Positions 1 to 64,000 of a stretch of DNA of 64,000 bases are shown piece after piece (the first letter of the stretch is position 1; every line of letters starts with the position of its first letter). The position numbers and the translations under genes were made by a program. The notes below the pieces were generated by a model. The model saw nothing but the letters and a program-made list of their open reading frames with translations, ran no database searches and was not told where the DNA came from. The stretch covers positions 186,334-250,333 of the forward strand of contig NZ_WWNE01000005.1 of NCBI RefSeq assembly GCF_009909615.1. The letters are read 5' to 3'. Source of the DNA: Acidiluteibacter ferrifornacis. Its GTDB lineage: Bacteria; Bacteroidota; Bacteroidia; Flavobacteriales_E; Vicingaceae.

Positions 1-772
1 ATTGGATGTCATTAAATCCCAATTCATCTGAAATGAGAGAAATGTCCTTTTCGGTATAGGACAATAATCGCCTAGCCTCCAACAGAAGCCGTTCTTGGAT
101 CAATTGGATAGGAGACTTTAAACCTAGCTTTTTGAAGGTGTTGGAGAGTGTTTTGGGGGATTTAAATAATAACTCGGCGTAATCAGCAACGGTATGTTTG
201 GAACGAAAATGAACTTCTACTAAGTAATTGAATTCCCTTAAAAGGTCGCTTTGTTTAGGGTTGATAGGATGAGTTTTATCTTGATTACTACTTTGCTTGT
301 TGTATATTCTTGTACAGAGTATTAAAGTCCGCTTTAGCATCATTTGTAGCATTTCCAGCTGCAAATCGTCTTTCATTTCAAATTCCAGTGCTGACATTTT
401 CCATGCGGTCTCTAATATTTCAAGCTCCATCTCATCCGGAAACAATATCGGTAATTGAGCAGCGCCATAATATAAAACTCCTTTGCAACCGACCTCACTA
501 TCATGATCTATTATGCAAAAGAATGGACGGTTGAATCGCATAAGTTTCACTTCATTTATGCGATGGACAATGAGTTGGTGAAACTGAGTTAAGCAAACGA
601 TTTCATTGGCATTAAAATGATACTTTTTCCCGTCGATAATTAATTCATTTTCGCCCTCCGTGAACCAAAGTAGGAGAAGGGTTTCATTTTTTTGTTCCTT
701 TAATAAATGACAGTTATTAGCATTAACTGTATCTAAACTAAAATATTCCCCTGTTTTTCCTATATATTCCAT
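1..772 (-). CDS. AraC-family transcriptional regulator (partial, C-terminus beyond window)
   Basis: The 257 residues present end inside the C-terminal helix-turn-helix region. The stretch around FKSPKTLSNTFKKLG and the SLISDELGFND helix is typical of AraC/XylS DNA-binding domains. The N-terminal part, with a LIIDGKKYHFNANEIVCL segment, looks like the AraC cupin sensor. The gene runs off the left edge of the window. Its ATG overlaps the stop of the YfhO-like gene as TAATG, so the two are probably co-transcribed and translationally coupled. The ligand and targets cannot be read from the sequence. Confidence 0.85.
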   Translation of the reverse strand, partial: MEYIGKTGEYFSLDTVNANNCHLLKEQKNETLLLLWFTEGENELIIDGKKYHFNANEIVCLTQFHQLIVHRINEVKLMRFNRPFFCIIDHDSEVGCKGVLYYGAAQLPILFPDEMELEILETAWKMSALEFEMKDDLQLEMLQMMLKRTLILCTRIYNKQSSNQDKTHPINPKQSDLLREFNYLVEVHFRSKHTVADYAELLFKSPKTLSNTFKKLGLKSPIQLIQERLLLEARRLLSYTEKDISLISDELGFNDIQ

Positions 773-3288
773 TAGTTCATTTGTTTTTTTGATGCTCTAT
801 TTTTCACAAACAACAATAATCCAAAAACAGCGAATCCCAGGATTGATAAAATAATGGAACTATTCCAATAGGGTGGGGTGAATTCCAATTCAATGGTATG
901 ATTTCCGGGAGTTAATGGAACCGCCATAAATCCCATATTGGCCAAATAGAGTTTCTCTTCTTTTCCATCCACTTTAATTGTCCAAGAAGGATCATATGGA
1001 ATGGAAAAAAACAATGCTTTTGCCGAAGTAGTGGTAATGGTTCCTGTGATATGATTGTGAGAGAATTTTGTCATCACCATTGTTTCTGCTCGTCGATTGT
1101 TGACATCAGCCAAAATCATCTCAGGGGCATATTCTAGATTAATAGAGGAGGAGTTAAATTTAGACAACCCGTTAAATGCCACTAAATCTTCAGGTGAAAG
1201 TGCGATGGCTTTCAATAATGTAATCTGCTTCGCCAGGCTTTGATTGGTTTCGTCTTTTAGTTCTAAAAAGGATGGACTGTCAATCACCTGATCATAAGTA
1301 AATCCGAATGGGATAAACAATGGATTTTGTAATATTTTCAAGGCACCAACATCCATATAATCCTTGAACCAGAACCGTTGCGTGTTATTGTCTTTTATAA
1401 AAGCATATTTGGTGGAAGTCAATAATAAAAGTAGTGGACGAGTAAATAACCCTCCTGCCCATCGAGTTTGATGCTCGTTTGAAGCATCTATGACATCTAA
1501 CGCTGCTAAAAAGTTGATGTAGTTTTTCTGATTGAAGGAATGGTATGAAGGTGAAGAAAAATACCCTTGCACTTTTGAATCGTTGTTACTTGCATGTATG
1601 GCAGGACCTGACCTAAAGTCAATCTTTTCAACTCGATAAAAGGTGGGGTCAGATTCCTTCAAGAATGCCATCGCGTCTATGGTTTCATCATTATAACCTA
1701 CTTTTTGAGTAAATTCTAACTTCGACACGGTTTGACGCTTGGAGTTAAAAGTTGCATTTCCAATAAAGCAGGCCTCAATTGCCACTATCACCATGAGTGT
1801 ATACACAGCTGGTGTTCGAAAGTTTTGGTATTTCATTCCTGCGATTACTAAAGTTTCCAATACCAGGAAGAATAATAGAATATTTTGCAAGTTATGGTCA
1901 ATCGACACATTTGTCGCGTTATTAAAAGGGATATAAATGAGTAAAGCCACCACTAAGAATGAAGAGAATAAAGTAATCAAATGCACCGATTGCTTTTTAT
2001 AGATAAAATGGAGTGCATGAATACTCCACATCAATAATCCAAGGGATACAAATAAAGAATACATTCGATAGTAATTTCCTGAAAATAGCCAGATGGCATT
2101 GCGGAAAAATGGAAAGAAAAAAGGAATTAGCACCAATACAAGACCAGTGATGTAAATGATTTTTTTACGCCTATCGAGGTGAAAAAGCAATTGAGGTAAC
2201 AAAATTAAAGTGCTTAGTCCACAATAGAATGCAGGAGCTTCTAAATAATTGTTCCACCCTTTGTAAGCCATTTTGTTCTGTCCATTTAGGACTTCAAATT
2301 GAGCACCGAAAAAGAAATCATTGGAGAATAATCGACCTAAACCGGTGAGGAACTCTTTGCTTTCAATTATCGCCCACGGCGAATTGGCCATCAATTGTGC
2401 AAAAAAAGCCGATTCTCCCGTTCCTCTCGGGCTGTTGATGACTTGGTCAATCGTACTGACTAGCATGAATGTACTCATCAAAACACCCAAAGCTCCACAA
2501 CCGATAAGGGTGAGGTATAGCATTCCCAACTGTTTAAAAATAGGCTGATTCTTATTCGATTCTAATGCCCTTAAGGTGCTATATATCAATAAAAATAGAG
2601 CGGCTAAGTATAAGTCGAACGGAAAGTTGAAAGCGAACAAGAAAACAGAAAGGGTGAACATCCACCATGATTTGTTTTGAAATAAACGTTCAAATCCCCA
2701 AAGCATCAAGGCGATGTATACCCCTTGAGTGGTGAAAATATACCAATTAGAACCTACAATCATAAATCCGCTAAATGCGTAGAGTAAGGCTCCAATTATC
2801 GCAGGGAAGTAGTTGATTTTTAAACTTCTTAAATAACAGTAGAACAGCATTCCAGCAGTAAATATTTTTAGTATTTCTACCCATGCAATTCCGAATGCGA
2901 GCTTGTCTTTTCCGATTAAATATAGAATCCAATTGAACGGGTCGCCAATGCTTAAAGGGAGTATATTTTGTCCCAATCCCTGACTGAACGACCATTTTGG
3001 AATGCCTTCCGTTGCTAGGTAGTTGGCAATATGCACCAATTGAGGATAAAAAACATTGATGGAATCGCTGGCGATGTCTTTAAACAAGAATAAACGGCCT
3101 CCAAATATAAAATCCCGAAAAACAAACAGCAGCATAACGAGCAGCAAACTACCCATCAATACCAATGCATTTTTTGGCGTCAAGCTTTCGAAGAAGTCTG
3201 GTTGAGGGAGTGTGTTTTTTACTGCAGTTGTCTCTTTTTTAGGTTGCTGCTTTAGTTTTGGCGATTTCTTGGAATTACTTTTAGCCAT
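772..3288 (-). CDS. YfhO-like polytopic membrane protein (GT-C glycosyltransferase type)
   Basis: 838 residues. A Lys-rich cytoplasmic head (about 1-40) is followed by many hydrophobic segments, then a soluble beta-rich C-terminal region, then a last membrane helix near 811-829. The first loop carries DIASDSINVFYPQ, the acidic loop expected in GT-C-like enzymes. The layout and the C-terminal IPYDPSWTIKVDG segment match the YfhO family, which includes proteins implicated in glycosylating cell-surface polymers. Substrate unknown. It is probably the first gene of a two-gene unit with the AraC regulator. Confidence 0.8.
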   Translation of the reverse strand: MAKSNSKKSPKLKQQPKKETTAVKNTLPQPDFFESLTPKNALVLMGSLLLVMLLFVFRDFIFGGRLFLFKDIASDSINVFYPQLVHIANYLATEGIPKWSFSQGLGQNILPLSIGDPFNWILYLIGKDKLAFGIAWVEILKIFTAGMLFYCYLRSLKINYFPAIIGALLYAFSGFMIVGSNWYIFTTQGVYIALMLWGFERLFQNKSWWMFTLSVFLFAFNFPFDLYLAALFLLIYSTLRALESNKNQPIFKQLGMLYLTLIGCGALGVLMSTFMLVSTIDQVINSPRGTGESAFFAQLMANSPWAIIESKEFLTGLGRLFSNDFFFGAQFEVLNGQNKMAYKGWNNYLEAPAFYCGLSTLILLPQLLFHLDRRKKIIYITGLVLVLIPFFFPFFRNAIWLFSGNYYRMYSLFVSLGLLMWSIHALHFIYKKQSVHLITLFSSFLVVALLIYIPFNNATNVSIDHNLQNILLFFLVLETLVIAGMKYQNFRTPAVYTLMVIVAIEACFIGNATFNSKRQTVSKLEFTQKVGYNDETIDAMAFLKESDPTFYRVEKIDFRSGPAIHASNNDSKVQGYFSSPSYHSFNQKNYINFLAALDVIDASNEHQTRWAGGLFTRPLLLLLTSTKYAFIKDNNTQRFWFKDYMDVGALKILQNPLFIPFGFTYDQVIDSPSFLELKDETNQSLAKQITLLKAIALSPEDLVAFNGLSKFNSSSINLEYAPEMILADVNNRRAETMVMTKFSHNHITGTITTTSAKALFFSIPYDPSWTIKVDGKEEKLYLANMGFMAVPLTPGNHTIELEFTPPYWNSSIILSILGFAVFGLLLFVKNRASKKQMN

Positions 3289-3359
3289 TTTGTTGTTCAG
3301 TTAGCCAGTCCTTTTGGACGAGGCTGTAAAATAGCAAAAAATCTTACTTTCTTGCAAGT

Positions 3360-3386
3360 GGAGGAGAGCGTTTTGAATTCTCCTCC
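3360..3386. terminator. GC-rich hairpin between YfhO-like and monooxygenase genes
   Basis: The arms GGAGGAGA and TTCTCCTCC enclose a short loop. No clear T-run follows on either strand, so it may only be a transcript-end or processing hairpin. Confidence 0.35.
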
Positions 3387-3555
3387 AACAATACTATTAT
3401 AAATTGGCGTGTTGTAAATACAAACGTTCACGTTAGAAGTATACATATATGTATAAAAATGAAATAAAAAGAATAGTTATATGTATTCTTTTTGTAATGA
3501 AGAAAGATTTTGGGAAGAAGGAATGGTCAGGAAGAATTAGATTCTTATAGATATA

Positions 3556-5028
3556 TTAACTCTTTCCCCCTCGCTTCAAAATACGTCCTCTCGGCTCATT
3601 ACCTTTGTGTAGCACAATGTCTGAATGTAAGAATGCTGCAGCTTTTGCTGAATCTTTTACTTTAATAGCACTGCGTTTCAACATTTCCGATTCAAAGTTC
3701 CTCAACACACTTTTTCTTAGTCCGGTAGTTCGCCAATTGGTATAGGCACCGCATTCTTTTCTGATGTTGCGAGCCAGCTCCAAAGCATCTAACAAGGCTT
3801 GATTGGCGCCTTGCCCTTTGAACGGACTCATTGGGTGAGCGGCATCACCGATTAAGGTGACATCTCCTAGCTTTTCCAATATTTTCGGTGTTAGTAATTC
3901 ACGGTCATACACTGGATAACCCGAAATTTGAGCTTCTTCCGTTGCTGCTAAAATTTCAGGAATAGGAGAGTGCCATTGTGTTCTACGACAAGCTTCTGCT
4001 TTCAAAGCTGCAGCTCCTTGCGCACTCAACGCTCTCGCATCTTCCTCTGCCATTGGGAAACTGAGTTGCCACATCACCGTTTCTGCATCATAAGGCATCA
4101 TGTAGATGCGTTCGTTTCCATTGGCGGTTTGAAACACCGTTGCCGAATCCAATAACGGACTTTCCACCGTTTTTAAATCAGCCAACGAACAAATACCCAA
4201 AATCACGATGCAATCGAGGTAACGCAAGGGCGCCTGGTCTTCGCCAATCAATAATCGCCTCACCGAACTGCGTATGCCGTCAGCACCGACTACCAAATCA
4301 GCTTTGGTGGTTGTTGTTTTTCCACCCACTTGGAAGGTGAGTTCAGACTTTCCTGCTTCACACTTTTTTAAGTCGACCAATTGATGTCCCCATTGCAGAG
4401 AATCATGTCCTCCCAATTGCTCCAACAAAGCCAACCGAAGCGATTGCCTTGCGATGTGTACATTGGTTCGCCTAGGAGACGATTGTGTATCCGATTGCAT
4501 CCATTTTCGCATTCCCCATTCGCCAATCACATTTCCGTCCGTGGTATGCACCAAATGTCGTGTAGAAACCACGCCATTTTTCAAAGTAGAAATACCCAAC
4601 CCTTTTATCGCATTGCTCGCTTGTTGAAGTGTCAATCCATACCCTTGAGAGCGCGTATCGAAACTGTCGTCTCGTTCATACAATGTAAATGGAATTTCTC
4701 GGTGTAAACAGGCCACTGCGAGGGCTGCGCCACCGATTCCACCACCAATAATGGCCACATGTGGGTAATTTTCTTTGTCGGCTGCAGGAGGTTTTGCTGA
4801 AGGAACCAAACCCGAACCTGAACAGGTAGGGCAAGGGTATAAAGTACCTTTTGGACGAACTGGAGCTGTTCCTTGGCGGCCGTTTTTTTCGAATTCATCC
4901 AATGCCAATTGGTAGAGGAGACGTAGCTTTTTACGAAGCCTATGCCTTTTCTTTCCACGTCCTTGACAATTTGGACAAAACGACCAGCTGTCCTTTTTGT
5001 TTTCCACTCTTTCTACTTTTAACCGCAA
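3556..5028 (-). CDS. FAD-dependent monooxygenase with N-terminal double CxxCxGxG zinc-binding-like head
   Basis: 490 residues. Residues 18-25 (CPNCQGRG) and 66-73 (CPTCSGSG) are two DnaJ-type CxxCxGxG motifs separated by a basic helix. A p-hydroxybenzoate-hydroxylase-type flavoprotein follows, with the dinucleotide motif GGGIGG at 95-100 and the FAD ribityl motif GDAAHPMSPFKGQGAN near the C-terminus. It is expected to hydroxylate an aromatic or similar small molecule using NAD(P)H and O2. The start is an uncertain TTG: no ATG precedes the first Cys motif, and a GTG lies six codons further in. A TAACTTTG promoter element sits 17 nt upstream. The Cys head is an unusual fusion. Confidence 0.85.
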   Translation of the reverse strand: MRLKVERVENKKDSWSFCPNCQGRGKKRHRLRKKLRLLYQLALDEFEKNGRQGTAPVRPKGTLYPCPTCSGSGLVPSAKPPAADKENYPHVAIIGGGIGGAALAVACLHREIPFTLYERDDSFDTRSQGYGLTLQQASNAIKGLGISTLKNGVVSTRHLVHTTDGNVIGEWGMRKWMQSDTQSSPRRTNVHIARQSLRLALLEQLGGHDSLQWGHQLVDLKKCEAGKSELTFQVGGKTTTTKADLVVGADGIRSSVRRLLIGEDQAPLRYLDCIVILGICSLADLKTVESPLLDSATVFQTANGNERIYMMPYDAETVMWQLSFPMAEEDARALSAQGAAALKAEACRRTQWHSPIPEILAATEEAQISGYPVYDRELLTPKILEKLGDVTLIGDAAHPMSPFKGQGANQALLDALELARNIRKECGAYTNWRTTGLRKSVLRNFESEMLKRSAIKVKDSAKAAAFLHSDIVLHKGNEPRGRILKRGGKS

Positions 5029-5045
5029 TATAAGATTATAGCGCG

Positions 5046-5053
5046 CAAAGTTA
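5046..5053 (-). promoter_or_regulatory. Minus-7 promoter element TAACTTTG of the monooxygenase gene
   Basis: It matches the Bacteroidota consensus TAnnTTTG and lies 17 nt before the TTG start, implying a leader of only about a dozen bases. Confidence 0.5.
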
Positions 5054-5191
5054 AAGACACCTTTTTTAAGTTAAAGGCTGGGCAGCCCTAAAATAAAAAC
5101 ATCCAGATTTAAACAAACTTATTTCAATTTATATTCTAAACTGAATCAACTAAGTTGTTAGTTAGAGTGATAGCTGAATAGTTTTTTGATA

Positions 5192-5662
5192 TTATGTTGC
5201 GGGTTGCTGTAATGTTTTGACAAAAAACACATCGTCCACTGAATTATTTACAAAACCATTCGGTAAGTCCTTTTTTGAGATGGACTCAAATCCATTCTTT
5301 GCATAGAATTTATGCGCTGCTTTAAATTGACTCATGGTTCCTAAATAAATGTGACTGATGCCCGCAGAGCTGCACCAATCATACACTTTTGTGAGTAGCA
5401 ATTGAGCTGTACCCAACTCTTTTCCTCTAAATTCTTTCTTCACAAACATGCTTTTCAAAACTGCGCAATCGGCATCGAATTGAATCACTTTTATGGTTCC
5501 TACTATTTCCGTGTGGTGTTTCGCTATCCAATAATTATCTATGGATGGATCAGTTGGTTGATTGGGATTGAAAATAGAAATTTCGAACTCAGAGTCAATT
5601 GCTCGCATCATTTCATTCACTTCCAATTGATGCACTTTTTCGAAAGGGTGAATGGTGATCAT
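5192..5662 (-). CDS. GNAT-family N-acetyltransferase
   Basis: 156 residues with the GNAT core: beta4 VLKSMFVKKEFRGKELG gives the acetyl-CoA pyrophosphate loop (R/Q-x-x-G-x-G/A variant), and AAHKFYAKNGFE is the C-terminal motif. It transfers an acetyl group from acetyl-CoA to an unknown amine. It lies 21 bp downstream of the PIN toxin gene in the same direction. It could share that transcript, but its family (stand-alone small GNAT) does not resemble acetylating toxins closely enough to call it one. Confidence 0.85.
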   Translation of the reverse strand: MITIHPFEKVHQLEVNEMMRAIDSEFEISIFNPNQPTDPSIDNYWIAKHHTEIVGTIKVIQFDADCAVLKSMFVKKEFRGKELGTAQLLLTKVYDWCSSAGISHIYLGTMSQFKAAHKFYAKNGFESISKKDLPNGFVNNSVDDVFFVKTLQQPAT

Positions 5663-5683
5663 AGTGGTGGGTGTAAAGAATAT

Positions 5684-6100
5684 TTATGCCAATGTTTCAA
5701 TGAATTGCTTAGCAGTCATTGTTGGGATTATTGAATTTTTAAAATCTTTTAGATTTCGTGTAATAATTACTTCTTGTTGATTTTCAACGGCGGTAAAATA
5801 TTGAAGCCCACCTTCAAAATCTGTAAATGTATCATCATTCAATGCCAATCCAACCACTTTATCATCCAATGGTAAAATTTCTAGAATCAACTTTAACTTT
5901 CTTAAAATTGACTTAGTTTTACTTGAATCCATTTGTCTAAGCAGTGTGTAGCTCGTGTTTGCGATGGTTAATGATGAAATGGATAATTCAACCTGCTTTT
6001 TATCTGCAAGGGAGAATAGTATAGCAGCTTCTTCGAAAAAAGGTTCTCTACGTGATAATAGATCAATCACGATATTAGTATCGACAAATAGCTTTTTCAT
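5684..6100 (-). CDS. PIN-domain toxin (VapC-like ribonuclease)
   Basis: 138 residues. The first acidic residue of the PIN active site is D7 in FVDTNIVIDLL. The later acidic cluster is in NDDTFTDFEGGLQY, followed by ITRNLKDFK near the end, the usual order for a Mg-dependent PIN ribonuclease. Its ATG overlaps the stop of the upstream small gene by four bases (ATGA), the normal antitoxin-toxin arrangement. As a VapC-type toxin it would cleave RNA when freed from its antitoxin. The RNA target is unknown. Confidence 0.85.
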   Translation of the reverse strand: MKKLFVDTNIVIDLLSRREPFFEEAAILFSLADKKQVELSISSLTIANTSYTLLRQMDSSKTKSILRKLKLILEILPLDDKVVGLALNDDTFTDFEGGLQYFTAVENQQEVIITRNLKDFKNSIIPTMTAKQFIETLA

Positions 6101-6351
6101 TTGTATTTTTTTTCTAAATAATCGCGATAATCTTTCTTGTAATCAAAGTCATTAGGTAAATCTATTACGCCACTTAAACTTTCTACTAGAGGAGTAATAG
6201 AACTTTTTTCTTCTCCCTTTTCTTTTTGTTGAGTAATGCTATCTAGGTAAAATTCGATCATTTTAGATAGACTAATTTTATGATTACGAGCATATTCTTT
6301 AGCTCGTTCGATTACATTTTCATTTAGTCTTAATGTCAACTTAGTTTCCAT
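6097..6351 (-). CDS. DUF6364-type antitoxin (ribbon-helix-helix)
   Basis: 84 residues. The N-terminus TKLTLRLNENVIERAKEYA followed by a helix is typical of ribbon-helix-helix DNA-binding antitoxins. The acidic/basic tail from about residue 45 is expected to bind and block the PIN toxin encoded immediately downstream. Such proteins usually repress their own promoter; a 27-bp imperfect palindrome covering the minus-7 element lies just upstream. Confidence 0.8.
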   Translation of the reverse strand: METKLTLRLNENVIERAKEYARNHKISLSKMIEFYLDSITQQKEKGEEKSSITPLVESLSGVIDLPNDFDYKKDYRDYLEKKYK

Positions 6352-6368
6352 ATGTGCCTGTATTAATT

Positions 6369-6395
6369 ACGTACAAATATAATTAAATTATACGT
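6369..6395 (-). promoter_or_regulatory. Toxin-antitoxin promoter embedded in an imperfect palindrome
   Basis: On the minus strand the segment begins ACGTATAATT and ends TTTGTACGT. Outer ACGTA/TACGT and inner ATAATT/AATTAT half-sites surround a TATATTTG minus-7 element (6374-6381). This suits an operator for the ribbon-helix-helix antitoxin. Confidence 0.5.
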
Positions 6396-6504
6396 CAAAA
6401 TAAATTGTCAAATAATATTTGATTCCTCTGAGTTTTAAAAAGTTTATGAAATGCTAGGTTTATAAGTTAGTTCAAATTTAGTTTCTTTCCTTCAGATCAA
6501 ATAA

Positions 6505-6840
6505 CTACACCTCTTCAATAATGGACTGTCCTCTGGAACAATCACCTGAAGTCCATTCCCATGTTTCGTGCAATCGAATTTTGCCATTGGGCATGATTTC
6601 GGGAGTAGAAAAACAAATCCCCGTCATTAACTCACCCTTTTGATTGATTTGATGGTAACGCATTTCTATGTTGCCGTTTTCATCCACTAACCCGATTAAA
6701 TGACCTTTCACAATATGCCCGCCTTTGTACTCGGAGGTCAAAATATTGCCAGTTTGTTGATACTCAAAGGTAGTTTCTTCAGAGGTTTCTCCATTGGCTG
6801 AATTTTGAACTGGTCTAAATGTCTTGTTGTGGTAGTTCAT
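6505..6840 (-). CDS. Small conserved protein of the group often labelled 'n-acetylglutamate synthase'
   Basis: 111 residues, soluble, no signal peptide. The segments IVKGHLIGLVDENGNIEMRY and RLHETWEWTSGD belong to a small Bacteroidota family that I recall being labelled n-acetylglutamate synthase. It has no GNAT or kinase fold signature, so that name should not be taken as a function. The repeated short strands suggest a beta-barrel. It stands alone between the toxin-antitoxin unit and the accessory cassette region. Confidence 0.7.
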   Translation of the reverse strand: MNYHNKTFRPVQNSANGETSEETTFEYQQTGNILTSEYKGGHIVKGHLIGLVDENGNIEMRYHQINQKGELMTGICFSTPEIMPNGKIRLHETWEWTSGDCSRGQSIIEEV

Positions 6841-6902
6841 GGGTTGTTTAGTTGTGGGTTTTTCTTTTGAGTGGACGGAAAGTAAGAGTCAGTGGAGTTT
6901 TT

Positions 6903-7372
6903 TTATTCTTCAATATATTTATTAACGTCTTTTTGAAGTAAGTAAATTGAGAATGTGAAGTAGAACAGGTGGAAGAACCTAAAAATATAGTCTCTTGATT
7001 TTGTGAATCCTCCATAGTATTCATTATCCTTATTTTCTAAATCTATCATGTTTCTACTTACAATACCATTACAAGTAAACCAAATTCCAAAAAAGTTAAG
7101 GGGACTGTTAGATGAGCAAACTCAGGGATTTCTATACCGTAAATAAAAAGTCCGATTGGTATAATAAAAATAACGAATATATAACCTATTAATATTGAAG
7201 AAAGATAATTGAAGAATTTGCTATCTCTTCCATTTGCTTCAATGGCATACAGACCAATATGTCTTAACCAAATAACGAACATTGGCAGAAAAAGTTCATA
7301 ACTCCATAAGGCCTTGTTTGGATTAAGGCTTATAATTTTCTTGGTGAATTTGCTTTTTCTGAAATCGCTCAT
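6903..7372 (-). pseudogene. Frameshifted small membrane protein gene
   Basis: The frame starting MSDFRKSKF (ATG at 7372) encodes hydrophobic segments and stops at 7058. The minus-one frame continues smoothly from the same place, reading LNFFGIWFTCNGIVSRN and ending at a TAA at 6903. Joining the frames near the G4 run at 7100-7103 (or the A6 run at 7089-7094) restores one membrane protein of about 155 residues. A longer in-frame start at 7465 would translate an upstream repeat element and is not believable. A decayed relative of its C-terminus lies at 11317-11420. Function unknown. Confidence 0.6.
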
Positions 7373-7379
7373 TTGGTTG

Positions 7380-7459
7380 CAATGTAACGTTTTGACTATG
7401 GCAAGTAGGGCAGTAGAAAGCAATAAACTTTCATCCCGATAGTTAACGGGATTGCATTG
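7380..7459 (-). repeat. attC-like inverted-repeat element A
   Basis: This is an 80-bp imperfect inverted repeat. CAATGTAACG at the left pairs with CGGGATTGCATTG at the right, and TTTTGACTATGG pairs with CCCGATAGTTAA. AAC (7386-7388) and GTT (7442-7444) stand in the positions of the integron core sites. It lies between the secreted-protein gene and the frameshifted membrane gene and shares the AACGTTTTGACTATGGCAAG arm with element B. Confidence 0.55.
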
Positions 7460-7473
7460 AGCCAAATCGTTTT

Positions 7474-7920
7474 TTATTTTTTTCTTTTATTATTAATTCC
7501 TAATAGTGGACTGGATAATAGCGAGAACTTTGAGTTTTTAATTTCAAAAACCAAGGTTCCACTGAAATCCACTGGTTTTTCTCTTTGGGTTGCGACAGTC
7601 CAAGTCAATTGTGATTGTAAGAATTCATTTATACCACAGTCAATTGTATCTCTTTTGAAAGTCTGAATTATGTAATCGAAGTCTTCGCCCTCGCAATTAA
7701 GCTTGAATTGAATTATAACTTTATCTCCATCTGTAATTTCACAGTCGTCAATGGAAAAGTTTGAGTTTAATAAATCGTCAATTAAAATGAGTTCAGGAGT
7801 TGATTTTGGCATTACCTCTGTGACTGTGAAAATCTCCCCGTTTTTACCAAAACATAACTCTTGACTTAATAGTGATTGGTAAGAAATCAATGTCAAGAAA
7901 ATAGATATTAATGATTTCAT
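7474..7920 (-). CDS. Small secreted protein with a TonB-C-like region
   Basis: 148 residues. A signal peptide covers about 1-19 (ISYQSLLSQ then mature protein). The rest, with DGDKVIIQFKLNCEG and a final PVDFSGTLVFEIKN segment, resembles the TonB C-terminal fold found in many small secreted Bacteroidota proteins; this is a weak resemblance, not a family assignment. Two Cys pairs could form disulfides. It lies alone between elements A and B, so it looks like a single-gene cassette, although its two cassette ends do not match as in the neighbouring units. Confidence 0.65.
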   Translation of the reverse strand: MKSLISIFLTLISYQSLLSQELCFGKNGEIFTVTEVMPKSTPELILIDDLLNSNFSIDDCEITDGDKVIIQFKLNCEGEDFDYIIQTFKRDTIDCGINEFLQSQLTWTVATQREKPVDFSGTLVFEIKNSKFSLLSSPLLGINNKRKK

Positions 7921-7935
7921 GTTATTATTATGTTT

Positions 7936-8127
7936 GCTAACGTTTTGACTATGGCAAGTGCGTGTTAAAACCTACTTCAATTTCTATTTGCAAAGTCAGT
8001 AGCCAATTGCCAAGGCGATTGGCTAATTTACTTTTTATAAGCCAATTCGCCGAAGGTGAATTGGCGAGCAAGTAGAGAGGAAGTGTCGGTTTTCTAAGGA
8101 GCAGCATTTGCTATAGTTGGTGTTAGC
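7936..8127 (-). repeat. attC-like inverted-repeat element B
   Basis: The outer arms 7936-7963 and 8104-8127 pair imperfectly: GCTAACG faces GTGTTAGC, and GACTATGGCAAGTGC faces GCATTTGCTATAGTT. Two inner hairpins lie at 8001-8024 and 8041-8065 (AGCCAAT and GCCAATTC arms). Size and architecture resemble long integron attC sites. Confidence 0.6.
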
Positions 8128-8160
8128 AAAAGTTTTTACTTTTAGTTATCATAAAGTATA

Positions 8161-9027
8161 TTAACTTAATTGACCTTCATCTATTCCTCCAAATTGATTA
8201 AAGTATTCACCTCGATAAACGATAGATGCGAATGGATTACATTCTGAATTTCCTTCTAGATGGCATTGGTAGCAAACACTATATAGTCTGTAGTCAAAAT
8301 AATTTTCTTTGCATGAATAGCACAATAATCGATTTGCTCTGTCCATCGTTGCAGCACAAGTTTTACAAAAGGTTACAGCATTAACAAGGTCATAATATGT
8401 TTCACTATGTTCCATTGAAATTACCAATGCTAATTTTCCTAAATCTTGCTCCCATGAATTCCAAAGCTTCTGCTTTAAGTCATAATATCTTTGATTACTG
8501 GCTTTGATATTTAACCTTTCTCTGACGTCGTCTTCATTTGGTCTCATTTGAAGGTCAGGTATATATTCAATAGTTTCTGGTTCATTAAACTCGCTCCAAC
8601 AACCTGAACACCTATATTTTGGCTTCATTGTTTTTCTGACCGATATGCTTTGTTTTAAGCAATTGGGACAGACTTCTCTTATTTCAACATGTTTTTTTAG
8701 ATATTTTTTATATTCTTCATCTGTTATTGTAGGTTGTGAGAAATTAATATCTTCTTTTGAACAATGTTGCTCAAATTTTTGCTCGAATAGAGTATTTCGG
8801 ATATCTTTAAATTTTGGAGGTTGGACAAGATGTTGCACATACATTGGTTTGTACGCTTTATTTATGCCACATTGCTCACAATTTGATTTTATAAATTGCT
8901 CTCTTTTCTTTTTCCATTCTTTTGAGTGCCATGGTTTCGGCAATCTTTTTAAAAGTTCAAAAGCTTCCGAGTAATCAATTTTGTCACTTAATAAATCTTC
9001 TTTTATTTTAACTCTATTTGCGTCCAT
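8161..9027 (-). CDS. Cys-rich multi-zinc-ribbon protein, unknown function
   Basis: 288 residues. At least four CxxC knuckles are visible: CEQCG near 50, CPNC and CSGC around 119-140, then CKTC, CYSC and CYQCH in the last third. The N-terminal W-K-K-R-x-x-F-x-x-x-C-x-x-C pattern followed by VQHL resembles the start of an HNH-type zinc fold, but I cannot place the HNH catalytic residues. No membrane segment or signal peptide. It is the only gene of a unit bounded by exact 14-bp inverted ends, which suggests an accessory, possibly defence-related, cassette gene. Confidence 0.75.
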   Translation of the reverse strand: MDANRVKIKEDLLSDKIDYSEAFELLKRLPKPWHSKEWKKKREQFIKSNCEQCGINKAYKPMYVQHLVQPPKFKDIRNTLFEQKFEQHCSKEDINFSQPTITDEEYKKYLKKHVEIREVCPNCLKQSISVRKTMKPKYRCSGCWSEFNEPETIEYIPDLQMRPNEDDVRERLNIKASNQRYYDLKQKLWNSWEQDLGKLALVISMEHSETYYDLVNAVTFCKTCAATMDRANRLLCYSCKENYFDYRLYSVCYQCHLEGNSECNPFASIVYRGEYFNQFGGIDEGQLS

Positions 9028-9060
9028 TTGAGAGAATAAAAAGTTTGATTTCTAATTTTT

Positions 9061-9153
9061 GCTAACACCAGGCTATGTTTTGTTAGAAGTACCTTATAAA
9101 TTTTCTCTTAATCAACTAGGTTACTTCTAATGAAATATAGACGATGTTGTGTT
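9061..9153 (-). repeat. attC-like inverted-repeat element F
   Basis: The left arm starts GCTAACACCAGGCTATG. The right arm ends GACGATGTTGTGTT, whose complement begins AACACAACATCGTC. An inner TTAGAAGTA/TACTTCTAA hairpin follows. About 93 bp. It lies upstream of the zinc-ribbon gene, and its right end matches the far end of the geneless unit at 9639-9646. Confidence 0.55.
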
Positions 9154-9156
9154 ATC

Positions 9157-9638
9157 GTATTTTTTATTAGCCTATTTTTCTGTTCAGTCTTACACTCTAT
9201 AGGAGAATAAAAATACTTTAAATTTATATAAATAACTTAATTCCTCTATTTAAAGTAAGATACGATCCTCCGTCTATAATTTTTACTTTATTAATCCGTT
9301 TGAGAGGATTATCAATCTGCTATTTTATCTCTTTTTTATGAATTATAAAGATCATATGGTTTGTCAAAAAGAGGGTAGCTTGTCCATTAATCAGAACGTC
9401 AATAATAGGGCTGATTTTGAAGTTTGTCGACTTAAAAACTTGACTTTGTCATTTTTAAAGCCGAACTTCACTTTAAGTCTTTGGACGATATCACTCGTCA
9501 GAAAGTAAAACTTTCCACGGTAACACCGCAAGACTTAATTGAGTGATGACCTTCGTCATCTCTTTAAATCAGTCCTTTTATTGATCCCCTTCTCAAGCTA
9601 AAAATCTAGCAGATTTCTAACTCTAAAATTATCTATGG
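9157..9638. other. Geneless cassette-like segment
   Basis: About 480 bp bounded by complementary 8-mers (9146-9153 and 9639-9646) with no convincing gene on either strand. The longest plus-strand frame is about 56 codons, beginning near 9339. It has no recognisable motif and is not supported by a promoter or neighbour. The segment may be an empty or decayed cassette, or carry a small RNA. Confidence 0.4.
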
Positions 9639-9642
9639 AACA

Positions 9643-9850
9643 CAACAAGTGAATATGACGCACTTTGTGCGTCATATACCTATTTTAAAATGTTAATTTT
9701 TTATTTTAATAAAACTACTAATTGCTTTGAAATCAAATATAAAATCATTTATTAGTCGTTTGTTGTCGTTTCCACCAAGGCGGACGCATAAAAACGGATA
9801 AATGTTCAGCATCAAATTCGTAGTTAGTTTTTTCCAACCCCGAAGATAAG
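9643..9850. repeat. Direct repeat copy 1 with hairpin
   Basis: It is about 90% identical to 18283-18473 and starts at the same CAACAAGTG, exactly at a cassette boundary. The hairpin ATATGACGCAC-TTT-GTGCGTCATAT lies at 9653-9677. This copy has an extra stretch of about 17 bp (CCACCAAGGCGGACGC) near 9772-9788. Confidence 0.8.
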
Positions 9851-9910
9851 CCAAAAAGCCAAATAATCCACAGTCCGTTGAAAAATAAAGTGTTAAATGT
9901 TTAATGCGTT

Positions 9911-11212
9911 TTACTTTGTTGGAGCTTCTAACAATTCAATGTAAGATTTCCAATCCCACTCACTTTTGCTATAAAAACATCCATCATAAGAATAAATCAT
10001 TTTCAAATTGAATGCAGTGCATACAATGACCAGAACTGTAAAAGAGATCCTCTTTATTTTGTTTAGTTTACCAATTTTATTGAATAAGTATGCCATTGGA
10101 AGTGAGAAAATTGCTAGATATTCAACATAGCTTCTACCACCGAAAGAACATCCAAAATTCCATGACCACCAAGATGAAAAAACATAAGAAATGAGTAAAA
10201 AAAGAATGAGTACTAAAAGACCATTCTTTTTTTTGTTTTTAGCCATAACTAGCATGGAAGCAATGATTAAAAAGTAAAATGGGGAGTATAGAAATAAACC
10301 ATTGTCGGGAGAAAACCAAGATTTTAAGAACTGAGGATTTAACCAATTGAAGCCTTCATTTCCGTAGGAGTAAGTTAAAACTGAACCTTTAGTGTATTGC
10401 CAATAAATTAATTGTGGTAGAATAATACAGAATGCTGTTAGAACCATAGGAACTAGTCGCTTGGGATGGACCAATCTCTTAACTCTAAGTAAAATCTCCT
10501 TAATATTAGTATGGTCTAGAAAAAGGAAGGCCACTAAAAATAGTAGGTTAGTTGGTCGAATTAAAATGATTAACCCCACCAAAAAACCAAATATAATACT
10601 CTCATCTACTTTAGGATGTTTTAAATAATTGGTCTTTTGGATAAAGTATAGAAAAATACAGAATAGAGAAAAGGAGTATACATGTGACATTCCAGTGTCG
10701 TCTATTGCATAGTAATACAGATTGGTAGCAAAAAAAATGGACAATACGGTAAAGAGCGAAATTAGACGGCTAAAACGAACAATGAGAAACTGATAAAGAA
10801 ACAGTAACCCTAATGTCAAGTAAAAGATGGCAGCAACATTGATACTCCAATGGTAAATAGGAGAGAAACCACTTTTTTCATGATCAAAGGCAGTTGCAGA
10901 AATGTTTGCGAGACAGAAAAAAGGTAATTGCATTAAGGCCACACCGTAGGTGTATTTTGTGATAACTTTTCCACTCGAAGGGTCTAGTTGAAAGCCATTT
11001 CCTGTTTTAGAATCAATTGAGTCTGGAAAGTTATTAGCATCGAAATCATAGAGTATGGCAGCAGGCAAATACACGTAATAACCGGCTTTGTCTGCCCATA
11101 TTTCGCTGTGATAATTATAATATCCTGATTTGCTGTGTTTATTGAACGTCAAGAACAGAAGGACACCTATGAAACATATTATTACTAAGGCGTATACTTT
11201 TTTAACTTTCAT
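9911..11212 (-). CDS. Polytopic membrane protein, GT-C/ArnT-like glycosyltransferase candidate
   Basis: 433 residues. One N-terminal membrane helix (about 5-23) is followed by a periplasmic loop with EIWADKAGYYVYLPA, then about nine further helices. An acidic loop after the first helix, followed by a multi-helix bundle, suits GT-C enzymes that use polyprenyl-phosphate sugars. No specific family motif is certain, so the role is inference. It lies between the direct repeat copy 1 and the decayed fragment at 11.3 kb and has no partner gene. A surface-glycan cassette gene is a reasonable guess. Confidence 0.65.
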   Translation of the reverse strand: MKVKKVYALVIICFIGVLLFLTFNKHSKSGYYNYHSEIWADKAGYYVYLPAAILYDFDANNFPDSIDSKTGNGFQLDPSSGKVITKYTYGVALMQLPFFCLANISATAFDHEKSGFSPIYHWSINVAAIFYLTLGLLFLYQFLIVRFSRLISLFTVLSIFFATNLYYYAIDDTGMSHVYSFSLFCIFLYFIQKTNYLKHPKVDESIIFGFLVGLIILIRPTNLLFLVAFLFLDHTNIKEILLRVKRLVHPKRLVPMVLTAFCIILPQLIYWQYTKGSVLTYSYGNEGFNWLNPQFLKSWFSPDNGLFLYSPFYFLIIASMLVMAKNKKKNGLLVLILFLLISYVFSSWWSWNFGCSFGGRSYVEYLAIFSLPMAYLFNKIGKLNKIKRISFTVLVIVCTAFNLKMIYSYDGCFYSKSEWDWKSYIELLEAPTK

Positions 11213-11316
11213 ATTTGTATGGAATGTTTGGAGTGAAGTAAGTGATAATACTTTCTATAGAATGGCCTGGCCTTGAAGCATTGGTTAATGGACTTTTAAT
11301 GGTCTACAAAGAAATG

Positions 11317-11420
11317 ATTAACGTCGTTTTGCAGCATAAAAATAGAGAATGTGAAATGGATAATTGAGAGAAACTAAAAACATAGTCACTTAATTTTGAA
11401 AATACTCTTTTATATTCATT
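11317..11420 (-). pseudogene. Decayed C-terminal fragment related to the 6903-7372 membrane protein
   Basis: Read on the minus strand, one frame gives NEYKRVFSKLSDYVF. After a frame change it gives TFSIFMLQNDVN, close to TFSIYLLQKDVN at the end of the frameshifted gene at 6903. DNA similarity is visible along about 100 bp. No start or full frame remains. Confidence 0.5.
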
Positions 11421-11537
11421 CAAAACTTGCAGAAAAGTAAGGCGAAGTGCCTTGTATTTAATACGGCTTGTATCAGCTTTGTTTTTAATCCAATTTTGGG
11501 CTTGAGCAGCGATTACTAGTGTTCTAGTCAGTTATTT
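11421..11537. other. Intergenic stretch with possible half attC-like end
   Basis: This holds small hairpins (AAGGCGAAGTGCCTT) and a GTGTTCTAG right-end-like sequence ten bases from the DUF2306 stop. No matching left arm was found, so it may be a degraded site. Confidence 0.3.
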
Positions 11538-12179
11538 TTATTTTCTGAATCTAATTATAAGTTCAGCAATACCTATGTTTACTATCCATCCTAACCATGA
11601 AACTATCTGATAAGTATCCATTGGTGGTAGGGCAAAAGTGCCCACGATAATCCATTTGAACAATCTCAAACTTATAGCAGATAAGGTGAGAGCATAGCTG
11701 CGATAGATAAAGTTTTTGTGAAAAGTCCATTTTTTTGTTTGAGCATATTTATAAGCCATTAAAGAAAAGTAAATCCATAGAATAGATAGAAGACAAAAAG
11801 ATGTTTGTGAATAGATTCCTCCATTAGCATGATAGCCCATCACAAGTCCAGAGGGTCCTGCAAGGATTACGATAATTCCAATATAGAATTTTCCAATGCT
11901 TCGATGCAGTTTTGGATACTTTATACGAATTGTACTTGAGAACTGGAAAAAGCCAAGTAGCAGAGTGAAAATACTTGTATAAACATGTGTGAAGAATGCA
12001 AGCTGATAATATGGTAGTTTAATTTCATTTTGTTTTATACCTAAGAAAGCCGTATTAAAATCAATAGGGATATATTGTATTGTAATCAAGATCATTAAAT
12101 AGCTGAAATAGCCTAATAGGGCGTATATCAATAATTTCAATATGCCTTTCCGATTAATTACAACCCCAAACATAATCAT
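11538..12179 (-). CDS. DUF2306 family membrane protein
   Basis: 213 residues with six or so membrane helices. HVYTSIFTLLLGFFQF and KLHRSIGKFYIG followed by FHKNFIYRSYALTLSAISLR match the DUF2306 pattern, with conserved His and Arg at helix ends, suggesting a heme- or quinone-binding type membrane protein; function unproven. It overlaps the upstream VanX-like gene by 26 bases, so the two are translationally coupled. A start two codons later (12173) is equally possible. Confidence 0.75.
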   Translation of the reverse strand: MIMFGVVINRKGILKLLIYALLGYFSYLMILITIQYIPIDFNTAFLGIKQNEIKLPYYQLAFFTHVYTSIFTLLLGFFQFSSTIRIKYPKLHRSIGKFYIGIIVILAGPSGLVMGYHANGGIYSQTSFCLLSILWIYFSLMAYKYAQTKKWTFHKNFIYRSYALTLSAISLRLFKWIIVGTFALPPMDTYQIVSWLGWIVNIGIAELIIRFRK

Positions 12180-12849
12180 CTAGGTCATAATCAACATGGG
12201 TATAGCTATAATGCCACCATTCAAATGGATAAAAGGTGAAACCCGCTTCTGCCATAATACCTTTCAGTAGAATCCTATTGTAAATAGCCAAAGAGTCTAA
12301 GTTTTTAAATGAGTGGTGAGACCTTTCAGAAAAATCATCAAAGTTTCCACCAAAATCTAGGATATTACCTAACGAATCAGTCAATGCTATATCAACAGCT
12401 AAACCTTTGTTATGCATAGAGCCTCCTTTTTTGGGTTCTGCTACATATCTAGGGTCTTCTACAATATCAAACATTTTTTGTTGATAGACTGCCGGGCGAT
12501 AACAGTCAAACAAGAGTAGTCCTAGCCCTTTGGTTTTTGCTATACTATTTGCTTTTAGTAATGCTTTGGCTGCTTCAGGTCTTAGAAAGCAACGAGCACA
12601 AGGGTATATTCTTTGGCCAATAAAATTGCTTGAATCTGCATAGGCCATACTTTCAAAGATACCATCGTTTTTGAAAATTATTTCTGTCCATAACCTATCG
12701 TTAAAATCCAAAATTTGATTAACAAATATTGAGTCTGGCTCGTTTAGCATTAGTGAATCTGTTGCTGATGATTCAGGGGAGGTAGAACAACTTATGAGTA
12801 GACTAACCCCTGCCGAAATAATCATAATACTCTTTAGCATTTTTCTCAT
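12154..12849 (-). CDS. D-Ala-D-Ala dipeptidase (VanX/DdpX, peptidase M15D) lipoprotein
   Basis: 231 residues. The lipobox is LLISC, with Cys near 21. The M15D zinc and catalytic motifs are present: SMHNKGLAVDIAL (SxHxxGxAxD) and FEWWHY (ExxWH), with CYRP upstream (xxYRP). It should hydrolyse D-Ala-D-Ala, a peptidoglycan-turnover product. Carriage as an envelope lipoprotein suggests periplasmic recycling rather than the cytoplasmic VanX of vancomycin operons, and no VanA/H-like genes are nearby. It overlaps both neighbours (47 bp upstream, 26 bp downstream). Confidence 0.88.
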   Translation of the reverse strand: MRKMLKSIMIISAGVSLLISCSTSPESSATDSLMLNEPDSIFVNQILDFNDRLWTEIIFKNDGIFESMAYADSSNFIGQRIYPCARCFLRPEAAKALLKANSIAKTKGLGLLLFDCYRPAVYQQKMFDIVEDPRYVAEPKKGGSMHNKGLAVDIALTDSLGNILDFGGNFDDFSERSHHSFKNLDSLAIYNRILLKGIMAEAGFTFYPFEWWHYSYTHVDYDLDDYVWGCN

Positions 12850-13759
12850 ATCTTAATAGAAGTTGAATATTCTTTTTTTCAATTTCTGTTAAATCTTGCT
12901 TTATATCTGCATGAACTGGGATGTACCAATCTTGAGCATCAAAGAATACTCGTAAAGGCCTGCTTTTAAATGAATAACCATGACGTGCATAAATTGTATT
13001 TCTTATTACTACTAAATCACTATTTGTTAAGTTTTCTACGTCTTCTTTTGTGAGCTCTTTATTGGAAGCGTTTATCTCGTAAATTTTTTCAGTAGAAGAT
13101 GCATATTCTCTTTTAACCCATTCATAAACTTGTTCATCTGGAGTTCCTTCATCATATACTTCAATTTGAGTCCCATAGTCTATGAATTTATCCCAATTTC
13201 CATATCTTCCGGCTCTTTCCAACATAATGTCGGGGTTATATACATATGACATTTGGTTTAATATATATTCTCGTTTAGGAATTTCAATACTTTGATATGC
13301 TTCCCAAACTCCAATCAAATGACCATCTACAATCTCAAAAGTAAATTCTCCATCGTATTTGTCATCCCCTGGTTCTTTAACAATGTATTTTCTCCCTTCA
13401 TCAGTTGTTTTATGTTTACCATAAAAAGGTCGGTGGTTGCCTGCTACAACACTGTGTCCGATGATAGAGTCTCCTAGAATTGTATCAATTGAAATACTAA
13501 TTTTATTTCTTCTTCCCCAATATAATCCTTCATCTGCAGCAATGTACTTGCCTTGTAGGTCAACCTCTTTATGAGGATTGAAGTATCCTACCCAATAATT
13601 ATTTGTCGATGTATTTACGTTTTCAGATTTTGTTTCGTTAATTACTGAATCAATGGCGGTCCCATCTTCCACTATTATTTCAGCATCATTATTTTTAATA
13701 ACATTATTACATCCAAACATGGAAATAATGGAGAGAAGTATTGTAATAGTTTTAAGCAT
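12803..13759 (-). CDS. YARHG-domain lipoprotein
   Basis: 318 residues. The lipobox ISMFGC (Cys at 17) is followed by an acidic linker. The middle part is beta-rich, with repeated hydrophilic strands. The C-terminal part has NTIYARHGYSFKSRPLRVFF and AQDWYIP, the signature of the YARHG extracellular domain. YARHG proteins are secreted or surface-anchored and often neighbour peptidases or kinases; the binding partner is unknown. Here it heads a three-gene overlapping unit with the VanX-like and DUF2306 genes, suggesting a shared envelope role. Confidence 0.82.
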   Translation of the reverse strand: MLKTITILLSIISMFGCNNVIKNNDAEIIVEDGTAIDSVINETKSENVNTSTNNYWVGYFNPHKEVDLQGKYIAADEGLYWGRRNKISISIDTILGDSIIGHSVVAGNHRPFYGKHKTTDEGRKYIVKEPGDDKYDGEFTFEIVDGHLIGVWEAYQSIEIPKREYILNQMSYVYNPDIMLERAGRYGNWDKFIDYGTQIEVYDEGTPDEQVYEWVKREYASSTEKIYEINASNKELTKEDVENLTNSDLVVIRNTIYARHGYSFKSRPLRVFFDAQDWYIPVHADIKQDLTEIEKKNIQLLLRYEKNAKEYYDYFGRG

Positions 13760-13780
13760 CCTTCTTAATATTTAAATTGC

Positions 13781-13978
13781 CCACAACGTTTAGTATATGG
13801 CAAGTTGGGCAGTAGAAAGCGATAAACTTTCGAGTTTGCTCTGGGCCAAATGGTTGTATTTTGTTTTTATTTTATTCATTCTTAAAAGCCAAATCAACGA
13901 TTTGGCGGTGTTGGTAAATAGCACTGAACTTTCGGAAACCACTAAACGCCATATTTGCTAGATACCGTGTTACCACCA
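13781..13978 (-). repeat. attC-like inverted-repeat element C
   Basis: CAACGTTTAGTATATGGCAA at the left pairs imperfectly with TATTTGCTAGATACCGTGTT at the right. An inner hairpin GCCAAATC-AAC-GATTTGGC lies at 13888-13906. The right end GTTACCACCA (13969-13978) matches the start of the DUF4184 unit, not this element's own left end. Confidence 0.65.
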
Positions 13979-13979
13979 G

Positions 13980-14708
13980 TTATTTTTCTTTCGTTGTTGT
14001 CAACCACGGTGTTAATATTAATGAAATTAGTCCTGCTGAAATAGCTGTCACGATTACATTTCCGTATTGTTTCAGTTCAAGTCCGCTTAAAAGTTTTACT
14101 GCAATAATTGTCAAAGTTAATCCCGCTAAAATTGCCCAATATTTCAATTTTCTATTTTCTTTTTCTGTCTTATTTATAGGCAGTTTGTAAATAGCAATAG
14201 CAATTACAAATCCACCAAGTAATGTTGAAGTGTGTTGTAATATTTTCAAGATTGGAATTTGTCCACTCAAAAATTCCACCGAGTTTTGTAATACAGGAAT
14301 TGTTTGTACAAAATATCCGTGGTCGTGAGTAAAACTGTCCCAAAATATGTGAGAAGCCGCACCTATTAGAATTGAAACTATCACTACGAACCAGTTTTTT
14401 TTAAAGTGTACGTTCCAGTCAAACTGTCTAAATGCAGAAAATCTTGATTTTAAAATTGTCGGTAAGTTGTTAATTAAGCTGTCTCGAACTATGTTGTGAA
14501 AAATGAAAGCAAGCAAAACGCCTAATGGTAAGTCGAACCAAAAAAGTCCATCAATTGTATGACTGTAATTGCTCTGAATTTTCATTCTTAAAAAATATTC
14601 AAAGTCGGGTGTCATACTGCCGATTACAAGTCCAGTCAACGAGTACCATTGTCGAGGCAAAAATGTCAACGGTAAAACTATTGCTGGGTGTGAAAATGTA
14701 AATGGCAT
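13980..14708 (-). CDS. DUF4184 family membrane protein
   Basis: 242 residues. It begins MPFTFSHPAIVLPL and carries GSMTPDFEYFLR and HIFWDSFTHDHG, conserved His/Asp motifs of DUF4184, a family reminiscent of the membrane-bound LexA-binding/metal-dependent hydrolases of YdjM type. Six or seven membrane helices. Single gene of its cassette; the stop codon is one base from element C. Function unknown, possibly a membrane metal-dependent hydrolase. Confidence 0.85.
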   Translation of the reverse strand: MPFTFSHPAIVLPLTFLPRQWYSLTGLVIGSMTPDFEYFLRMKIQSNYSHTIDGLFWFDLPLGVLLAFIFHNIVRDSLINNLPTILKSRFSAFRQFDWNVHFKKNWFVVIVSILIGAASHIFWDSFTHDHGYFVQTIPVLQNSVEFLSGQIPILKILQHTSTLLGGFVIAIAIYKLPINKTEKENRKLKYWAILAGLTLTIIAVKLLSGLELKQYGNVIVTAISAGLISLILTPWLTTTKEK

Positions 14709-14756
14709 TTCTTCTTTGTCAGTTCTATATTAGTTACGGTGTCGTCTTTTTATAAT

Positions 14757-14956
14757 TGGTGGTAACGTTTACTGTATGGTGCGTTGTGGTTTTGATAAAG
14801 ATACTATTTCAGTTTAGCACTTAGCAAAAACCGCAAAGCGGTTTTGTAAATTGCTTTCAAAAACAAAATCCGCTTGCGGATTTTGCGACCCTCAAATAGC
14901 TACTAAATTTACTAAACCACCTTTCCCACAATGCACTATACAGCGTGTTGGCAATA
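14757..14956 (-). repeat. attC-like inverted-repeat element D
   Basis: TGTATGGTGCGTTGTGG at the left pairs with CCACAATGCACTATACA at the right. There are two inner hairpins: CAAAAACCGC-AAA-GCGGTTTTG (14825-14846) and CAAAATCCGC/GCGGATTTTG (14864-14885). The best-formed element of the set. Confidence 0.7.
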
Positions 14957-14957
14957 G

Positions 14958-15734
14958 TTATTTTTCTAAAATATTTTTCACCGGCATTAAATATTCTTGA
15001 TAATCAGTTGATCCAAGAAAGGTTAAATAATTTGTTTTTGCGTGTCTTGTAAGAGAACTACACCAATCTTGTACATTTTTTATTTCTGACTTTTTTTCCG
15101 ACATATTCAATTCCAAAAATTCAGATTCTGCAATTGGTCCACCGTGAATATATGATGAAGTTTCATTATAAATCTCAGTCAATTTGGTCATGAAATTGTG
15201 TAAATCAGAAAAATCTGAATTGTTATATTCATTATTTAGTGCAGAAATTATTTTTTTTATATCAAACAGATTTGCTTTCCTATTTATCTCAATATAGTCT
15301 GCATCTTTCATGAAGCTGAATTCAGGGTGATTTTGGATAAGTCTTGCTAACCCTCTTTCCCCTTTTACATTCGTAATTGAATCTTGGGTCATAGCATTAT
15401 AATTCTCTCTTTTAAACCCTTCTTGGCAATAGTAATATTTATAATAATCTTCACCTACTTCGTCACTTTTATCTTTCGATGTCCTAACATAAATATAATG
15501 TCCTACCAAGTATAATTCAATTGCTACTCTTTGTAGAATCTTTGACGAATAGAAATTATCATTGATTGAATACGAACCTTTACTAATTTGCTCAAGTTTT
15601 CTGATATTCTGAAAAAGTGCTTTTGCTGTATTTGGAAAATTAGAAGATTGTGTGTCCTTTTCTATTTTCTCTATGTTTTTAGAGAAGAAAGTTTCAATAG
15701 TTTTTTTGGGTTTTAATCTACTGTTTGTATCCAT
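14958..15734 (-). CDS. Hypothetical helical protein (DUF5677-like pattern)
   Basis: 258 residues, soluble and mostly alpha-helical, no signal peptide. The region ETSSYIHGGPIAESEF near 195-210 recalls the conserved histidine segment of DUF5677/AbiV-like proteins, some of which act in phage abortive infection, but the resemblance is too short for assignment. Its start overlaps the end of the upstream lipoprotein gene by 22 bases, so the two share a cassette. The stop lies one base from element D. Confidence 0.6.
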   Translation of the reverse strand: MDTNSRLKPKKTIETFFSKNIEKIEKDTQSSNFPNTAKALFQNIRKLEQISKGSYSINDNFYSSKILQRVAIELYLVGHYIYVRTSKDKSDEVGEDYYKYYYCQEGFKRENYNAMTQDSITNVKGERGLARLIQNHPEFSFMKDADYIEINRKANLFDIKKIISALNNEYNNSDFSDLHNFMTKLTEIYNETSSYIHGGPIAESEFLELNMSEKKSEIKNVQDWCSSLTRHAKTNYLTFLGSTDYQEYLMPVKNILEK

Positions 15735-16522
15735 TCGTTCATGTAGTTCACAAATTTAAATTGTCCTTTTTCAGGGTAATCGTCAAAGAATGTTACAAAA
15801 TAACCCCAATTTAACTTATGGGTTATCGTATTTTCAATTTGTAGTTCTCTAGAATGAATAAGACCTACTAAATTTTTGTTATCAAAAAGCAGGACAATTC
15901 TGAAGCCTGGTGAAGGGTCTTCTATTGAATTTTCGTAATTATATAACGATTCAAACTCATCATAATCAACTGCGTCTTTGTCCAATTTGAAGGTCTCTAT
16001 AAACCCTTTCCAACCTGAAAAATTACGTCCATTTTCCGTCAAATTATTTTTAAAAGCGGTCTCAATCACGGTTTCTGGTTTAATATTATTCTTGTGAGTA
16101 TAACCGTAAAGCATGGCATATGCAAAATCTCTGCCTTGACCCGAGCTTATGGAATGAGATTGAATGACTTTTCCGATTGTGTCGTTATTTACAATTATCA
16201 ATCTGTCTTTCAGAATTGAATCCATCGGATATTCATTATAGTCAATGTCTGCATACACAAGAACTTGATACCAATCGTTTACAGGTTTTGTAGTTACTTC
16301 AATTAAGGCATTGTCTTTTAACTCGAATAGAATGTCACCGTTCGGTTTGTGACGAATATTTGCTGGTCCGTCAATTCTTTCTCCAATAATCAAATTAGTT
16401 TCCTTTGATTCAGATACTCTTGAATTTGCATTTTCAGTCTTATCAGCTACCTTTTTTTCTGACTGTTTGATGTTACAGGAGCAAATTAAGATAAGTATAA
16501 ATATGGAGGTTAATTTTTTCAT
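15713..16522 (-). CDS. Lipoprotein with SH3-like domain
   Basis: 269 residues. The lipobox is LILICSC, with Cys near 16. Residues about 48-90 (GPANIRHKPNGDILFELK then DWYQVLV) form a bacterial SH3-type module, usually a cell-wall or protein-binding unit. The rest is a soluble domain with IVLLFDNKNLVGLIHSREL that I do not recognise. First gene of a two-gene cassette; a 10-bp end GTTGGCAATA lies just upstream (16530-16539) and recurs, inverted, after the second gene. Confidence 0.7.
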   Translation of the reverse strand: MKKLTSIFILILICSCNIKQSEKKVADKTENANSRVSESKETNLIIGERIDGPANIRHKPNGDILFELKDNALIEVTTKPVNDWYQVLVYADIDYNEYPMDSILKDRLIIVNNDTIGKVIQSHSISSGQGRDFAYAMLYGYTHKNNIKPETVIETAFKNNLTENGRNFSGWKGFIETFKLDKDAVDYDEFESLYNYENSIEDPSPGFRIVLLFDNKNLVGLIHSRELQIENTITHKLNWGYFVTFFDDYPEKGQFKFVNYMNEWIQTVD

Positions 16523-16529
16523 TTTGAAT

Positions 16530-16665
16530 TATTGCCAACGGTCTCGGGTATGAAACGTAGGGCATTTCGAAGTACTTATCTGTCCACCGAAACGAACTTT
16601 ACTAAGAGTTTAGAACTTGCGGAAACCACTGTCCGCCCTATGTTTTATACCCATTGTTGGCCACA
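16530..16665 (-). repeat. attC-like inverted-repeat element E
   Basis: GGGTATGAAACGTAGGGC at the left pairs with GCCCTATGTTTTATACCC at the right. The outer ends are GCCAAC and GTTGGC. About 136 bp. The right end TTGTTGGCCACA recurs inverted at 18277-18288 upstream of the methyltransferase. Confidence 0.7.
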
Positions 16666-16674
16666 GTTATTTTT

Positions 16675-17466
16675 TCAAATTATTTCTGTCACTTTCTCAT
16701 AGAGATCGGGTAGGCAGTTTTGTCGTAACCTAAATTTTGTCCCGTGATTGTGACCTGTTCTTGCGTCAAAGTCGATTAAAATATTTCCTGCTTCTAATTG
16801 CTTCAAAAATCCACTAAAGTCAAACCGTTGGAGCATCAGCACCTTAGAATAATGGTAATATTCTTTTTTGGTTTCTTTATCCCTTTTAACAGCCGCTTGG
16901 ACATAAAAGGCGTTCAATAGCTTGGTTCCTGCTTTATGTTCTAAATCGTCAAAACCCCAATAAGGTTGTGGGTCGATTTCACCAAGGCCAATATTTTTCT
17001 TAACTCCTTCTAGCCAAACAGAATGTCTTTCTCCAACTTTGCTGCTATCAAAAGAAATTAAAACTTTTCTTTCTTTATTGTCAATTTGAACACCGAATCC
17101 ACGGTCACTCCTACCGTTCCCGTGAATAGTCATTCTAAAACTTCTTTCTGTTTCTGGATATTTTTCACCGGCTCTTTGGTGTGGCCAACCATAATGAGGA
17201 AGTAAAATGGAGGGCACAAATTTCATGGCTCTAGGTGAAGGCTCGATATGGAATAAAGTTGTTAGGGAGGAAGTTTTTAACCTTTGAGTTTTCAATTCCC
17301 ATTCAGCAGCATTTGGAATTGGTAAATTATTTTCTTCAATTCCTAATAGGTCTTCAAGAGTGTTTCCAATTCCACCGTCATTTCCGTGTCTTCCATTTTC
17401 TATCCAACCTTGAGCAGAAATTTCTTTGAGTTTTTCAATCAAACTCTCTTTGGTGTATATGTTCAT
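16675..17466 (-). CDS. MvaI/BcnI-family type II restriction endonuclease
   Basis: 263 residues, normal length for the family. The segment NTLEDLLGI-E-x-N-x-L-P-I-P-N with E57-L-K59 forms the N-terminal active-site region of MvaI/BcnI enzymes, and GHNHGTKFRLRQN lies near the end. Family members cut CCWGG or CCSGG as monomers; the site of this one cannot be read directly. Its ATG overlaps the methyltransferase stop (ATGA), so the pair is co-translated with the protective enzyme first. It occupies its own cassette-like unit. Confidence 0.88.
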   Translation of the reverse strand: MNIYTKESLIEKLKEISAQGWIENGRHGNDGGIGNTLEDLLGIEENNLPIPNAAEWELKTQRLKTSSLTTLFHIEPSPRAMKFVPSILLPHYGWPHQRAGEKYPETERSFRMTIHGNGRSDRGFGVQIDNKERKVLISFDSSKVGERHSVWLEGVKKNIGLGEIDPQPYWGFDDLEHKAGTKLLNAFYVQAAVKRDKETKKEYYHYSKVLMLQRFDFSGFLKQLEAGNILIDFDARTGHNHGTKFRLRQNCLPDLYEKVTEII

Positions 17467-18239
17467 ACAAATAGTTTTGTTTGTGCTTTGAACTTATTTA
17501 GTTCTGAGTGTATTTTGTTTTTTTCAATTCTTTTTTCCGCCATTTCACAGTAGTCAGGTGAAATGTCAATTCCAATAAAGTCTCGTTTATTTCCCATTGC
17601 AGTTATGGCAGTTGTGCCGCTACCCATAAATGGATCTAGAATAATTTGAGCATCTGTCGAGCATATTATTCTATCAATTAGCTGAACTGGGAAAGGAGCA
17701 GGGTGACCATTTTTCATTTCTTGGGTGAATTCCCAAACATCTCCATGTGCATTTGCTTTAGGAGCTAGTTTGAATTTTGGTTTTGCTATCAGATAAATCA
17801 CTTCATATGTCGGTAGGAAATAGCCTTTATTAAAGTTTATTCCACCTTTTCTACGCCAAATAATTATTTGCCTAACAGGAAATCCATGAACGATATCCTG
17901 TCGGTCTTGTAACAAACCTGCTTGAACTCTCCATTTATGATTGTAAAAAATAGCTCCATCATCTTTAATCAACCGAAGCATTTCAGTGAGACAATCTCGT
18001 TGCCATTTTGAATATTCTTCGTGTGGCATATTATCGTCATAGTGCGAATAACCATTTATTAAAGAAGCATTTGACCATTTTCCGCCACGACCATCCTTCA
18101 TTCCGTTCCCTGTCGAGTTTTTGAGGTTATAAGGAGGAGAAGTAACGACTAAATCAACACTTTCGTCAGGCATTGATTTCATGACTTCTAGGCTGTCACC
18201 ACATATTATTTTATTTAAATAGTCGTTCTCAAAATTCAT
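17463..18239 (-). CDS. DNA methyltransferase (N4-cytosine or N6-adenine, beta class)
   Basis: 258 residues. Catalytic motif IV is TSPPY at 33-37, and the AdoMet-binding motif I DPFMGSGTT follows late in the chain, the beta-class order. The S-P-P-Y form is commonest in N4-cytosine enzymes, matching the known MvaI/BcnI partners. It protects host DNA from the endonuclease encoded immediately downstream. The leader is about 40 bp after a cassette-type end TTGTTGGCCACA (18277-18288, minus strand). Confidence 0.88.
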   Translation of the reverse strand: MNFENDYLNKIICGDSLEVMKSMPDESVDLVVTSPPYNLKNSTGNGMKDGRGGKWSNASLINGYSHYDDNMPHEEYSKWQRDCLTEMLRLIKDDGAIFYNHKWRVQAGLLQDRQDIVHGFPVRQIIIWRRKGGINFNKGYFLPTYEVIYLIAKPKFKLAPKANAHGDVWEFTQEMKNGHPAPFPVQLIDRIICSTDAQIILDPFMGSGTTAITAMGNKRDFIGIDISPDYCEMAEKRIEKNKIHSELNKFKAQTKLFV

Positions 18240-18282
18240 TTTGCTAATTTAATCAATCGCTGTCGGTTTTTTTAATTGTGGC

Positions 18283-18473
18283 CAACAAGTGGATATGACG
18301 CACTTTGTGCGTCATATCCATATTTTAAAATGTTAATTTTTTATTTCAATAAAACTACTAATTGCTTTAAAATCAACTATAAAATCATTTATTAGTCGTT
18401 TGTTGTCGTTTAAAAACGGATAAATGTCCATCATCAGATTCTTAGTTAGTTTTTTTCTAATTCCGAAGATAAG
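18283..18473. repeat. Direct repeat copy 2 with perfect 13-bp hairpin
   Basis: GGATATGACGCAC-TTT-GTGCGTCATATCC lies at 18291-18319. The copy is about 90% identical to 9643-9850, and similarity begins exactly at CAAC, the cassette boundary. A CGTTTGTTGTCG arm near 18387-18398 could pair with CAACAAG, making the first 115 bp itself an attC- or attI-like site. The rest of the 18240-18553 gap shows no gene. Confidence 0.8.
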
Positions 18474-18553
18474 TGAAAAAAATCAATAAATAGAGTGGGA
18501 GTGTTTAAAATTAGAAACTTAAGTTGCTTTTTGGATAAAAGAGGTTCCTACTC

Positions 18554-19669
18554 TTAATAACTCTTTCTAAATTTCTTTTCTACGGAGAAATTAATCAAGT
18601 TCATGAAATTTTCATGCACGCCTAAGGTAATGTCCAGTTTCAATTGCTCGATCAATTTTAAGATTTGATCTGGTTGAAACTGTAAATCAGGAATAGAAAT
18701 ATATTTCTCGAAAAGTCCACCGATGCTTTTGTAGTACAATTGCTCAAAAATGTTCAAGTTCTCCGGCATTTCTTCGATGTACTCATAAGTGTTGATATTA
18801 AAAGATTCCAAAACATCTCCTACATAGTCTTTGTGTAAGATTTGTTTGGGGTTAACGATGTTCAACTCTTTAATTTCTGGGTTTAAATAGGCATATAATA
18901 CTGCCTTAGAAACGAAGTCCACAGGAACGATATTCAGTCCACTTTTTTTGTCAATCCAAATCCTAAAGTTTTCTAACGACTTACTAGCATATTTATCCAG
19001 AAAAATTGCCCATGAGTAGAAGACGTCAAATTTAGGGGTTTCAAAGAATGGCATATCCAACAATCTACCACATATAATACTCGGACGAAGAATCTGAGCA
19101 TTGATTTTTTTGGCAGTACATGTTTCTTTAACAAATAGCTCACATTCGTATTTCGATTGTTCATATGGGTTTCGGAAGTTTTTAACCTCATATTGCCCAA
19201 TACTATCGTTTACTTTTTTGTTTTGAATACCATAAGAATAGGCAGTGCTGATGTAAAGAAATCGATTCACTTTTGATGGAAGTTCTTCTAGCAATCGTTT
19301 AGTAACTAATAAGTTCTGGGTGTGTACTTTCTCCTTTGATTCAGTGGTATGCAAAAGACTAGTTGAGCCGGCACAGTGAATCACCGAATCGAAATCATAG
19401 CGATTCAATACTTGGTTGTCTATCGTAGATAAATCATGGGCAATTACAGTAACTTTTTCGAGGCAAGCCTCTATTGAGTAATCATTTAAGAAAGCTGGAC
19501 GAGATGGAGCTTTTAGTATCTCTAATAACCGCTGTTCGGCATTTACTTTTCCATCTCTTATTATCACATATAAATGATTCACTGATTGATCAACTATGGC
19601 TTTTCGGATCCATTCAAAAAGTATGTGACTTCCAACAATTCCTGTTGCTCCCGTTAATAGACAATTCAT
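18554..19669 (-). CDS. Extended SDR / fatty-acyl reductase-like NAD(P)-binding protein
   Basis: 371 residues. GATGIVGSH at 7-15 is the Rossmann NAD(P) motif, FDSVIHCAGSTS follows, and Y-E-Q-S-K is the catalytic Tyr-Lys pair. The length and the male-sterility-type middle region (LRPSIICGR) fit reductases that act on acyl thioesters, or nucleotide-sugar-type extended SDRs. Substrate unknown. It stands alone just upstream of the cassette region, transcribed toward direct repeat copy 2. Confidence 0.8.
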   Translation of the reverse strand: MNCLLTGATGIVGSHILFEWIRKAIVDQSVNHLYVIIRDGKVNAEQRLLEILKAPSRPAFLNDYSIEACLEKVTVIAHDLSTIDNQVLNRYDFDSVIHCAGSTSLLHTTESKEKVHTQNLLVTKRLLEELPSKVNRFLYISTAYSYGIQNKKVNDSIGQYEVKNFRNPYEQSKYECELFVKETCTAKKINAQILRPSIICGRLLDMPFFETPKFDVFYSWAIFLDKYASKSLENFRIWIDKKSGLNIVPVDFVSKAVLYAYLNPEIKELNIVNPKQILHKDYVGDVLESFNINTYEYIEEMPENLNIFEQLYYKSIGGLFEKYISIPDLQFQPDQILKLIEQLKLDITLGVHENFMNLINFSVEKKFRKSY

Positions 19670-19831
19670 AGTATAATCATTATGCTAAATATATGCTGCA
19701 AAACTACTATTCCCTTTTTGTATTCCTAAAGGAAGTTAATTAATGTTTAGAAATTTCAATTTAAAGTGTCAATATCTTGATTAGTAGCGCCTTATTTAGT
19801 TTTTGCGGTGGTAATTCTGTATAAGCCAAAC

Positions 19832-19869
19832 AAAATAAAAAAGGCGCAATGGAATTTTCATCGCGCCTT
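19832..19869 (-). terminator. Rho-independent terminator after GNAT-nitrilase gene
   Basis: On the minus strand the stem AAGGCGC/GCGCCTT (19841-19847 with 19863-19869) is followed by TTTTATTTT. Confidence 0.75.
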
Positions 19870-19893
19870 AGTCTAATTGTTCAGCTATTAGTG

Positions 19894-21432
19894 TTAATTA
19901 TCGGAAGGCTTAACTTTCCTTAAATCAAAAATATCTTTTCTTCGGTCTCTTAGATTTCGAACACTTCCAAACTGATTCAATTCTCTTAATAAATCAATGT
20001 CACAATCTGCAATCAATATCATCTCGGTATTGGTAGTGGCTTCCGCTTTTATACCGTTGGCAGGAAAAGAAAAGTCGCATGGAGTAAAAACCATTGATTG
20101 AGCAAATTGAATATCCATATTGTGAACTTTAGGGAGGTTGCCGACACTACCTGCTATAGCCACATAACATTCATTTTCTATGGCCCTAGCTTGCGCACAG
20201 TGGCGCACTCTGGAATAACCATTCTGGGTATCGGTCAAAAATGGGATAAATAAAATATCCATTCCTTCGTCAGCTAATAATCGACTTAACTCGGGAAATT
20301 CGGAATCATAACAAATTAAAATTCCAATTTTTCCACAATCGGTGTCAAAGGTTTTTAATTCATGGCCACCTTGCATTCCCCATACCTTGGCTTCGTCAGG
20401 GGTAACATGTATTTTCTCATACCTTTCTACAGTTCCTTCTCGTTTGCACAAATAGCCCACATTGTAGAGTAAATTATCTTTGATTTCAGGCATACTGCCT
20501 GTAATGATATTGATGTTGTAGGATATTGCTAATTCAGAAAAACGTTTCACAATTTCAGGTGTATGCTTGGCCAATTCACGGATGGCTTCAGGTTCTGATA
20601 AGTGATTGTTTTCAGCCATCAATGGCGCATTAAAGAATTCAGGAAATAAGGCAAAGTCAGATCGGTAACCTGAAACCGCATCTACAAAATATTCCGCTTG
20701 TTGCATCAATTCTTCTAAGTCTTTATATAGCCTCATTTGCCATTGAATCAACCCTAAACGAATGACTTTCTTTTGTGTAAAGGCAACGGTTTTCTTCTTT
20801 TCATAATAGATATTATCCCATTCCAATAAAACGGCAAATTCATTGGATGCTTCGTCTCCTTCTAAGTAACCTTTTAAGACTTTTGAAGGATGAAAATCAT
20901 TGGACATTTGAAAATTCAAAACAGGATCGTGAATTTCTTTTCGTTTCACCTTTTCGATATACTCTTTTGGTGTAAGTTGGTCAGCATATTTATGATAATT
21001 TGGAATTCGACCACCAAACGCGATTCCTTTAAGGTTGCGCTCTTCGCACAATTCTTTTCTGTAGTCATACAGTCGTCTTCCAAGTCTTAGTCCTCTATAC
21101 TCAGATTTAATAAATACATCAATTCCGTAAAGGATATCACCTTTATTATCGTGTGTCTTAAAAGTATAGTTTCCAGTAATTTCTTTGTAGGTATGGTGTT
21201 CATCAAACTTGTCGTAATCCACAATAATGGAAAGTGCACAACCTGCTAGTTCTCCATTTATTTTAATAATGACTTGTCCTTCCGGAAATTTCTTAATTAA
21301 TGATCCAATATGAGACTCCTTCCAGTAAGAATTGGGCATTGTGGAATAAGCTTCAATCATTACTTCTTTCAAGTCCTTATAATCATCTAAAGTAAGGTAT
21401 CGTAACTCTATATTCTCGATGTTTTCTTTCAT
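19894..21432 (-). CDS. Fused GNAT acetyltransferase / carbon-nitrogen hydrolase
   Basis: 512 residues. The N-terminal half is a GNAT domain (VFIKSEYRGLRLGRRLYDY gives the acetyl-CoA loop near 108-126). The C-terminal half, from about 225, is a nitrilase-superfamily hydrolase with the Glu-Lys-Cys triad visible in LFPEFFNAP, YEKIHVTPDE and GILICYDSEFPEL. This bifunctional architecture is a known family; the substrate is not established, but amide hydrolysis coupled with acetylation of an amine is the usual proposal. Monocistronic, with its own terminator. Confidence 0.9.
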   Translation of the reverse strand: MKENIENIELRYLTLDDYKDLKEVMIEAYSTMPNSYWKESHIGSLIKKFPEGQVIIKINGELAGCALSIIVDYDKFDEHHTYKEITGNYTFKTHDNKGDILYGIDVFIKSEYRGLRLGRRLYDYRKELCEERNLKGIAFGGRIPNYHKYADQLTPKEYIEKVKRKEIHDPVLNFQMSNDFHPSKVLKGYLEGDEASNEFAVLLEWDNIYYEKKKTVAFTQKKVIRLGLIQWQMRLYKDLEELMQQAEYFVDAVSGYRSDFALFPEFFNAPLMAENNHLSEPEAIRELAKHTPEIVKRFSELAISYNINIITGSMPEIKDNLLYNVGYLCKREGTVERYEKIHVTPDEAKVWGMQGGHELKTFDTDCGKIGILICYDSEFPELSRLLADEGMDILFIPFLTDTQNGYSRVRHCAQARAIENECYVAIAGSVGNLPKVHNMDIQFAQSMVFTPCDFSFPANGIKAEATTNTEMILIADCDIDLLRELNQFGSVRNLRDRRKDIFDLRKVKPSDN

Positions 21433-21597
21433 ATTTATAGCTGTGATTTCTGTATCGTTTCACAAGCAAAGATACAATTAGTCTAAACATCAAAATAGAC
21501 TCTAAATGCGTTAGCTTAAAATAAGTTGTACTGTATGAATTTAGGATTGAAACCAACTCAAAAAAGAGTAGTTGGAGAAAGGGAGGGTTTGGAATAA

Positions 21598-21942
21598 TTA
21601 AGTTTCAGAGCTAGTCTTAGTACTTGTATAATACTCTAAAACTTTTATTAATATTTCCTTTATTTCATCTACCGACTTTGAGTGAAATACCTTGAAGGGA
21701 ATTTCCCAATTTTCATTTTGAATCATTTGAATTTTAAACTCACCCTGATTGTCAGCAATGTTGCCATACCATCCTAAATCAATGATCATATCGTCTTCTT
21801 CAAATTTGCATTGTAAAAGGTCTTCGTATAGGTAATCCAGATTATCAGACTCATTGAAATTATTTACTGGATCATACGTGTAAAAGTCATGATGAATCAC
21901 TTTACAGTCGGCAGGGAAATCAATTGCTTGAAGTCTTATCAT
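21598..21942 (-). CDS. Hypothetical acidic protein
   Basis: 114 residues, soluble, acidic, no signal peptide. DDMIIDLGWYGNIADNQGEF and WEIPFKVFHS recur in small Bacteroidota proteins of unknown role. It lies downstream of rlmF in the same direction with about 90 bp between; no clear shared promoter. No function can be offered. Confidence 0.6.
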   Translation of the reverse strand: MIRLQAIDFPADCKVIHHDFYTYDPVNNFNESDNLDYLYEDLLQCKFEEDDMIIDLGWYGNIADNQGEFKIQMIQNENWEIPFKVFHSKSVDEIKEILIKVLEYYTSTKTSSET

Positions 21943-22032
21943 TGGTCTTTAGATTTATAGTTTGAGGTAAAATTAATAGTATACGAAAAGTATTATTATT
22001 GTTCGGGTAGGTCAGAATGCATTGGTTCGGAA

Positions 22033-22953
22033 TTACTTTTTATAACTCCATGCGATTATTCTACTTGTTTTGTTTCTCGTTCCCATGTTGATGGTTTTGA
22101 TGTGCTTAGCTTTTGATTGCTTTAATAATTTATAAATGCCTTTTAGGTTAGATTCTTTTGAAACCAAAGTGGTAAACCAAGTTACATTCTTAAAAAATAG
22201 TTGGCTTTCATTAATCATATTTGCAATAAATTGGAATTCTCCACCTTTAAAGACCAGTTCATTCAGATTGCCCGAAAAATTTAGAATAGGAGATTTTACT
22301 TTTTTACCTGATAAGTTTTTTACTTTTCGAAGTGTTCCCTTTTTTGCCTCAGCAATAGAGGCATGAAAAGGAGGGTTACACATTGTGAAATCGATGGATT
22401 CTTCTTGGTTGAGAATTCCTTCAAAAATATGATTGGATTTGGATTGAATACGGCACTCTATTTTATCCTTCAAGATGGGATTGGCGTCAATTATTCTTTG
22501 AGCAGAAGAAATGGAGTTGGAGTCGATATCTGTTGCTATAAACTGCCAATCGTATTCTACAACTCCAATTATTGGATAGATGCAACTGGCTCCTGTTCCG
22601 ATATCTACTCCAATTATCTGTTGGTTCTTGTTGATGTTAGTTTGAGGGCTATTCTTTAACAAATCAGCTAAATAGTGGATATAATCAGCTCTACCTGGGA
22701 TAGGAGGACATAAATTGTCATCGGAAAATTCCCAATTCTGAATTTTGTAATAGTGATGGAGTAGTGCTTTGTTTAATAGTTTTACAGCTTTAGGATTTGA
22801 AAAGTCTATTGAATCCACGCCATATTTGTTGGGAGAAATAGATTTTTTTAACTCAGGAAAGGCCTTGATTAATGCCTCCAAATCATATTGTTCTCTATTT
22901 TTATTTCTAGGGTGTAAATTGGATTTAATGATTTGATTGAAGTTAGAGGCCAT
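22033..22953 (-). CDS. rlmF: 23S rRNA (adenine(1618)-N(6))-methyltransferase
   Basis: 306 residues. The N-terminal LHPRNKNREQYDLEAL, the VDIGTGASCIYP AdoMet motif and the catalytic MCNPPFHAS (N-P-P-F, N6-adenine type) are the RlmF signature. It methylates A1618 (E. coli numbering) in 23S rRNA before ribosome assembly is complete. Single gene, start ATG supported by the conserved N-terminus. Confidence 0.92.
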   Translation of the reverse strand: MASNFNQIIKSNLHPRNKNREQYDLEALIKAFPELKKSISPNKYGVDSIDFSNPKAVKLLNKALLHHYYKIQNWEFSDDNLCPPIPGRADYIHYLADLLKNSPQTNINKNQQIIGVDIGTGASCIYPIIGVVEYDWQFIATDIDSNSISSAQRIIDANPILKDKIECRIQSKSNHIFEGILNQEESIDFTMCNPPFHASIAEAKKGTLRKVKNLSGKKVKSPILNFSGNLNELVFKGGEFQFIANMINESQLFFKNVTWFTTLVSKESNLKGIYKLLKQSKAKHIKTINMGTRNKTSRIIAWSYKK

Positions 22954-23082
22954 GTAAATTCCTTTTGAACTGACAAATCTAACGATTAGGCGATAGAGTT
23001 CAGCTCAAAGTTGAACAGATGTAAACGCAATACACGGTAGATTTTTAAATGTTGTATTCCAGGTCTCTGGGTAAATGAGATG

Positions 23083-23682
23083 TTATTGCCCTGAACTTAA
23101 GGCTAAAATTAGAAATACATTTACTCCTAAAGCAATTCCCCAATTGGTCCAAACCTTTCCTTGCTTGATTTTTTTGGCTTTGAATTTATAGCCTGTATAG
23201 TATTCGTCTTTGCTCATTAATTGAGCGTCGGGGTAGTTAAGGTTCCGTTCTTTAGGTGCAGATGCTGAACATAGGATTGCAGGAATTAATCCCGCAATTG
23301 GTGACAGCAGACTAACTACTAAAGTACCAGTGCCTGCCCCTTTGTAGCCGTTATAATATCTTACAGCATCATTTTGCCCTTTATAAAAAAGATTTTCAGT
23401 TGAAACGGTAGTTTCAGCAGTGGTAGTAGATGGTTCGGCTTTTTCTACATTGAATATCCCTTTTGTACCATTTTCATAACGAATCATTAAAACATCAGCT
23501 ACTAAAACGATATGAACAGGTCCTTCAAGGTTATCAAATCTTTTGTATTTTATTTCTGTTGGTGATACTTCAAGTACTTTCGCTTTTATGTCTTCACTTG
23601 TTTTTAATGTTATAGTATCTTGTGAAAAGCAAATGGATAAAGTAAAAAGGGACAGAAGTAAAGAAATAATTATTTTTTTCAT
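23083..23682 (-). CDS. Secreted/membrane protein with conserved 'IKYKRFDNLEGP' domain
   Basis: 199 residues. A signal peptide covers about 1-20. Residues 21-80 carry DTITLKTSEDIKAKVLEV, IKYKRFDNLEGP and IRYENGTKGIF, a recurring uncharacterised Bacteroidota N-terminal module. Hydrophobic stretches near 120-140 and 180-198 suggest membrane insertion. It may be a small envelope sensor or adaptor; nothing nearby points to a pathway. Confidence 0.7.
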   Translation of the reverse strand: MKKIIISLLLSLFTLSICFSQDTITLKTSEDIKAKVLEVSPTEIKYKRFDNLEGPVHIVLVADVLMIRYENGTKGIFNVEKAEPSTTTAETTVSTENLFYKGQNDAVRYYNGYKGAGTGTLVVSLLSPIAGLIPAILCSASAPKERNLNYPDAQLMSKDEYYTGYKFKAKKIKQGKVWTNWGIALGVNVFLILALSSGQ

Positions 23683-23898
23683 AAGTCAGCAGATGGAGAT
23701 AATAAATATTTATAAATGATAGTTGGCTTTCTAATTTTCAAGAAGTAAGCCCTGCAATATTAATTGAAACTTTTTTAAAATCACACTGAATCTATAAAAA
23801 TATCTATAAATTAAGAATTTAAAAATCAAGCAACTGAATTGCTATTAAAGTAGTTATTATACGCTCATTTCCTATGAATGCCCTACTTCAATTTTGAC

Positions 23899-23906
23899 TA
23901 TTTTTG
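23899..23906 (+). promoter_or_regulatory. Minus-7 element TATTTTTG directly before topB ATG
   Basis: It matches TAnnTTTG; the ATG begins only 6 nt after its last base, so transcription should start within a few bases of the ATG (leaderless or nearly so). Confidence 0.5.
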
Positions 23907-23912
23907 TTTCAG

Positions 23913-26222
23913 ATGAAAGTTTGTATAGCAGAAAAGCCTAGTGTAGCTCGTGAAATTGCCAATGTCTTAGGCGCAAATAATAGGCACGATGGGTATTATG
24001 AAGGAAACGGTTATGTGGTTACTTACACTTTCGGACACCTATGTACCTTGTTTGAGCCCAATGATTATGAACCTCATTGGAAAAGTTGGAACCTCAGTTA
24101 TCTCCCAATGCTTCCTGATAAGTTTAAAACGAAAGTTGTCAATAATTCAGGAATCAAAAAGCAGTTTGAAATTGTCAAAAAATTATTTGAGACTGCTACT
24201 GTAGTGATCAATTGTGGTGATGCCGGGCAAGAGGGAGAGTTAATTCAAAGATGGGTTATAGAGCAGGCAGAATATAAAGGCGAAGTCAAAAGATTATGGA
24301 TTTCTTCTTTGACAACAGAAGCGATAAAGGAAGGTTTTGAAAATCTACAACCAGCTGAAAAGTATGACAATCTATACTATGCCGGATTTTCTAGAGCCAT
24401 TGGAGATTGGTTGTTGGGGATGAATGCCACAAGATTATATACTGTAAAATATGGCGGTTATAAGCAGGTATTGTCTATTGGTAGGGTACAAACCCCCACA
24501 TTGGCAATGATTGTCAATAGATACAAAGAAATTCAAAACTTTCAACCTAAACCCTTTTGGGAATTACAAACAGTATACAGAGAGACGCTGTTCAATTGTG
24601 AAGAAGGTAAGTTTTTGAAGAAAGAGGAAGGAGAAGCTTTTGCTAATGTGGTAAAAGAGAATGACTTCGAAGTGCTTGCAATTACCAAGAAAAAAGGGAA
24701 AGAGTATGCTCCTAAATTGTTTGATTTGACAGGATTACAGGTTTATTGCAACAATAAATTTGGACTTTCAGCGGATGAAACCTTAAAAATAGCTCAGAAA
24801 TTATACGAGCAGAAAGTGATCACTTACCCAAGAGTTGACACGACATTTTTGCCCAATGATATATATCCAAAAGCCCCTGGAATATTAGAAAAATTGACCA
24901 CCTACCAATCTTTAACACAGCCGTTACTTGGGAAAAAATTAAGGAAGTCAAAAAAAGTGTTTAATGATAATAAAGTAACTGACCATCATGCATTGATTCC
25001 TACGGGAATACAAGCTCCTTTACATGGCAATTATTTAAAAGTATACGACATTATAGTTAAACGATTTATCGCTGTTTTTTATGACGATTGTTCGGTTGCG
25101 AATACCACTGTTTCAGGAAAAGTAGATACTGTGCCTTTTAAAACGACGGGAAAAGTGATTTTAGAAAAAGGGTGGAGGGTTGTTTTTGAAACAGCAGAAA
25201 GCAAAGACAAAAAAGAGAAAGATGAACTACCCATGTTTAAAAAAGGAGAAAAAGGCCCTCATGAACCTACCTTTTTGGAAAAAGAAACCAAAGCGCCTAA
25301 CCAATATACGGAAGCTACTTTGCTAAGGGGGATGGAAACCGCCGGTAAGCAAGTGGACGATGAAGAAATGCGCGAACTAATGAAAGAGAATGGTATCGGT
25401 AGACCTTCAACTCGAGCAAATATTATTGAAACGCTGTTTAGACGGAAATACATTGAACGAAACAAAAAGCAAATTCTACCAACGGAAACCGGAATACAAC
25501 TGATTGAAATTATTAAGAATAATTTATTAACCTCTGCAGAATTGACTGGTCAGTGGGAAAAACAGTTAAAAGAAATCGAAAAAGGTAAATTTCATGCTAG
25601 CTCATTCGTGAATAACATGAAGAATATGGTACATCATCTGGTCTACGAGGTGCGAATGGAACAAATCAATACAAAAATATCTCATTCTACAGAAGATGAT
25701 TCTACAAAACTCGATGCACCATCTAAAAAGACTGCAATTGTTGGGCAGTCATGTCCAAAGTGCCAAGAGGGTTCTTTATTGAAGGGAAATTCAAGTTATG
25801 GCTGTAGTCGCTATAAAAGTGGATGTCATTTTATACTGCCCTTTTCATTTGAAGGAAAGAAGATATCTGAAAAGCAATATTTACGGTTGTTGCAAAAAGG
25901 AAGTACCGTCAATTTAAAAGGCTTTAAAACTTCTGACGGAGAAAAAGAGGGTTTGGTAAGATTTAGTGATGATTTTCAACTGGTATTGGAAGAAAAGAAA
26001 GGAGAGAAGTCGACTGTAACCCCAAACAAGCCTACTATTCTAGCATGCCCAAAATGTAACACAGGGACAGTAATCAAAGGAAAAACAGCTTATGGATGCA
26101 GTGCATACAAAGAAGGATGTGATTTTAGGTACAGTTTTGATACCATTCGAGAGAAGGCAAAGTCGCAGCCATTAACTGCAGAATTTGTTACCTCTCTATT
26201 AACAGAAAGTGCAATAGAATAG
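23913..26222 (+). CDS. topB: DNA topoisomerase III (type IA)
   Basis: 769 residues from the ATG at 23913; a longer TTG frame from 23904 would overlap the promoter element. The N-terminal Toprim begins MKVCIAEKPSVAREIA and carries the Bacteroidota variant GDAGQEGE of the acidic metal site. The catalytic tyrosine lies in VITYPRVDTTFLP, and IGRVQTPTLA precedes it. Two C-terminal zinc-ribbon repeats start CPKCQEG (about 608) and CPKCNTG (about 712). The enzyme passes single strands to unlink replicating DNA, often with RecQ. Convergent with the lipid-kinase operon. Confidence 0.92.
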   Translation: MKVCIAEKPSVAREIANVLGANNRHDGYYEGNGYVVTYTFGHLCTLFEPNDYEPHWKSWNLSYLPMLPDKFKTKVVNNSGIKKQFEIVKKLFETATVVINCGDAGQEGELIQRWVIEQAEYKGEVKRLWISSLTTEAIKEGFENLQPAEKYDNLYYAGFSRAIGDWLLGMNATRLYTVKYGGYKQVLSIGRVQTPTLAMIVNRYKEIQNFQPKPFWELQTVYRETLFNCEEGKFLKKEEGEAFANVVKENDFEVLAITKKKGKEYAPKLFDLTGLQVYCNNKFGLSADETLKIAQKLYEQKVITYPRVDTTFLPNDIYPKAPGILEKLTTYQSLTQPLLGKKLRKSKKVFNDNKVTDHHALIPTGIQAPLHGNYLKVYDIIVKRFIAVFYDDCSVANTTVSGKVDTVPFKTTGKVILEKGWRVVFETAESKDKKEKDELPMFKKGEKGPHEPTFLEKETKAPNQYTEATLLRGMETAGKQVDDEEMRELMKENGIGRPSTRANIIETLFRRKYIERNKKQILPTETGIQLIEIIKNNLLTSAELTGQWEKQLKEIEKGKFHASSFVNNMKNMVHHLVYEVRMEQINTKISHSTEDDSTKLDAPSKKTAIVGQSCPKCQEGSLLKGNSSYGCSRYKSGCHFILPFSFEGKKISEKQYLRLLQKGSTVNLKGFKTSDGEKEGLVRFSDDFQLVLEEKKGEKSTVTPNKPTILACPKCNTGTVIKGKTAYGCSAYKEGCDFRYSFDTIREKAKSQPLTAEFVTSLLTESAIE

Positions 26223-26364
26223 TTAGAAGCTCATAAAAATCAGGCTTCGATTACGGTGATAACCTTTTATAATTCGATAAAAAGTCCAAAATAGAACGCA
26301 GGGTGGTTTAATTCCTTATCTACATTTAATTCACATTTAACGGAGGCGGAACATAAGCCTTTTG

Positions 26365-27249
26365 CTAGCAAATCACATCCAGAGAAGAAGGGAGCACTTT
26401 TATGACTAAATCTTCCTTGACTTTTATGGGTTCTCCATCAATGTGGGCAATGTCTCTATGGTGCTTTATCTTAATCTCTTTTCCTTTATATGTTTTATAG
26501 TACTTCGACTTCTCCAACTGTTTACTAAAGAGCTTGAAAATCATATCAGGTACCATTAACGCTGGGAATTGTTCAAGTACACATACTGATATTAATCCAT
26601 TGTCGATTTCAGCAGAAGGAGCTATCCACGCATTATTGCCGTATTGAGAAGAATTGGCAAAGCTGACTAGAAATGCATGGGATTCAATATTTTTACCATC
26701 AACCTCAATGGTGTACCGGTCTGGGATGAACTTGTAAAATTCATTAGCTGTTACTTTCATATAAGAGAAAAAGCCCCTTTGACCAAATTCTGAAAATTTC
26801 CATCCGACATGCGCATCAAACCCTAAACCTGCAGTTCCTAAAAAAGGTTCTCCATTGATTGTAGCGGTGTCTATGCGTTTTCTTTTAAAACGATTAATAC
26901 ATTTTATCGCCTCAACGGTATCCATTGGGATTTTAAGCGAACGTGCTAATCCATTTCCTGAGCCAAATGGCAAAATTCCTAAGGCAGTATTGGTATGAAT
27001 TAAGGCTTGACCTACTTCATTTACTGATCCATCCCCTCCAACGGCAATTACTGCATCTAACTTATTTAATACACCATCTTTACTTAAGGTAACCGCATGT
27101 TTCGGGTGTTCCGTATAGATCACCTGATAGTTAAATTTTGAATGATCTAAGTGTTTTTCGATCAGCTGAATAACTTTGTCTTTGGACTGAACACCTGAGT
27201 TAGGATTGATAATGAAAAGTAACTTATATTTTGAGAGCGATACGGACAA
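26365..27249 (-). CDS. Diacylglycerol-kinase-family lipid kinase (YegS/DgkB type)
   Basis: 294 residues. The N-terminal FIINPNSG, the AVGGDGSVNEVGQ catalytic-type GGDGT variant, and LPFGSGNGLARSL are diagnostic of the DAGK catalytic domain. It phosphorylates a lipid such as diacylglycerol with ATP at the inner membrane. The start is TTG; an in-frame stop lies two codons upstream and no ATG is nearby. Last gene of a minus-strand unit behind the LtaS-like and histidine kinase genes, fitting lipid recycling after head-group transfer. Confidence 0.88.
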   Translation of the reverse strand: MSVSLSKYKLLFIINPNSGVQSKDKVIQLIEKHLDHSKFNYQVIYTEHPKHAVTLSKDGVLNKLDAVIAVGGDGSVNEVGQALIHTNTALGILPFGSGNGLARSLKIPMDTVEAIKCINRFKRKRIDTATINGEPFLGTAGLGFDAHVGWKFSEFGQRGFFSYMKVTANEFYKFIPDRYTIEVDGKNIESHAFLVSFANSSQYGNNAWIAPSAEIDNGLISVCVLEQFPALMVPDMIFKLFSKQLEKSKYYKTYKGKEIKIKHHRDIAHIDGEPIKVKEDLVIKVLPSSLDVIC

Positions 27250-27280
27250 GGGCTAAATTTTAGAACCCCAAATTTAAAGA

Positions 27281-29158
27281 CTATTTCTTTAAGGAAAGTT
27301 CATTTGTTATCATTCTGTGGTTATACTGTTGAATTATTGCCTTCAACTGTTTTTCCATTTTATCCCTCTGTTTATTTTCAATTTCCATTAAATTGTTAAC
27401 AAGAGTTGTATCCGAAGGGAAGTGATAAAGTCCAATCGTTTTTTCTCCGTCAAAATGTAGCGAGTAATCTTCTTCAATTAATTGATATACGCCTGTTAGA
27501 TAGTTGACTGCAAAATGCTGATTTGTTGAGTCTAAGGGGTAGTTTCCAAAATTGAGTGCTTTTCCATCAAAGTTGGCTATTTCAAGACAAATGGAAGAAA
27601 TATCTGCATGTTGAGTTACAGGTTGGTAATGGCCAATCGATGGCCCATTTTTCCAATTATATATAATTAATGGTACACTGAATATCCCTAGTCGATTCAA
27701 ATATTTTGGTCGAATAGATTGAGCGGTGTGATCAGCGGTAATTACAAAAACTGTATTTTCAAACCAAGGCATCTTTTGAGCGGTTTCGAAAAACCTTTTA
27801 AGGGAATGATCTGAATATCCTACGCTCTCATGAACTTCAAGGATTCCTTTTGGAAATTTTCCTTGATGTTGATCAGGAATGGTGTAAGGGTGATGAGAGG
27901 ATAAACTAAATATAGTAGAGAAAAAGGGTTCTTCTTTTTCACTCAACTCTTTAGCGAAATATTGAAAATATGGCTCGTCAAAAATTCCCCAGTTTCCATC
28001 ATAGTCTGCTTCATTATCGTATTCTTTTCGCCCATAATATTTTTCGATTCCAGACATTTGTGCGAATGCGTCAAAACTCATGGTTCCGTTAGTTCCACCA
28101 TGATAAAAACTACTGGAATAATTTAATTCAGAAAGCAGTGTTCCTATTCCTTGAATAGAATTATTATTATACCCGGAAGTTATGTATGGACTATCCATTA
28201 GGCTTGGTAATCCCGCCAGTATAGAAGGTAGGGCTTCTATAGACTTTTTACCGTTAGCAAAGGCATTGTCGAATACTATACTGTGCTCCATTAATGAGTC
28301 CAAGAATGGAGTATAACCCTTACCATTGTGGTATCCGCCAATGTATTCTTTTGAGAAACTTTCCAAAATAATCAAGACAATGTTTGGTCTTAGGTTAGTG
28401 TCCGCTTTATAGTATTGGACAGGGTTAAATCTTTGAGTAAGCTCTTTGTCATCAAAATAGTTCACTTCAGTGATTTGAGCCTTAAATAGTGTTCTAGTAA
28501 TGGTGAAGGGAGTATTTAAAACCAAAGGAACATTTTGCACATTAGAATATTGACTTGCCTGAAGGGATGTGATAGGGCGTAACTGCCAACCACCTCTGCT
28601 GCTTAAAACAGCTATTCCAAGCCAGAGAACAAACAACAACCATTGGGTCCAAAATTTTGTTTCAGGAACAAAGTTGGACAAGGTTTTATTGTAGGTCCAA
28701 TTGATTAACCATAAAAAAGCGACGAATACAATCCCTAAATACCAATAATCGAGTAGGAACTGAGGAATTAGTCTTAAGGTGTCATCTCCGGTTGTTACAA
28801 AATCTAATATATCAGCAGTGGTGCGCTTTAAGGTAAAAGGAAAGTAGGCCATGTCTATGACTGAAACCAAAACACAAACCACTGTTGAGAACAAAAAAAG
28901 TGCTTTTAATACTTGTTGATAACTGCGCTTATTTCTCAACTTTAGTGGCAGAATAGAGCCAAGAATGAAAGGTAAATAAGTGTAAGCAATTGCTGCTATA
29001 TCAAAACGAATACCACCTATAAACACCCTGTAATCATAAGCAGAAAAATAAGCGTAATTAAAAACTAAAAAGGTTATTCTTAAAAGAGTAAATAATAAAA
29101 GAGCAATACCAATTCGCTTAATTAAAAGTAATGAATGGTGAAAATAGAGACTATTCAA
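27281..29158 (-). CDS. LTA-synthase-like sulfatase/phosphoglycerol transferase
   Basis: 625 residues. About five N-terminal membrane helices (to about 195) are followed by a periplasmic alkaline-phosphatase-superfamily domain: LIILESFSKEYIG metal region, ANGKKSIEALPSILAG with the nucleophile Ser/Thr segment, SSHHPYTIP and VITADHTAQ metal ligands. Such enzymes move phosphoglycerol or phosphoethanolamine from phospholipid to a surface polymer, releasing diacylglycerol, which the downstream lipid kinase could recycle. TTG start four bases from the kinase-gene stop; coupled translation is likely. Confidence 0.88.
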   Translation of the reverse strand: MNSLYFHHSLLLIKRIGIALLLFTLLRITFLVFNYAYFSAYDYRVFIGGIRFDIAAIAYTYLPFILGSILPLKLRNKRSYQQVLKALFLFSTVVCVLVSVIDMAYFPFTLKRTTADILDFVTTGDDTLRLIPQFLLDYWYLGIVFVAFLWLINWTYNKTLSNFVPETKFWTQWLLFVLWLGIAVLSSRGGWQLRPITSLQASQYSNVQNVPLVLNTPFTITRTLFKAQITEVNYFDDKELTQRFNPVQYYKADTNLRPNIVLIILESFSKEYIGGYHNGKGYTPFLDSLMEHSIVFDNAFANGKKSIEALPSILAGLPSLMDSPYITSGYNNNSIQGIGTLLSELNYSSSFYHGGTNGTMSFDAFAQMSGIEKYYGRKEYDNEADYDGNWGIFDEPYFQYFAKELSEKEEPFFSTIFSLSSHHPYTIPDQHQGKFPKGILEVHESVGYSDHSLKRFFETAQKMPWFENTVFVITADHTAQSIRPKYLNRLGIFSVPLIIYNWKNGPSIGHYQPVTQHADISSICLEIANFDGKALNFGNYPLDSTNQHFAVNYLTGVYQLIEEDYSLHFDGEKTIGLYHFPSDTTLVNNLMEIENKQRDKMEKQLKAIIQQYNHRMITNELSLKK

Positions 29159-29161
29159 CGC

Positions 29162-30589
29162 TTAGGCTTTTGTTTCAACTGGTAAATATATAAAGAAAGT
29201 GCTGCCTTTGCCGACTTCACTTTTAGCAGTAATGTATCCATTGTGGTTTTCTACCACGCGTTTTGAGATGGCTAAACCAATACCCGTTCCACTATATTCA
29301 GAACGGCCATGCAGTCTTTGGAAGATAGTGAAAATTTTGTCTAAGTATTGCTCATCAAACCCAATACCGTTATCATTGATAGTTATTTCTATAAATTCTT
29401 CACTTACCAATAAGGGTATTTTCTGTTCTAATTTTACAGCAGGAATAATCTTAGTTTTTATTTTTAACACTGGATTGGTATCCTTTTTACGGTATTTAAT
29501 CCCGTTAGAAATAATATTTTGAACCAATTGGCGCAATTGAACTGGAGTTCCATTTATTGTCGTCTCCGTTGTTAACTTCAATTTTACTTTTCCTTTCGCT
29601 TCGTGGATAGATTCACTTAAATCTTCCAATACTTCATTAATTAGATTGTTGATTTTAATCGATTTTCGATCTCCAATGTTTCGGGTAGAGCGTGAAAAGT
29701 TCAATAAATCCTGAATCAAAGTCTGCATTCGCTCCGTAGAATTAATCATTCGATCAAAATAAGTGCGACCTTTTTCATCAAGCTGCTCAGCGTGCTTTCT
29801 TAAAATAATATCGGAAAATGAAATCACTTTTCTCAGGGGCTCTTGTAAATCGTGTGAAGCGACATAAGCAAACTGCTCTAATTCTTGGTTGGTTTGGCTC
29901 AATCGATGAATGGATTCTTGCAATTGATCCTCCAAAGCACTTCTTAATTGAATATCTCTAATAAAGTGCAAATAGGCTAGAAGGATGATAATGAGGGTTA
30001 AAGCCGCAAAAATTGAAATAATTAAATAGTTTTCTTCTAAGGCAATGTCAACATCGTTATTACGTTTTTTTAGCAGATTCTCTTCGGTTTCCTCAATTAA
30101 GCTGATGATGGATTGAATATTTTCCATCACATCGATCTCCCGCTTCAGTGAAGTTTTTATCATAGCCTTATTGAGGATACTATCTTCTTTAGCGATGTGG
30201 ATATCTTCAACTAAAGCATACCATTTGTCTATTAATGTCAATAACTGCTTGAAGCGCTTTTGTTGTTTGCTATTGTCTCTGGTCAATTCTTGAGACTCAT
30301 TGTAATATTCCATCACTCCAATTTTGGAGTTAATGTATGGACGTCTAAATGTTTCGTCTTCAGAAACTAAGTACGCACGATGATTGTTCTCAGCATCTTT
30401 CAATTCCACTAACAATCGCTGCACATTAAACAATACTTCAGAAGTATGAGCAACCCAAGCACTCTTTACTTTAAAGGAATTTAGACTTCTATAAGAAACG
30501 ATAGACAGTATTATCAAAAGCAGGATAGCTGCGCTTAATATAATTCTCAGCCGATTTTCAATTCGATTATTTTTCTTTTTTAATGGCAT
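29162..30589 (-). CDS. CHASE3-domain sensor histidine kinase
   Basis: 475 residues. Two membrane helices (about 13-33 and 185-205) flank a helical CHASE3-type periplasmic sensor. A coiled segment is followed by HisKA with SHDLQEPLRKV, then HATPase_c with N-box NIISNGIKYR, DNGIGFDEQ and GTGIGLAIS. No receiver domain is fused and no response regulator lies alongside, so its partner is elsewhere. It sits between a 51-residue membrane protein and the LtaS-like gene with very short gaps. Confidence 0.9.
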   Translation of the reverse strand: MPLKKKNNRIENRLRIILSAAILLLIILSIVSYRSLNSFKVKSAWVAHTSEVLFNVQRLLVELKDAENNHRAYLVSEDETFRRPYINSKIGVMEYYNESQELTRDNSKQQKRFKQLLTLIDKWYALVEDIHIAKEDSILNKAMIKTSLKREIDVMENIQSIISLIEETEENLLKKRNNDVDIALEENYLIISIFAALTLIIILLAYLHFIRDIQLRSALEDQLQESIHRLSQTNQELEQFAYVASHDLQEPLRKVISFSDIILRKHAEQLDEKGRTYFDRMINSTERMQTLIQDLLNFSRSTRNIGDRKSIKINNLINEVLEDLSESIHEAKGKVKLKLTTETTINGTPVQLRQLVQNIISNGIKYRKKDTNPVLKIKTKIIPAVKLEQKIPLLVSEEFIEITINDNGIGFDEQYLDKIFTIFQRLHGRSEYSGTGIGLAISKRVVENHNGYITAKSEVGKGSTFFIYLPVETKA

Positions 30590-30598
30590 AAAAGGGGG

Positions 30599-30754
30599 TT
30601 AGTCTTTTCCGTTGATTCGATCGCTTTGCTTTTTCATTTCCATTAATCCGCATTTATCACAGTTGTGCGATTTAACTTGATTTCTAAAATTATATATCAA
30701 ATAAAAAATAGCAAGAATAAGTAGTGAAAATATTCCGATAGTTTCTAAAGTCAT
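30599..30754 (-). CDS. Small single-pass membrane protein with CxxC motif
   Basis: 51 residues: MTLETIGIFSLLIL begins one N-terminal membrane helix (about 5-23), followed by a basic stretch and NCDKCGLMEMKK. The shape (one helix plus a cytoplasmic Cys pair) recalls FeoB-associated Cys-rich membrane proteins, but no FeoB is present and the Cys count is low. It lies 9 bp upstream of the histidine kinase and is served by a TAACTTTG element at 30783-30790, so it likely heads that operon. Could aid sensing or metal binding; inference only. Confidence 0.65.
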   Translation of the reverse strand: MTLETIGIFSLLILAIFYLIYNFRNQVKSHNCDKCGLMEMKKQSDRINGKD

Positions 30755-30782
30755 TTTGTTGAAAAGAGCTAATGGATTTCTC

Positions 30783-30790
30783 CAAAGTTA
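30783..30790 (-). promoter_or_regulatory. Minus-7 element TAACTTTG of the small protein / histidine kinase operon
   Basis: It matches TAnnTTTG on the minus strand, 28 bp before the small-protein ATG, and is 12 bp from the identical plus-strand element. Confidence 0.5.
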
Positions 30791-30802
30791 GCTAAATTCA
30801 CA

Positions 30803-30810
30803 TAACTTTG
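30803..30810 (+). promoter_or_regulatory. Minus-7 element TAACTTTG of the E1 dehydrogenase gene
   Basis: It matches TAnnTTTG, 29 bp before the ATG at 30840. Each upstream promoter half would overlap the other, giving face-away overlapping promoters. Confidence 0.5.
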
Positions 30811-30839
30811 ATTGCTTTTAATATACCAAACTCAACACA

Positions 30840-32822
30840 ATGGGCTTACTTTTTGATCATAAAGACATTCCACACTCTACACTTAAGGAGTTGTATAAAA
30901 ACCTACTGAAGCCAAGAATGATAGAGGAAAAAATGTTGTTGCAATTACGTCAAGGCAAGATTTCAAAATGGTTTTCAGGAATCGGTCAGGAAGCTATTTC
31001 AGTGGGGACAACTTTAGCCCTTAACCCTGAAGAATACATCCTCCCGATGCATAGAAATTTAGGAGTTTTTACTTCTCGAGGTATTCCGTTGAATCGTCTT
31101 TTTGCTCAATTTCAGGGTAAAATGAGCGGGTTCACAAAAGGAAGAGATCGTTCGTTTCACTTTGGGACCAATGATTACAAAATTGTAGGTATGATTTCTC
31201 ATTTAGGACCGCAATTGGGTGTAGCCGATGGAATAGGATTAGCGAGTTTATTAGATCGAAAGAAAGAAGTGACAGCTGTTTTTACTGGTGATGGTGGAGC
31301 TAGTCAAGGAGATTTTCATGAATCGTTGAACGTAGCTGCTGTCTGGAATTTACCGGTATTGTTTATCGTAGAAAATAATGGTTATGGTTTATCTACACCC
31401 TCTTCGGAGCAGTTTAAGTGTCAGCAGTTTATCGATAAGGGAATTGGTTATGGAATGGAAGCTGTTAAAGTAGAAGGAAACAACATATTGGACGTTTATT
31501 CTACAATAAAGTCATTGGCAGAATCGATGCGAGAAAATCCTCGACCAATATTGGTGGAATGCATGACTTTTAGAATGCGTGGACATGAAGAAGCATCAGG
31601 AACGAAATACGTACCCAATGAATTGTTTGAGGAATGGGAAACCAAGAATCCGGTAGACCGATATAGAGAATATTTGGAATTGATTGGCGTATGGGATGCT
31701 GATCAAGAGTCCCTCCTGCGATTGGAAATAAAGAATGAAATAGAAGAAGGCCTTACAATAGCTTATGCGGAAGACGATATAGTAGCTAATACTGAAACTG
31801 AGCTGTCAGATATGTATGCGCCATTTGATTTTCAGGAAACTGATCCAACTGGTGAAGTGGTAGAGAAAAGAATGATTGATGCCATTTCAGACGGCTTAAG
31901 AGAAGCCATGATAAAACATGACGACTTGGTGTTGATGGGGCAGGACATCGCAGAGTATGGCGGTGTATTTAAGATTACAGATGGATTTGTAGCACAATTT
32001 GGAAAAGAAAGAGTTCGAAATACACCATTATGTGAATCGGCTATTGTCGGAACCGCTTTGGGGTTGTCCATAAAAGGAAAGAAAGCCATGATGGAAATGC
32101 AATTCGCCGACTTTGTGACCGAAGGATTCAATCAAATCGTTAATAATCTAGCGAAAATCCATTACCGTTGGGGACAAAATGCAGACGTAGTCGTTAGAAT
32201 GCCAACAGGAGCAGGAGTGGCAGCAGGTCCATATCATTCTCAGAGCAATGAAGCTTGGTTTACGCATACTCCGGGCTTAAAAGTGGTTTATCCAGCTTTC
32301 CCTGAAGATGCAAAAGGATTGTTGTTGACCGCTTTCGAAGATCCGAACCCGGTGCTGTTTTTTGAGCACAAAGCCTTATACAGAAGTTTGAGTGGTAAAG
32401 TTCCTGAAGGATATTATACCATACCTTTTGGGAAAGCAAGAGCCGTAAAAGAAGGAACACAGGTTTCTATCATTACTTACGGAATGGGCGTGCATTGGGC
32501 ATTGGCCGTTTTGGAGAAGCACCCAGAGATTTCAGCCGACTTGATCGATTTAAGAACCTTGAGTCCGTTAGATACGGAAACCATCTACGCATCGGTGAAT
32601 AAAACAGGAAGAGCTATTGTTCTGCAAGAAGATGTAATTAGTGGAGGAATCGCCTCCGACATTTCTGCATTGATTATGGAGAATTGCTTTACTCAATTAG
32701 ATGCTCCAGTAAAACGATGCGCAAGTTTGGATTCAGCCATTCCGTTTAATCCTGTTTTGGAGAAAAACTTCTTGGCATCGAATCAGTTTGAAGCGGATTT
32801 GTTGGACTTGATAGCCTATTAA
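30840..32822 (+). CDS. Fused E1 alpha/beta subunit of 2-oxoacid (branched-chain) dehydrogenase
   Basis: 660 residues, the sum of the two usual subunits. The alpha half (about 1-325) has the thiamine-diphosphate motif GDGGASQGDFHESLN...NNGYG and FRMRGHEEASG. The beta half (about 335-660) has MGQDIAEYGGVFK, the hydrophobic core and DLRTLSPLDTETI. It decarboxylates branched-chain or related 2-oxoacids and passes the acyl group to E2 lipoyl. E2 and E3 are not adjacent here. The fusion is common in Bacteroidota. Confidence 0.92.
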   Translation: MGLLFDHKDIPHSTLKELYKNLLKPRMIEEKMLLQLRQGKISKWFSGIGQEAISVGTTLALNPEEYILPMHRNLGVFTSRGIPLNRLFAQFQGKMSGFTKGRDRSFHFGTNDYKIVGMISHLGPQLGVADGIGLASLLDRKKEVTAVFTGDGGASQGDFHESLNVAAVWNLPVLFIVENNGYGLSTPSSEQFKCQQFIDKGIGYGMEAVKVEGNNILDVYSTIKSLAESMRENPRPILVECMTFRMRGHEEASGTKYVPNELFEEWETKNPVDRYREYLELIGVWDADQESLLRLEIKNEIEEGLTIAYAEDDIVANTETELSDMYAPFDFQETDPTGEVVEKRMIDAISDGLREAMIKHDDLVLMGQDIAEYGGVFKITDGFVAQFGKERVRNTPLCESAIVGTALGLSIKGKKAMMEMQFADFVTEGFNQIVNNLAKIHYRWGQNADVVVRMPTGAGVAAGPYHSQSNEAWFTHTPGLKVVYPAFPEDAKGLLLTAFEDPNPVLFFEHKALYRSLSGKVPEGYYTIPFGKARAVKEGTQVSIITYGMGVHWALAVLEKHPEISADLIDLRTLSPLDTETIYASVNKTGRAIVLQEDVISGGIASDISALIMENCFTQLDAPVKRCASLDSAIPFNPVLEKNFLASNQFEADLLDLIAY

Positions 32823-32849
32823 AAAGAGAATCACACAAAATTTATACTA

Positions 32850-32883
32850 ACGACTCTTCCATTTTGGGAGGGTCGTTTTTTTT
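32850..32883 (+). terminator. Rho-independent terminator 1
   Basis: The stem ACGACTCTTCC / GGGAGGGTCGT is followed by a T-run (32876-32883). Almost the same hairpin recurs at 35844 and 38695. Confidence 0.85.
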
Positions 32884-32917
32884 GCGCCCACATTGTTAAT
32901 GAATCTTAAATCCTCTG

Positions 32918-32925
32918 TATATTTG
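32918..32925 (+). promoter_or_regulatory. Minus-7 element TATATTTG of the first GloVer gene
   Basis: It matches TAnnTTTG, 37 bp before the ATG at 32963. Confidence 0.45.
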
Positions 32926-32962
32926 TTTGATTGACTATTGAATAGAAAAACGATTATTACTT

Positions 32963-35818
32963 ATGAGAACTAGACTGAAATTAATCTTATTACCTACTCT
33001 AATATTCTTTTCAACATGCATTTTTGCTCAAAAATACGAGATGTGGGGGATGACCTCAGAAGGAGGGGAGTTTGGAGCGGGTACCATATACAAAACAGAT
33101 TCTTTTGGAAATAATTTAACCAATGTTCATTCTTTTGAATTTAATAAAGGAGAAGAACCTTATTACTCTAAAATATGTGAAGCGACCAACGGTAAATTCT
33201 ATGGTTTGACTTCAGATGGAGGGCGGAGAGGTGATGGTGTATTGTTTGAATACAATGATTCCACAAATGAGTATAAAGCAATTTATGAATTTACTAGTTA
33301 TTTCTCTGGGAGTTTACCACTCGGTGGAATCATTCAGGCTTCAAATGGAAAGCTTTATGGGATGACATCAGAAGGTAAACTAAACAATTCAGGGGTTCTG
33401 TTCGAATATGATTTAGTTGCAAAATCTTATCAAATACTATTCGAATTTGGAACTGCGAATGGAGGTAGGCCAAATGGTACATTATTAGAGGCTTCAAATG
33501 GAAAGTTATATGGAGTTGTTCCTTTTGGTGGAACATTTGGGGGTGGAATTTTATTTGAGTACAACACTTTAAATAATACTTTCACAACAAAGGTTAATTT
33601 TAATAGGTTAACAATTGGTAGTAATCCACAAGGTAGTTTAATTCAAGCGACTAATGGCAAATTATATGGCGTAACATCTTTTTTAAGTGGATTCTCTAGA
33701 GTAGGAACTCTGTTTGAATACGATATTTTACTGGATACCATTATCAAGAAATCAGAATTCTCGGGACTCAAAGGTTCAAATCCTCTAGAAGGACCTATTG
33801 AAGCATCTAATGGAAAATTCTACGGAATGACCAATACAGGAGGGGTTAATAATTTTGGTGTGATATACGAATACGATTTGGTTACAGATACCTTAATAGT
33901 AAAAACACACTTTGATAGCCTAACAAGTGGTAAGCATCCCACTGGTAGTTTGGTTGAGATTTCAAACGGACTGTTTTATGGTGTAGCGCGGTATGGGGGA
34001 ATTAACAATGATGGAGTATTATTTGAATATAATAATCAGAACGATTCCTTATTGAAAAAGATTGATTTTGAATATACTCAGAATGGATATCAGCCAATGG
34101 GATCATTAACCTTAACTTCTTCAAATAAGTTGTTAGGGACTACTTTTTTAAGCGATACCGGAGCAGGGTTATTATATTCCTATGATTATATAGGGAATCA
34201 ATTGAATAATTTAAAATTCCTAAACCATTCAGCTATTGGAAGACACCCTGAAGGAAGTTTAACCTATGCCAATAATGGAATGTTGTATGGAACTTCTAGA
34301 GAGGGTGGAGCTAACTATTGGGGTTCTTTATTTGAGGTAAATCCCTTAACAGGAGAAGTAAAGACTAAAGTTAATTTTGATTTAGTTAATACAAATGGCT
34401 TTCCTCAAGATAATCTACTTTATACAAAAACTAATAGAATGTTTGGAGTAGCGACATATGGAGGTACTTACCGAAGCTCAATATTATATGAATATGATTT
34501 TTTATTAGATACCATTTCTATTGCACATGAGTTTATTTATGGTACGAGCTCTAAAAGTAGTTTAATTGAACATTCTAATGGGAAAATATATGGCTTATCC
34601 TATCAAGGATCCTTCAGCAATAGTTTAGTAATTTTTGAATTTGACTATAATTCTAAAATATTTCGATCATTGAGTCCAATACCCGGATCTTCTTCTTATG
34701 GAATGATAATCGAAGGACCAAATGGTATATTATACGGTGTAAGTACTTCGGGGGGTGTAAACAATAGTGGATATTTGTTTTCTTATGACATCACTACGAA
34801 TGCATTTAATTCGTTGTATGATTTTAATGGAGTTAGTGGTCAAGCTCCATTCAATGAGTTAACATTAGCAAGTAATGGTAAACTCTACGGAATGACTTTG
34901 TATGGTGGATCAAATGGCGAGGGCGTATTGTTTGAATATGATGTTACAACTTCAACTTACACTAAAAAGTTAGATTTTGTTGATACAATCAGTGGAGGTA
35001 ACCCTGAATGTCAATTAAGGGAACTGAATCACGGCAAACTTTATGGAGTTGTGCCTTATGGTGGTAAAAATTACGGGGGGGTATTGTTTGAGTATTCTTT
35101 TATAACAGACACTTTGATTAATAAATATGAATTTAGTGGAGGATTAAATGGTGCAGAGCCATATGGAAGCTTGATAAAAATACCAACTTGTATTATGCCA
35201 AAAGGAACTAGAACAATTACTGCATGTAAAAGTTATGTTTCACCAAGTGGTAATCATGTTTGGACCAGTTCAGGACTATACTCTGATACGCTTCAAATTT
35301 CAGGCTGTGATAGCGTGATCTCTGTTGATGTAACCATAAAAAAAGTAGATGTTTCTATAACTAATTTAAGTGGAAATACATTAGTAGCAGGAGCACTTAA
35401 TGTTTCATACCAATGGCTCGATTGTATTAATAATTATTCAATTATTACCAATGATACTAATCGAATATTCAGACCAGAAACAAGTGGCATTTATGCTGTT
35501 GAAATTACTTCAAATGGTTGTATAGATACTTCCGCTTGTTATCCAATAACAGTGGTAGGTATTTCTGAAAATCAACTCAGCAATAATTTCGCAGTATTTC
35601 CCAATCCGACCAATAGCAATGTCACACTATCTTTAGGTGGAATGTATGGCGCTTTCACCACTCAAGTATATAACGTACATGGAATGCTGATCAACGAAAG
35701 TACTCACCAATCTGCCAATCAAGTTGAGGTAGAGTTAGGAGAATCGGAAGGTATCTATTTCATTCACTTAATTACGAGCAATGGAGAAAAGGTGGTTCGG
35801 AAGGTAGTGAAGAACTAA
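32963..35818 (+). CDS. GloVer-repeat surface protein with T9SS type A sorting domain (copy 1)
   Basis: 951 residues. A signal peptide covers about 1-23. About a dozen repeats of roughly 55 residues follow, each with a core like ASNGKLYGMTSxGG then GVLFEYD, the GloVer (Gloeobacter/Verrucomicrobia) tandem-repeat family, probably blades of a beta-propeller. The PKGTRTITACKSYVSP linker, an Ig-like segment and a T9SS C-terminal domain starting VFPNPTN complete it. The protein should be exported by type IX secretion and attached to the cell surface or released. Role unknown, perhaps adhesion or binding. Confidence 0.88.
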   Translation: MRTRLKLILLPTLIFFSTCIFAQKYEMWGMTSEGGEFGAGTIYKTDSFGNNLTNVHSFEFNKGEEPYYSKICEATNGKFYGLTSDGGRRGDGVLFEYNDSTNEYKAIYEFTSYFSGSLPLGGIIQASNGKLYGMTSEGKLNNSGVLFEYDLVAKSYQILFEFGTANGGRPNGTLLEASNGKLYGVVPFGGTFGGGILFEYNTLNNTFTTKVNFNRLTIGSNPQGSLIQATNGKLYGVTSFLSGFSRVGTLFEYDILLDTIIKKSEFSGLKGSNPLEGPIEASNGKFYGMTNTGGVNNFGVIYEYDLVTDTLIVKTHFDSLTSGKHPTGSLVEISNGLFYGVARYGGINNDGVLFEYNNQNDSLLKKIDFEYTQNGYQPMGSLTLTSSNKLLGTTFLSDTGAGLLYSYDYIGNQLNNLKFLNHSAIGRHPEGSLTYANNGMLYGTSREGGANYWGSLFEVNPLTGEVKTKVNFDLVNTNGFPQDNLLYTKTNRMFGVATYGGTYRSSILYEYDFLLDTISIAHEFIYGTSSKSSLIEHSNGKIYGLSYQGSFSNSLVIFEFDYNSKIFRSLSPIPGSSSYGMIIEGPNGILYGVSTSGGVNNSGYLFSYDITTNAFNSLYDFNGVSGQAPFNELTLASNGKLYGMTLYGGSNGEGVLFEYDVTTSTYTKKLDFVDTISGGNPECQLRELNHGKLYGVVPYGGKNYGGVLFEYSFITDTLINKYEFSGGLNGAEPYGSLIKIPTCIMPKGTRTITACKSYVSPSGNHVWTSSGLYSDTLQISGCDSVISVDVTIKKVDVSITNLSGNTLVAGALNVSYQWLDCINNYSIITNDTNRIFRPETSGIYAVEITSNGCIDTSACYPITVVGISENQLSNNFAVFPNPTNSNVTLSLGGMYGAFTTQVYNVHGMLINESTHQSANQVEVELGESEGIYFIHLITSNGEKVVRKVVKN

Positions 35819-35843
35819 CATTATAAATCATAGAAATATACTA

Positions 35844-35878
35844 ACGACTCTTCCATTTTGGGAGGGTCGTTTTTTTTT
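35844..35878 (+). terminator. Rho-independent terminator 2
   Basis: Stem ACGACTCTTCC / GGGAGGGTCGT plus T8. The stem and the bases just before it are identical to the copy after the E1 gene. Confidence 0.85.
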
Positions 35879-35996
35879 GCATAGAATTAAAAAAAAAGGG
35901 ACAAATGTTAGATGAATGATGCAACTGTTTAGTTAATTTAAACGTTTATAATTAAATCTATTAATGGAAGATTTCAAACCTAAACTTACCTTTATG

Positions 35997-38669
35997 ATGA
36001 AAAATAGACTAAAGCTACCTGTACTAATTCTCTTGTTACTTCTTTCAATTTTTACTTTCTCACAGAAACATGAAATGTGGGGTGTCACGACTCGTGGTGG
36101 ACTATCAGAAAGAGGAGTGATATTTAAGGTTGATTCTTTGGGGAATAACTTTAATATCGTTTACGACTTCCCCGCCATAAATGCTTCAGAGCCAGGTTAT
36201 GTAAATCTTTGTGAACATCCTAATGGTAAATTGTATGGTACAACAACTTCAACTTTTAGCAGTGCTAATGGAACAATTTTCGAATACGATCCTATTCTAA
36301 ACGAAATTACTGTGAAAATTAATTTCGATACTTTGTATCTAGGTAATCCTTTTGGCGGGTTAACATTAGCGCCAAATGGAAAGTTATATGGGAATACTAG
36401 TTCAGGAGGAATATATAATGGAGGTACTATCTATTCATTCGATCCTGTAACAAATAAATATAGTTTAATTCACCAATTTCAAGATACTGTAACAGGTAAA
36501 AGACCTTTGGGTGATTTGCTTTTAGCAGCAAATGGAAAAATGTATGGACTGACAAGTTTTTATGACGGATTAAAAAATGTAGAAGGAATATATGAATTAG
36601 ATATTATAACAAACACTGTAATTAGTGTTGCTGAATTTCCTAACTCTAGTGTTGGGGAATCCCCATCTGGTAAACTAATACAAGCTTCAAATGGTAAACT
36701 ATATGGGCTAACAAGTGCAGGTGGAGTGAATGGAAAGGGGGTTCTTTATGAGTATGATTTAGTTTTAGATACCTTAATAAATAAATATAGTTTTAATCAA
36801 TCTATAGGAGAGAATCCAGTTGGGTCCCTATTTGAAGCTGCTAACGGTAAGTTATATGGATTAACATATTGGGGTGGACTTAATTATAAAGGAACACTTT
36901 TTGAGTATGATATTTCTATCGATACTGTTATTAAGAAGGTTGATTTTGGTCGTGGATTTAATTTTAATTATTATCCAAGGGGAGTTTTTTTTGAAGATAC
37001 AATTGGAACACTTATGAATCACGACGGACGAAACATTGTAACTTATAATTATTTAACTGACACATTAATTTTACAAGCGGGTTTTATTTCAATAGGCGTT
37101 AGTGCAATTGCAGGAGATTTAATTAAAACATCATCTGGAAAGTACTATGGGTTGGCAGCTTCGATTAATAATGATAATCACGGTGGGGTTTATGAGTACA
37201 AAAAAGCCACAGATAGCTTAGTCATTAAAAATAGGTTTAATTACAACGAGTTGGGAGGATCTCCAGTTGGAAGTTTGTGTCAAGCAGACAATGGAATGCT
37301 TTATGGAGCTACAGTTATTGGCGGCGAATTCAATGCAGGAGTTATTTACGAGATTAATCCAAATAATAATTTTATCAGAAAGGTAGTTGATTTAAGTTTT
37401 GGAGTACAGTATCAATTGATCCAAGCCTCCAATAAAAAATTATACGGCGTAAGTGGGAATAGTATTTTTGAATTAGATTTGAGTACTGATAGCTTAACAA
37501 TAGTACATACTTTTAATACCTCAGGGATAAATTCTCCAATTGGTAGATTGTTGGAAGCAAGTAACGGAAAACTTTATGGGATTGGTCAAAAATATCTTTC
37601 TGGAGGACTAGGAGGTATTTTTGAATATGACATTCAGACTAATACTTTGGTAGAAAAACATTTATTCCTGAGCTCTTTCCCAGAAAGATACTCTGGAGGT
37701 TTAATAGAATCAAATAATAAACTGTATGGGGTGAATGCTTCAGGTGGATTTCACGGTAATGGTTCTATTTATGAGTTTGATTTATTGACAAATACTTTTT
37801 CAACTAAGTATAATTTTGTTGATACCATAGTAAACCCAAATGGAGAACTTTTGGAAACTTCCAATGGCGTCTTTGTGGGAACAACAAAGCGTGGAGGGGC
37901 AAACAGTGTTTTTGGTGTTAATGGTTCCGGAATTCTATATGAGTATGATAACAACAATAATAAATTTACAATTAAGAGTTTATTCATTAAGGATAGCACT
38001 GGATATTATGCCAATGAGGGTCTAATTAAAGGAGGAAATGGCAACTATTATGGGGTAACTAAATATGGCGGAAACAATAATAATGGAGTAATATTTGAAT
38101 ACAATCCTTCTACTAATATCAATTTACCTAAACATTCATTATCAATGTCAAGTACGGGAGGTATCCCATTTAGTTCTTTGACTAAGGTTTTAATTTGTCC
38201 TTCAGCGACAGTTACTTCTCTAGGAAGTAGTCTAAAAGCAGATGTCTCCAATGCCACCTACCAATGGTTAGATTGCAACAACAACTATGCAATCATCCCG
38301 AATGAAACAGGGCAATTGTTTACAGCAACAGCAATAGGAAACTATGCTGTTGAAATTACTTCAAATGGTTGTGTGGATACTTCCACCTGCTATCCAATTA
38401 CAGTAGTCGGCATTTCTGAAAACCAACTCAGCAATAATCTCGCAGTATTTCCGAATCCAACCAATAGTATTGTCACATTATCTTTAGGTGGGCTATATGG
38501 TGCTTTTACTACTCAAGTGTATAACGTACATGGAATGCTGATCAACGAAAGTACTCACCAATCTGCTACCCAAGTTGAGGTAGAGTTAGGAGAATCGGAA
38601 GGTATCTATTTCATTCATTTAATTACGAGCAATGGAGAAAAGGTGGTTAGAAAGGTAGTGAAGAACTAA
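35997..38669 (+). CDS. GloVer-repeat surface protein with T9SS type A sorting domain (copy 2)
   Basis: About 890 residues when started at MKNRLKLPV (35997); ATGs at 35994 and 35964 are possible, but the last would put charged residues before the signal peptide. The design is the same as copy 1: signal peptide, repeated ASNGKLYGLTSxGG blades, a short linker, an Ig-like stretch and a T9SS domain. The repeat part is well diverged from copy 1, but the last roughly 100 codons are almost identical, so that part has been homogenised. Expected at the cell surface. Confidence 0.87.
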   Translation: MKNRLKLPVLILLLLLSIFTFSQKHEMWGVTTRGGLSERGVIFKVDSLGNNFNIVYDFPAINASEPGYVNLCEHPNGKLYGTTTSTFSSANGTIFEYDPILNEITVKINFDTLYLGNPFGGLTLAPNGKLYGNTSSGGIYNGGTIYSFDPVTNKYSLIHQFQDTVTGKRPLGDLLLAANGKMYGLTSFYDGLKNVEGIYELDIITNTVISVAEFPNSSVGESPSGKLIQASNGKLYGLTSAGGVNGKGVLYEYDLVLDTLINKYSFNQSIGENPVGSLFEAANGKLYGLTYWGGLNYKGTLFEYDISIDTVIKKVDFGRGFNFNYYPRGVFFEDTIGTLMNHDGRNIVTYNYLTDTLILQAGFISIGVSAIAGDLIKTSSGKYYGLAASINNDNHGGVYEYKKATDSLVIKNRFNYNELGGSPVGSLCQADNGMLYGATVIGGEFNAGVIYEINPNNNFIRKVVDLSFGVQYQLIQASNKKLYGVSGNSIFELDLSTDSLTIVHTFNTSGINSPIGRLLEASNGKLYGIGQKYLSGGLGGIFEYDIQTNTLVEKHLFLSSFPERYSGGLIESNNKLYGVNASGGFHGNGSIYEFDLLTNTFSTKYNFVDTIVNPNGELLETSNGVFVGTTKRGGANSVFGVNGSGILYEYDNNNNKFTIKSLFIKDSTGYYANEGLIKGGNGNYYGVTKYGGNNNNGVIFEYNPSTNINLPKHSLSMSSTGGIPFSSLTKVLICPSATVTSLGSSLKADVSNATYQWLDCNNNYAIIPNETGQLFTATAIGNYAVEITSNGCVDTSTCYPITVVGISENQLSNNLAVFPNPTNSIVTLSLGGLYGAFTTQVYNVHGMLINESTHQSATQVEVELGESEGIYFIHLITSNGEKVVRKVVKN

Positions 38670-38694
38670 CATTATAAATCATAGAAATATACTA

Positions 38695-38726
38695 ACGACT
38701 CTTCCATTTTGGGAGGGTCTTTATTT
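38695..38726 (+). terminator. Terminator 3 (stem base degraded)
   Basis: It has the same hairpin as terminators 1 and 2, but the 3' arm ends GGGTCT and is followed by TTATTTT, so the lower stem is lost. Confidence 0.65.
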
Positions 38727-38855
38727 TGTGTTCTTCTGGGTAACAAAAAAATGAATAAAACAATTCTGAAAAATTCGATTGCATTTCACCTTTCAAAGAG
38801 AATGTTGTTTGATTTCAAGAAGGTTAGGTTATTTTAAAATTATAATAAAAAGCCT

Positions 38856-38863
38856 TACATTTG
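38856..38863 (+). promoter_or_regulatory. Minus-7 element TACATTTG of rpsA
   Basis: It matches TAnnTTTG, about 97 bp before the rpsA ATG, leaving a leader of about 90 nt. Confidence 0.5.
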
Positions 38864-38883
38864 CAGTCCAAAAAATCGACGTA

Positions 38884-38941
38884 TTGGTATAGTCGGTTAA
38901 CTATTAATTTCTTTCGTTTAAATACCAACAAGTAAACGAAA
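38884..38941 (+). promoter_or_regulatory. Pseudoknot-like leader of rpsA
   Basis: TTGGTAT (38884-38890) pairs with ATACCAA (38922-38928), and TTTCGTTTA (38912-38920) pairs with TAAACGAAA (38933-38941). The interleaved order makes an H-type pseudoknot of 7 + 9 perfect pairs. It lies 18 nt before the S1 start codon and is a plausible autoregulatory site. Confidence 0.6.
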
Positions 38942-38959
38942 TACAAGTAATTATTCAGA

Positions 38960-40927
38960 ATGTCTGAAAACAAAGAAAAGGATACGAACCCTGCAGAGGA
39001 GATCGTGAACAAAGCAAAAGAAGTAGCAACTAATGCTGTAGAAGCAGTTAAAGACGCAGCAGAGGCTGTAGTTGAAGCAGTTGAAGATGCAACTTCAGAA
39101 GAATCAAATGAGCCAAAAGCAGATAACAGCATTAATGCTTCTGTAGCGGCTGACTCTAAAGATTTTGATTGGGATTCTATCGGTAAATACGATGAATTGT
39201 ATTCAAAAGCTGAAAGAGAAAAAATGGAAGAAGTATATGGAGATACTTTAACTTCTATTAATGAGCAAGAAGTGTTAGATGGAATCATTGTTTCTAAAAA
39301 CACAAGAGAAGCTGTTGTAAACATCGGTTACAAGTCTGATGGTGTTATCCCAATGTCTGAATTGAGATATAAAGACGAAGTAAAAGTTGGAGATTCAGTT
39401 GAAGTATTTATTGAAAGCCAAGAAGATAAAAATGGTCAATTATTATTGTCTCACAAGAAAGCAAGAGCGCTTAGAGCATGGGATAGAGTAAATGATGCGT
39501 TGGAGTCTCAAGAAGTAATCAAAGGTTATGTGAAATGCAGAACTAAAGGTGGATTGATCGTTGATGTATTTGGTATTGAAGCATTCTTACCAGGTTCTCA
39601 AATTGATGTGAAGCCTATCCGTGATTACGATATGTACGTAGATAAAACGATGGAATTTAAAGTTGTGAAAATCAACAAAGAATTCAAAAACGTTGTAGTA
39701 TCTCACAAAGCACTAATTGAGGCTGAGCTTGAAGTTCAGAAGAAAGAGATTATTGCTCAATTAGAAAAAGGACAAGTATTAGAAGGTACTGTTAAGAACA
39801 TTACTTCTTATGGAGTATTTATTGATCTTGGTGGTGTTGATGGTTTAGTTCACATTACCGATCTTTCTTGGGGACGTGTTAATCACCCAGAAGAAATCGT
39901 TGAATTAGATCAAAAGGTTAATGTTGTTATCCTTGATTTTGATGATGACAAGAAGAGAATTGCTTTAGGTATGAAGCAATTAGAGAAGCATCCGTGGGAT
40001 GAGTTAGACGAGAAATTAACTGTAGGCGACAAAGTAAAAGGTAAAGTTGTTGTAGTTGCTGATTATGGTGCTTTCGTTGAAATTCAGCCTGGTGTTGAAG
40101 GTTTGATCCACGTATCTGAAATTACTTGGTCTAACCACTTGAAGCCTGCTCAAGAATTCTTTACTGTAGGTGATGAGGTTGAAGCTCAAATTTTAACCTT
40201 AGATAGAGAAGAAAGAAAGATGAGTTTAGGTGTTAAACAATTGACTCCTGATCCATGGGAAGGTATTGTTGAGAAATTTATCGTTGGTGATAAGCACAAA
40301 GGTAAAGTAACTAACATTTCTGACTTTGGAGTATTCGTTGAATTAGAAGAAGGTGTTGACGGTTTGGTTCACATTTCAGATCTTTCTTGGTCTAAGAAAA
40401 TCAACCATCCTAAAGAAGTTACCGCTGTTGGTGATGAATTAGAGGTAGTTATCTTAGAAGTTGATAGAGAAAATAGAAGATTAAGCCTAGGTCATAAACA
40501 ATTGGAAGAGAATCCATGGGAGACATTTGAAACCATTTTTGAAGTGGGTTCAATCCACCAAGGAACTATTACAGAAATCAATGCAAAAGGTGCAACAGTT
40601 GTTTTACCTTATGGAGTTGAAGCTTTAGCTACGAAGAAAAATATCGTAAAAGAAGATAATACTACTGCTGCTGTTGATGAAGTACTAGACTTTAAAATTG
40701 TAGACTTTAATAAAAATGCACGTAAAATTGCAGTGAGTCATACTCAAATTTTCAAGGATGCTGAGTTTGAAGAAGTAAAAGAGAAGAGAGCTTCTGCTAA
40801 AGCGGAGCATGCTCAAACTGCGAAGAAGATTAAGACGATGCAAGATTCACAAGAGAAAACAACTCTTGGTGATTTAGATGCTTTGTCTAAATTGAAATCA
40901 GAGATGGAAAAAGGAGAGAAGAAGTAA
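38960..40927 (+). CDS. rpsA: 30S ribosomal protein S1
   Basis: 655 residues. An Ala/Glu/Val-rich helical N-terminal extension (about 5-60) is followed by six S1 RNA-binding domains, the clearest starting near GQVLEGTVKNI, GDKVKGKVVV and GDKHKGKVTN with SYGVFIDLGG-type strands and KQLEKHPW-type linkers. S1 holds mRNA on the small subunit, which matters in a phylum with weak Shine-Dalgarno use. The extension is longer than in E. coli S1 (557 residues). It has a TAnnTTTG promoter, a structured leader and a strong terminator downstream, so it is monocistronic. Confidence 0.95.
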   Translation: MSENKEKDTNPAEEIVNKAKEVATNAVEAVKDAAEAVVEAVEDATSEESNEPKADNSINASVAADSKDFDWDSIGKYDELYSKAEREKMEEVYGDTLTSINEQEVLDGIIVSKNTREAVVNIGYKSDGVIPMSELRYKDEVKVGDSVEVFIESQEDKNGQLLLSHKKARALRAWDRVNDALESQEVIKGYVKCRTKGGLIVDVFGIEAFLPGSQIDVKPIRDYDMYVDKTMEFKVVKINKEFKNVVVSHKALIEAELEVQKKEIIAQLEKGQVLEGTVKNITSYGVFIDLGGVDGLVHITDLSWGRVNHPEEIVELDQKVNVVILDFDDDKKRIALGMKQLEKHPWDELDEKLTVGDKVKGKVVVVADYGAFVEIQPGVEGLIHVSEITWSNHLKPAQEFFTVGDEVEAQILTLDREERKMSLGVKQLTPDPWEGIVEKFIVGDKHKGKVTNISDFGVFVELEEGVDGLVHISDLSWSKKINHPKEVTAVGDELEVVILEVDRENRRLSLGHKQLEENPWETFETIFEVGSIHQGTITEINAKGATVVLPYGVEALATKKNIVKEDNTTAAVDEVLDFKIVDFNKNARKIAVSHTQIFKDAEFEEVKEKRASAKAEHAQTAKKIKTMQDSQEKTTLGDLDALSKLKSEMEKGEKK

Positions 40928-40953
40928 TTTTCTTTTCGAAACCATAATAATTG

Positions 40954-40988
40954 ATCCCTTCCTGATAAAATCAGGAAGGGATTTTTTT
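40954..40988 (+). terminator. Rho-independent terminator of rpsA
   Basis: A perfect 12-bp stem ATCCCTTCCTGA / TCAGGAAGGGAT is followed by T7. Confidence 0.92.
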
Positions 40989-41019
40989 ATATTTCAATTT
41001 TAATACATATTGAGTAAGT

Positions 41020-41805
41020 ATGGAAATAATTACCGACCAGTTTTCTGAGGCAGCATTAAATACCTGCAAAACTTGTAAAACCGAATTACTCGGCCCGTAT
41101 TGTTATCATTGTGGACAACGAAAAATAGCTAAGCGGTTTCAACTAAAAGATTCTATCAAATGGGTTTTTCATCAACTCTTTAATATGGATCATGGTCTGT
41201 TTTTTACAACTTTTCGGTTGTTTAAAAATCCACAAAAAGTTCTTTTAGACAACATTACTGGTGCGACAGTTAAGTATTTACATCCCTTTCGATTTATTTT
41301 TATTTGGGCTACCATTAGTGTTCTAATATCCTTGCTATTTGGATTGAATGAAAAAGCTCAAGAGTTAGGTATGCCCCAATCTGGAATAAAGGCGCAAGAA
41401 GTTGGAAAAGATGTTCAAGAGTTTATCAATAAATACCTTACACTGATAACAATAGGCACAGTACCCTTTTTTGCTTTTTACAGCAAACTCTTTTTTAGAA
41501 AGTTCAAATTGAATTATGCTGAACACCTAATTATTAATTCATATAGTTACGGGGTTACAATTGCCGTTGGTACATTGTTTTATTTCTTATGGCTTATTCC
41601 TGGATTCTTTTTGTGGTCTACCGCAATTTCTGCACTTATTACTGTGATAATTTTTTCTTGGATTTATAATCGGTTTTTTCAGGTGAATTTTTTGATAAGC
41701 CTAATCAAATCATTTTTAATCTATATCATTTCATACTTTACCATAATCCTGATAGGAGGGGTTATTGCTGGTTCAATGGCTATAATCAATAAGATTTCGT
41801 TTTAA
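41020..41805 (+). CDS. DUF3667 family membrane protein
   Basis: 261 residues. An N-terminal zinc-ribbon-like CKTC / CYHCG pair (about 17-33) is followed by four or five membrane helices starting near 90. FRFIFIWATISV and FRKFKLNYAEHLIINSYSYG are DUF3667 hallmarks. Such proteins are common in Bacteroidota, function unknown. Convergent with the glyoxalase-like gene 14 bp away. Confidence 0.88.
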   Translation: MEIITDQFSEAALNTCKTCKTELLGPYCYHCGQRKIAKRFQLKDSIKWVFHQLFNMDHGLFFTTFRLFKNPQKVLLDNITGATVKYLHPFRFIFIWATISVLISLLFGLNEKAQELGMPQSGIKAQEVGKDVQEFINKYLTLITIGTVPFFAFYSKLFFRKFKLNYAEHLIINSYSYGVTIAVGTLFYFLWLIPGFFLWSTAISALITVIIFSWIYNRFFQVNFLISLIKSFLIYIISYFTIILIGGVIAGSMAIINKISF

Positions 41806-41819
41806 AATCTCATTAAGAA

Positions 41820-42233
41820 TTACCTTAAAAATACTTCAGCTTCATTAGTAAATGCTTTAAGTTCTATAGGGTTTCCACTAGGGTCTAAAAAAAACATGGT
41901 GCGCTGTTCTCCTGTTTTTCCTTCATATCGAAGTGTTGGCTTGATAATAAACTTGGTCTGTATGCTCTCTAGCTTACTTTGGATACCTTCAAACTCTTTA
42001 ACGGTAATCAGACAGCCAAAATGGGGGATGGGTACTTTGATTCCATCTACGTTACCACAATAATCTAATGCTGGAATGTCTTTACTTACGTGAGCAGATA
42101 ATTGATTGCCAAAGAAATTAAAATCGATCCAATCTTCAGTGGAGCGACCTTCAATACAATTTAATAATGCGATATAAAATTGGCGTGTACTTGCTATATC
42201 TTTCACCTTAAAGGCGTAATGGAATGTTTTCAT
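41820..42233 (-). CDS. VOC (glyoxalase/bleomycin-resistance) family protein
   Basis: 137 residues with two beta-alpha-beta-beta-beta units. FHYAFKVKDIASTRQFY is the first strand-helix, and FFLDPSGNPIELKAF is the metal-binding end with Glu. Substrates of the family range from methylglyoxal to catechols; here unknown. Single gene, directly before a terminator that belongs to the peptidase gene upstream. Confidence 0.85.
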   Translation of the reverse strand: MKTFHYAFKVKDIASTRQFYIALLNCIEGRSTEDWIDFNFFGNQLSAHVSKDIPALDYCGNVDGIKVPIPHFGCLITVKEFEGIQSKLESIQTKFIIKPTLRYEGKTGEQRTMFFLDPSGNPIELKAFTNEAEVFLR

Positions 42234-42259
42234 GATGGTGTTTTAAATCTAAAAAGTAC

Positions 42260-42294
42260 AAAAAAAACTCCCTACCTCATGGAGGTAAGGAGTT
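42260..42294 (-). terminator. Rho-independent terminator of prolyl-oligopeptidase gene
   Basis: The arms AACTCCCTACCTC (42266-42278) and GAGGTAAGGAGTT (42282-42294) pair with one mismatch. On the minus strand a T-run (42260-42267) follows. Confidence 0.85.
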
Positions 42295-42317
42295 AATAAA
42301 CTATAAAGAAATGGTTG

Positions 42318-44450
42318 TTATTTTAAATAGGTTACTCCCTGATTCCATAGGACAAAGCTCCAAATGTCAGCCCACTCTTCTATGGTTTTTGAAGTTGGTT
42401 TTCCTGCTCCATGTCCTGCATTTACATCTACGCGAATTAGCAATGGGTTTTTATCTGAACCTTTTGCTTGTAGTTCTGAAATGAATTTAAATGAATGAGC
42501 AGGAACCACTCGATCATCATGGTCAGCAGTAGTCACCATAGTCGCAGGGTAGTCTGTTCCTTTCTTCACATTGTGCAATGGAGAGTACCGATATAGATTT
42601 TCAAAACTTTCCTTTGTTTCACTATCTCCATATTCACCTGCCCATGCCCAACCAATAGTGAATTGATGATAACGTAGCATATCTAAAACACCTACACCAG
42701 GTAGTGCTACTTGAGCTAAGTCAGGACGCTGTGTCATTACAGCTCCTATTAAGAGTCCACCGTTACTTCTTCCGTGTATTGCCAATTTTTCAGTAGAGGT
42801 GTACTTGAATTTTTTTAGGTATTCCGCAGCTGCAATAAAATCATCAAAAACATTTTGCTTTTTTTCCTTCATCCCTGCCTTATGCCAATCTTCACCATAT
42901 TCGCTGCCACCTCGCAAATTGGCAACGGCATATATTCCACCTTGTTCCAAGAAAACGGTTGTTTTTACATCAAAATAAGGCTTTATACTGATATTAAATC
43001 CACCGTATGCATAAAGAAATGTCGGATTCTGCCCATCCATCTTTAAACCTTTTTTGTGGGTAATAAACATCGGTATTTTAGTTCCATCCTTACTTTCATA
43101 AAATACTTGATTGGTTACATAATTGTCTCCATCGAAAGCGGTTTTAGCTTCATACCAAATAGAAGATTTCTTGGTTTTCATGTCATACTTGAAAATGGTT
43201 CCAGGTTTTGTATAGGACGAAAATGAATAAAAAGCTAATGAAGTATCTTTGTCTCCACTGAAGCCCGCAGATCCCAAACCAGGTAACTCTATTGCATGGC
43301 TGAAGGTTCCATCTTTTTCATAGATTTCAAGAGCAGTTACAACATCTTTCATATAGGAAGCTACCAATTGATTATTAGCTATGGTCACACTGTTTAAATA
43401 GTCCGTTTTTTCTGGTAAAACATCCACCCAATTTTCTTTCGAAGGATTTTTTAAATCTACTTTTACTAGTTTATTATTAGGAGCATTGACATTGGTAAAT
43501 AATAAAACTTCTCCATTTTCGTAACCAACTACATTCTGTTCGTTTTCAAAATCATCCACTAAAGTGATAAAACCTTCATTTTTATCCAATTCTTTTACCA
43601 TTAAAGTATTTCCTGAAGTCGATTCAGACCCTGAAATAATGAGTAGGGTTTGAGCTTCATTCACACCGGCATAAAAGTTCCTTTCCGGATTGACTTTATC
43701 TTCAAAAATTAATTGATCAGTTGACTGAGGAGTTCCCAGTTTGTGGTAGTACACTTTATGAAATTCGTTCTTGTTTGAGAACTCTGAACCTTCTTTAGGA
43801 GCATCATAACTACTGTAATAAAAACCATCTTTATACCAGGATATACCTGAAAACTTAACCCACTTAACGGTGTCTGCAGTCATTTCCATTTTATCCATGT
43901 TCATTACTTGAATTTCAATCCAGTCTGAACCTGCTTTAGAAACCCCAAAAGCCATATATTCTGCATCTTTAGAAAAGCTTAAACCATTCATGGCAGCTGT
44001 ACCATCTTCTGACCATTCATTTGGATTTAATAGTACTTTTTCTTCTCCTTCTAGGCCTTCTCTGTAATAAAGAACAGATTGATTTTGAATACCATCGTTT
44101 TTATAGTAGAAGTAGTATTTTCCTTTGTTAAAAGGGGTAGATACTTTTTCATAATTCCAAAGTTCTGTCAGCCTATTTTTCAATTGATCGCGATAGGGTA
44201 TCTGACTCAAATAATCAAAAGTAACTTCATTTTGTGCTTTTACCCAGTTCGCAGTTTCTTCAGAGCGATCGTCTTCTAACCATCGATAGGGGTCGTTTAC
44301 TATTGTCCCAAAGTAATCATCAGAGATACTATCTTTCCTAACTTCAGGATATGGTTTTAAAGTTATACTAGTATTCAATTCTTCTTTTTTTTCTCCCTCT
44401 CCACAAGCAAACAAGCTAAGAATAGAGGAGGCTATAATTAATTTTTTCAT
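42318..44450 (-). CDS. Prolyl oligopeptidase family (S9A) lipoprotein
   Basis: 710 residues. The lipobox LSLFAC (Cys near 16) indicates periplasmic or outer-membrane anchoring. A seven-blade propeller (about 75-420) precedes the alpha/beta-hydrolase domain with GRSNGGLL (nucleophile Ser), TTADHDDRV (Asp) and VDVNAGHGAG (His). It cleaves after proline in short peptides. Divergent from the DUF885 gene, suggesting a peptide-use neighbourhood. Confidence 0.92.
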   Translation of the reverse strand: MKKLIIASSILSLFACGEGEKKEELNTSITLKPYPEVRKDSISDDYFGTIVNDPYRWLEDDRSEETANWVKAQNEVTFDYLSQIPYRDQLKNRLTELWNYEKVSTPFNKGKYYFYYKNDGIQNQSVLYYREGLEGEEKVLLNPNEWSEDGTAAMNGLSFSKDAEYMAFGVSKAGSDWIEIQVMNMDKMEMTADTVKWVKFSGISWYKDGFYYSSYDAPKEGSEFSNKNEFHKVYYHKLGTPQSTDQLIFEDKVNPERNFYAGVNEAQTLLIISGSESTSGNTLMVKELDKNEGFITLVDDFENEQNVVGYENGEVLLFTNVNAPNNKLVKVDLKNPSKENWVDVLPEKTDYLNSVTIANNQLVASYMKDVVTALEIYEKDGTFSHAIELPGLGSAGFSGDKDTSLAFYSFSSYTKPGTIFKYDMKTKKSSIWYEAKTAFDGDNYVTNQVFYESKDGTKIPMFITHKKGLKMDGQNPTFLYAYGGFNISIKPYFDVKTTVFLEQGGIYAVANLRGGSEYGEDWHKAGMKEKKQNVFDDFIAAAEYLKKFKYTSTEKLAIHGRSNGGLLIGAVMTQRPDLAQVALPGVGVLDMLRYHQFTIGWAWAGEYGDSETKESFENLYRYSPLHNVKKGTDYPATMVTTADHDDRVVPAHSFKFISELQAKGSDKNPLLIRVDVNAGHGAGKPTSKTIEEWADIWSFVLWNQGVTYLK

Positions 44451-44564
44451 TGATTAGTTTTTGCGTTTCAATGGTAAACTTAATCATTTGATTAAAATCA
44501 AAAATGGATTTAGTAAATCGAATAAGAAAATTGTACTTTCGAATTGTAATAAATTTCTAAGAAG

Positions 44565-46325
44565 ATGAAGAAAATTATCGGATTGATAGTCGTTTGTATG
44601 ATGATAACAGCTTGTTCTCATACTGACAAAAGTAAAAATGAGGTTGTTAATTTAGACGCTCAATTTGATACTTTTAAAACAGGTTTCATTGAGGAACTGT
44701 GGAAAATATTTCCAAGTTGGGCTTCAGCTGAAGGAATGCACGATTATGATCATATTTTGACAATCCCTAACGACTCATATCGTAACGAGGTGATACAGTT
44801 TTTAGACTCTTCTAAAGCGAGATTAAGTCGATTTAATTTAAAAAGTTTATCTGGTGGAAATACGACCGATTATTACTTGATTAGAGATTTTATTGATGGG
44901 CAGTATTTTCAATTGAATGAATTAAAGTCATACGAATGGAATCCTTCACAGTATAATCTAGGAGGTCAGTTTTTTACTGTTCTCAACTACCGAGACCATT
45001 CTCTAGAAAAACGACTTCAAAACATTTCTGAAAAATTAAAAGCTGTAGGAGATTTTTATACAACCGCAAGAAATGAAATTACGGCACCTACTTTAGTTCA
45101 TACTAATTTGGCTATTCAACAATTAAAAGGGTCAATAAATGTTTTTGATAAAGCGATAAGAGATTCATTGGACGTCTCATCTTTAAATGATTCGGAGAAA
45201 AATGAAATTACCTTACTAGTAGATTCTGCTGTAGCTTCTATTAATGGTTTTGTTGGTTGGTTAGAAAATGAATTAAAGCCTCAGGTTGAGCGTGGTGAAC
45301 GTTCTATTGATTTTCGATTAGGCACAGATTTGTACGAAAAGAAATTTAAGCACAACATGTCGTCAACGTTTACAGCCAGAGAAATCTATCAAAAGGCGAT
45401 TGAGAGAAAGAATGATCTGCATGAAAAAATGTTTGCTTTAACAAAAAAAATGTGGTCTAAATATCTACCTGAATCAAAAATGCCTGAATGGAAGGAGGAC
45501 GCCATTAGAATGATGATAGATACCTTATCAGGAATCCATGCTGATCGAGATTCATTTATTGTTACTATTCGCAAGCAAATTCCCGAATTAGAGCAGTTCG
45601 TAATTGAAAATGATTTAATGACACTCGATCCTGAAAAACCTTTGGTGGTAAGAGCAACCCCGGAATATATGCGTGGTGTTGCGGGTGCGTCTATTTCTGC
45701 TCCTGGTCCTTATGACTCAGAAGCGGAGACTTATTATAATGTCACTCCACTGGATCATTATTCACCAGAGCAAGCAGAAAGCTATTTGCGTGAATACAAT
45801 CAATATATGTTGCAGATATTAAACATTCATGAAGCGATTCCTGGTCATTATACTCAACTAATTTATAGCAATCAATCACCCAGTTTAATCAAGAGCATTT
45901 TAGGTAATGGAGCGATGATTGAGGGTTGGGCCGTATATTCAGAATTGATGATGCTAGAAAATGGTTATGGTAATCATTCAGATGAGCTCTGGTTAATGTA
46001 TTATAAATGGAATTTGAGGACTGTTTGTAATACGATTTTAGATTATAGTGTTCATGTCTTGAGTATGAATGAAGAAGAAGCTCTTCAACTTTTAATGAAA
46101 GAGGCGTTTCAACAAGAAGAGGAGGCAAGAGGAAAGTGGAGAAGAGTGCAATTATCATCCGTTCAATTGTGCAGTTATTTCACAGGGTTTTATGAGATAA
46201 TGGAGCTAAGAAAGGAGTTACAAAAAAGAAAAGGAGAGTCCTTTGACTTGAAGGCATTTCATGAAGAGTTTTTAAGTTACGGAAGTGCCCCCGTGAAGTA
46301 TATTAGACAACTAATGCTGAAATAA
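44565..46325 (+). CDS. DUF885 family peptidase-like lipoprotein
   Basis: 586 residues. The lipobox ITAC (Cys near 17) is at the N-terminus. The zinc-type motif is HEAIPGHY at about 426, followed by GAMIEGWAVYSE with the third ligand Glu, the DUF885 signature. DUF885 proteins resemble M32-like metallopeptidases. Substrate unknown, probably peptides in the periplasm. Divergent from the S9 peptidase with 114 bp between. Confidence 0.88.
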   Translation: MKKIIGLIVVCMMITACSHTDKSKNEVVNLDAQFDTFKTGFIEELWKIFPSWASAEGMHDYDHILTIPNDSYRNEVIQFLDSSKARLSRFNLKSLSGGNTTDYYLIRDFIDGQYFQLNELKSYEWNPSQYNLGGQFFTVLNYRDHSLEKRLQNISEKLKAVGDFYTTARNEITAPTLVHTNLAIQQLKGSINVFDKAIRDSLDVSSLNDSEKNEITLLVDSAVASINGFVGWLENELKPQVERGERSIDFRLGTDLYEKKFKHNMSSTFTAREIYQKAIERKNDLHEKMFALTKKMWSKYLPESKMPEWKEDAIRMMIDTLSGIHADRDSFIVTIRKQIPELEQFVIENDLMTLDPEKPLVVRATPEYMRGVAGASISAPGPYDSEAETYYNVTPLDHYSPEQAESYLREYNQYMLQILNIHEAIPGHYTQLIYSNQSPSLIKSILGNGAMIEGWAVYSELMMLENGYGNHSDELWLMYYKWNLRTVCNTILDYSVHVLSMNEEEALQLLMKEAFQQEEEARGKWRRVQLSSVQLCSYFTGFYEIMELRKELQKRKGESFDLKAFHEEFLSYGSAPVKYIRQLMLK

Positions 46326-46449
46326 TCCATAGAGTCGGATAGAAAATTCACTAGTTTTTAAGAGAGCAAAGTGGAATCATAGGTTATAATGATTTCTTGC
46401 ATCTAATGATAATAATGAGAAGTAGCGAATATGCCAAGATGACTACAAA

Positions 46450-47118
46450 CTAGTCGGTTTTAATTTTTAACTCACTAGCGACTTTTCCTGTTTCTGCATC
46501 AAATTGGATTTTTATAATTTGATAAGAGCAGGTTTTACAAATACCATCAAAGTAGTAATAGGTTAATTTTTGACCTAATTCATATCCTTTTCGATTATAG
46601 TGCTCAACTTTTCCTCTTTTTAAAGTGATACGATTCCAAATGGCATCAGGATATTCTTCCAACACTTTTACTTTTGCATTTTCTAATGAGGTAAGTTCTC
46701 CATTTGCAAGTTGGATGGCATAGCCTAGTTTAACCAATTGACTATCTATTACATTAAATTGATGGTCTAAATAAAATGATATGGAATCAATTAAGTTAGA
46801 ATCAGTATATAAATAATAACGTGCTTCAGTTCCAAGTATGGTAGTATCAAATCGGATACTGTCGTTAGGTAAGAGACTGTCAGGTACTTTCGTAATTTCA
46901 TTTTTGATTAACACAGTATCCAATCTAAATGTAGGAGCCATTTCTACGTTCCGATTCAAATAGTCAACCATATAATTGTGGATGGATTCTATCGTTTTTA
47001 CTTTAGGGTCAATTTTTACCGCTAGTGTTTTATCGGTTTTAACAGAGCTCTTCTTTTTTGTTTGTGCAAAAGAAATCATGGAAAGCAATAAGCTTATTGT
47101 CAAAAGTGTTGTTTTCAT
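46450..47118 (-). CDS. Secreted hypothetical protein
   Basis: 222 residues with a clear signal peptide (about 1-18, ending FAQ). The mature part is Lys/Asp-rich with beta-strands and a C-terminal DGICKTCSYQIIKIQF Cys pair. No family recognised. It follows the dihydroorotase-like gene by 9 bp in the same direction and may share its transcript. Confidence 0.6.
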   Translation of the reverse strand: MKTTLLTISLLLSMISFAQTKKKSSVKTDKTLAVKIDPKVKTIESIHNYMVDYLNRNVEMAPTFRLDTVLIKNEITKVPDSLLPNDSIRFDTTILGTEARYYLYTDSNLIDSISFYLDHQFNVIDSQLVKLGYAIQLANGELTSLENAKVKVLEEYPDAIWNRITLKRGKVEHYNRKGYELGQKLTYYYFDGICKTCSYQIIKIQFDAETGKVASELKIKTD

Positions 47119-47127
47119 GATTTTAGC

Positions 47128-48396
47128 TTAGGAGTATACGATTTGGTTATGGTTGATAATTCCTAAAGGTTTTCCAATTAGTTCCATTCCTATAAATGGG
47201 CTGTTCTTAGATTTAGAGGCGATGTCGCTTTTTTCTAGTTTCCAATTTTCTTCAGGGGAAAATAGTGTAAGATTAGCCATTTCTCCTTCTTTAATTTGAA
47301 TGGGTTCCAATCCAAGAACTCTTCTGGGATTGTCTGCCAACTTCTCTATAATTTCTTCTAACTCTAATTTACCTTTCAAAGCCGTGTTAGCTGCTCCAAA
47401 TGCCGTTTGAAGGTTGATAATACCGAAAGCAGCGTGATCAAATTCTCGCTTTTTAGCTTCTATATCCTCAGGCACGTGATTGGAAGTAATTACATCAATG
47501 GTTTTGTCTTTTAGACCTTTTATTAAAGCCTTAATGTGCGATTTGTCGCGAAATGGAGGTTGAACCTTGAACCTTGTATCAAACTCGTCCAGATAACTAT
47601 CATCTATAAGTAGATGAGCAGCACTGACATCAGCGGTTACTCTTAACCCTTTTTTCTTAGCTTCTTTGATTAACTCTACACTTTTAGCGGTGCTGAGTGT
47701 AGAAAAATGTATTTTACCTTCTGTGTATTCTAGAAGATATAAATCCCGATTCACGATGATTTCTTCTGCTAATGCAGGAATTCCTTTTAAACCTAAATGC
47801 ATGCTTTTCTCGCCTTCATGCATCATTCCTTTATGGCTAAGGTCTTTATGATCTGCATAATTAATAACCAAACCATCAAATGCTTTACAATAGAGTAGGG
47901 CAGTTTTTAATAAATTAGGATTCTGTACAGAAGCCTTTCCATCAGTAAATGCTACAGCGCCTGTTTCGTACATATCGAAAAGTTCAGCTAATTCAATACC
48001 ATGAATTCCCTTAGAGATGGCTCCCATTGGCAATAGGTCCACAATAGCACCATTTGCCTTATTTTTTACATATTGTACTATCGATTTATTATCAATAGGT
48101 GGCTCTGTAGCAGGAGATATTGCCACAGCTGTGAATCCACCCTTGGCAGCTGCATTTATTCCACTTTCAATGGTTTCTTTATGTTCGTTTCCAGGATCTG
48201 AAAAATTTGCACCCAAGTCTAACCATCCAGCCGAAATATGCAGATTATTGTGGGTGTAGATATTAACCTTTTCTGGTGGAGTTAAGTTGTTTCCAATTGC
48301 TTCAATCTTACCATTATTAATGTATAAGTCTATGACTTGATTATGGAATTCAGAATGTTTTGAAATCAATTTGGCCGATTGAATAAAAAGCTTCAT
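47128..48396 (-). CDS. Dihydroorotase-like protein lacking metal-binding residues
   Basis: 422 residues from the ATG at 48396 (a TTG two codons earlier is less likely). It has the class I dihydroorotase fold with SAGWLDLGANFSDPG and ITSNHVPEDIEAKKREFDHA. Active enzymes have D-x-H-x-H-x-R in the first motif and T-D-H-A-P-H in the last; here the histidines are replaced by Gly-Ala-Asn and the catalytic Asp by Asn. It resembles the non-catalytic PyrC' partners that support aspartate carbamoyltransferase. No pyr gene is adjacent. It overlaps nothing and precedes a BatA-type gene. Confidence 0.8.
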   Translation of the reverse strand: MKLFIQSAKLISKHSEFHNQVIDLYINNGKIEAIGNNLTPPEKVNIYTHNNLHISAGWLDLGANFSDPGNEHKETIESGINAAAKGGFTAVAISPATEPPIDNKSIVQYVKNKANGAIVDLLPMGAISKGIHGIELAELFDMYETGAVAFTDGKASVQNPNLLKTALLYCKAFDGLVINYADHKDLSHKGMMHEGEKSMHLGLKGIPALAEEIIVNRDLYLLEYTEGKIHFSTLSTAKSVELIKEAKKKGLRVTADVSAAHLLIDDSYLDEFDTRFKVQPPFRDKSHIKALIKGLKDKTIDVITSNHVPEDIEAKKREFDHAAFGIINLQTAFGAANTALKGKLELEEIIEKLADNPRRVLGLEPIQIKEGEMANLTLFSPEENWKLEKSDIASKSKNSPFIGMELIGKPLGIINHNQIVYS

Positions 48397-48410
48397 TTGC
48401 AATTGGTTTT

Positions 48411-50426
48411 TTAATGATAAAGTCTCAACAAAATTACTTCAAACCCTAAGAATAGCAAACATAAAATGATGCAATACTTCCACAAAGAAAATCCTTGGGT
48501 GTTTTCAGTTATTTCTTGACTCAAAAGTTCGTTATTCGAAGATAAAATTGCATATTGATTCATCCCATTTTGATCTAAGGAAGACCTTAACTCTTCCGAA
48601 TTGAAAAACTCCATAGAAGATTCTCTTCGGTCATAATTGAAGCTTACTCCATTTATTAAATCTTCAGCATGATAAATATTAAAATTGCCCGCTTTTCCAA
48701 TTTGTCCATGGGTAAATAATACAGTTTCACCATTTAAGTTACGCTGTTCAGGTATAAAGTCTGTTGAAGTTCCTCTAATAGTTAACGGCTGTTCGCTTTG
48801 ACGATAATTTCCTACTTCTATTTTATTGTTAGAATTTAAAAAGTAAAATAGTGGAGTGGAGCGTTGACTTCGAAGCGCAATGTTGTATAAAGTAGGAACA
48901 AAAATAGCGTGCTCCGTAAAATTACTTGCAGATGTTGAAAGCTCTGTTGCTAGGGTGTAGATGTTTCCTTTATCAAAATTGGAATGAATTAAAAATGGCT
49001 TTCTATTCTGAAATCTTAAAAGTACTTCTCCTATTGATTTTATTTCAATATACTTCTCTACCACTGGTAAGTTTAAATTTTTTGGAACGTTCTCAAATAC
49101 GTTCTGATATATAGGTGCATCCGTATTAATATAATCCACTTTAGAAGGAGCAGAAATTAATTTTCCATAAGAAACCGATAAGGCATTCAAACTATTTGAA
49201 ATGGACGATTGTTCTGCAGTAGAACTTGAAATAAATAAACTTCCACCATTGCTTACAAATTTTTTTAGTTCCTGAACTAATCCACTCGAGTAGGAAGACA
49301 GTCCATTCACAATGATTAATTGTTGAGTATTGAAGTCGGAATAATTTACTTGATCTTTCGGTGATTGTGTTAAAGTGAAAAATGCATCGTTACCAAAAAG
49401 TGCTTTCAAAGATTTATTCTCTTCTTTTTCATTAATAACCATTATACTAATGTTGTCTTTGAGCATATAATTAAAATAGAACTCATCATCGAAAGTTATG
49501 GGGTAATCTTTGATACTGATTTTTGCCATTTGTATACCTTTTTCAGCATTCGTAAAGCTTAAAGTATCAGTTGTACTCTCATTGGGGCCAATATTAAAAC
49601 TGCCTGGTGTTTTAGTTTTTCCATTAATTTCTAGTCGGATAGGTATGTTTTCATAACTTTTGCCTGAAGCATTGGTAATTTTAACGACAATTTTTTCCAT
49701 GCCATTCGCTTGTCGATAAGGGCTGTAGAACCAGCAGCTGTCAATATACAAGTTAGATAAGGTAGTAGCTTCTAATGGTACAAAGTTCAGTGGAATAACC
49801 GTATCTAACTTAATGTCTTCAATTTTAGAGGTCTTCTTTTGAAAATCGGAAATCAAATAACACTGTTTGTTTGGTGCTTCATTAGAAACCATAATGTCCT
49901 TGAGGCGCTTTTCTACTTCAGCAATGGTTTTAGTCGCCGGACTTAAAGTAACAGTTTGAATCAATTCGATGAATTGTTCCTTATTGACCGCTCTTTGATG
50001 TTTGCCTTCAAAATCATTGGTCAATAAAACAAATTGATCATCAGGTCGATATGCCTCTAAAATGCTTAAGGTTTTATTCTTTGCTAAATCAAGTAGTTGA
50101 CCGTTATTATTTTCGGCTTGCATACTGAATGAATTGTCTAGATAAATTCCAATCAATGAATTTCCAACTTTAGGAGCAGAATCACCAGAAGGTAGAATAG
50201 GTTGTGCAAAGGCAAAAACTAGAAATGTAATGGCTAAAATTCTACTTATTAATACCAATAAGTGTTTTAGTTTATTAGCAGATTGTGTTTCTTCTTTGAT
50301 GTCCTTCAGAAAACGAACGTTGGTGAAATAGATCGTCTTGTATCTTCTAAAATTAAATAGATGAATGATGATAGGAATCGCAATGGCGATTAGGGCGTAA
50401 AGGAAATCGGGGTATACAAATTTCAT
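48411..50426 (-). CDS. BatA-domain protein with vWA-like region
   Basis: 671 residues from the ATG at 50426. An N-terminal membrane helix begins FLYALIAIAIPIIIHLFNF and a second lies near 56-76, the BatA/aerotolerance N-terminal domain. The segment IYLDNSFSM is a MIDAS DxSxS site, placing a von Willebrand A-like domain at about 95-210. A long beta-rich part and a last membrane helix near the end follow. BatA/CoxE-type systems assist envelope protein function; partners BatB/MoxR are not adjacent. Confidence 0.85.
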   Translation of the reverse strand: MKFVYPDFLYALIAIAIPIIIHLFNFRRYKTIYFTNVRFLKDIKEETQSANKLKHLLVLISRILAITFLVFAFAQPILPSGDSAPKVGNSLIGIYLDNSFSMQAENNNGQLLDLAKNKTLSILEAYRPDDQFVLLTNDFEGKHQRAVNKEQFIELIQTVTLSPATKTIAEVEKRLKDIMVSNEAPNKQCYLISDFQKKTSKIEDIKLDTVIPLNFVPLEATTLSNLYIDSCWFYSPYRQANGMEKIVVKITNASGKSYENIPIRLEINGKTKTPGSFNIGPNESTTDTLSFTNAEKGIQMAKISIKDYPITFDDEFYFNYMLKDNISIMVINEKEENKSLKALFGNDAFFTLTQSPKDQVNYSDFNTQQLIIVNGLSSYSSGLVQELKKFVSNGGSLFISSSTAEQSSISNSLNALSVSYGKLISAPSKVDYINTDAPIYQNVFENVPKNLNLPVVEKYIEIKSIGEVLLRFQNRKPFLIHSNFDKGNIYTLATELSTSASNFTEHAIFVPTLYNIALRSQRSTPLFYFLNSNNKIEVGNYRQSEQPLTIRGTSTDFIPEQRNLNGETVLFTHGQIGKAGNFNIYHAEDLINGVSFNYDRRESSMEFFNSEELRSSLDQNGMNQYAILSSNNELLSQEITENTQGFSLWKYCIILCLLFLGFEVILLRLYH

Positions 50427-50463
50427 CAAAGGTCGAAATTACAAATTAGAACCCAGTTGAACA

Positions 50464-50991
50464 CTAATTTTGATGATGAATTTGAAACCATTGTTGCGCA
50501 ATAATGGTTTTGGCATCTTCAAAGGTAGTTTGTAAAAAGGTGGTAGCATCCATTTTAATTAATTCGATGTTTTCATGTTCATCTTTAACCCCGCCTCCAG
50601 ATCCACTCTGGTGACTCACTTCGGCATAAAACAAGGTCATGCGCTCGGTAACGGGACCAGGAGTTGTAAAAAACTTCGCTATTTCTTTGATTGAGTCAGT
50701 TTGGTAGCCTATTTCCTCCTCTATTTCCCGAATGGCGGTAGTGCTAGCAGATTCACCTTCTACATCTCTCTTACCTGCAGGAATTTCTATTAGTGCTTTT
50801 TCAGCACCTACTCTAAATTGCTTCACCAAGATGACTTTCTGTAATTGTGTATCCCAAACCAAAGCTGCTACAGAATCAAATAGATTAAACTGTTCTCGGT
50901 CAATAATTTTACCACTATATTCTTCTTCCAACTTCACGCTAAAGAGTTCATAAAAACCTTTAAATACAGACTTTTTTTCCCTTATTTTCAT
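50464..50991 (-). CDS. NUDIX hydrolase (ADP-ribose pyrophosphatase-like)
   Basis: 175 residues. The NUDIX box is present as AGKRDVEGESASTTAIREIEEEIG, split here: AGKRDVEG then ESASTTAI and REIEEEIGY, with one extra residue in the first loop. The surrounding IPAGK and FYAEVS resemble NudF/NudK enzymes that hydrolyse ADP-ribose or GDP-mannose. Single gene, divergent from the acyltransferase. Confidence 0.85.
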   Translation of the reverse strand: MKIREKKSVFKGFYELFSVKLEEEYSGKIIDREQFNLFDSVAALVWDTQLQKVILVKQFRVGAEKALIEIPAGKRDVEGESASTTAIREIEEEIGYQTDSIKEIAKFFTTPGPVTERMTLFYAEVSHQSGSGGGVKDEHENIELIKMDATTFLQTTFEDAKTIIAQQWFQIHHQN

Positions 50992-51069
50992 AGCTATTGG
51001 TATCTTTATCGTTTTTTTAAAGCAAAGTTAAGCTATTTATTAGCAAATAATTGAAGCTAAATTAGATTG

Positions 51070-52227
51070 ATGATGGAAGTTGAGAAAATGGAATTCGAAG
51101 ACATTAGACCGCTGCACGACAGTGAAGTAAAAGAAGGTATCGGCCGGTTACTAGCAGTAAAAGAATTTCGAGGAATGGTGGAATATGCTTTTCAGGGGAT
51201 GATTCCATTCGAGAAAGTAGAGGAACAATTAAAACGCATTGAAACGGTTAAAGAATTTCAAAGTGGATTGATTACTAAAATGCTTGGGTTTGTAATCCAA
51301 AAAACTTCCGATTCTTTCACTTTTTCAGGATTAGAAAATATAGAGAAAGATAAAGCTTATTTGTTCTTATCAACACATAGAGATATCGTTTTAGATTCAG
51401 CGTTAATGAATTTGGTTTTAAACGATAATGAATATGAAACAGCTAGAATTGCCATTGGAGATAATTTAGTTAAAGAACCTTGGATAAATGATTTAGTTCG
51501 ATTGAATAAAAGTTTTATCGTTAAAAGAGGTCGACAAGGGAAAGATAAAGTTTTGGCTTCTATGCAATTATCTAGTTATATCGCTCATTCAATCAAAACA
51601 GACAATGAAAGTGTATGGATTGCACAAAGAGAGGGTAGAACTAAAGATGGGATAGATAAAACACAACCTGGGTTAATTAAAATGTTATCTATTGCAGGGC
51701 GTAAAGATCCTGTAAATCATTTAAGATCATTGAATATTGTTCCTGTTTCTATTTCTTATGAATACAATCCCTGTGATGCGATGCTCTTGCCAGAATTGTT
51801 AGCGAAGAGTGAAGATCGTGAATATGTTAAATCACCAATGGAGGATTTAATGAGTATGATGAAAGGGATAGAGGGGAAGAAAGGTCGAATTCATTTGCAT
51901 TTTGGCAGACCACTAAATGATTTTAGTGAGAACTTGAAGAACGTCAATGGAGAGAAATTTGTAAGTCAGGTGGTTTCTCTTGCAGACCATGAAATTTATC
52001 ACACTTTTAAATTATGGCCCACCAATTATATAGCTTGCGATTTGCTTATAGGAAATCAACGTTGGGAGAATGAATATTCAGCGGAAGAAAAGGCCACTTT
52101 TGAAAAGGTGATGACCCAAAGAGTAGCCTCGGTGGAAGGAAATCCAGACAAACTAAAAGAGCTATACCTGAAAATGTATGCCAATCCTGTGATAATGAGG
52201 ATGACTGAAACGAATGAAGAGAATTAA
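51070..52227 (+). CDS. Acyltransferase (PlsB/PlsC-like, glycerolipid synthesis)
   Basis: 385 residues from the ATG at 51070. The HxxxxD catalytic motif is STHRDIVLD near 111-119; the later RIHLHFGRPL and WIAQREGRTKDG segments complete the acyltransferase blocks. The shape fits a glycerol-phosphate acyltransferase of the 1-acyl or PlsB-like type. It overlaps by 4 bp at its end with the CDP-alcohol transferase on the other strand, a tail-to-tail arrangement that puts two membrane-lipid genes side by side. Confidence 0.85.
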   Translation: MMEVEKMEFEDIRPLHDSEVKEGIGRLLAVKEFRGMVEYAFQGMIPFEKVEEQLKRIETVKEFQSGLITKMLGFVIQKTSDSFTFSGLENIEKDKAYLFLSTHRDIVLDSALMNLVLNDNEYETARIAIGDNLVKEPWINDLVRLNKSFIVKRGRQGKDKVLASMQLSSYIAHSIKTDNESVWIAQREGRTKDGIDKTQPGLIKMLSIAGRKDPVNHLRSLNIVPVSISYEYNPCDAMLLPELLAKSEDREYVKSPMEDLMSMMKGIEGKKGRIHLHFGRPLNDFSENLKNVNGEKFVSQVVSLADHEIYHTFKLWPTNYIACDLLIGNQRWENEYSAEEKATFEKVMTQRVASVEGNPDKLKELYLKMYANPVIMRMTETNEEN

Positions 52228-52988
52228 TTCAAGGTTTTACGGATTCCTATAAAGATCAATATAAAAGCAGAGTAGTATATAAAAAACGGAATAATATAGT
52301 CTGCTAAATCGAAAGAAAGCATAATCCCCATCAATAACAATTGAAATCCTAATCCAAAGGTTGAAACAGCTGTCATAAGCCATTTTGGTATAAATTGATC
52401 TTTACAAGCGGTTTTGTCTAATTGGTAAATCGATCGATCAAATAAAGAATAGAAAAGCTGATAGAGTTTAAAAAGTAGGTTTACATTTTTTTGATGTTCC
52501 CCTTTTAGTGCTTTGGGCGCTCTTTTTTCAAAAACTCTACTCGTAGTATCTCCGTTATGCTTATTTCGAAGTATTACATAATAGTAATTGTATAACGTCC
52601 CTTGAAGTTGTAATCCTACGAAGGCAAGTATCATTTGTAGAAGTGAAGCTGTAGAAATGTACTGAATTGAAAGTAATAGTAAGAAATTCAGTATAATATC
52701 GGATACAGAGTCTAGGTATCTACCGACATAAGACGGTTGATTCTTAACACGAGCTAGTTCTCCATCTGCAGCATCTAATATAGATTTTAAGACTAAGAAA
52801 AATGCTGCTGCCCAATAATATGCATTCAATAGGCAACCAATGGCTATTAAGCCTGAAAATATAAATGCTACAGTAAGGTGTATTGCAGTAAACTTAGTGT
52901 CTTGTAGACTACTGGCTATCCATTTGGCAGCAGGTCTTCCATAATCGGATAAATCAAGAAATTGATTTTCCTTCGGTAATTTTGACAT
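52224..52988 (-). CDS. CDP-alcohol phosphatidyltransferase
   Basis: 254 residues with about six membrane helices. The motif D-G-x2-A-R-x8-G-x3-D-x3-D is intact as DGELARVKN ... YVGRYLDSVSD. It transfers phosphatidyl from CDP-diacylglycerol to an alcohol such as glycerol-phosphate, inositol or serine; the acceptor is not predictable. Next to the acyltransferase, both in phospholipid synthesis. Confidence 0.9.
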   Translation of the reverse strand: MSKLPKENQFLDLSDYGRPAAKWIASSLQDTKFTAIHLTVAFIFSGLIAIGCLLNAYYWAAAFFLVLKSILDAADGELARVKNQPSYVGRYLDSVSDIILNFLLLLSIQYISTASLLQMILAFVGLQLQGTLYNYYYVILRNKHNGDTTSRVFEKRAPKALKGEHQKNVNLLFKLYQLFYSLFDRSIYQLDKTACKDQFIPKWLMTAVSTFGLGFQLLLMGIMLSFDLADYIIPFFIYYSAFILIFIGIRKTLN

Positions 52989-53127
52989 TTTTAAATCGAC
53001 GCAGGCGGAGGGATTAAGACAGCTACGACAACACGCAAGTCTTTTAAATTATCTTTCTGCACTTTTTTTGTAAAAATACGACAGATATAACGAATAGACT
53101 GATAATTAAATAATTGATTTTTATTTT

Positions 53128-55668
53128 CTAAAAATTAAACTGAAGTCTAATGTTCAGTTGTCTAGAAGTTAAATAATTAGGGACAGCATATTGTTGGTTG
53201 CTAACATCGGTTACCCATAGGTAGGAAATCGTATTATTACGCTGCAATAGGTTAAATACTTCTGCGCTTAACCAAATGCTCTTAAAGTGTCTAAATGGAT
53301 TTTTTTCTGAAAGTACACGCTTTTCTGATTTCAACATTTTTGAAAAACCAATATCTACTCTTAAATAAGCCGGAATTCTTAAGGTGTCCTTATAGCGCTC
53401 ATTAGAGGGAGGTCCAAATGGTAAACCTGTAGCGTAATGGAAGGTTAAATTCGCTTTTAGGGTTGGATTCTTTGGCAAATAATCTTGAAAGAATAGACTA
53501 AAATTAAAACGATGGTCTGTAGGTCGGGGAATGTAACCTGGTTCATGTCGAATACTATCAACAGGAACACTGTTAAAAGTATAACCCGCAATTATTTTTT
53601 CACCATCGCTATTGAAATAATCAACGTAAAAATCATCTAAAATATCTTCTTCTGTCTTCATAAATCCAATGGTAGCCCATGATTCAACTCCTTTCACAAA
53701 CTCTCCATTTACTTTCATATCCAATCCTGTGGCATAAGCATTGGCATTGTTTTCAGCATAATATCGGATTCTTACATTGTCAATTTCGTAGGGTATTACG
53801 TTCGTCATGTGTTTGTAATACACTTCCGTAGTCCATTTAAATGGTCGATCCCACGCTTTAAAGTTATAATCCACAGCACCAACCAATTGTATGGATTTTT
53901 GGGATTTAATATTCTCATTTAACTCTCCTTCAAAGTTTCTTAACTCTCGATAAAAAGGAGCTTGATAGTAGTAACCTCCTGACAATCTGAATAAGAAGTC
54001 TCTATCCCAATTGGGTTTAACCGAAAAGCTAGCTCTTGGACTAATGATGTTGTCGTTATTAAACGTCCAATAATTACTTCTAATCCCTGTTGTAAAGGTA
54101 ATTTCAGTAGTGTCTTTTAATCGAAAAAACCAGCTTCTTTGAACATATCCCGTCACTCGATTAGAATTGATACTATTTTTAGCTTTGTAGACGTTACTCA
54201 ACTCCAACTGCTGTTCTCTGATTATTGGTATCAAAGTGGAATCATATCCAATATAATCTTTAGGGTGGGGGAGAGAATAGCCAGCAGAATCAATCATGGT
54301 CCATTCACTTAATTTATCCTTTATCATTTCGCGTTGAAGTTTCACTCCCCATTCCCACGCTCCATTATTTTCAAATATTTTACCTTTATGCTCTACATTC
54401 ACAACGCTTACTTCCAACATGTTTCGAGCATGGTTTCTAAATCCACCAACTCCTCTATTGAAAGCAACATCGCCAAAATTTTCGCTGCCAAGATCTCTAT
54501 CCAATTCATCAATATAGTATTCTCCTAAAACATCAAAAGTTTCATCCTCATAGGCTTTGTAGGCCGACGTAATTAATTTTAAACTAGTGTTGGAATTTGG
54601 TTTATATTCATTGGTGAAGGCTCCAAAATAAGTTTCGTAACCGTTTAACTCTTGTCCCTCAAAGTAAACGGTCAACCGCAATGCTTCGTTAACTCTGCCA
54701 AACTCGGTTGTTCTAGTTTGAGGAATAAAGTTATATTGATTGCGAGAAATATTGCCTAAAAATCCTATTTCCCACTTTTCTGAAATGTCATATGTAATGT
54801 ATGTTTGTGCATCAAAAAAGTTAGGACGGTATTGACCATCAGTATCTAAACTTCCTAATACGTACCTGTTGGTGCGGTATCGAACGCCAGCTAAGTAGGT
54901 CAATCGGTGATCACCAGGAGACCCTTCTAAGTGCATGCTAGCTCCTTGTAAACTTCCGCTAACAGAACCTGCAAACTCAGTTGGCTCCTTGTATTTAATA
55001 TCTAATACGGAAGAATATTTATCACCGTATTTGGCATCAAATCCACCGGCTGAAAATTCTATTTCTGAAACCATGTCAGAATTGATAAAACTCAATCCTT
55101 CCTGTTGTCCTGATCTTACTAGAAATGGCCGATAAATTTGTACATCATTGACATAAATTAAGTTTTCATCAAAATTTCCACCTCTAACAGAATATTGACT
55201 GCTTAATTCATTGTTTGAAGTTACTCCTGGAAGTGTCTTTAGTAGGGATTCAAAATTTCCTGAAGGGTTTGGAATGAGATTGACATTCTTAGGATCAATT
55301 CGCTGCATGGTAGATGTGCGGTTTCGTTCTTCTTCTACACCCACTTCATTAATCTCATATGCTTTTGCCTCAATGGAGGTATTAATTTCCTTTTTTTCGC
55401 CTTCCTTTAAATTGACAGTAATGGTATTAATGGAATAACTAATATGAGAAATTATAATGGTTAGGTTTTTATTGGCTGAAACCGATAAAGAGTAATTTCC
55501 TTTTAAGTCGGTGGTTGTACCACCCGACTCACCTTTTACAGAAATATTTGCTGCAAAAACCGCATCTCCTTTTTCATCAGTAATGGTACCGTAAATTTCA
55601 GCGAATTGAGCTTTAGCCAATAACACTGAACTAAAGCAAATAAAAAGGAGAATGAGTTTCTTTAACAT
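53128..55668 (-). CDS. TonB-dependent receptor with carboxypeptidase-like regulatory domain
   Basis: 846 residues from the ATG at 55668. A longer TTG frame from 55677 would start inside the minus-7 element. After a signal peptide (about 1-20, ending LLAKA) an N-terminal CarboxypepD_reg beta-sandwich (about 25-110) precedes the plug with QYSVRGGNFDENLIYVND, then a 22-strand barrel. The C-terminal aromatic end is NIRLQFNF. It carries an unknown nutrient such as a siderophore, oligosaccharide or peptide across the outer membrane with TonB energy; no SusD partner. Divergent from the NUDIX gene. Confidence 0.88.
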   Translation of the reverse strand: MLKKLILLFICFSSVLLAKAQFAEIYGTITDEKGDAVFAANISVKGESGGTTTDLKGNYSLSVSANKNLTIIISHISYSINTITVNLKEGEKKEINTSIEAKAYEINEVGVEEERNRTSTMQRIDPKNVNLIPNPSGNFESLLKTLPGVTSNNELSSQYSVRGGNFDENLIYVNDVQIYRPFLVRSGQQEGLSFINSDMVSEIEFSAGGFDAKYGDKYSSVLDIKYKEPTEFAGSVSGSLQGASMHLEGSPGDHRLTYLAGVRYRTNRYVLGSLDTDGQYRPNFFDAQTYITYDISEKWEIGFLGNISRNQYNFIPQTRTTEFGRVNEALRLTVYFEGQELNGYETYFGAFTNEYKPNSNTSLKLITSAYKAYEDETFDVLGEYYIDELDRDLGSENFGDVAFNRGVGGFRNHARNMLEVSVVNVEHKGKIFENNGAWEWGVKLQREMIKDKLSEWTMIDSAGYSLPHPKDYIGYDSTLIPIIREQQLELSNVYKAKNSINSNRVTGYVQRSWFFRLKDTTEITFTTGIRSNYWTFNNDNIISPRASFSVKPNWDRDFLFRLSGGYYYQAPFYRELRNFEGELNENIKSQKSIQLVGAVDYNFKAWDRPFKWTTEVYYKHMTNVIPYEIDNVRIRYYAENNANAYATGLDMKVNGEFVKGVESWATIGFMKTEEDILDDFYVDYFNSDGEKIIAGYTFNSVPVDSIRHEPGYIPRPTDHRFNFSLFFQDYLPKNPTLKANLTFHYATGLPFGPPSNERYKDTLRIPAYLRVDIGFSKMLKSEKRVLSEKNPFRHFKSIWLSAEVFNLLQRNNTISYLWVTDVSNQQYAVPNYLTSRQLNIRLQFNF

Positions 55669-55674
55669 CGAGGG

Positions 55675-55682
55675 CAAAAGTA
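55675..55682 (-). promoter_or_regulatory. Minus-7 element TACTTTTG directly before the TonB receptor ATG
   Basis: It matches TAnnTTTG and leaves exactly 6 nt to the ATG at 55668, implying a leaderless or very short leader transcript. Confidence 0.5.
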
Positions 55683-55775
55683 GTAAAATCGGGGAACGTA
55701 CAATTTAATTTATTTGATGTAAAAACTTTCCTTGAACTGTTTTTATTGTCCATCAACGGTGCTTACATTTACTTA

Positions 55776-56234
55776 ATGGATCAAAAATCTGGAATAAGTC
55801 GGTTTAATGTGCGAATTTATGGTGTTTTGTTTTCCAATGACCGTCAGCGAGTTTTAGTTTCAGATGAGTTTCGTTTCGGGCGAGCGTTTACAAAGTTTCC
55901 TGGTGGAGGATTAGAGTTTGGGGAAGGGGTATTGGATGCTTTAAAACGAGAGTTTTATGAAGAAATGGAGATAGATGTACTCAAAGCATCTTTATTTTAT
56001 ATCAACGAGAATTTTCAAGATTCTGCTTTTAGTAAGAAAGAGCAATTATTATCTATTTACTATTTAATAGAGGAGTATTCAGGACGGTTGCCAATGATTG
56101 CACAAGAACGATTTGATTTTGATCAGGTAGAAGAAGCGCAATCTTTTAGATGGATAGAAATATCCAAAATGTCTGAGGAAGAATTTACTTTTCCTGTAGA
56201 CAAAGTAATTAGTAATAAATTAAAGTTGCTATAA
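55776..56234 (+). CDS. NUDIX hydrolase
   Basis: 152 residues from the ATG at 55776; an earlier TTG frame (55746) lacks support. The NUDIX box is GGGLEFGEGVLDALKREFYEEMEID, split here: GGGLEFGEG, VLDALKREF and YEEMEID, with intact R-E-x2-E-E. Family members hydrolyse nucleotide-sugars or oxidised nucleotides. It lies between the TonB receptor and the cobalamin riboswitch, with no shared promoter. Confidence 0.82.
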   Translation: MDQKSGISRFNVRIYGVLFSNDRQRVLVSDEFRFGRAFTKFPGGGLEFGEGVLDALKREFYEEMEIDVLKASLFYINENFQDSAFSKKEQLLSIYYLIEEYSGRLPMIAQERFDFDQVEEAQSFRWIEISKMSEEEFTFPVDKVISNKLKLL

Positions 56235-56300
56235 ATCAATTTTTTGTAAAATATCTATCAAACTTTCATTCCACTATTGTTCAACAATCATTATTTATTT

Positions 56301-56308
56301 TACCTTTG
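56301..56308 (+). promoter_or_regulatory. Minus-7 element TACCTTTG of the B12 operon
   Basis: It matches TAnnTTTG and ends 5-10 nt before the first riboswitch stem. Confidence 0.55.
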
Positions 56309-56312
56309 CCGC

Positions 56313-56490
56313 GTTATTGGTTTTTGATCCCCATGGGGTCGGAATTAAAAGGGAATTCGGTGAGAATCCGAGACTGTTCCCGCAGCTGTAAGCTTCAATA
56401 ACTCTTTTACAACCCTTTGCCACTGTCCGGAATTTAGCGGATGGGAAGGCCGCTAAAAGAGGAAGTGAGTCAGAAGACCTGCCTATAACT
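56313..56490 (+). ncRNA. Cobalamin (vitamin B12) riboswitch
   Basis: The conserved core is visible: GGGAATTCGGTGAGAATCC, ACTGTTCCCGCAGCTGTAAG, CCACTGTCCGG, GGGAAGGCCGC and the B12-box-like AGTCAGAAGACCTGCC. P1 is GTTATTGG with CCTATAAC. It precedes a five-gene uptake-type operon and should switch it off when B12 is abundant. Confidence 0.92.
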
Positions 56491-56564
56491 TATAATGCTT
56501 TCGGGATAAAAGTGAAGTATAGGTTATTTGTCCGTCCATTGGATAATCTTTCTTTTCATTTTCC

Positions 56565-56604
56565 CGGTTTAATTATTTATTAATCATCAAATTAATTTAA
56601 ACCG
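56565..56604 (+). promoter_or_regulatory. Start-codon-proximal hairpin, likely riboswitch expression platform
   Basis: CGGTTTAA and TTTAAACCG form the base of a hairpin that ends at the base before the ATG (56605). Its formation would bury the initiation region. Confidence 0.5.
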
Positions 56605-57864
56605 ATGAAGAAACTTTTACTAATTTTTGTAGCAGCTGTAGCTGTGAATTCTGCATCTGCGCAGAAAGTGATCCTTGTAAATGGAGGCCAATATGGCAAC
56701 AACTCTAGTAATGTAAATGTGGTAACTTATGATGTTGCTACAAAAGTGTATACCACTATTGATACCATTCAAACTCAATCAGTACAAGAGCTTTTAATTG
56801 ATGGGAATACCGCTTACGTGGCTGCCCAAGATTCTATAGTAGCTTATGATTTAACGACTGACAAAAGAGTTGCAGCCACTCAATTTGCTGGCTTGAGTAC
56901 TAAAAGTATAGCAGTTTATAACAACTATTTGTTAGCAGGAAACTGGTATGGTCAAACAAGTAACAATTTGTATATCTACGATAAGACTACTTTGACTTTA
57001 GTAGATTCTGTTCCTCAGATTACAAAAGGAGTTTCAAGTATGTTGATTTATGATACTACATTATTTGTAGCACAGAATTATTCAACAATCGGATATACAG
57101 ATTCGGCAGGGTATTTAGCGGTAGTCAATTTAAATACAATGGACTATATTAACGACATTCAATTCAATAATAATGGTGAGGATTTGGGATACTTGATTCA
57201 AGATCCGAGCGGGAATGGATTAGTTGCGATTAATTCAGTTTCCAATACACTTTCTTACTACAATTATTTTTTTCCATTTACTTCAACTGACTCAATTGGC
57301 TTTGATATCTCAGCGCATGCGTCAAAACAAACGATATTTCATGATACTTTGTTTTTAGAAATGAATAATAGAATCGCGGCATATAATTTATTAAATAGAA
57401 CAATAATTGACACCAATGTAGTAGATTATGATTCTTATGCTTTTACTTACGATACGTTGAATAATATGTTTTACGCGACTGCAAGTGACTTTTTTAGCTT
57501 TACTGAGGGTAAAATATTTAATAGAAATGGTGTACTAATAGACACTATGATTGTTGGTTACTCTCCTGAAGTAATCGGAATGTATTATAATCAAGTGACT
57601 TCTATAAGTGAAGAAGTTGCAAGTCAATTGAATGTGAGCGTTTACCCCAACCCAACAACTGATTATTTAACTATTTCTTCTAAAAACAACGAAGCGTCTG
57701 TTCAAATTAGAATAGTTGATTTGAATGGCAAAGTAGTATATGATGGTGTAAAAACAAGTTCATTTGATTTAAAATTAGATTTGACTTCTTACCCATCAGG
57801 CGCATACTTATTGATGGCATTGTCTGGTAAAAACTATACTGTTCAGAAGATAATCAAGAACTAA
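56605..57864 (+). CDS. T9SS-exported YncE-like beta-propeller protein of the B12 operon
   Basis: 419 residues. A signal peptide covers about 1-19 (SASAQ). Repeated 40-50-residue beta units (VNLNTMDYIND, AYDLTTDKRV) fit a seven-blade propeller of the YncE type. The T9SS type A domain starts VSVYPNPTTDYL near 345. BtuG of Bacteroides is a surface beta-propeller that binds B12; this protein may be its T9SS-anchored analogue, an inference from fold and riboswitch. The ATG overlaps nothing upstream; the stop overlaps the next start (TAATG). Confidence 0.82.
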   Translation: MKKLLLIFVAAVAVNSASAQKVILVNGGQYGNNSSNVNVVTYDVATKVYTTIDTIQTQSVQELLIDGNTAYVAAQDSIVAYDLTTDKRVAATQFAGLSTKSIAVYNNYLLAGNWYGQTSNNLYIYDKTTLTLVDSVPQITKGVSSMLIYDTTLFVAQNYSTIGYTDSAGYLAVVNLNTMDYINDIQFNNNGEDLGYLIQDPSGNGLVAINSVSNTLSYYNYFFPFTSTDSIGFDISAHASKQTIFHDTLFLEMNNRIAAYNLLNRTIIDTNVVDYDSYAFTYDTLNNMFYATASDFFSFTEGKIFNRNGVLIDTMIVGYSPEVIGMYYNQVTSISEEVASQLNVSVYPNPTTDYLTISSKNNEASVQIRIVDLNGKVVYDGVKTSSFDLKLDLTSYPSGAYLLMALSGKNYTVQKIIKN

Positions 57865-58829
57865 TGAAGTATTTATTCAATATAATTTTATTGATGAGTT
57901 CAACGGTGCTTTTAGCACAAGGTCCTTATGCAGATCGAGCTGGCTTGGCGGGCAGCAGCGCGATGCATAAAGATTCTTCTGCATTCATTGGTTGGGCAAG
58001 TCAATGCCTTGTGCAAAGAGGATTGCAAGATACTGCAGACGCTTCTTCGGGATATGCAACGGTTGGAACTGTTTCTTCTGCTATAGGAAAGGCAGGATTA
58101 AATGGTGTTGTTAGTTTAGGAGATGGTGGAAAAGCTATCCTACAATTTGATTATCCCATTTACGACGGTCCAGGTCCTGATTTTGCAGTTTTTGAAAACT
58201 CTTTTTCACCAACATTTTTAGAGTTGGCATTTGTCGATGTGAGCTCAGATGGGCAGAACTACTTTAGATTTCCTGCTCATTCATTGACGGATACTACTCA
58301 GCCTATTGGCGGATTTGGAGCAGTAGATCCTACCAATATCAATAATTTGGCAGGAAAGTATGTAGCAAACTACGGTACTCCTTTTGACTTGCAAGAAATC
58401 CCGAATTCACCTTTATTGAATAAGGGTCAAATAACTCATATTCGAATAGTTGATGTCGTAGGTGCGCTCAATGAAAACTTTGCGACCTACGATACTGCTG
58501 GAAGAGCGATACAAGATCCATATCCTACACCGTTTGCATCTTCGGGGTTTGATTTAGATGCCGTAGGGGTTATTCACTCTTCGATTACTTCAATAAGAGA
58601 GAATTCGCTTTCCACCATAAAGGTTTTTCCTAATCCTGTTGAAGATGAAATAAATCTTTTAGGTGTTATTCAGAAGGTAGACTTTCAATTGAGTAATGCC
58701 TCGGGGAAAATAATTAAAAATGGTACTACTCAAAATAGGATAGCGGTTAATGAACTTGAGTCAGGTTTCTATTTTTTAAAAATTATTGAAAATCAACAGT
58801 TAAGAGTGATTAAAATTGTCAAAAAGTAG
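57864..58829 (+). CDS. T9SS-exported surface protein of the B12 operon
   Basis: 321 residues. A signal peptide covers about 1-19. The middle has YDGPGPDFAVFENSF and FVDVSSDGQNYFRFPA, a beta-sandwich surface-protein motif seen in many PEP-CTERM and T9SS proteins. The T9SS domain starts VFPNPVEDEI near 253. Two tightly coupled surface proteins before the receptor suggest a cobalamin-capturing complex. It overlaps both neighbours by one base (TAATG and TAGTG). Confidence 0.78.
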   Translation: MKYLFNIILLMSSTVLLAQGPYADRAGLAGSSAMHKDSSAFIGWASQCLVQRGLQDTADASSGYATVGTVSSAIGKAGLNGVVSLGDGGKAILQFDYPIYDGPGPDFAVFENSFSPTFLELAFVDVSSDGQNYFRFPAHSLTDTTQPIGGFGAVDPTNINNLAGKYVANYGTPFDLQEIPNSPLLNKGQITHIRIVDVVGALNENFATYDTAGRAIQDPYPTPFASSGFDLDAVGVIHSSITSIRENSLSTIKVFPNPVEDEINLLGVIQKVDFQLSNASGKIIKNGTTQNRIAVNELESGFYFLKIIENQQLRVIKIVKK

Positions 58830-60748
58830 TGAGGCTAATATTCATCATAACAGCTTTTTTGTTGTGGGGAATTCATCCTGCTATTGCTCAATTTGGAGTA
58901 AAAGATACCGTTAAAATTAAAGAGGTGAAAATTTATAATTCACCTCAAATTGTAACTCCTGAATCAGCTTTCAAATCATTAGAAGTTGATTCTCTTGAAC
59001 TGAGCGAGAAAAGCAGCGGAAATTTGGCGGATGTGCTCAATGAGCACTCGACCATTTTTGTAAAATCATATGGGAGTAACGGACTTTCTTCTGTTTCATT
59101 TAGAGGAACTTCTGCTGCTCATACCATGTTGTTGTGGAACGATATTCCTATTAATTCTTCAATGAATGGACAAGTGGATTTTTCATTAATTCCACTTGCC
59201 TTTTTCGATGGAGTGGAAATTGATTTTGGAGGAGCTAGTTTAGATAAGAATGCTGGAAGTTTAGGAGGAAGTATCAATTTGAAAAATGAAGTAGATTATT
59301 CCAATCGATTATCTATTTCTGCTCAGCAACGAATAGCCAGTTTTGGAAATAGTGGAACATCTTTCATTGTAAAAGGTGGGCGCGAAAAGTTGCAAGTACA
59401 TTTAAGGAGTTTTTATAAATTCGGGGAGAATAATTATTCCTATGTCAACAAAGGTAAAGAGGGTTTTCCAGAAGAAGAGTTGGAAAATGCTGCAACACAG
59501 CAAACTGGAGTCATGGGAGAGTTGTTTTATCTTTTATCCAAAAGGAGTGAGGTGTCAGCACAATTCTCCTCCTTAATTTCTAAGCGAGAGATTCCTTCCA
59601 TAATGTTGATAAACAATAACCGAGAAACGCAAAATGATTATTCTAATCGTTTTTCTTTAGGCTATATTTTTAATAGTGACTTTTGGCAGCTGAGTATAAA
59701 AAGTAGTCTTTTCGGAGACCAGTTGGATTATGAAAATCAATTGTTGCAAACCCAAACATCAACAGCTTTTAGAGGGGTTAAAAATGTAGCTACTTTTGTT
59801 TTTCAGCCTTCTACAAAGCATAGCTTTAAATCTAAATTACACTATGATTATGATGTAGCTGAGAATAAAGCCTATCCACAAGATGAAGAGCTTTCAAGAA
59901 AGGCTTTCTATTTAAATTATTCTTATTCTCCTTCCTCAAGAGTTATATTATCTTTAATCAATAGAGTAGAGGTAGTAAGTAATCAGCCTGCATTGATATT
60001 ACCAGCATTTGGAATTTCTTACCAATTGTTTGAAGAAAGTAATTGGCTTTTGCGATTGAATGCATCAAAAAACGCTAAATATCCAAACTTAAACGATTTA
60101 TATTGGCAGCCCGGTGGAAATGAAGATTTGAAGGTAGAACGTAGTAATGGTTTAGAATTAGGAATTGTGAATTCAGAATTAAAACTTTCAAAATCGGCTC
60201 AGTTCGATGTTAATGCCAATCTCTTTTATTTGAATATCCAAGATTACATATTGTGGGAACCCTCAGCTTTTGGTTATTGGAGGTCAAGAAATATAGAGGA
60301 AGTAGAAAGTAAAGGAGGAGAGCTAAATATAGGAATGTATCTAAATTGGGGGAAGTTAAAAAGCAGAACTATAGCTCAGTACGGATATACTTCCTCAGTG
60401 AATAAGCAGGTAAAGCAAGTCAATGATGCTTCTGTAAATAAACAATTGATTTATGTACCTGCTCACTCATTTAATTTTCGTTCCTCTTTTGAGTGGAAAA
60501 CATGGTCGTTAATTTATCAAATGAATTATAATGCTGAAAGGTATACAACAACAGATAATAGCGATTATCTTCCTTTTTACACTCTACATAATTTACAATT
60601 TCAAAAGCAACTTACTGTTAGAAAACAACGTTTGGTAATTATGGCTGAAATAAATAACGTTTTTAATAGCAATTATCAAGCTATTCAATGGCGACCAATG
60701 CCCGGTAGAAATTATGGAATCACAATTAACTATCAATTATTAAAATGA
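58829..60748 (+). CDS. btuB: BtuB-like TonB-dependent vitamin B12 receptor
   Basis: 639 residues, the size of BtuB (about 600) rather than SusC. A signal peptide covers about 1-20. The plug with NLADVLNEHS and SVSFRGTSAAHTMLLWNDIPI is followed by a 22-strand barrel ending MPGRNYGITINYQLL. No N-terminal carboxypeptidase-like domain. Start is GTG (TAGTG overlap with the gene before), and the stop overlaps the next ATG (ATGA). The riboswitch-controlled operon supports cobalamin as the cargo. Confidence 0.82.
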   Translation: MRLIFIITAFLLWGIHPAIAQFGVKDTVKIKEVKIYNSPQIVTPESAFKSLEVDSLELSEKSSGNLADVLNEHSTIFVKSYGSNGLSSVSFRGTSAAHTMLLWNDIPINSSMNGQVDFSLIPLAFFDGVEIDFGGASLDKNAGSLGGSINLKNEVDYSNRLSISAQQRIASFGNSGTSFIVKGGREKLQVHLRSFYKFGENNYSYVNKGKEGFPEEELENAATQQTGVMGELFYLLSKRSEVSAQFSSLISKREIPSIMLINNNRETQNDYSNRFSLGYIFNSDFWQLSIKSSLFGDQLDYENQLLQTQTSTAFRGVKNVATFVFQPSTKHSFKSKLHYDYDVAENKAYPQDEELSRKAFYLNYSYSPSSRVILSLINRVEVVSNQPALILPAFGISYQLFEESNWLLRLNASKNAKYPNLNDLYWQPGGNEDLKVERSNGLELGIVNSELKLSKSAQFDVNANLFYLNIQDYILWEPSAFGYWRSRNIEEVESKGGELNIGMYLNWGKLKSRTIAQYGYTSSVNKQVKQVNDASVNKQLIYVPAHSFNFRSSFEWKTWSLIYQMNYNAERYTTTDNSDYLPFYTLHNLQFQKQLTVRKQRLVIMAEINNVFNSNYQAIQWRPMPGRNYGITINYQLLK

Positions 60749-61779
60749 TGCGCTATAAATCAATACTACTTTGGCTGATAATAGTTCTACTGTTTTCTTG
60801 TAAGACCGAAGAGGATAAGAAAATAACTCCTTTGAGTAATGAAAGTGGAGTGGATGTAATTATTTTGAATGAAGGCAACTTTGGTTCAGGAAATGCGTCA
60901 ATTGATTGGTACAATAGCTCAAACAATAAACTTTACGACCACGTTTTTAAATCAAATAATCAGAACAGACCAATTGGTGATGTAGTTCAATCCATGCAAA
61001 TAATAGGAGATAAAGGATACATAGTTGTGAACAACTCTCAGAAAATTGAAGTGGTAAATTTGTCTGATTTTAAGTCGATTGGAAGTATCCAAGGATTAAC
61101 CTCTCCAAGGTATATTTTGCCAATTAATGAAAGTAAAGCATATGTTTCTGATTTATATGCGAATGCTATTTCTGTGATTAATCTTAAAGATCGAGTAGTA
61201 GAAAAAACAATCCCCACCAATGGTTGGACGGAACAAATGGTTAGAATAGAAGATTCTGCTTATGTGTGTGACTTGACCAATAATCAACTTCTCGTATTGA
61301 ATCTCCAAACTGATTCCATAATTAAAAGAACGCAGTTGATTCGTCAACCGGGCTCAATGGTTAAAGATAAAAACAATAATTTATGGGTGTTATGCAATGG
61401 AGGTTTTGATGAAATGATTCCTCGCTTATATCAAATAAATACTTCAGGTGATGTTATTCAAGTTGTTAATTTTGATAACATCAATCAATACCCTTCCAAC
61501 TTGTTAATTAACGAAGAGAAAGACCATCTTTTTTATTTTAATGACGGAATTTTTCGGATGTCTATCACTGATAAAAGTTTGCCCAGTCAACCTTTTATCG
61601 AAAAGAAAGGTCGTTTGTTTTATGGAATGGGATTTCACCCCTCGTCTAGTGAGTTGTATGTAGCTGATGCAATTGATTATCAACAGCGAGGAAAGGTGTA
61701 TAGATTTGATTTAGAAGGGAATGAAATTGCCACATTTCAAGCTGGAATAATACCAACAGGATTTATTTTTACACCATGA
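60745..61779 (+). CDS. Lipoprotein beta-propeller of BtuG type (YncE-like)
   Basis: 344 residues. Lipobox LLFSC with Cys near 19. Repeats such as INLKDRVVEKTIPT, LNLQTDSIIKRT and VNLSDFKSIGSI form a seven-bladed propeller. In Bacteroides, BtuG is a surface-exposed lipoprotein propeller that hands B12 to BtuB. The position directly after the BtuB-like gene, with ATGA overlap, makes this the closest counterpart. Surface location and ligand are inference. Confidence 0.8.
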   Translation: MMRYKSILLWLIIVLLFSCKTEEDKKITPLSNESGVDVIILNEGNFGSGNASIDWYNSSNNKLYDHVFKSNNQNRPIGDVVQSMQIIGDKGYIVVNNSQKIEVVNLSDFKSIGSIQGLTSPRYILPINESKAYVSDLYANAISVINLKDRVVEKTIPTNGWTEQMVRIEDSAYVCDLTNNQLLVLNLQTDSIIKRTQLIRQPGSMVKDKNNNLWVLCNGGFDEMIPRLYQINTSGDVIQVVNFDNINQYPSNLLINEEKDHLFYFNDGIFRMSITDKSLPSQPFIEKKGRLFYGMGFHPSSSELYVADAIDYQQRGKVYRFDLEGNEIATFQAGIIPTGFIFTP

Positions 61780-62471
61780 AAAAACGAATTGCATTTTCTT
61801 GGAGTGGAGGCAAAGATTCTGCATTGGCGCTTTACTTTTTGTTAAACGACGATTGGTACGAGGTGGTTTGTTTAATCTCGAATTTTAATGCAAACGGAAA
61901 GCTCAATATGCATGCTGTTCCTTCTCAATTGATTCAAAAGCAGGCACAACAGATTGGACTCCCGTTAAAAGAAGTCCATGTTAAAGACAATGACAATAAA
62001 TCCTTCGAAAATGCAATGCGCGCAACACTGTTGGAACTAAAATCTGAAGGGGTAGAAGGAGTTGCATTTGGAGATATTTTTCTAGAAAATTTAAAAGAAT
62101 ATCGGACGAATAAACTCAATGAAGTTGGAATGGATGCAATCTTTCCTTTGTGGAGTAAGGATCCTCATGAGTTGATTGATTTGTTTCTGAAATTTGAGTT
62201 TAAAACATTGACTTGCTGTGTCAATGAAGACCTTTTGGGAGAACGGTTTATTAATCGATTACTTAACGAAGAATTTTTTGAAGAACTTCCTGATCATGTT
62301 GATGTTTGTGGTGAAAATGGGGAGTATCACTCTTTTTGTTTTGACGGTCCAATCTTTAAAAATCCTGTACACTTTGAAATGGCTGAAAGTTGGACAAAAG
62401 ATTATGAATTTGAATTGGACGATGGTTCCCTAATGCAATCAACTTACCGATATAGTAGTTTAATTTCTTAA
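61776..62471 (+). CDS. PP-loop ATPase, Dph6-related (diphthine-ammonia-ligase-like)
   Basis: 231 residues. SWSGGKDSALAL near 8-19 is the PP-loop ATP-pyrophosphatase motif; EYHSFCFDGPIF near the end is the family's conserved closing motif. Diphthamide does not occur in bacteria, so the annotated substrate name is not meaningful. It is the last gene of the riboswitch operon with ATGA overlap to the BtuG-like gene, suggesting a role in cobalamin side-chain or corrinoid handling (inference). Confidence 0.82.
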   Translation: MKKRIAFSWSGGKDSALALYFLLNDDWYEVVCLISNFNANGKLNMHAVPSQLIQKQAQQIGLPLKEVHVKDNDNKSFENAMRATLLELKSEGVEGVAFGDIFLENLKEYRTNKLNEVGMDAIFPLWSKDPHELIDLFLKFEFKTLTCCVNEDLLGERFINRLLNEEFFEELPDHVDVCGENGEYHSFCFDGPIFKNPVHFEMAESWTKDYEFELDDGSLMQSTYRYSSLIS

Positions 62472-62583
62472 TATCAATGGGTTAAAAAACCTTATCAAAA
62501 GTGATAAATCATAGGGATAATCAATTTTGAATTACGATATTTGTTATTACACAATAATTTGATTGAAAGCGCATTTTAAGGAT

Positions 62584-64000
62584 ATGAACAAAGCTTTAAA
62601 ACTCACTATATTTTCCCTATTTCTTTTTATTTCAAGTCAAACACTTTATGCCCAAGATTGGAAAATGGTGTTAGAGGCCGTTGTAACAGAAGACGGCAGG
62701 AAACTTCCTAATGCATCTGTAACGGTGTATAAGAATGGGACAAAGGTGGAAACTGTAAATACTGATGCCAAAGGAAAAGCTACTTTAACCCTGGATGCAG
62801 GGGCCAATTACATGGTAACATTTTCTTCCATGGGGATGATTACTAAGAAATTAAATTTAGATACTAGAAATGTTCCACCAGAAGATGGAGGTCAGGATTT
62901 TTTCTTTCCAGCCGAAGTCGATATTTTTCAAAAAATTCCGGATTTAGATATTAAAATATTAGATCAACCGATTGGAATTATTCGATACAATCCGAGCATT
63001 TCCAATTTTGATGTGGATTTAGATCACACTCGAAAAGTAAAAGCAGAGTTAGACAAACTTCAAAAAGAATATGAAGCTAAGAAAGCTGCTGAGGCTGCCA
63101 ATGCCGCCAATGCTCAAAAAACGTATGATGCTGCTGTAAAAAAGGCAGATAAATTTTTTGCAGCAGAACAATGGAAGGAGGCAAAAGCAGAGTATTTAAT
63201 AGCTCAAAAAGCAAAACCCGACGAATTACACCCATCCTTTCAGTTGGGTGAAATTCAGTCCAAACTAATTAAAGAAGAACAGTCTGATGCCAAATATAAC
63301 GCAGCTATGGAAGCTGCGAATAAGGCATACACAGCAAAGGATTATCAGCGAGCAATAGGGGAATATCAAACTGCGAAAAGTTTAAAGCCTTCTGAATCAG
63401 AACCAGAAGCTAAAATAAAAGAGATCCAAGGATTATTAGCGAATCAAGCTAAAACAGAGCAAGAATATTTAGCTGCTATTAATGAGGGTGATAAGGCGTT
63501 AATCGTAAATAATTTAGAGCAAGCTAAAACTGCATTTCAAAAAGCTGCGGAGTTAAAGCCATCGGAGTCCTATCCCAAAAACAAAATAGCCGAAATTAAT
63601 GATGTATTGGAAAAGGCTGCTGCTAAGGATAAAGAATATGCTGCTGCTGTGGAGACAGGAAATAAAGCCATAGCCAGCAAGGATTTAACTGCTGCAAAGG
63701 CTGCTTTTCAAAAGGCACAGAGTATAAAACCTAAAGAACAACTGCCGCAAGACAAGTTGAAAGAAATAGAAGGCTTAATGGCTGCGCAAGCGAAATTAGA
63801 ACAAAGTTATCTAGCAGCTATCCAAAAAGCGGATGATGCTTTAAAGGCGAATCAGTATGAATTAGCTAAAGCTGCTTATTCTGAGGCTTCTGGAATAAAG
63901 CCGACTGAAGAATACCCAAAGAACAAAATCAAAGAAATAGAGGATTATTTGTCGAAGCAACAAGCAAAAGAAAAGGAGTATACGGATGCAATAGCTGTTG
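62584..64000 (+). CDS. Secreted TPR/helix-repeat protein with N-terminal carboxypeptidase-like domain (partial)
   Basis: At least 472 residues, cut by the right edge. Signal peptide about 1-23. Residues about 30-85 (PNASVTVYKNGTKVET, FSSMGM) form a CarboxypepD_reg-type beta-sandwich. After about 140 the chain is a series of Ala-, Lys- and Glu-rich repeats of about 45-50 residues, each with AAxxxA and LKPSEsYPKNKIxEI, a TPR-like solenoid common in Bacteroidota envelope proteins. Probably a periplasmic scaffold. The B12 operon lies 112 bp upstream and there is no shared transcript evident. Confidence 0.82.
   Translation, partial: MNKALKLTIFSLFLFISSQTLYAQDWKMVLEAVVTEDGRKLPNASVTVYKNGTKVETVNTDAKGKATLTLDAGANYMVTFSSMGMITKKLNLDTRNVPPEDGGQDFFFPAEVDIFQKIPDLDIKILDQPIGIIRYNPSISNFDVDLDHTRKVKAELDKLQKEYEAKKAAEAANAANAQKTYDAAVKKADKFFAAEQWKEAKAEYLIAQKAKPDELHPSFQLGEIQSKLIKEEQSDAKYNAAMEAANKAYTAKDYQRAIGEYQTAKSLKPSESEPEAKIKEIQGLLANQAKTEQEYLAAINEGDKALIVNNLEQAKTAFQKAAELKPSESYPKNKIAEINDVLEKAAAKDKEYAAAVETGNKAIASKDLTAAKAAFQKAQSIKPKEQLPQDKLKEIEGLMAAQAKLEQSYLAAIQKADDALKANQYELAKAAYSEASGIKPTEEYPKNKIKEIEDYLSKQQAKEKEYTDAIAV

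Follow-up and report, generated by a model that had tools for sequence, protein, structure and literature searches.

The rpsA gene of Acidiluteibacter ferrifornacis, which codes for ribosomal protein bS1, is preceded by a leader that almost certainly folds into a real RNA structure of two hairpins with kissing loops. As judged from aligned relatives, all three helices of this fold are shown to be kept by compensatory change in an RNA of the plus strand. The element probably controls the initiation of rpsA translation, and we lean towards viewing it as a cis-acting ribosomal-protein leader through which rpsA would be repressed autogenously in response to bS1.

Fold and locus of the rpsA leader

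In the window (the whole stretch of 64,000 nucleotides that was analysed) the open reading frame at 38960-40927 on the plus strand codes for a bS1 protein of 655 residues. The earlier note was right in taking the gene behind the leader as a genuine rpsA: its product finds full-length matches in relatives and shares 94% identity with that of a congeneric genome (L033, deposited as Vicingaceae bacterium isolate M30B7). The same note had described two interleaved perfect helices at 38884-38941, and these are indeed Watson-Crick paired throughout, with 7 and 9 base pairs, respectively. However, a further hairpin had been missed. This hairpin, H1, is formed by AATCGAC at 38874-38880 (core CGAC at 38877-38880) and GTCGGTT at 38892-38898, making 7 base pairs including one G-U, and was first noticed when relatives were compared by eye and TTGGTAT was seen to lie within the loop of another hairpin. 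The second hairpin, H2, is formed by TTTCGTTTA at 38912-38920 and TAAACGAAA at 38933-38941, and is joined to H1 by an A/U-rich linker at 38899-38911 (AACTATTAATTTC; GTTTAACCnCTC-like in other families). The strand TTGGTAT (38884-38890), in the 11-nt loop of H1, pairs with ATACCAA (38922-38928) in the loop of H2. All of these features lie on the plus strand. Given that TTGGTAT lies in the H1 loop, what had been described as the first stem is a loop-loop helix between H1 and H2. The tertiary pairing proposed under the name of an H-type pseudoknot is thus borne out by covariation, whereas the bare H-type label does not hold, because H1 is a third covarying helix and encloses the TTGGTAT strand; two independent hairpins with their apical loops paired to each other constitute a kissing-loop arrangement.

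The nested minimum-free-energy fold computed with ViennaRNA already holds both H1 and H2, with pair probabilities of 0.84-1.0 and 0.58-1.0 respectively, and the kissing helix taken as a duplex is worth about -5.9 kcal/mol, or -7.4 kcal/mol with its flanks. Right behind H2 stands a conserved TACAA (38942-38946, plus strand), which is invariant in all 39 rows of our wider alignment, A7; it appears as GATACAA in many families and, together with the end of H2, as a conserved GA(A/G)ATACAA. Outside the helices the sequence is otherwise weakly conserved, and a protein-specific recognition site is therefore not pinned down.

Between H2 and the ATG at 38960 lie 18 nt, of which 38947-38959 (plus strand) form an A/U-rich spacer to the start codon; no Shine-Dalgarno (SD) sequence is present in 38942-38959. 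Across relatives, the spacing from the end of the model to the ATG is mostly 9-14 nt. There is no T run after H2 in the rpsA leader, for which reason we rejected H2 as an intrinsic terminator or attenuator. A perfect palindrome, TTCAGA-ATG-TCTGAA, at 38954-38968 places the rpsA start codon in its loop; this start-codon hairpin was likewise rejected as part of the element, since across relatives the upstream and downstream sequences pair no better than permuted ones (p 0.34 in the family and 0.10 in the class).

Upstream of the leader, an intrinsic terminator at 38697-38719 on the plus strand (GACTCTTCC-ATTTT-GGGAGGGTC followed by TTTATTTT; two overlapping matches against 0.1 expected in shuffles) closes the preceding gene and thereby sets rpsA off from the upstream transcript. 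It is followed by a Bacteroidota-type promoter -7 element, TACATTTG (TAnnTTTG), at 38856-38863 on the same strand. The motif TAnnTT[TC]G is found upstream of all 39 aligned leaders, with 0.03 expected per 60 nt, usually at 11-22 nt from the model start. Transcription would begin a few nucleotides past this element, at about 38868-38872, and the rpsA RNA would accordingly start shortly before H1. Promoter and upstream terminator together indicate that rpsA is transcribed as a unit of its own. Farther upstream the window contains two tandem paralogous repeat proteins of 901-951 residues (32963-35818 and 35964-38669), whose nearly identical C-terminal ends (...VRKVVKN) look like type IX secretion sorting domains.

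Compensatory change in relatives

When the single leader sequence (38865-38959, 95 nt) is shuffled 5000 times with its dinucleotides preserved, 11 of the shuffles contain interleaved Watson-Crick helices totalling at least 16 bp (p ~0.002). The same threshold is reached at two further sites in the window, at about 9461-9556 and 61421-61540, where the interleaved helices are probably due to chance. With two other sites as strong, the single sequence is suggestive rather than compelling, and relatives have to decide. A three-helix score compared with shuffles gave z ~2-3 in many relatives and ~1 in others, which is too weak per sequence, and covariation was used in its place.

Covariation among the rpsA leaders of relatives was the check that the earlier note had put forward, and the leaders pass it strongly by pairing, by double changes and by the ranking of all column pairs. 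As MAFFT alignments of all leaders place H1 and H2 inconsistently between clades (off by one and two columns, respectively), the statistics were taken from covariance-model alignments. A first model, R1, describes only H1 and H2 as they occur in 12 close leaders; with the kissing helix withheld in this way, it served to align 36 leaders (A5) blind to the kiss. In A5, 93.9% of the cells are standard pairs and 18 of the 22 pairs have changed on both sides (134 such cells), values matched by none of 500 shuffles; shifting the partners by 1-3 columns lowers pairing to 35-50%. H1 and H2, both of them covarying, are paired in 90% and 98% of cells. Since H1 and H2 guided the fitting of A5 and A7, the counts for these two helices lean to the structure; those of the kissing helix do not, and it is paired in 91.9% of cells (23-36% if shifted), with six of its seven pairs doubly changed.

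When all column pairs are ranked on a weighted G statistic after average-product correction (statistics that differ from those of R-scape), the same helices stand out. The top 10 of 2440 column pairs in A5 belong to H1 (five, at ranks 1-5), the kiss (three) and H2 (two), with kiss pairs at ranks 6, 8, 9 and 14; in the wider A7, which has 39 leaders and 31 effective sequences, the top 12 of 2376 belong to H1 (five), the kiss (three) and H2 (four). Parsimony on a bS1 protein tree yields 12 pair-keeping double changes in H1, six in the kiss and five in H2, and for the kiss the independent changes of this kind average 0.86 per pair, compared with 0.05 for a random column pair. Within the helix pairs of A7, G-U combinations outnumber A-C ones by 61 to 20, an excess that fits an RNA of the plus strand.

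Distribution among the Bacteroidia

A covariance model, R2, matches exactly one site in the genome of A. ferrifornacis, namely the rpsA leader (E 2.3e-9). It also matches 43 of 100 relatives, once each, and by coordinates always immediately upstream of rpsA; in three of them (G002, G011 and G045) rpsA was missed or cut at a contig end, yet is encoded right behind the match. Of the 46 genomes of the order, 41 contain the element according to the covariance model; no rpsA was detected in four of the others (G031, G040, G042 and G044), and in the fifth, G015 (L142), a variant of the element is seen by eye. A class-wide scan with a third model, R3, returned matches in 23 of 187 genomes at E up to 0.5, of which 20 lie upstream of rpsA. 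A further match, in G112, is a good leader followed by a truncated gene at the end of a contig; the matches in G188 and G192 (E ~0.2) fall inside unrelated coding sequences and were rejected as false. No copy was found before other ribosomal protein genes in the own-genome, relatives or order scans. The element is thus a covarying leader structure of a ribosomal protein gene that is restricted to rpsA, as expected of a ribosomal-protein leader.

Because the covariance model misses divergent versions, we additionally used H2 before TACAA as an anchor and sought the complement of the H2 loop upstream. Over 21 Bacteroidia families besides that of A. ferrifornacis, loop complementarity exceeds that of shuffles (Fisher p 5e-5). 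The kissing sequences are wholly rewritten, even within families: f41 displays GTAAAGC/GCTTTAC, TCAGGG/CCCTGA, GCAAGGT/ACCTTGT and CTAAGGC/GCCTTAG; f20 displays CCCTGAA/TTCAGGG, AATCTTG/CAAGATT and TACCTGA/TCAGGTG; and f54 displays CAGATTT/AAATCTG, GAGTTTCT/AGAAACTC and CAAGAAAC/GTTTCTTG. Family f54 is probably Flavobacteriaceae, since one of its loci is adjoined by a Flavo-1 element, which is known to be widespread in that family (PMC9723704). In f21 and f28, H2 and GATACAA are kept and no kiss is detectable by the H2-anchored test, suggesting that the kiss is not universally needed.

Other Bacteroidia have different rpsA leaders. A strong SD precedes rpsA in families f2, f17, f39, f40, f50, f58 and f59. 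At the level of individual loci, a strong SD, with AAAGGAG standing a few nucleotides before the ATG, is seen in L073-L112 (Sphingobacteriaceae and relatives), L151, L165, L219, L224, L226, L233, L249, L251, L252, L254, L260 and L262. Among 124 leaders outside the family of A. ferrifornacis, 14 have only the SD, 37 have only GATACAA and none has both (Fisher p 0.01, with relatedness ignored). In E. coli a stronger rpsA SD abolishes autoregulation (PMC10931766), and on this analogy one may speculate that the SD and the GATACAA leader are alternative regimes. The available text of another study reports SDs of rpsU and rpsR in Bacteroidia and makes no mention of rpsA (PMC9976891). The element was not seen in the rpsA leaders of Bacteroidales (ATAATGTCTAAC type) or in the SD-type leaders of Sphingobacteriaceae. 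Bacteroidales-type leaders (L052, L055, L058, L080, L132, L193, L205 and L210) display a common block, CATAATGTCTAAC, in several cases with ACTAATT..ATTAGT behind it, which might be a separate leader motif. The rpsA leaders of Prevotella and Muribaculaceae (L068, L069, L071 and L072) are a further leader type, with ATTAACCCG, a hairpin and, ahead of the ATG, (A)ACAAATTCGTTT in common.

Proposed function and relation to known systems

Control of initiation is the most likely role of the element because the fold is exclusive to rpsA, lies at the 5' terminus of the predicted transcript and about 18 nt before the AUG, and is accompanied by neither an SD nor a terminator. As to what is sensed, bS1 itself appears the better guess for the repressing ligand, given that a leader before a single ribosomal protein gene usually answers to the encoded protein (PMC7247131). 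Known behavior of S1 points the same way: in gammaproteobacteria the rpsA leader, which has no SD, is the site of repression by bS1 itself, a protein with pseudoknots as a high-affinity target (PMC10931766), the pseudoknot at the 5' end of the tisB mRNA binds S1 (PMC7708055), and the rpsO pseudoknot is melted by 30S-bound S1 (PMC3858243).

The promoter just upstream would start a leader of about 90 nt that folds into H1 and H2, separated by the A/U-rich linker and locked by a kissing helix of 6-8 bp. When bS1 is in excess over ribosomes, free bS1 would bind the compact fold and its flanking A/U-rich strands and keep the 30S subunit off the start site, so that translation of rpsA is autogenously repressed. 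Under a shortage of bS1, the bS1 bound to 30S subunits might instead melt the kiss and H2 and allow initiation. Each step of this cycle is inferred. It also has to be weighed that bS1 is an RNA chaperone with little sequence specificity, indeed the least sequence-specific of the ribosomal proteins even though that of E. coli recognises its own mRNA, so that a stabilised complex is a less natural target for it than for uS15 or uS4.

A role without feedback, in which the kissing complex acts as a constitutive standby site or enhancer and brings 30S-bound bS1 to an mRNA of high expression, would agree with the fact that SD and GATACAA leaders never coincide, as if either gave efficient initiation, and with the tisB 5' pseudoknot being an S1-dependent standby element (PMC7708055). 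Nevertheless, a general enhancer should also turn up at other highly expressed genes, and with one copy per genome, at rpsA only, we hold this role to be rather unlikely. It is improbable that a ligand other than bS1 is sensed, be it uS2, which is the docking partner of bS1 on the ribosome according to the available part of PMC3296737, a 30S assembly intermediate or a small molecule; the ligand of known leaders is mostly, though not always, the encoded protein, and the element is seen solely before rpsA, such restriction to one ribosomal protein gene being the criterion by which Eckert et al. point to the encoded protein as ligand (PMC7247131). The free change of the helix sequences, including those of the kiss, further disfavors a small molecule, being unlike the behavior of an aptamer core.

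The compact fold at the predicted 5' end of the transcript could also be thought to stabilise the mRNA against attack by a 5' exonuclease or an endonuclease. For this, however, a simple hairpin would do, and it would go unexplained why the site just ahead of the start codon is conserved and why the element is confined to rpsA, making such a role very improbable. Chance inverted repeats, or an operator acting at the DNA level with no RNA structure, might be entertained from the single window, in which the p-value is just ~0.002 and two other sites are as strong. Both are scarcely credible in the face of compensatory change in three helices, a G-U excess on the right strand and wholly different kissing sequences, and an operator would have conserved its sequence; as far as sequence can do so, covariation refutes them.

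Returning to the reading of the element as a bS1-responsive leader, we give even weight for and against a broader proposal, in which it represents an undescribed RNA family that responds to free bS1 by repressing rpsA translation over much of the class Bacteroidia, its place being taken in other lineages of the class by a strong SD or another leader. If true, S1 leaders would be described for the first time beyond the gammaproteobacteria, and S1 would for the first time be seen to read a tertiary contact between two loops of its own mRNA. Since Bacteroidia do without Shine-Dalgarno pairing, their mRNA recruitment may lean more on S1, whose level should then matter. A defined, covarying element of 75 nt with natural compensatory variants makes self-recognition by S1 directly testable, and for Flavobacterium johnsoniae, the model of this clade, purified ribosomes and bS1 are already at hand (PMC9976891).

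The RNA family is absent from annotation pipelines, and no Rfam 15 entry matches over the leader at gathering score in the window and the relatives tested. Flavo-1 (RF01705) was rejected as the identity of the leader, its match in L259, at coordinates 564-649, lying upstream of that leader. Elsewhere, at 56301-56500, the window holds a Cobalamin riboswitch (RF00174; 108.7 bits, E 2.7e-26). In the literature searchable without subscription we found no S1 leader of the kissing-loop kind, and nothing on how bS1 is controlled outside E. coli and other gammaproteobacteria; a review covering work to 2023 speaks of S1 autoregulation in no group other than gammaproteobacteria (PMC10931766). Structured 5' regions, 64 in number, are listed in a transcriptome study on flavobacteria, the available text of which does not name rpsA (PMC9723704).

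Among known systems, the gammaproteobacterial rpsA leader (E. coli and others; PMC10931766) resembles the element in that it belongs to the same gene, is structured, has A/U-rich strands by its hairpins and lacks a canonical SD, just as the leader of A. ferrifornacis has none and none of the 37 GATACAA leaders outside its family has a strong one. It differs in having its own specific fold, for which no kissing loop is described, and repression is ascribed to cooperative binding of bS1 on the A/U-rich strands (PMC10931766); the two are set apart by description of the folds, there being no sequence similarity and no such leader among the Rfam matches. The rpsO (uS15) leaders of E. coli and mycobacteria (PMC8470358; PMC3858243) likewise place a pseudoknot before the gene of a 30S protein, and for that of M. 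tuberculosis the repressed state, stabilised by uS15, has been proposed to be a "kissing loops" form (PMC8470358; PMC3858243). Yet they concern another gene, ligand and phylum, contain an SD, and their helices are not homologous. The tisB mRNA of E. coli (PMC7708055) shares a 5'-terminal pseudoknot that is bound by S1 and promotes 30S loading, but is a toxin gene, not rpsA, with a distant, sequestered ribosome-binding site, and its pseudoknot activates by standby. From the same or related lineages come the L13, S4, S15 and S16 leaders that Eckert et al. (2020) describe among 20 new ribosomal leaders, several of them from Bacteroidia or Flavobacteria (PMC7247131). These too are covarying elements, each belonging to a single ribosomal protein operon; however, none precedes rpsA, Table 1 of that work has no S1 leader, and its text contains neither the word "pseudoknot" nor the word "kissing". 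Set beside the known ribosomal protein leaders, the element is a new structural class.
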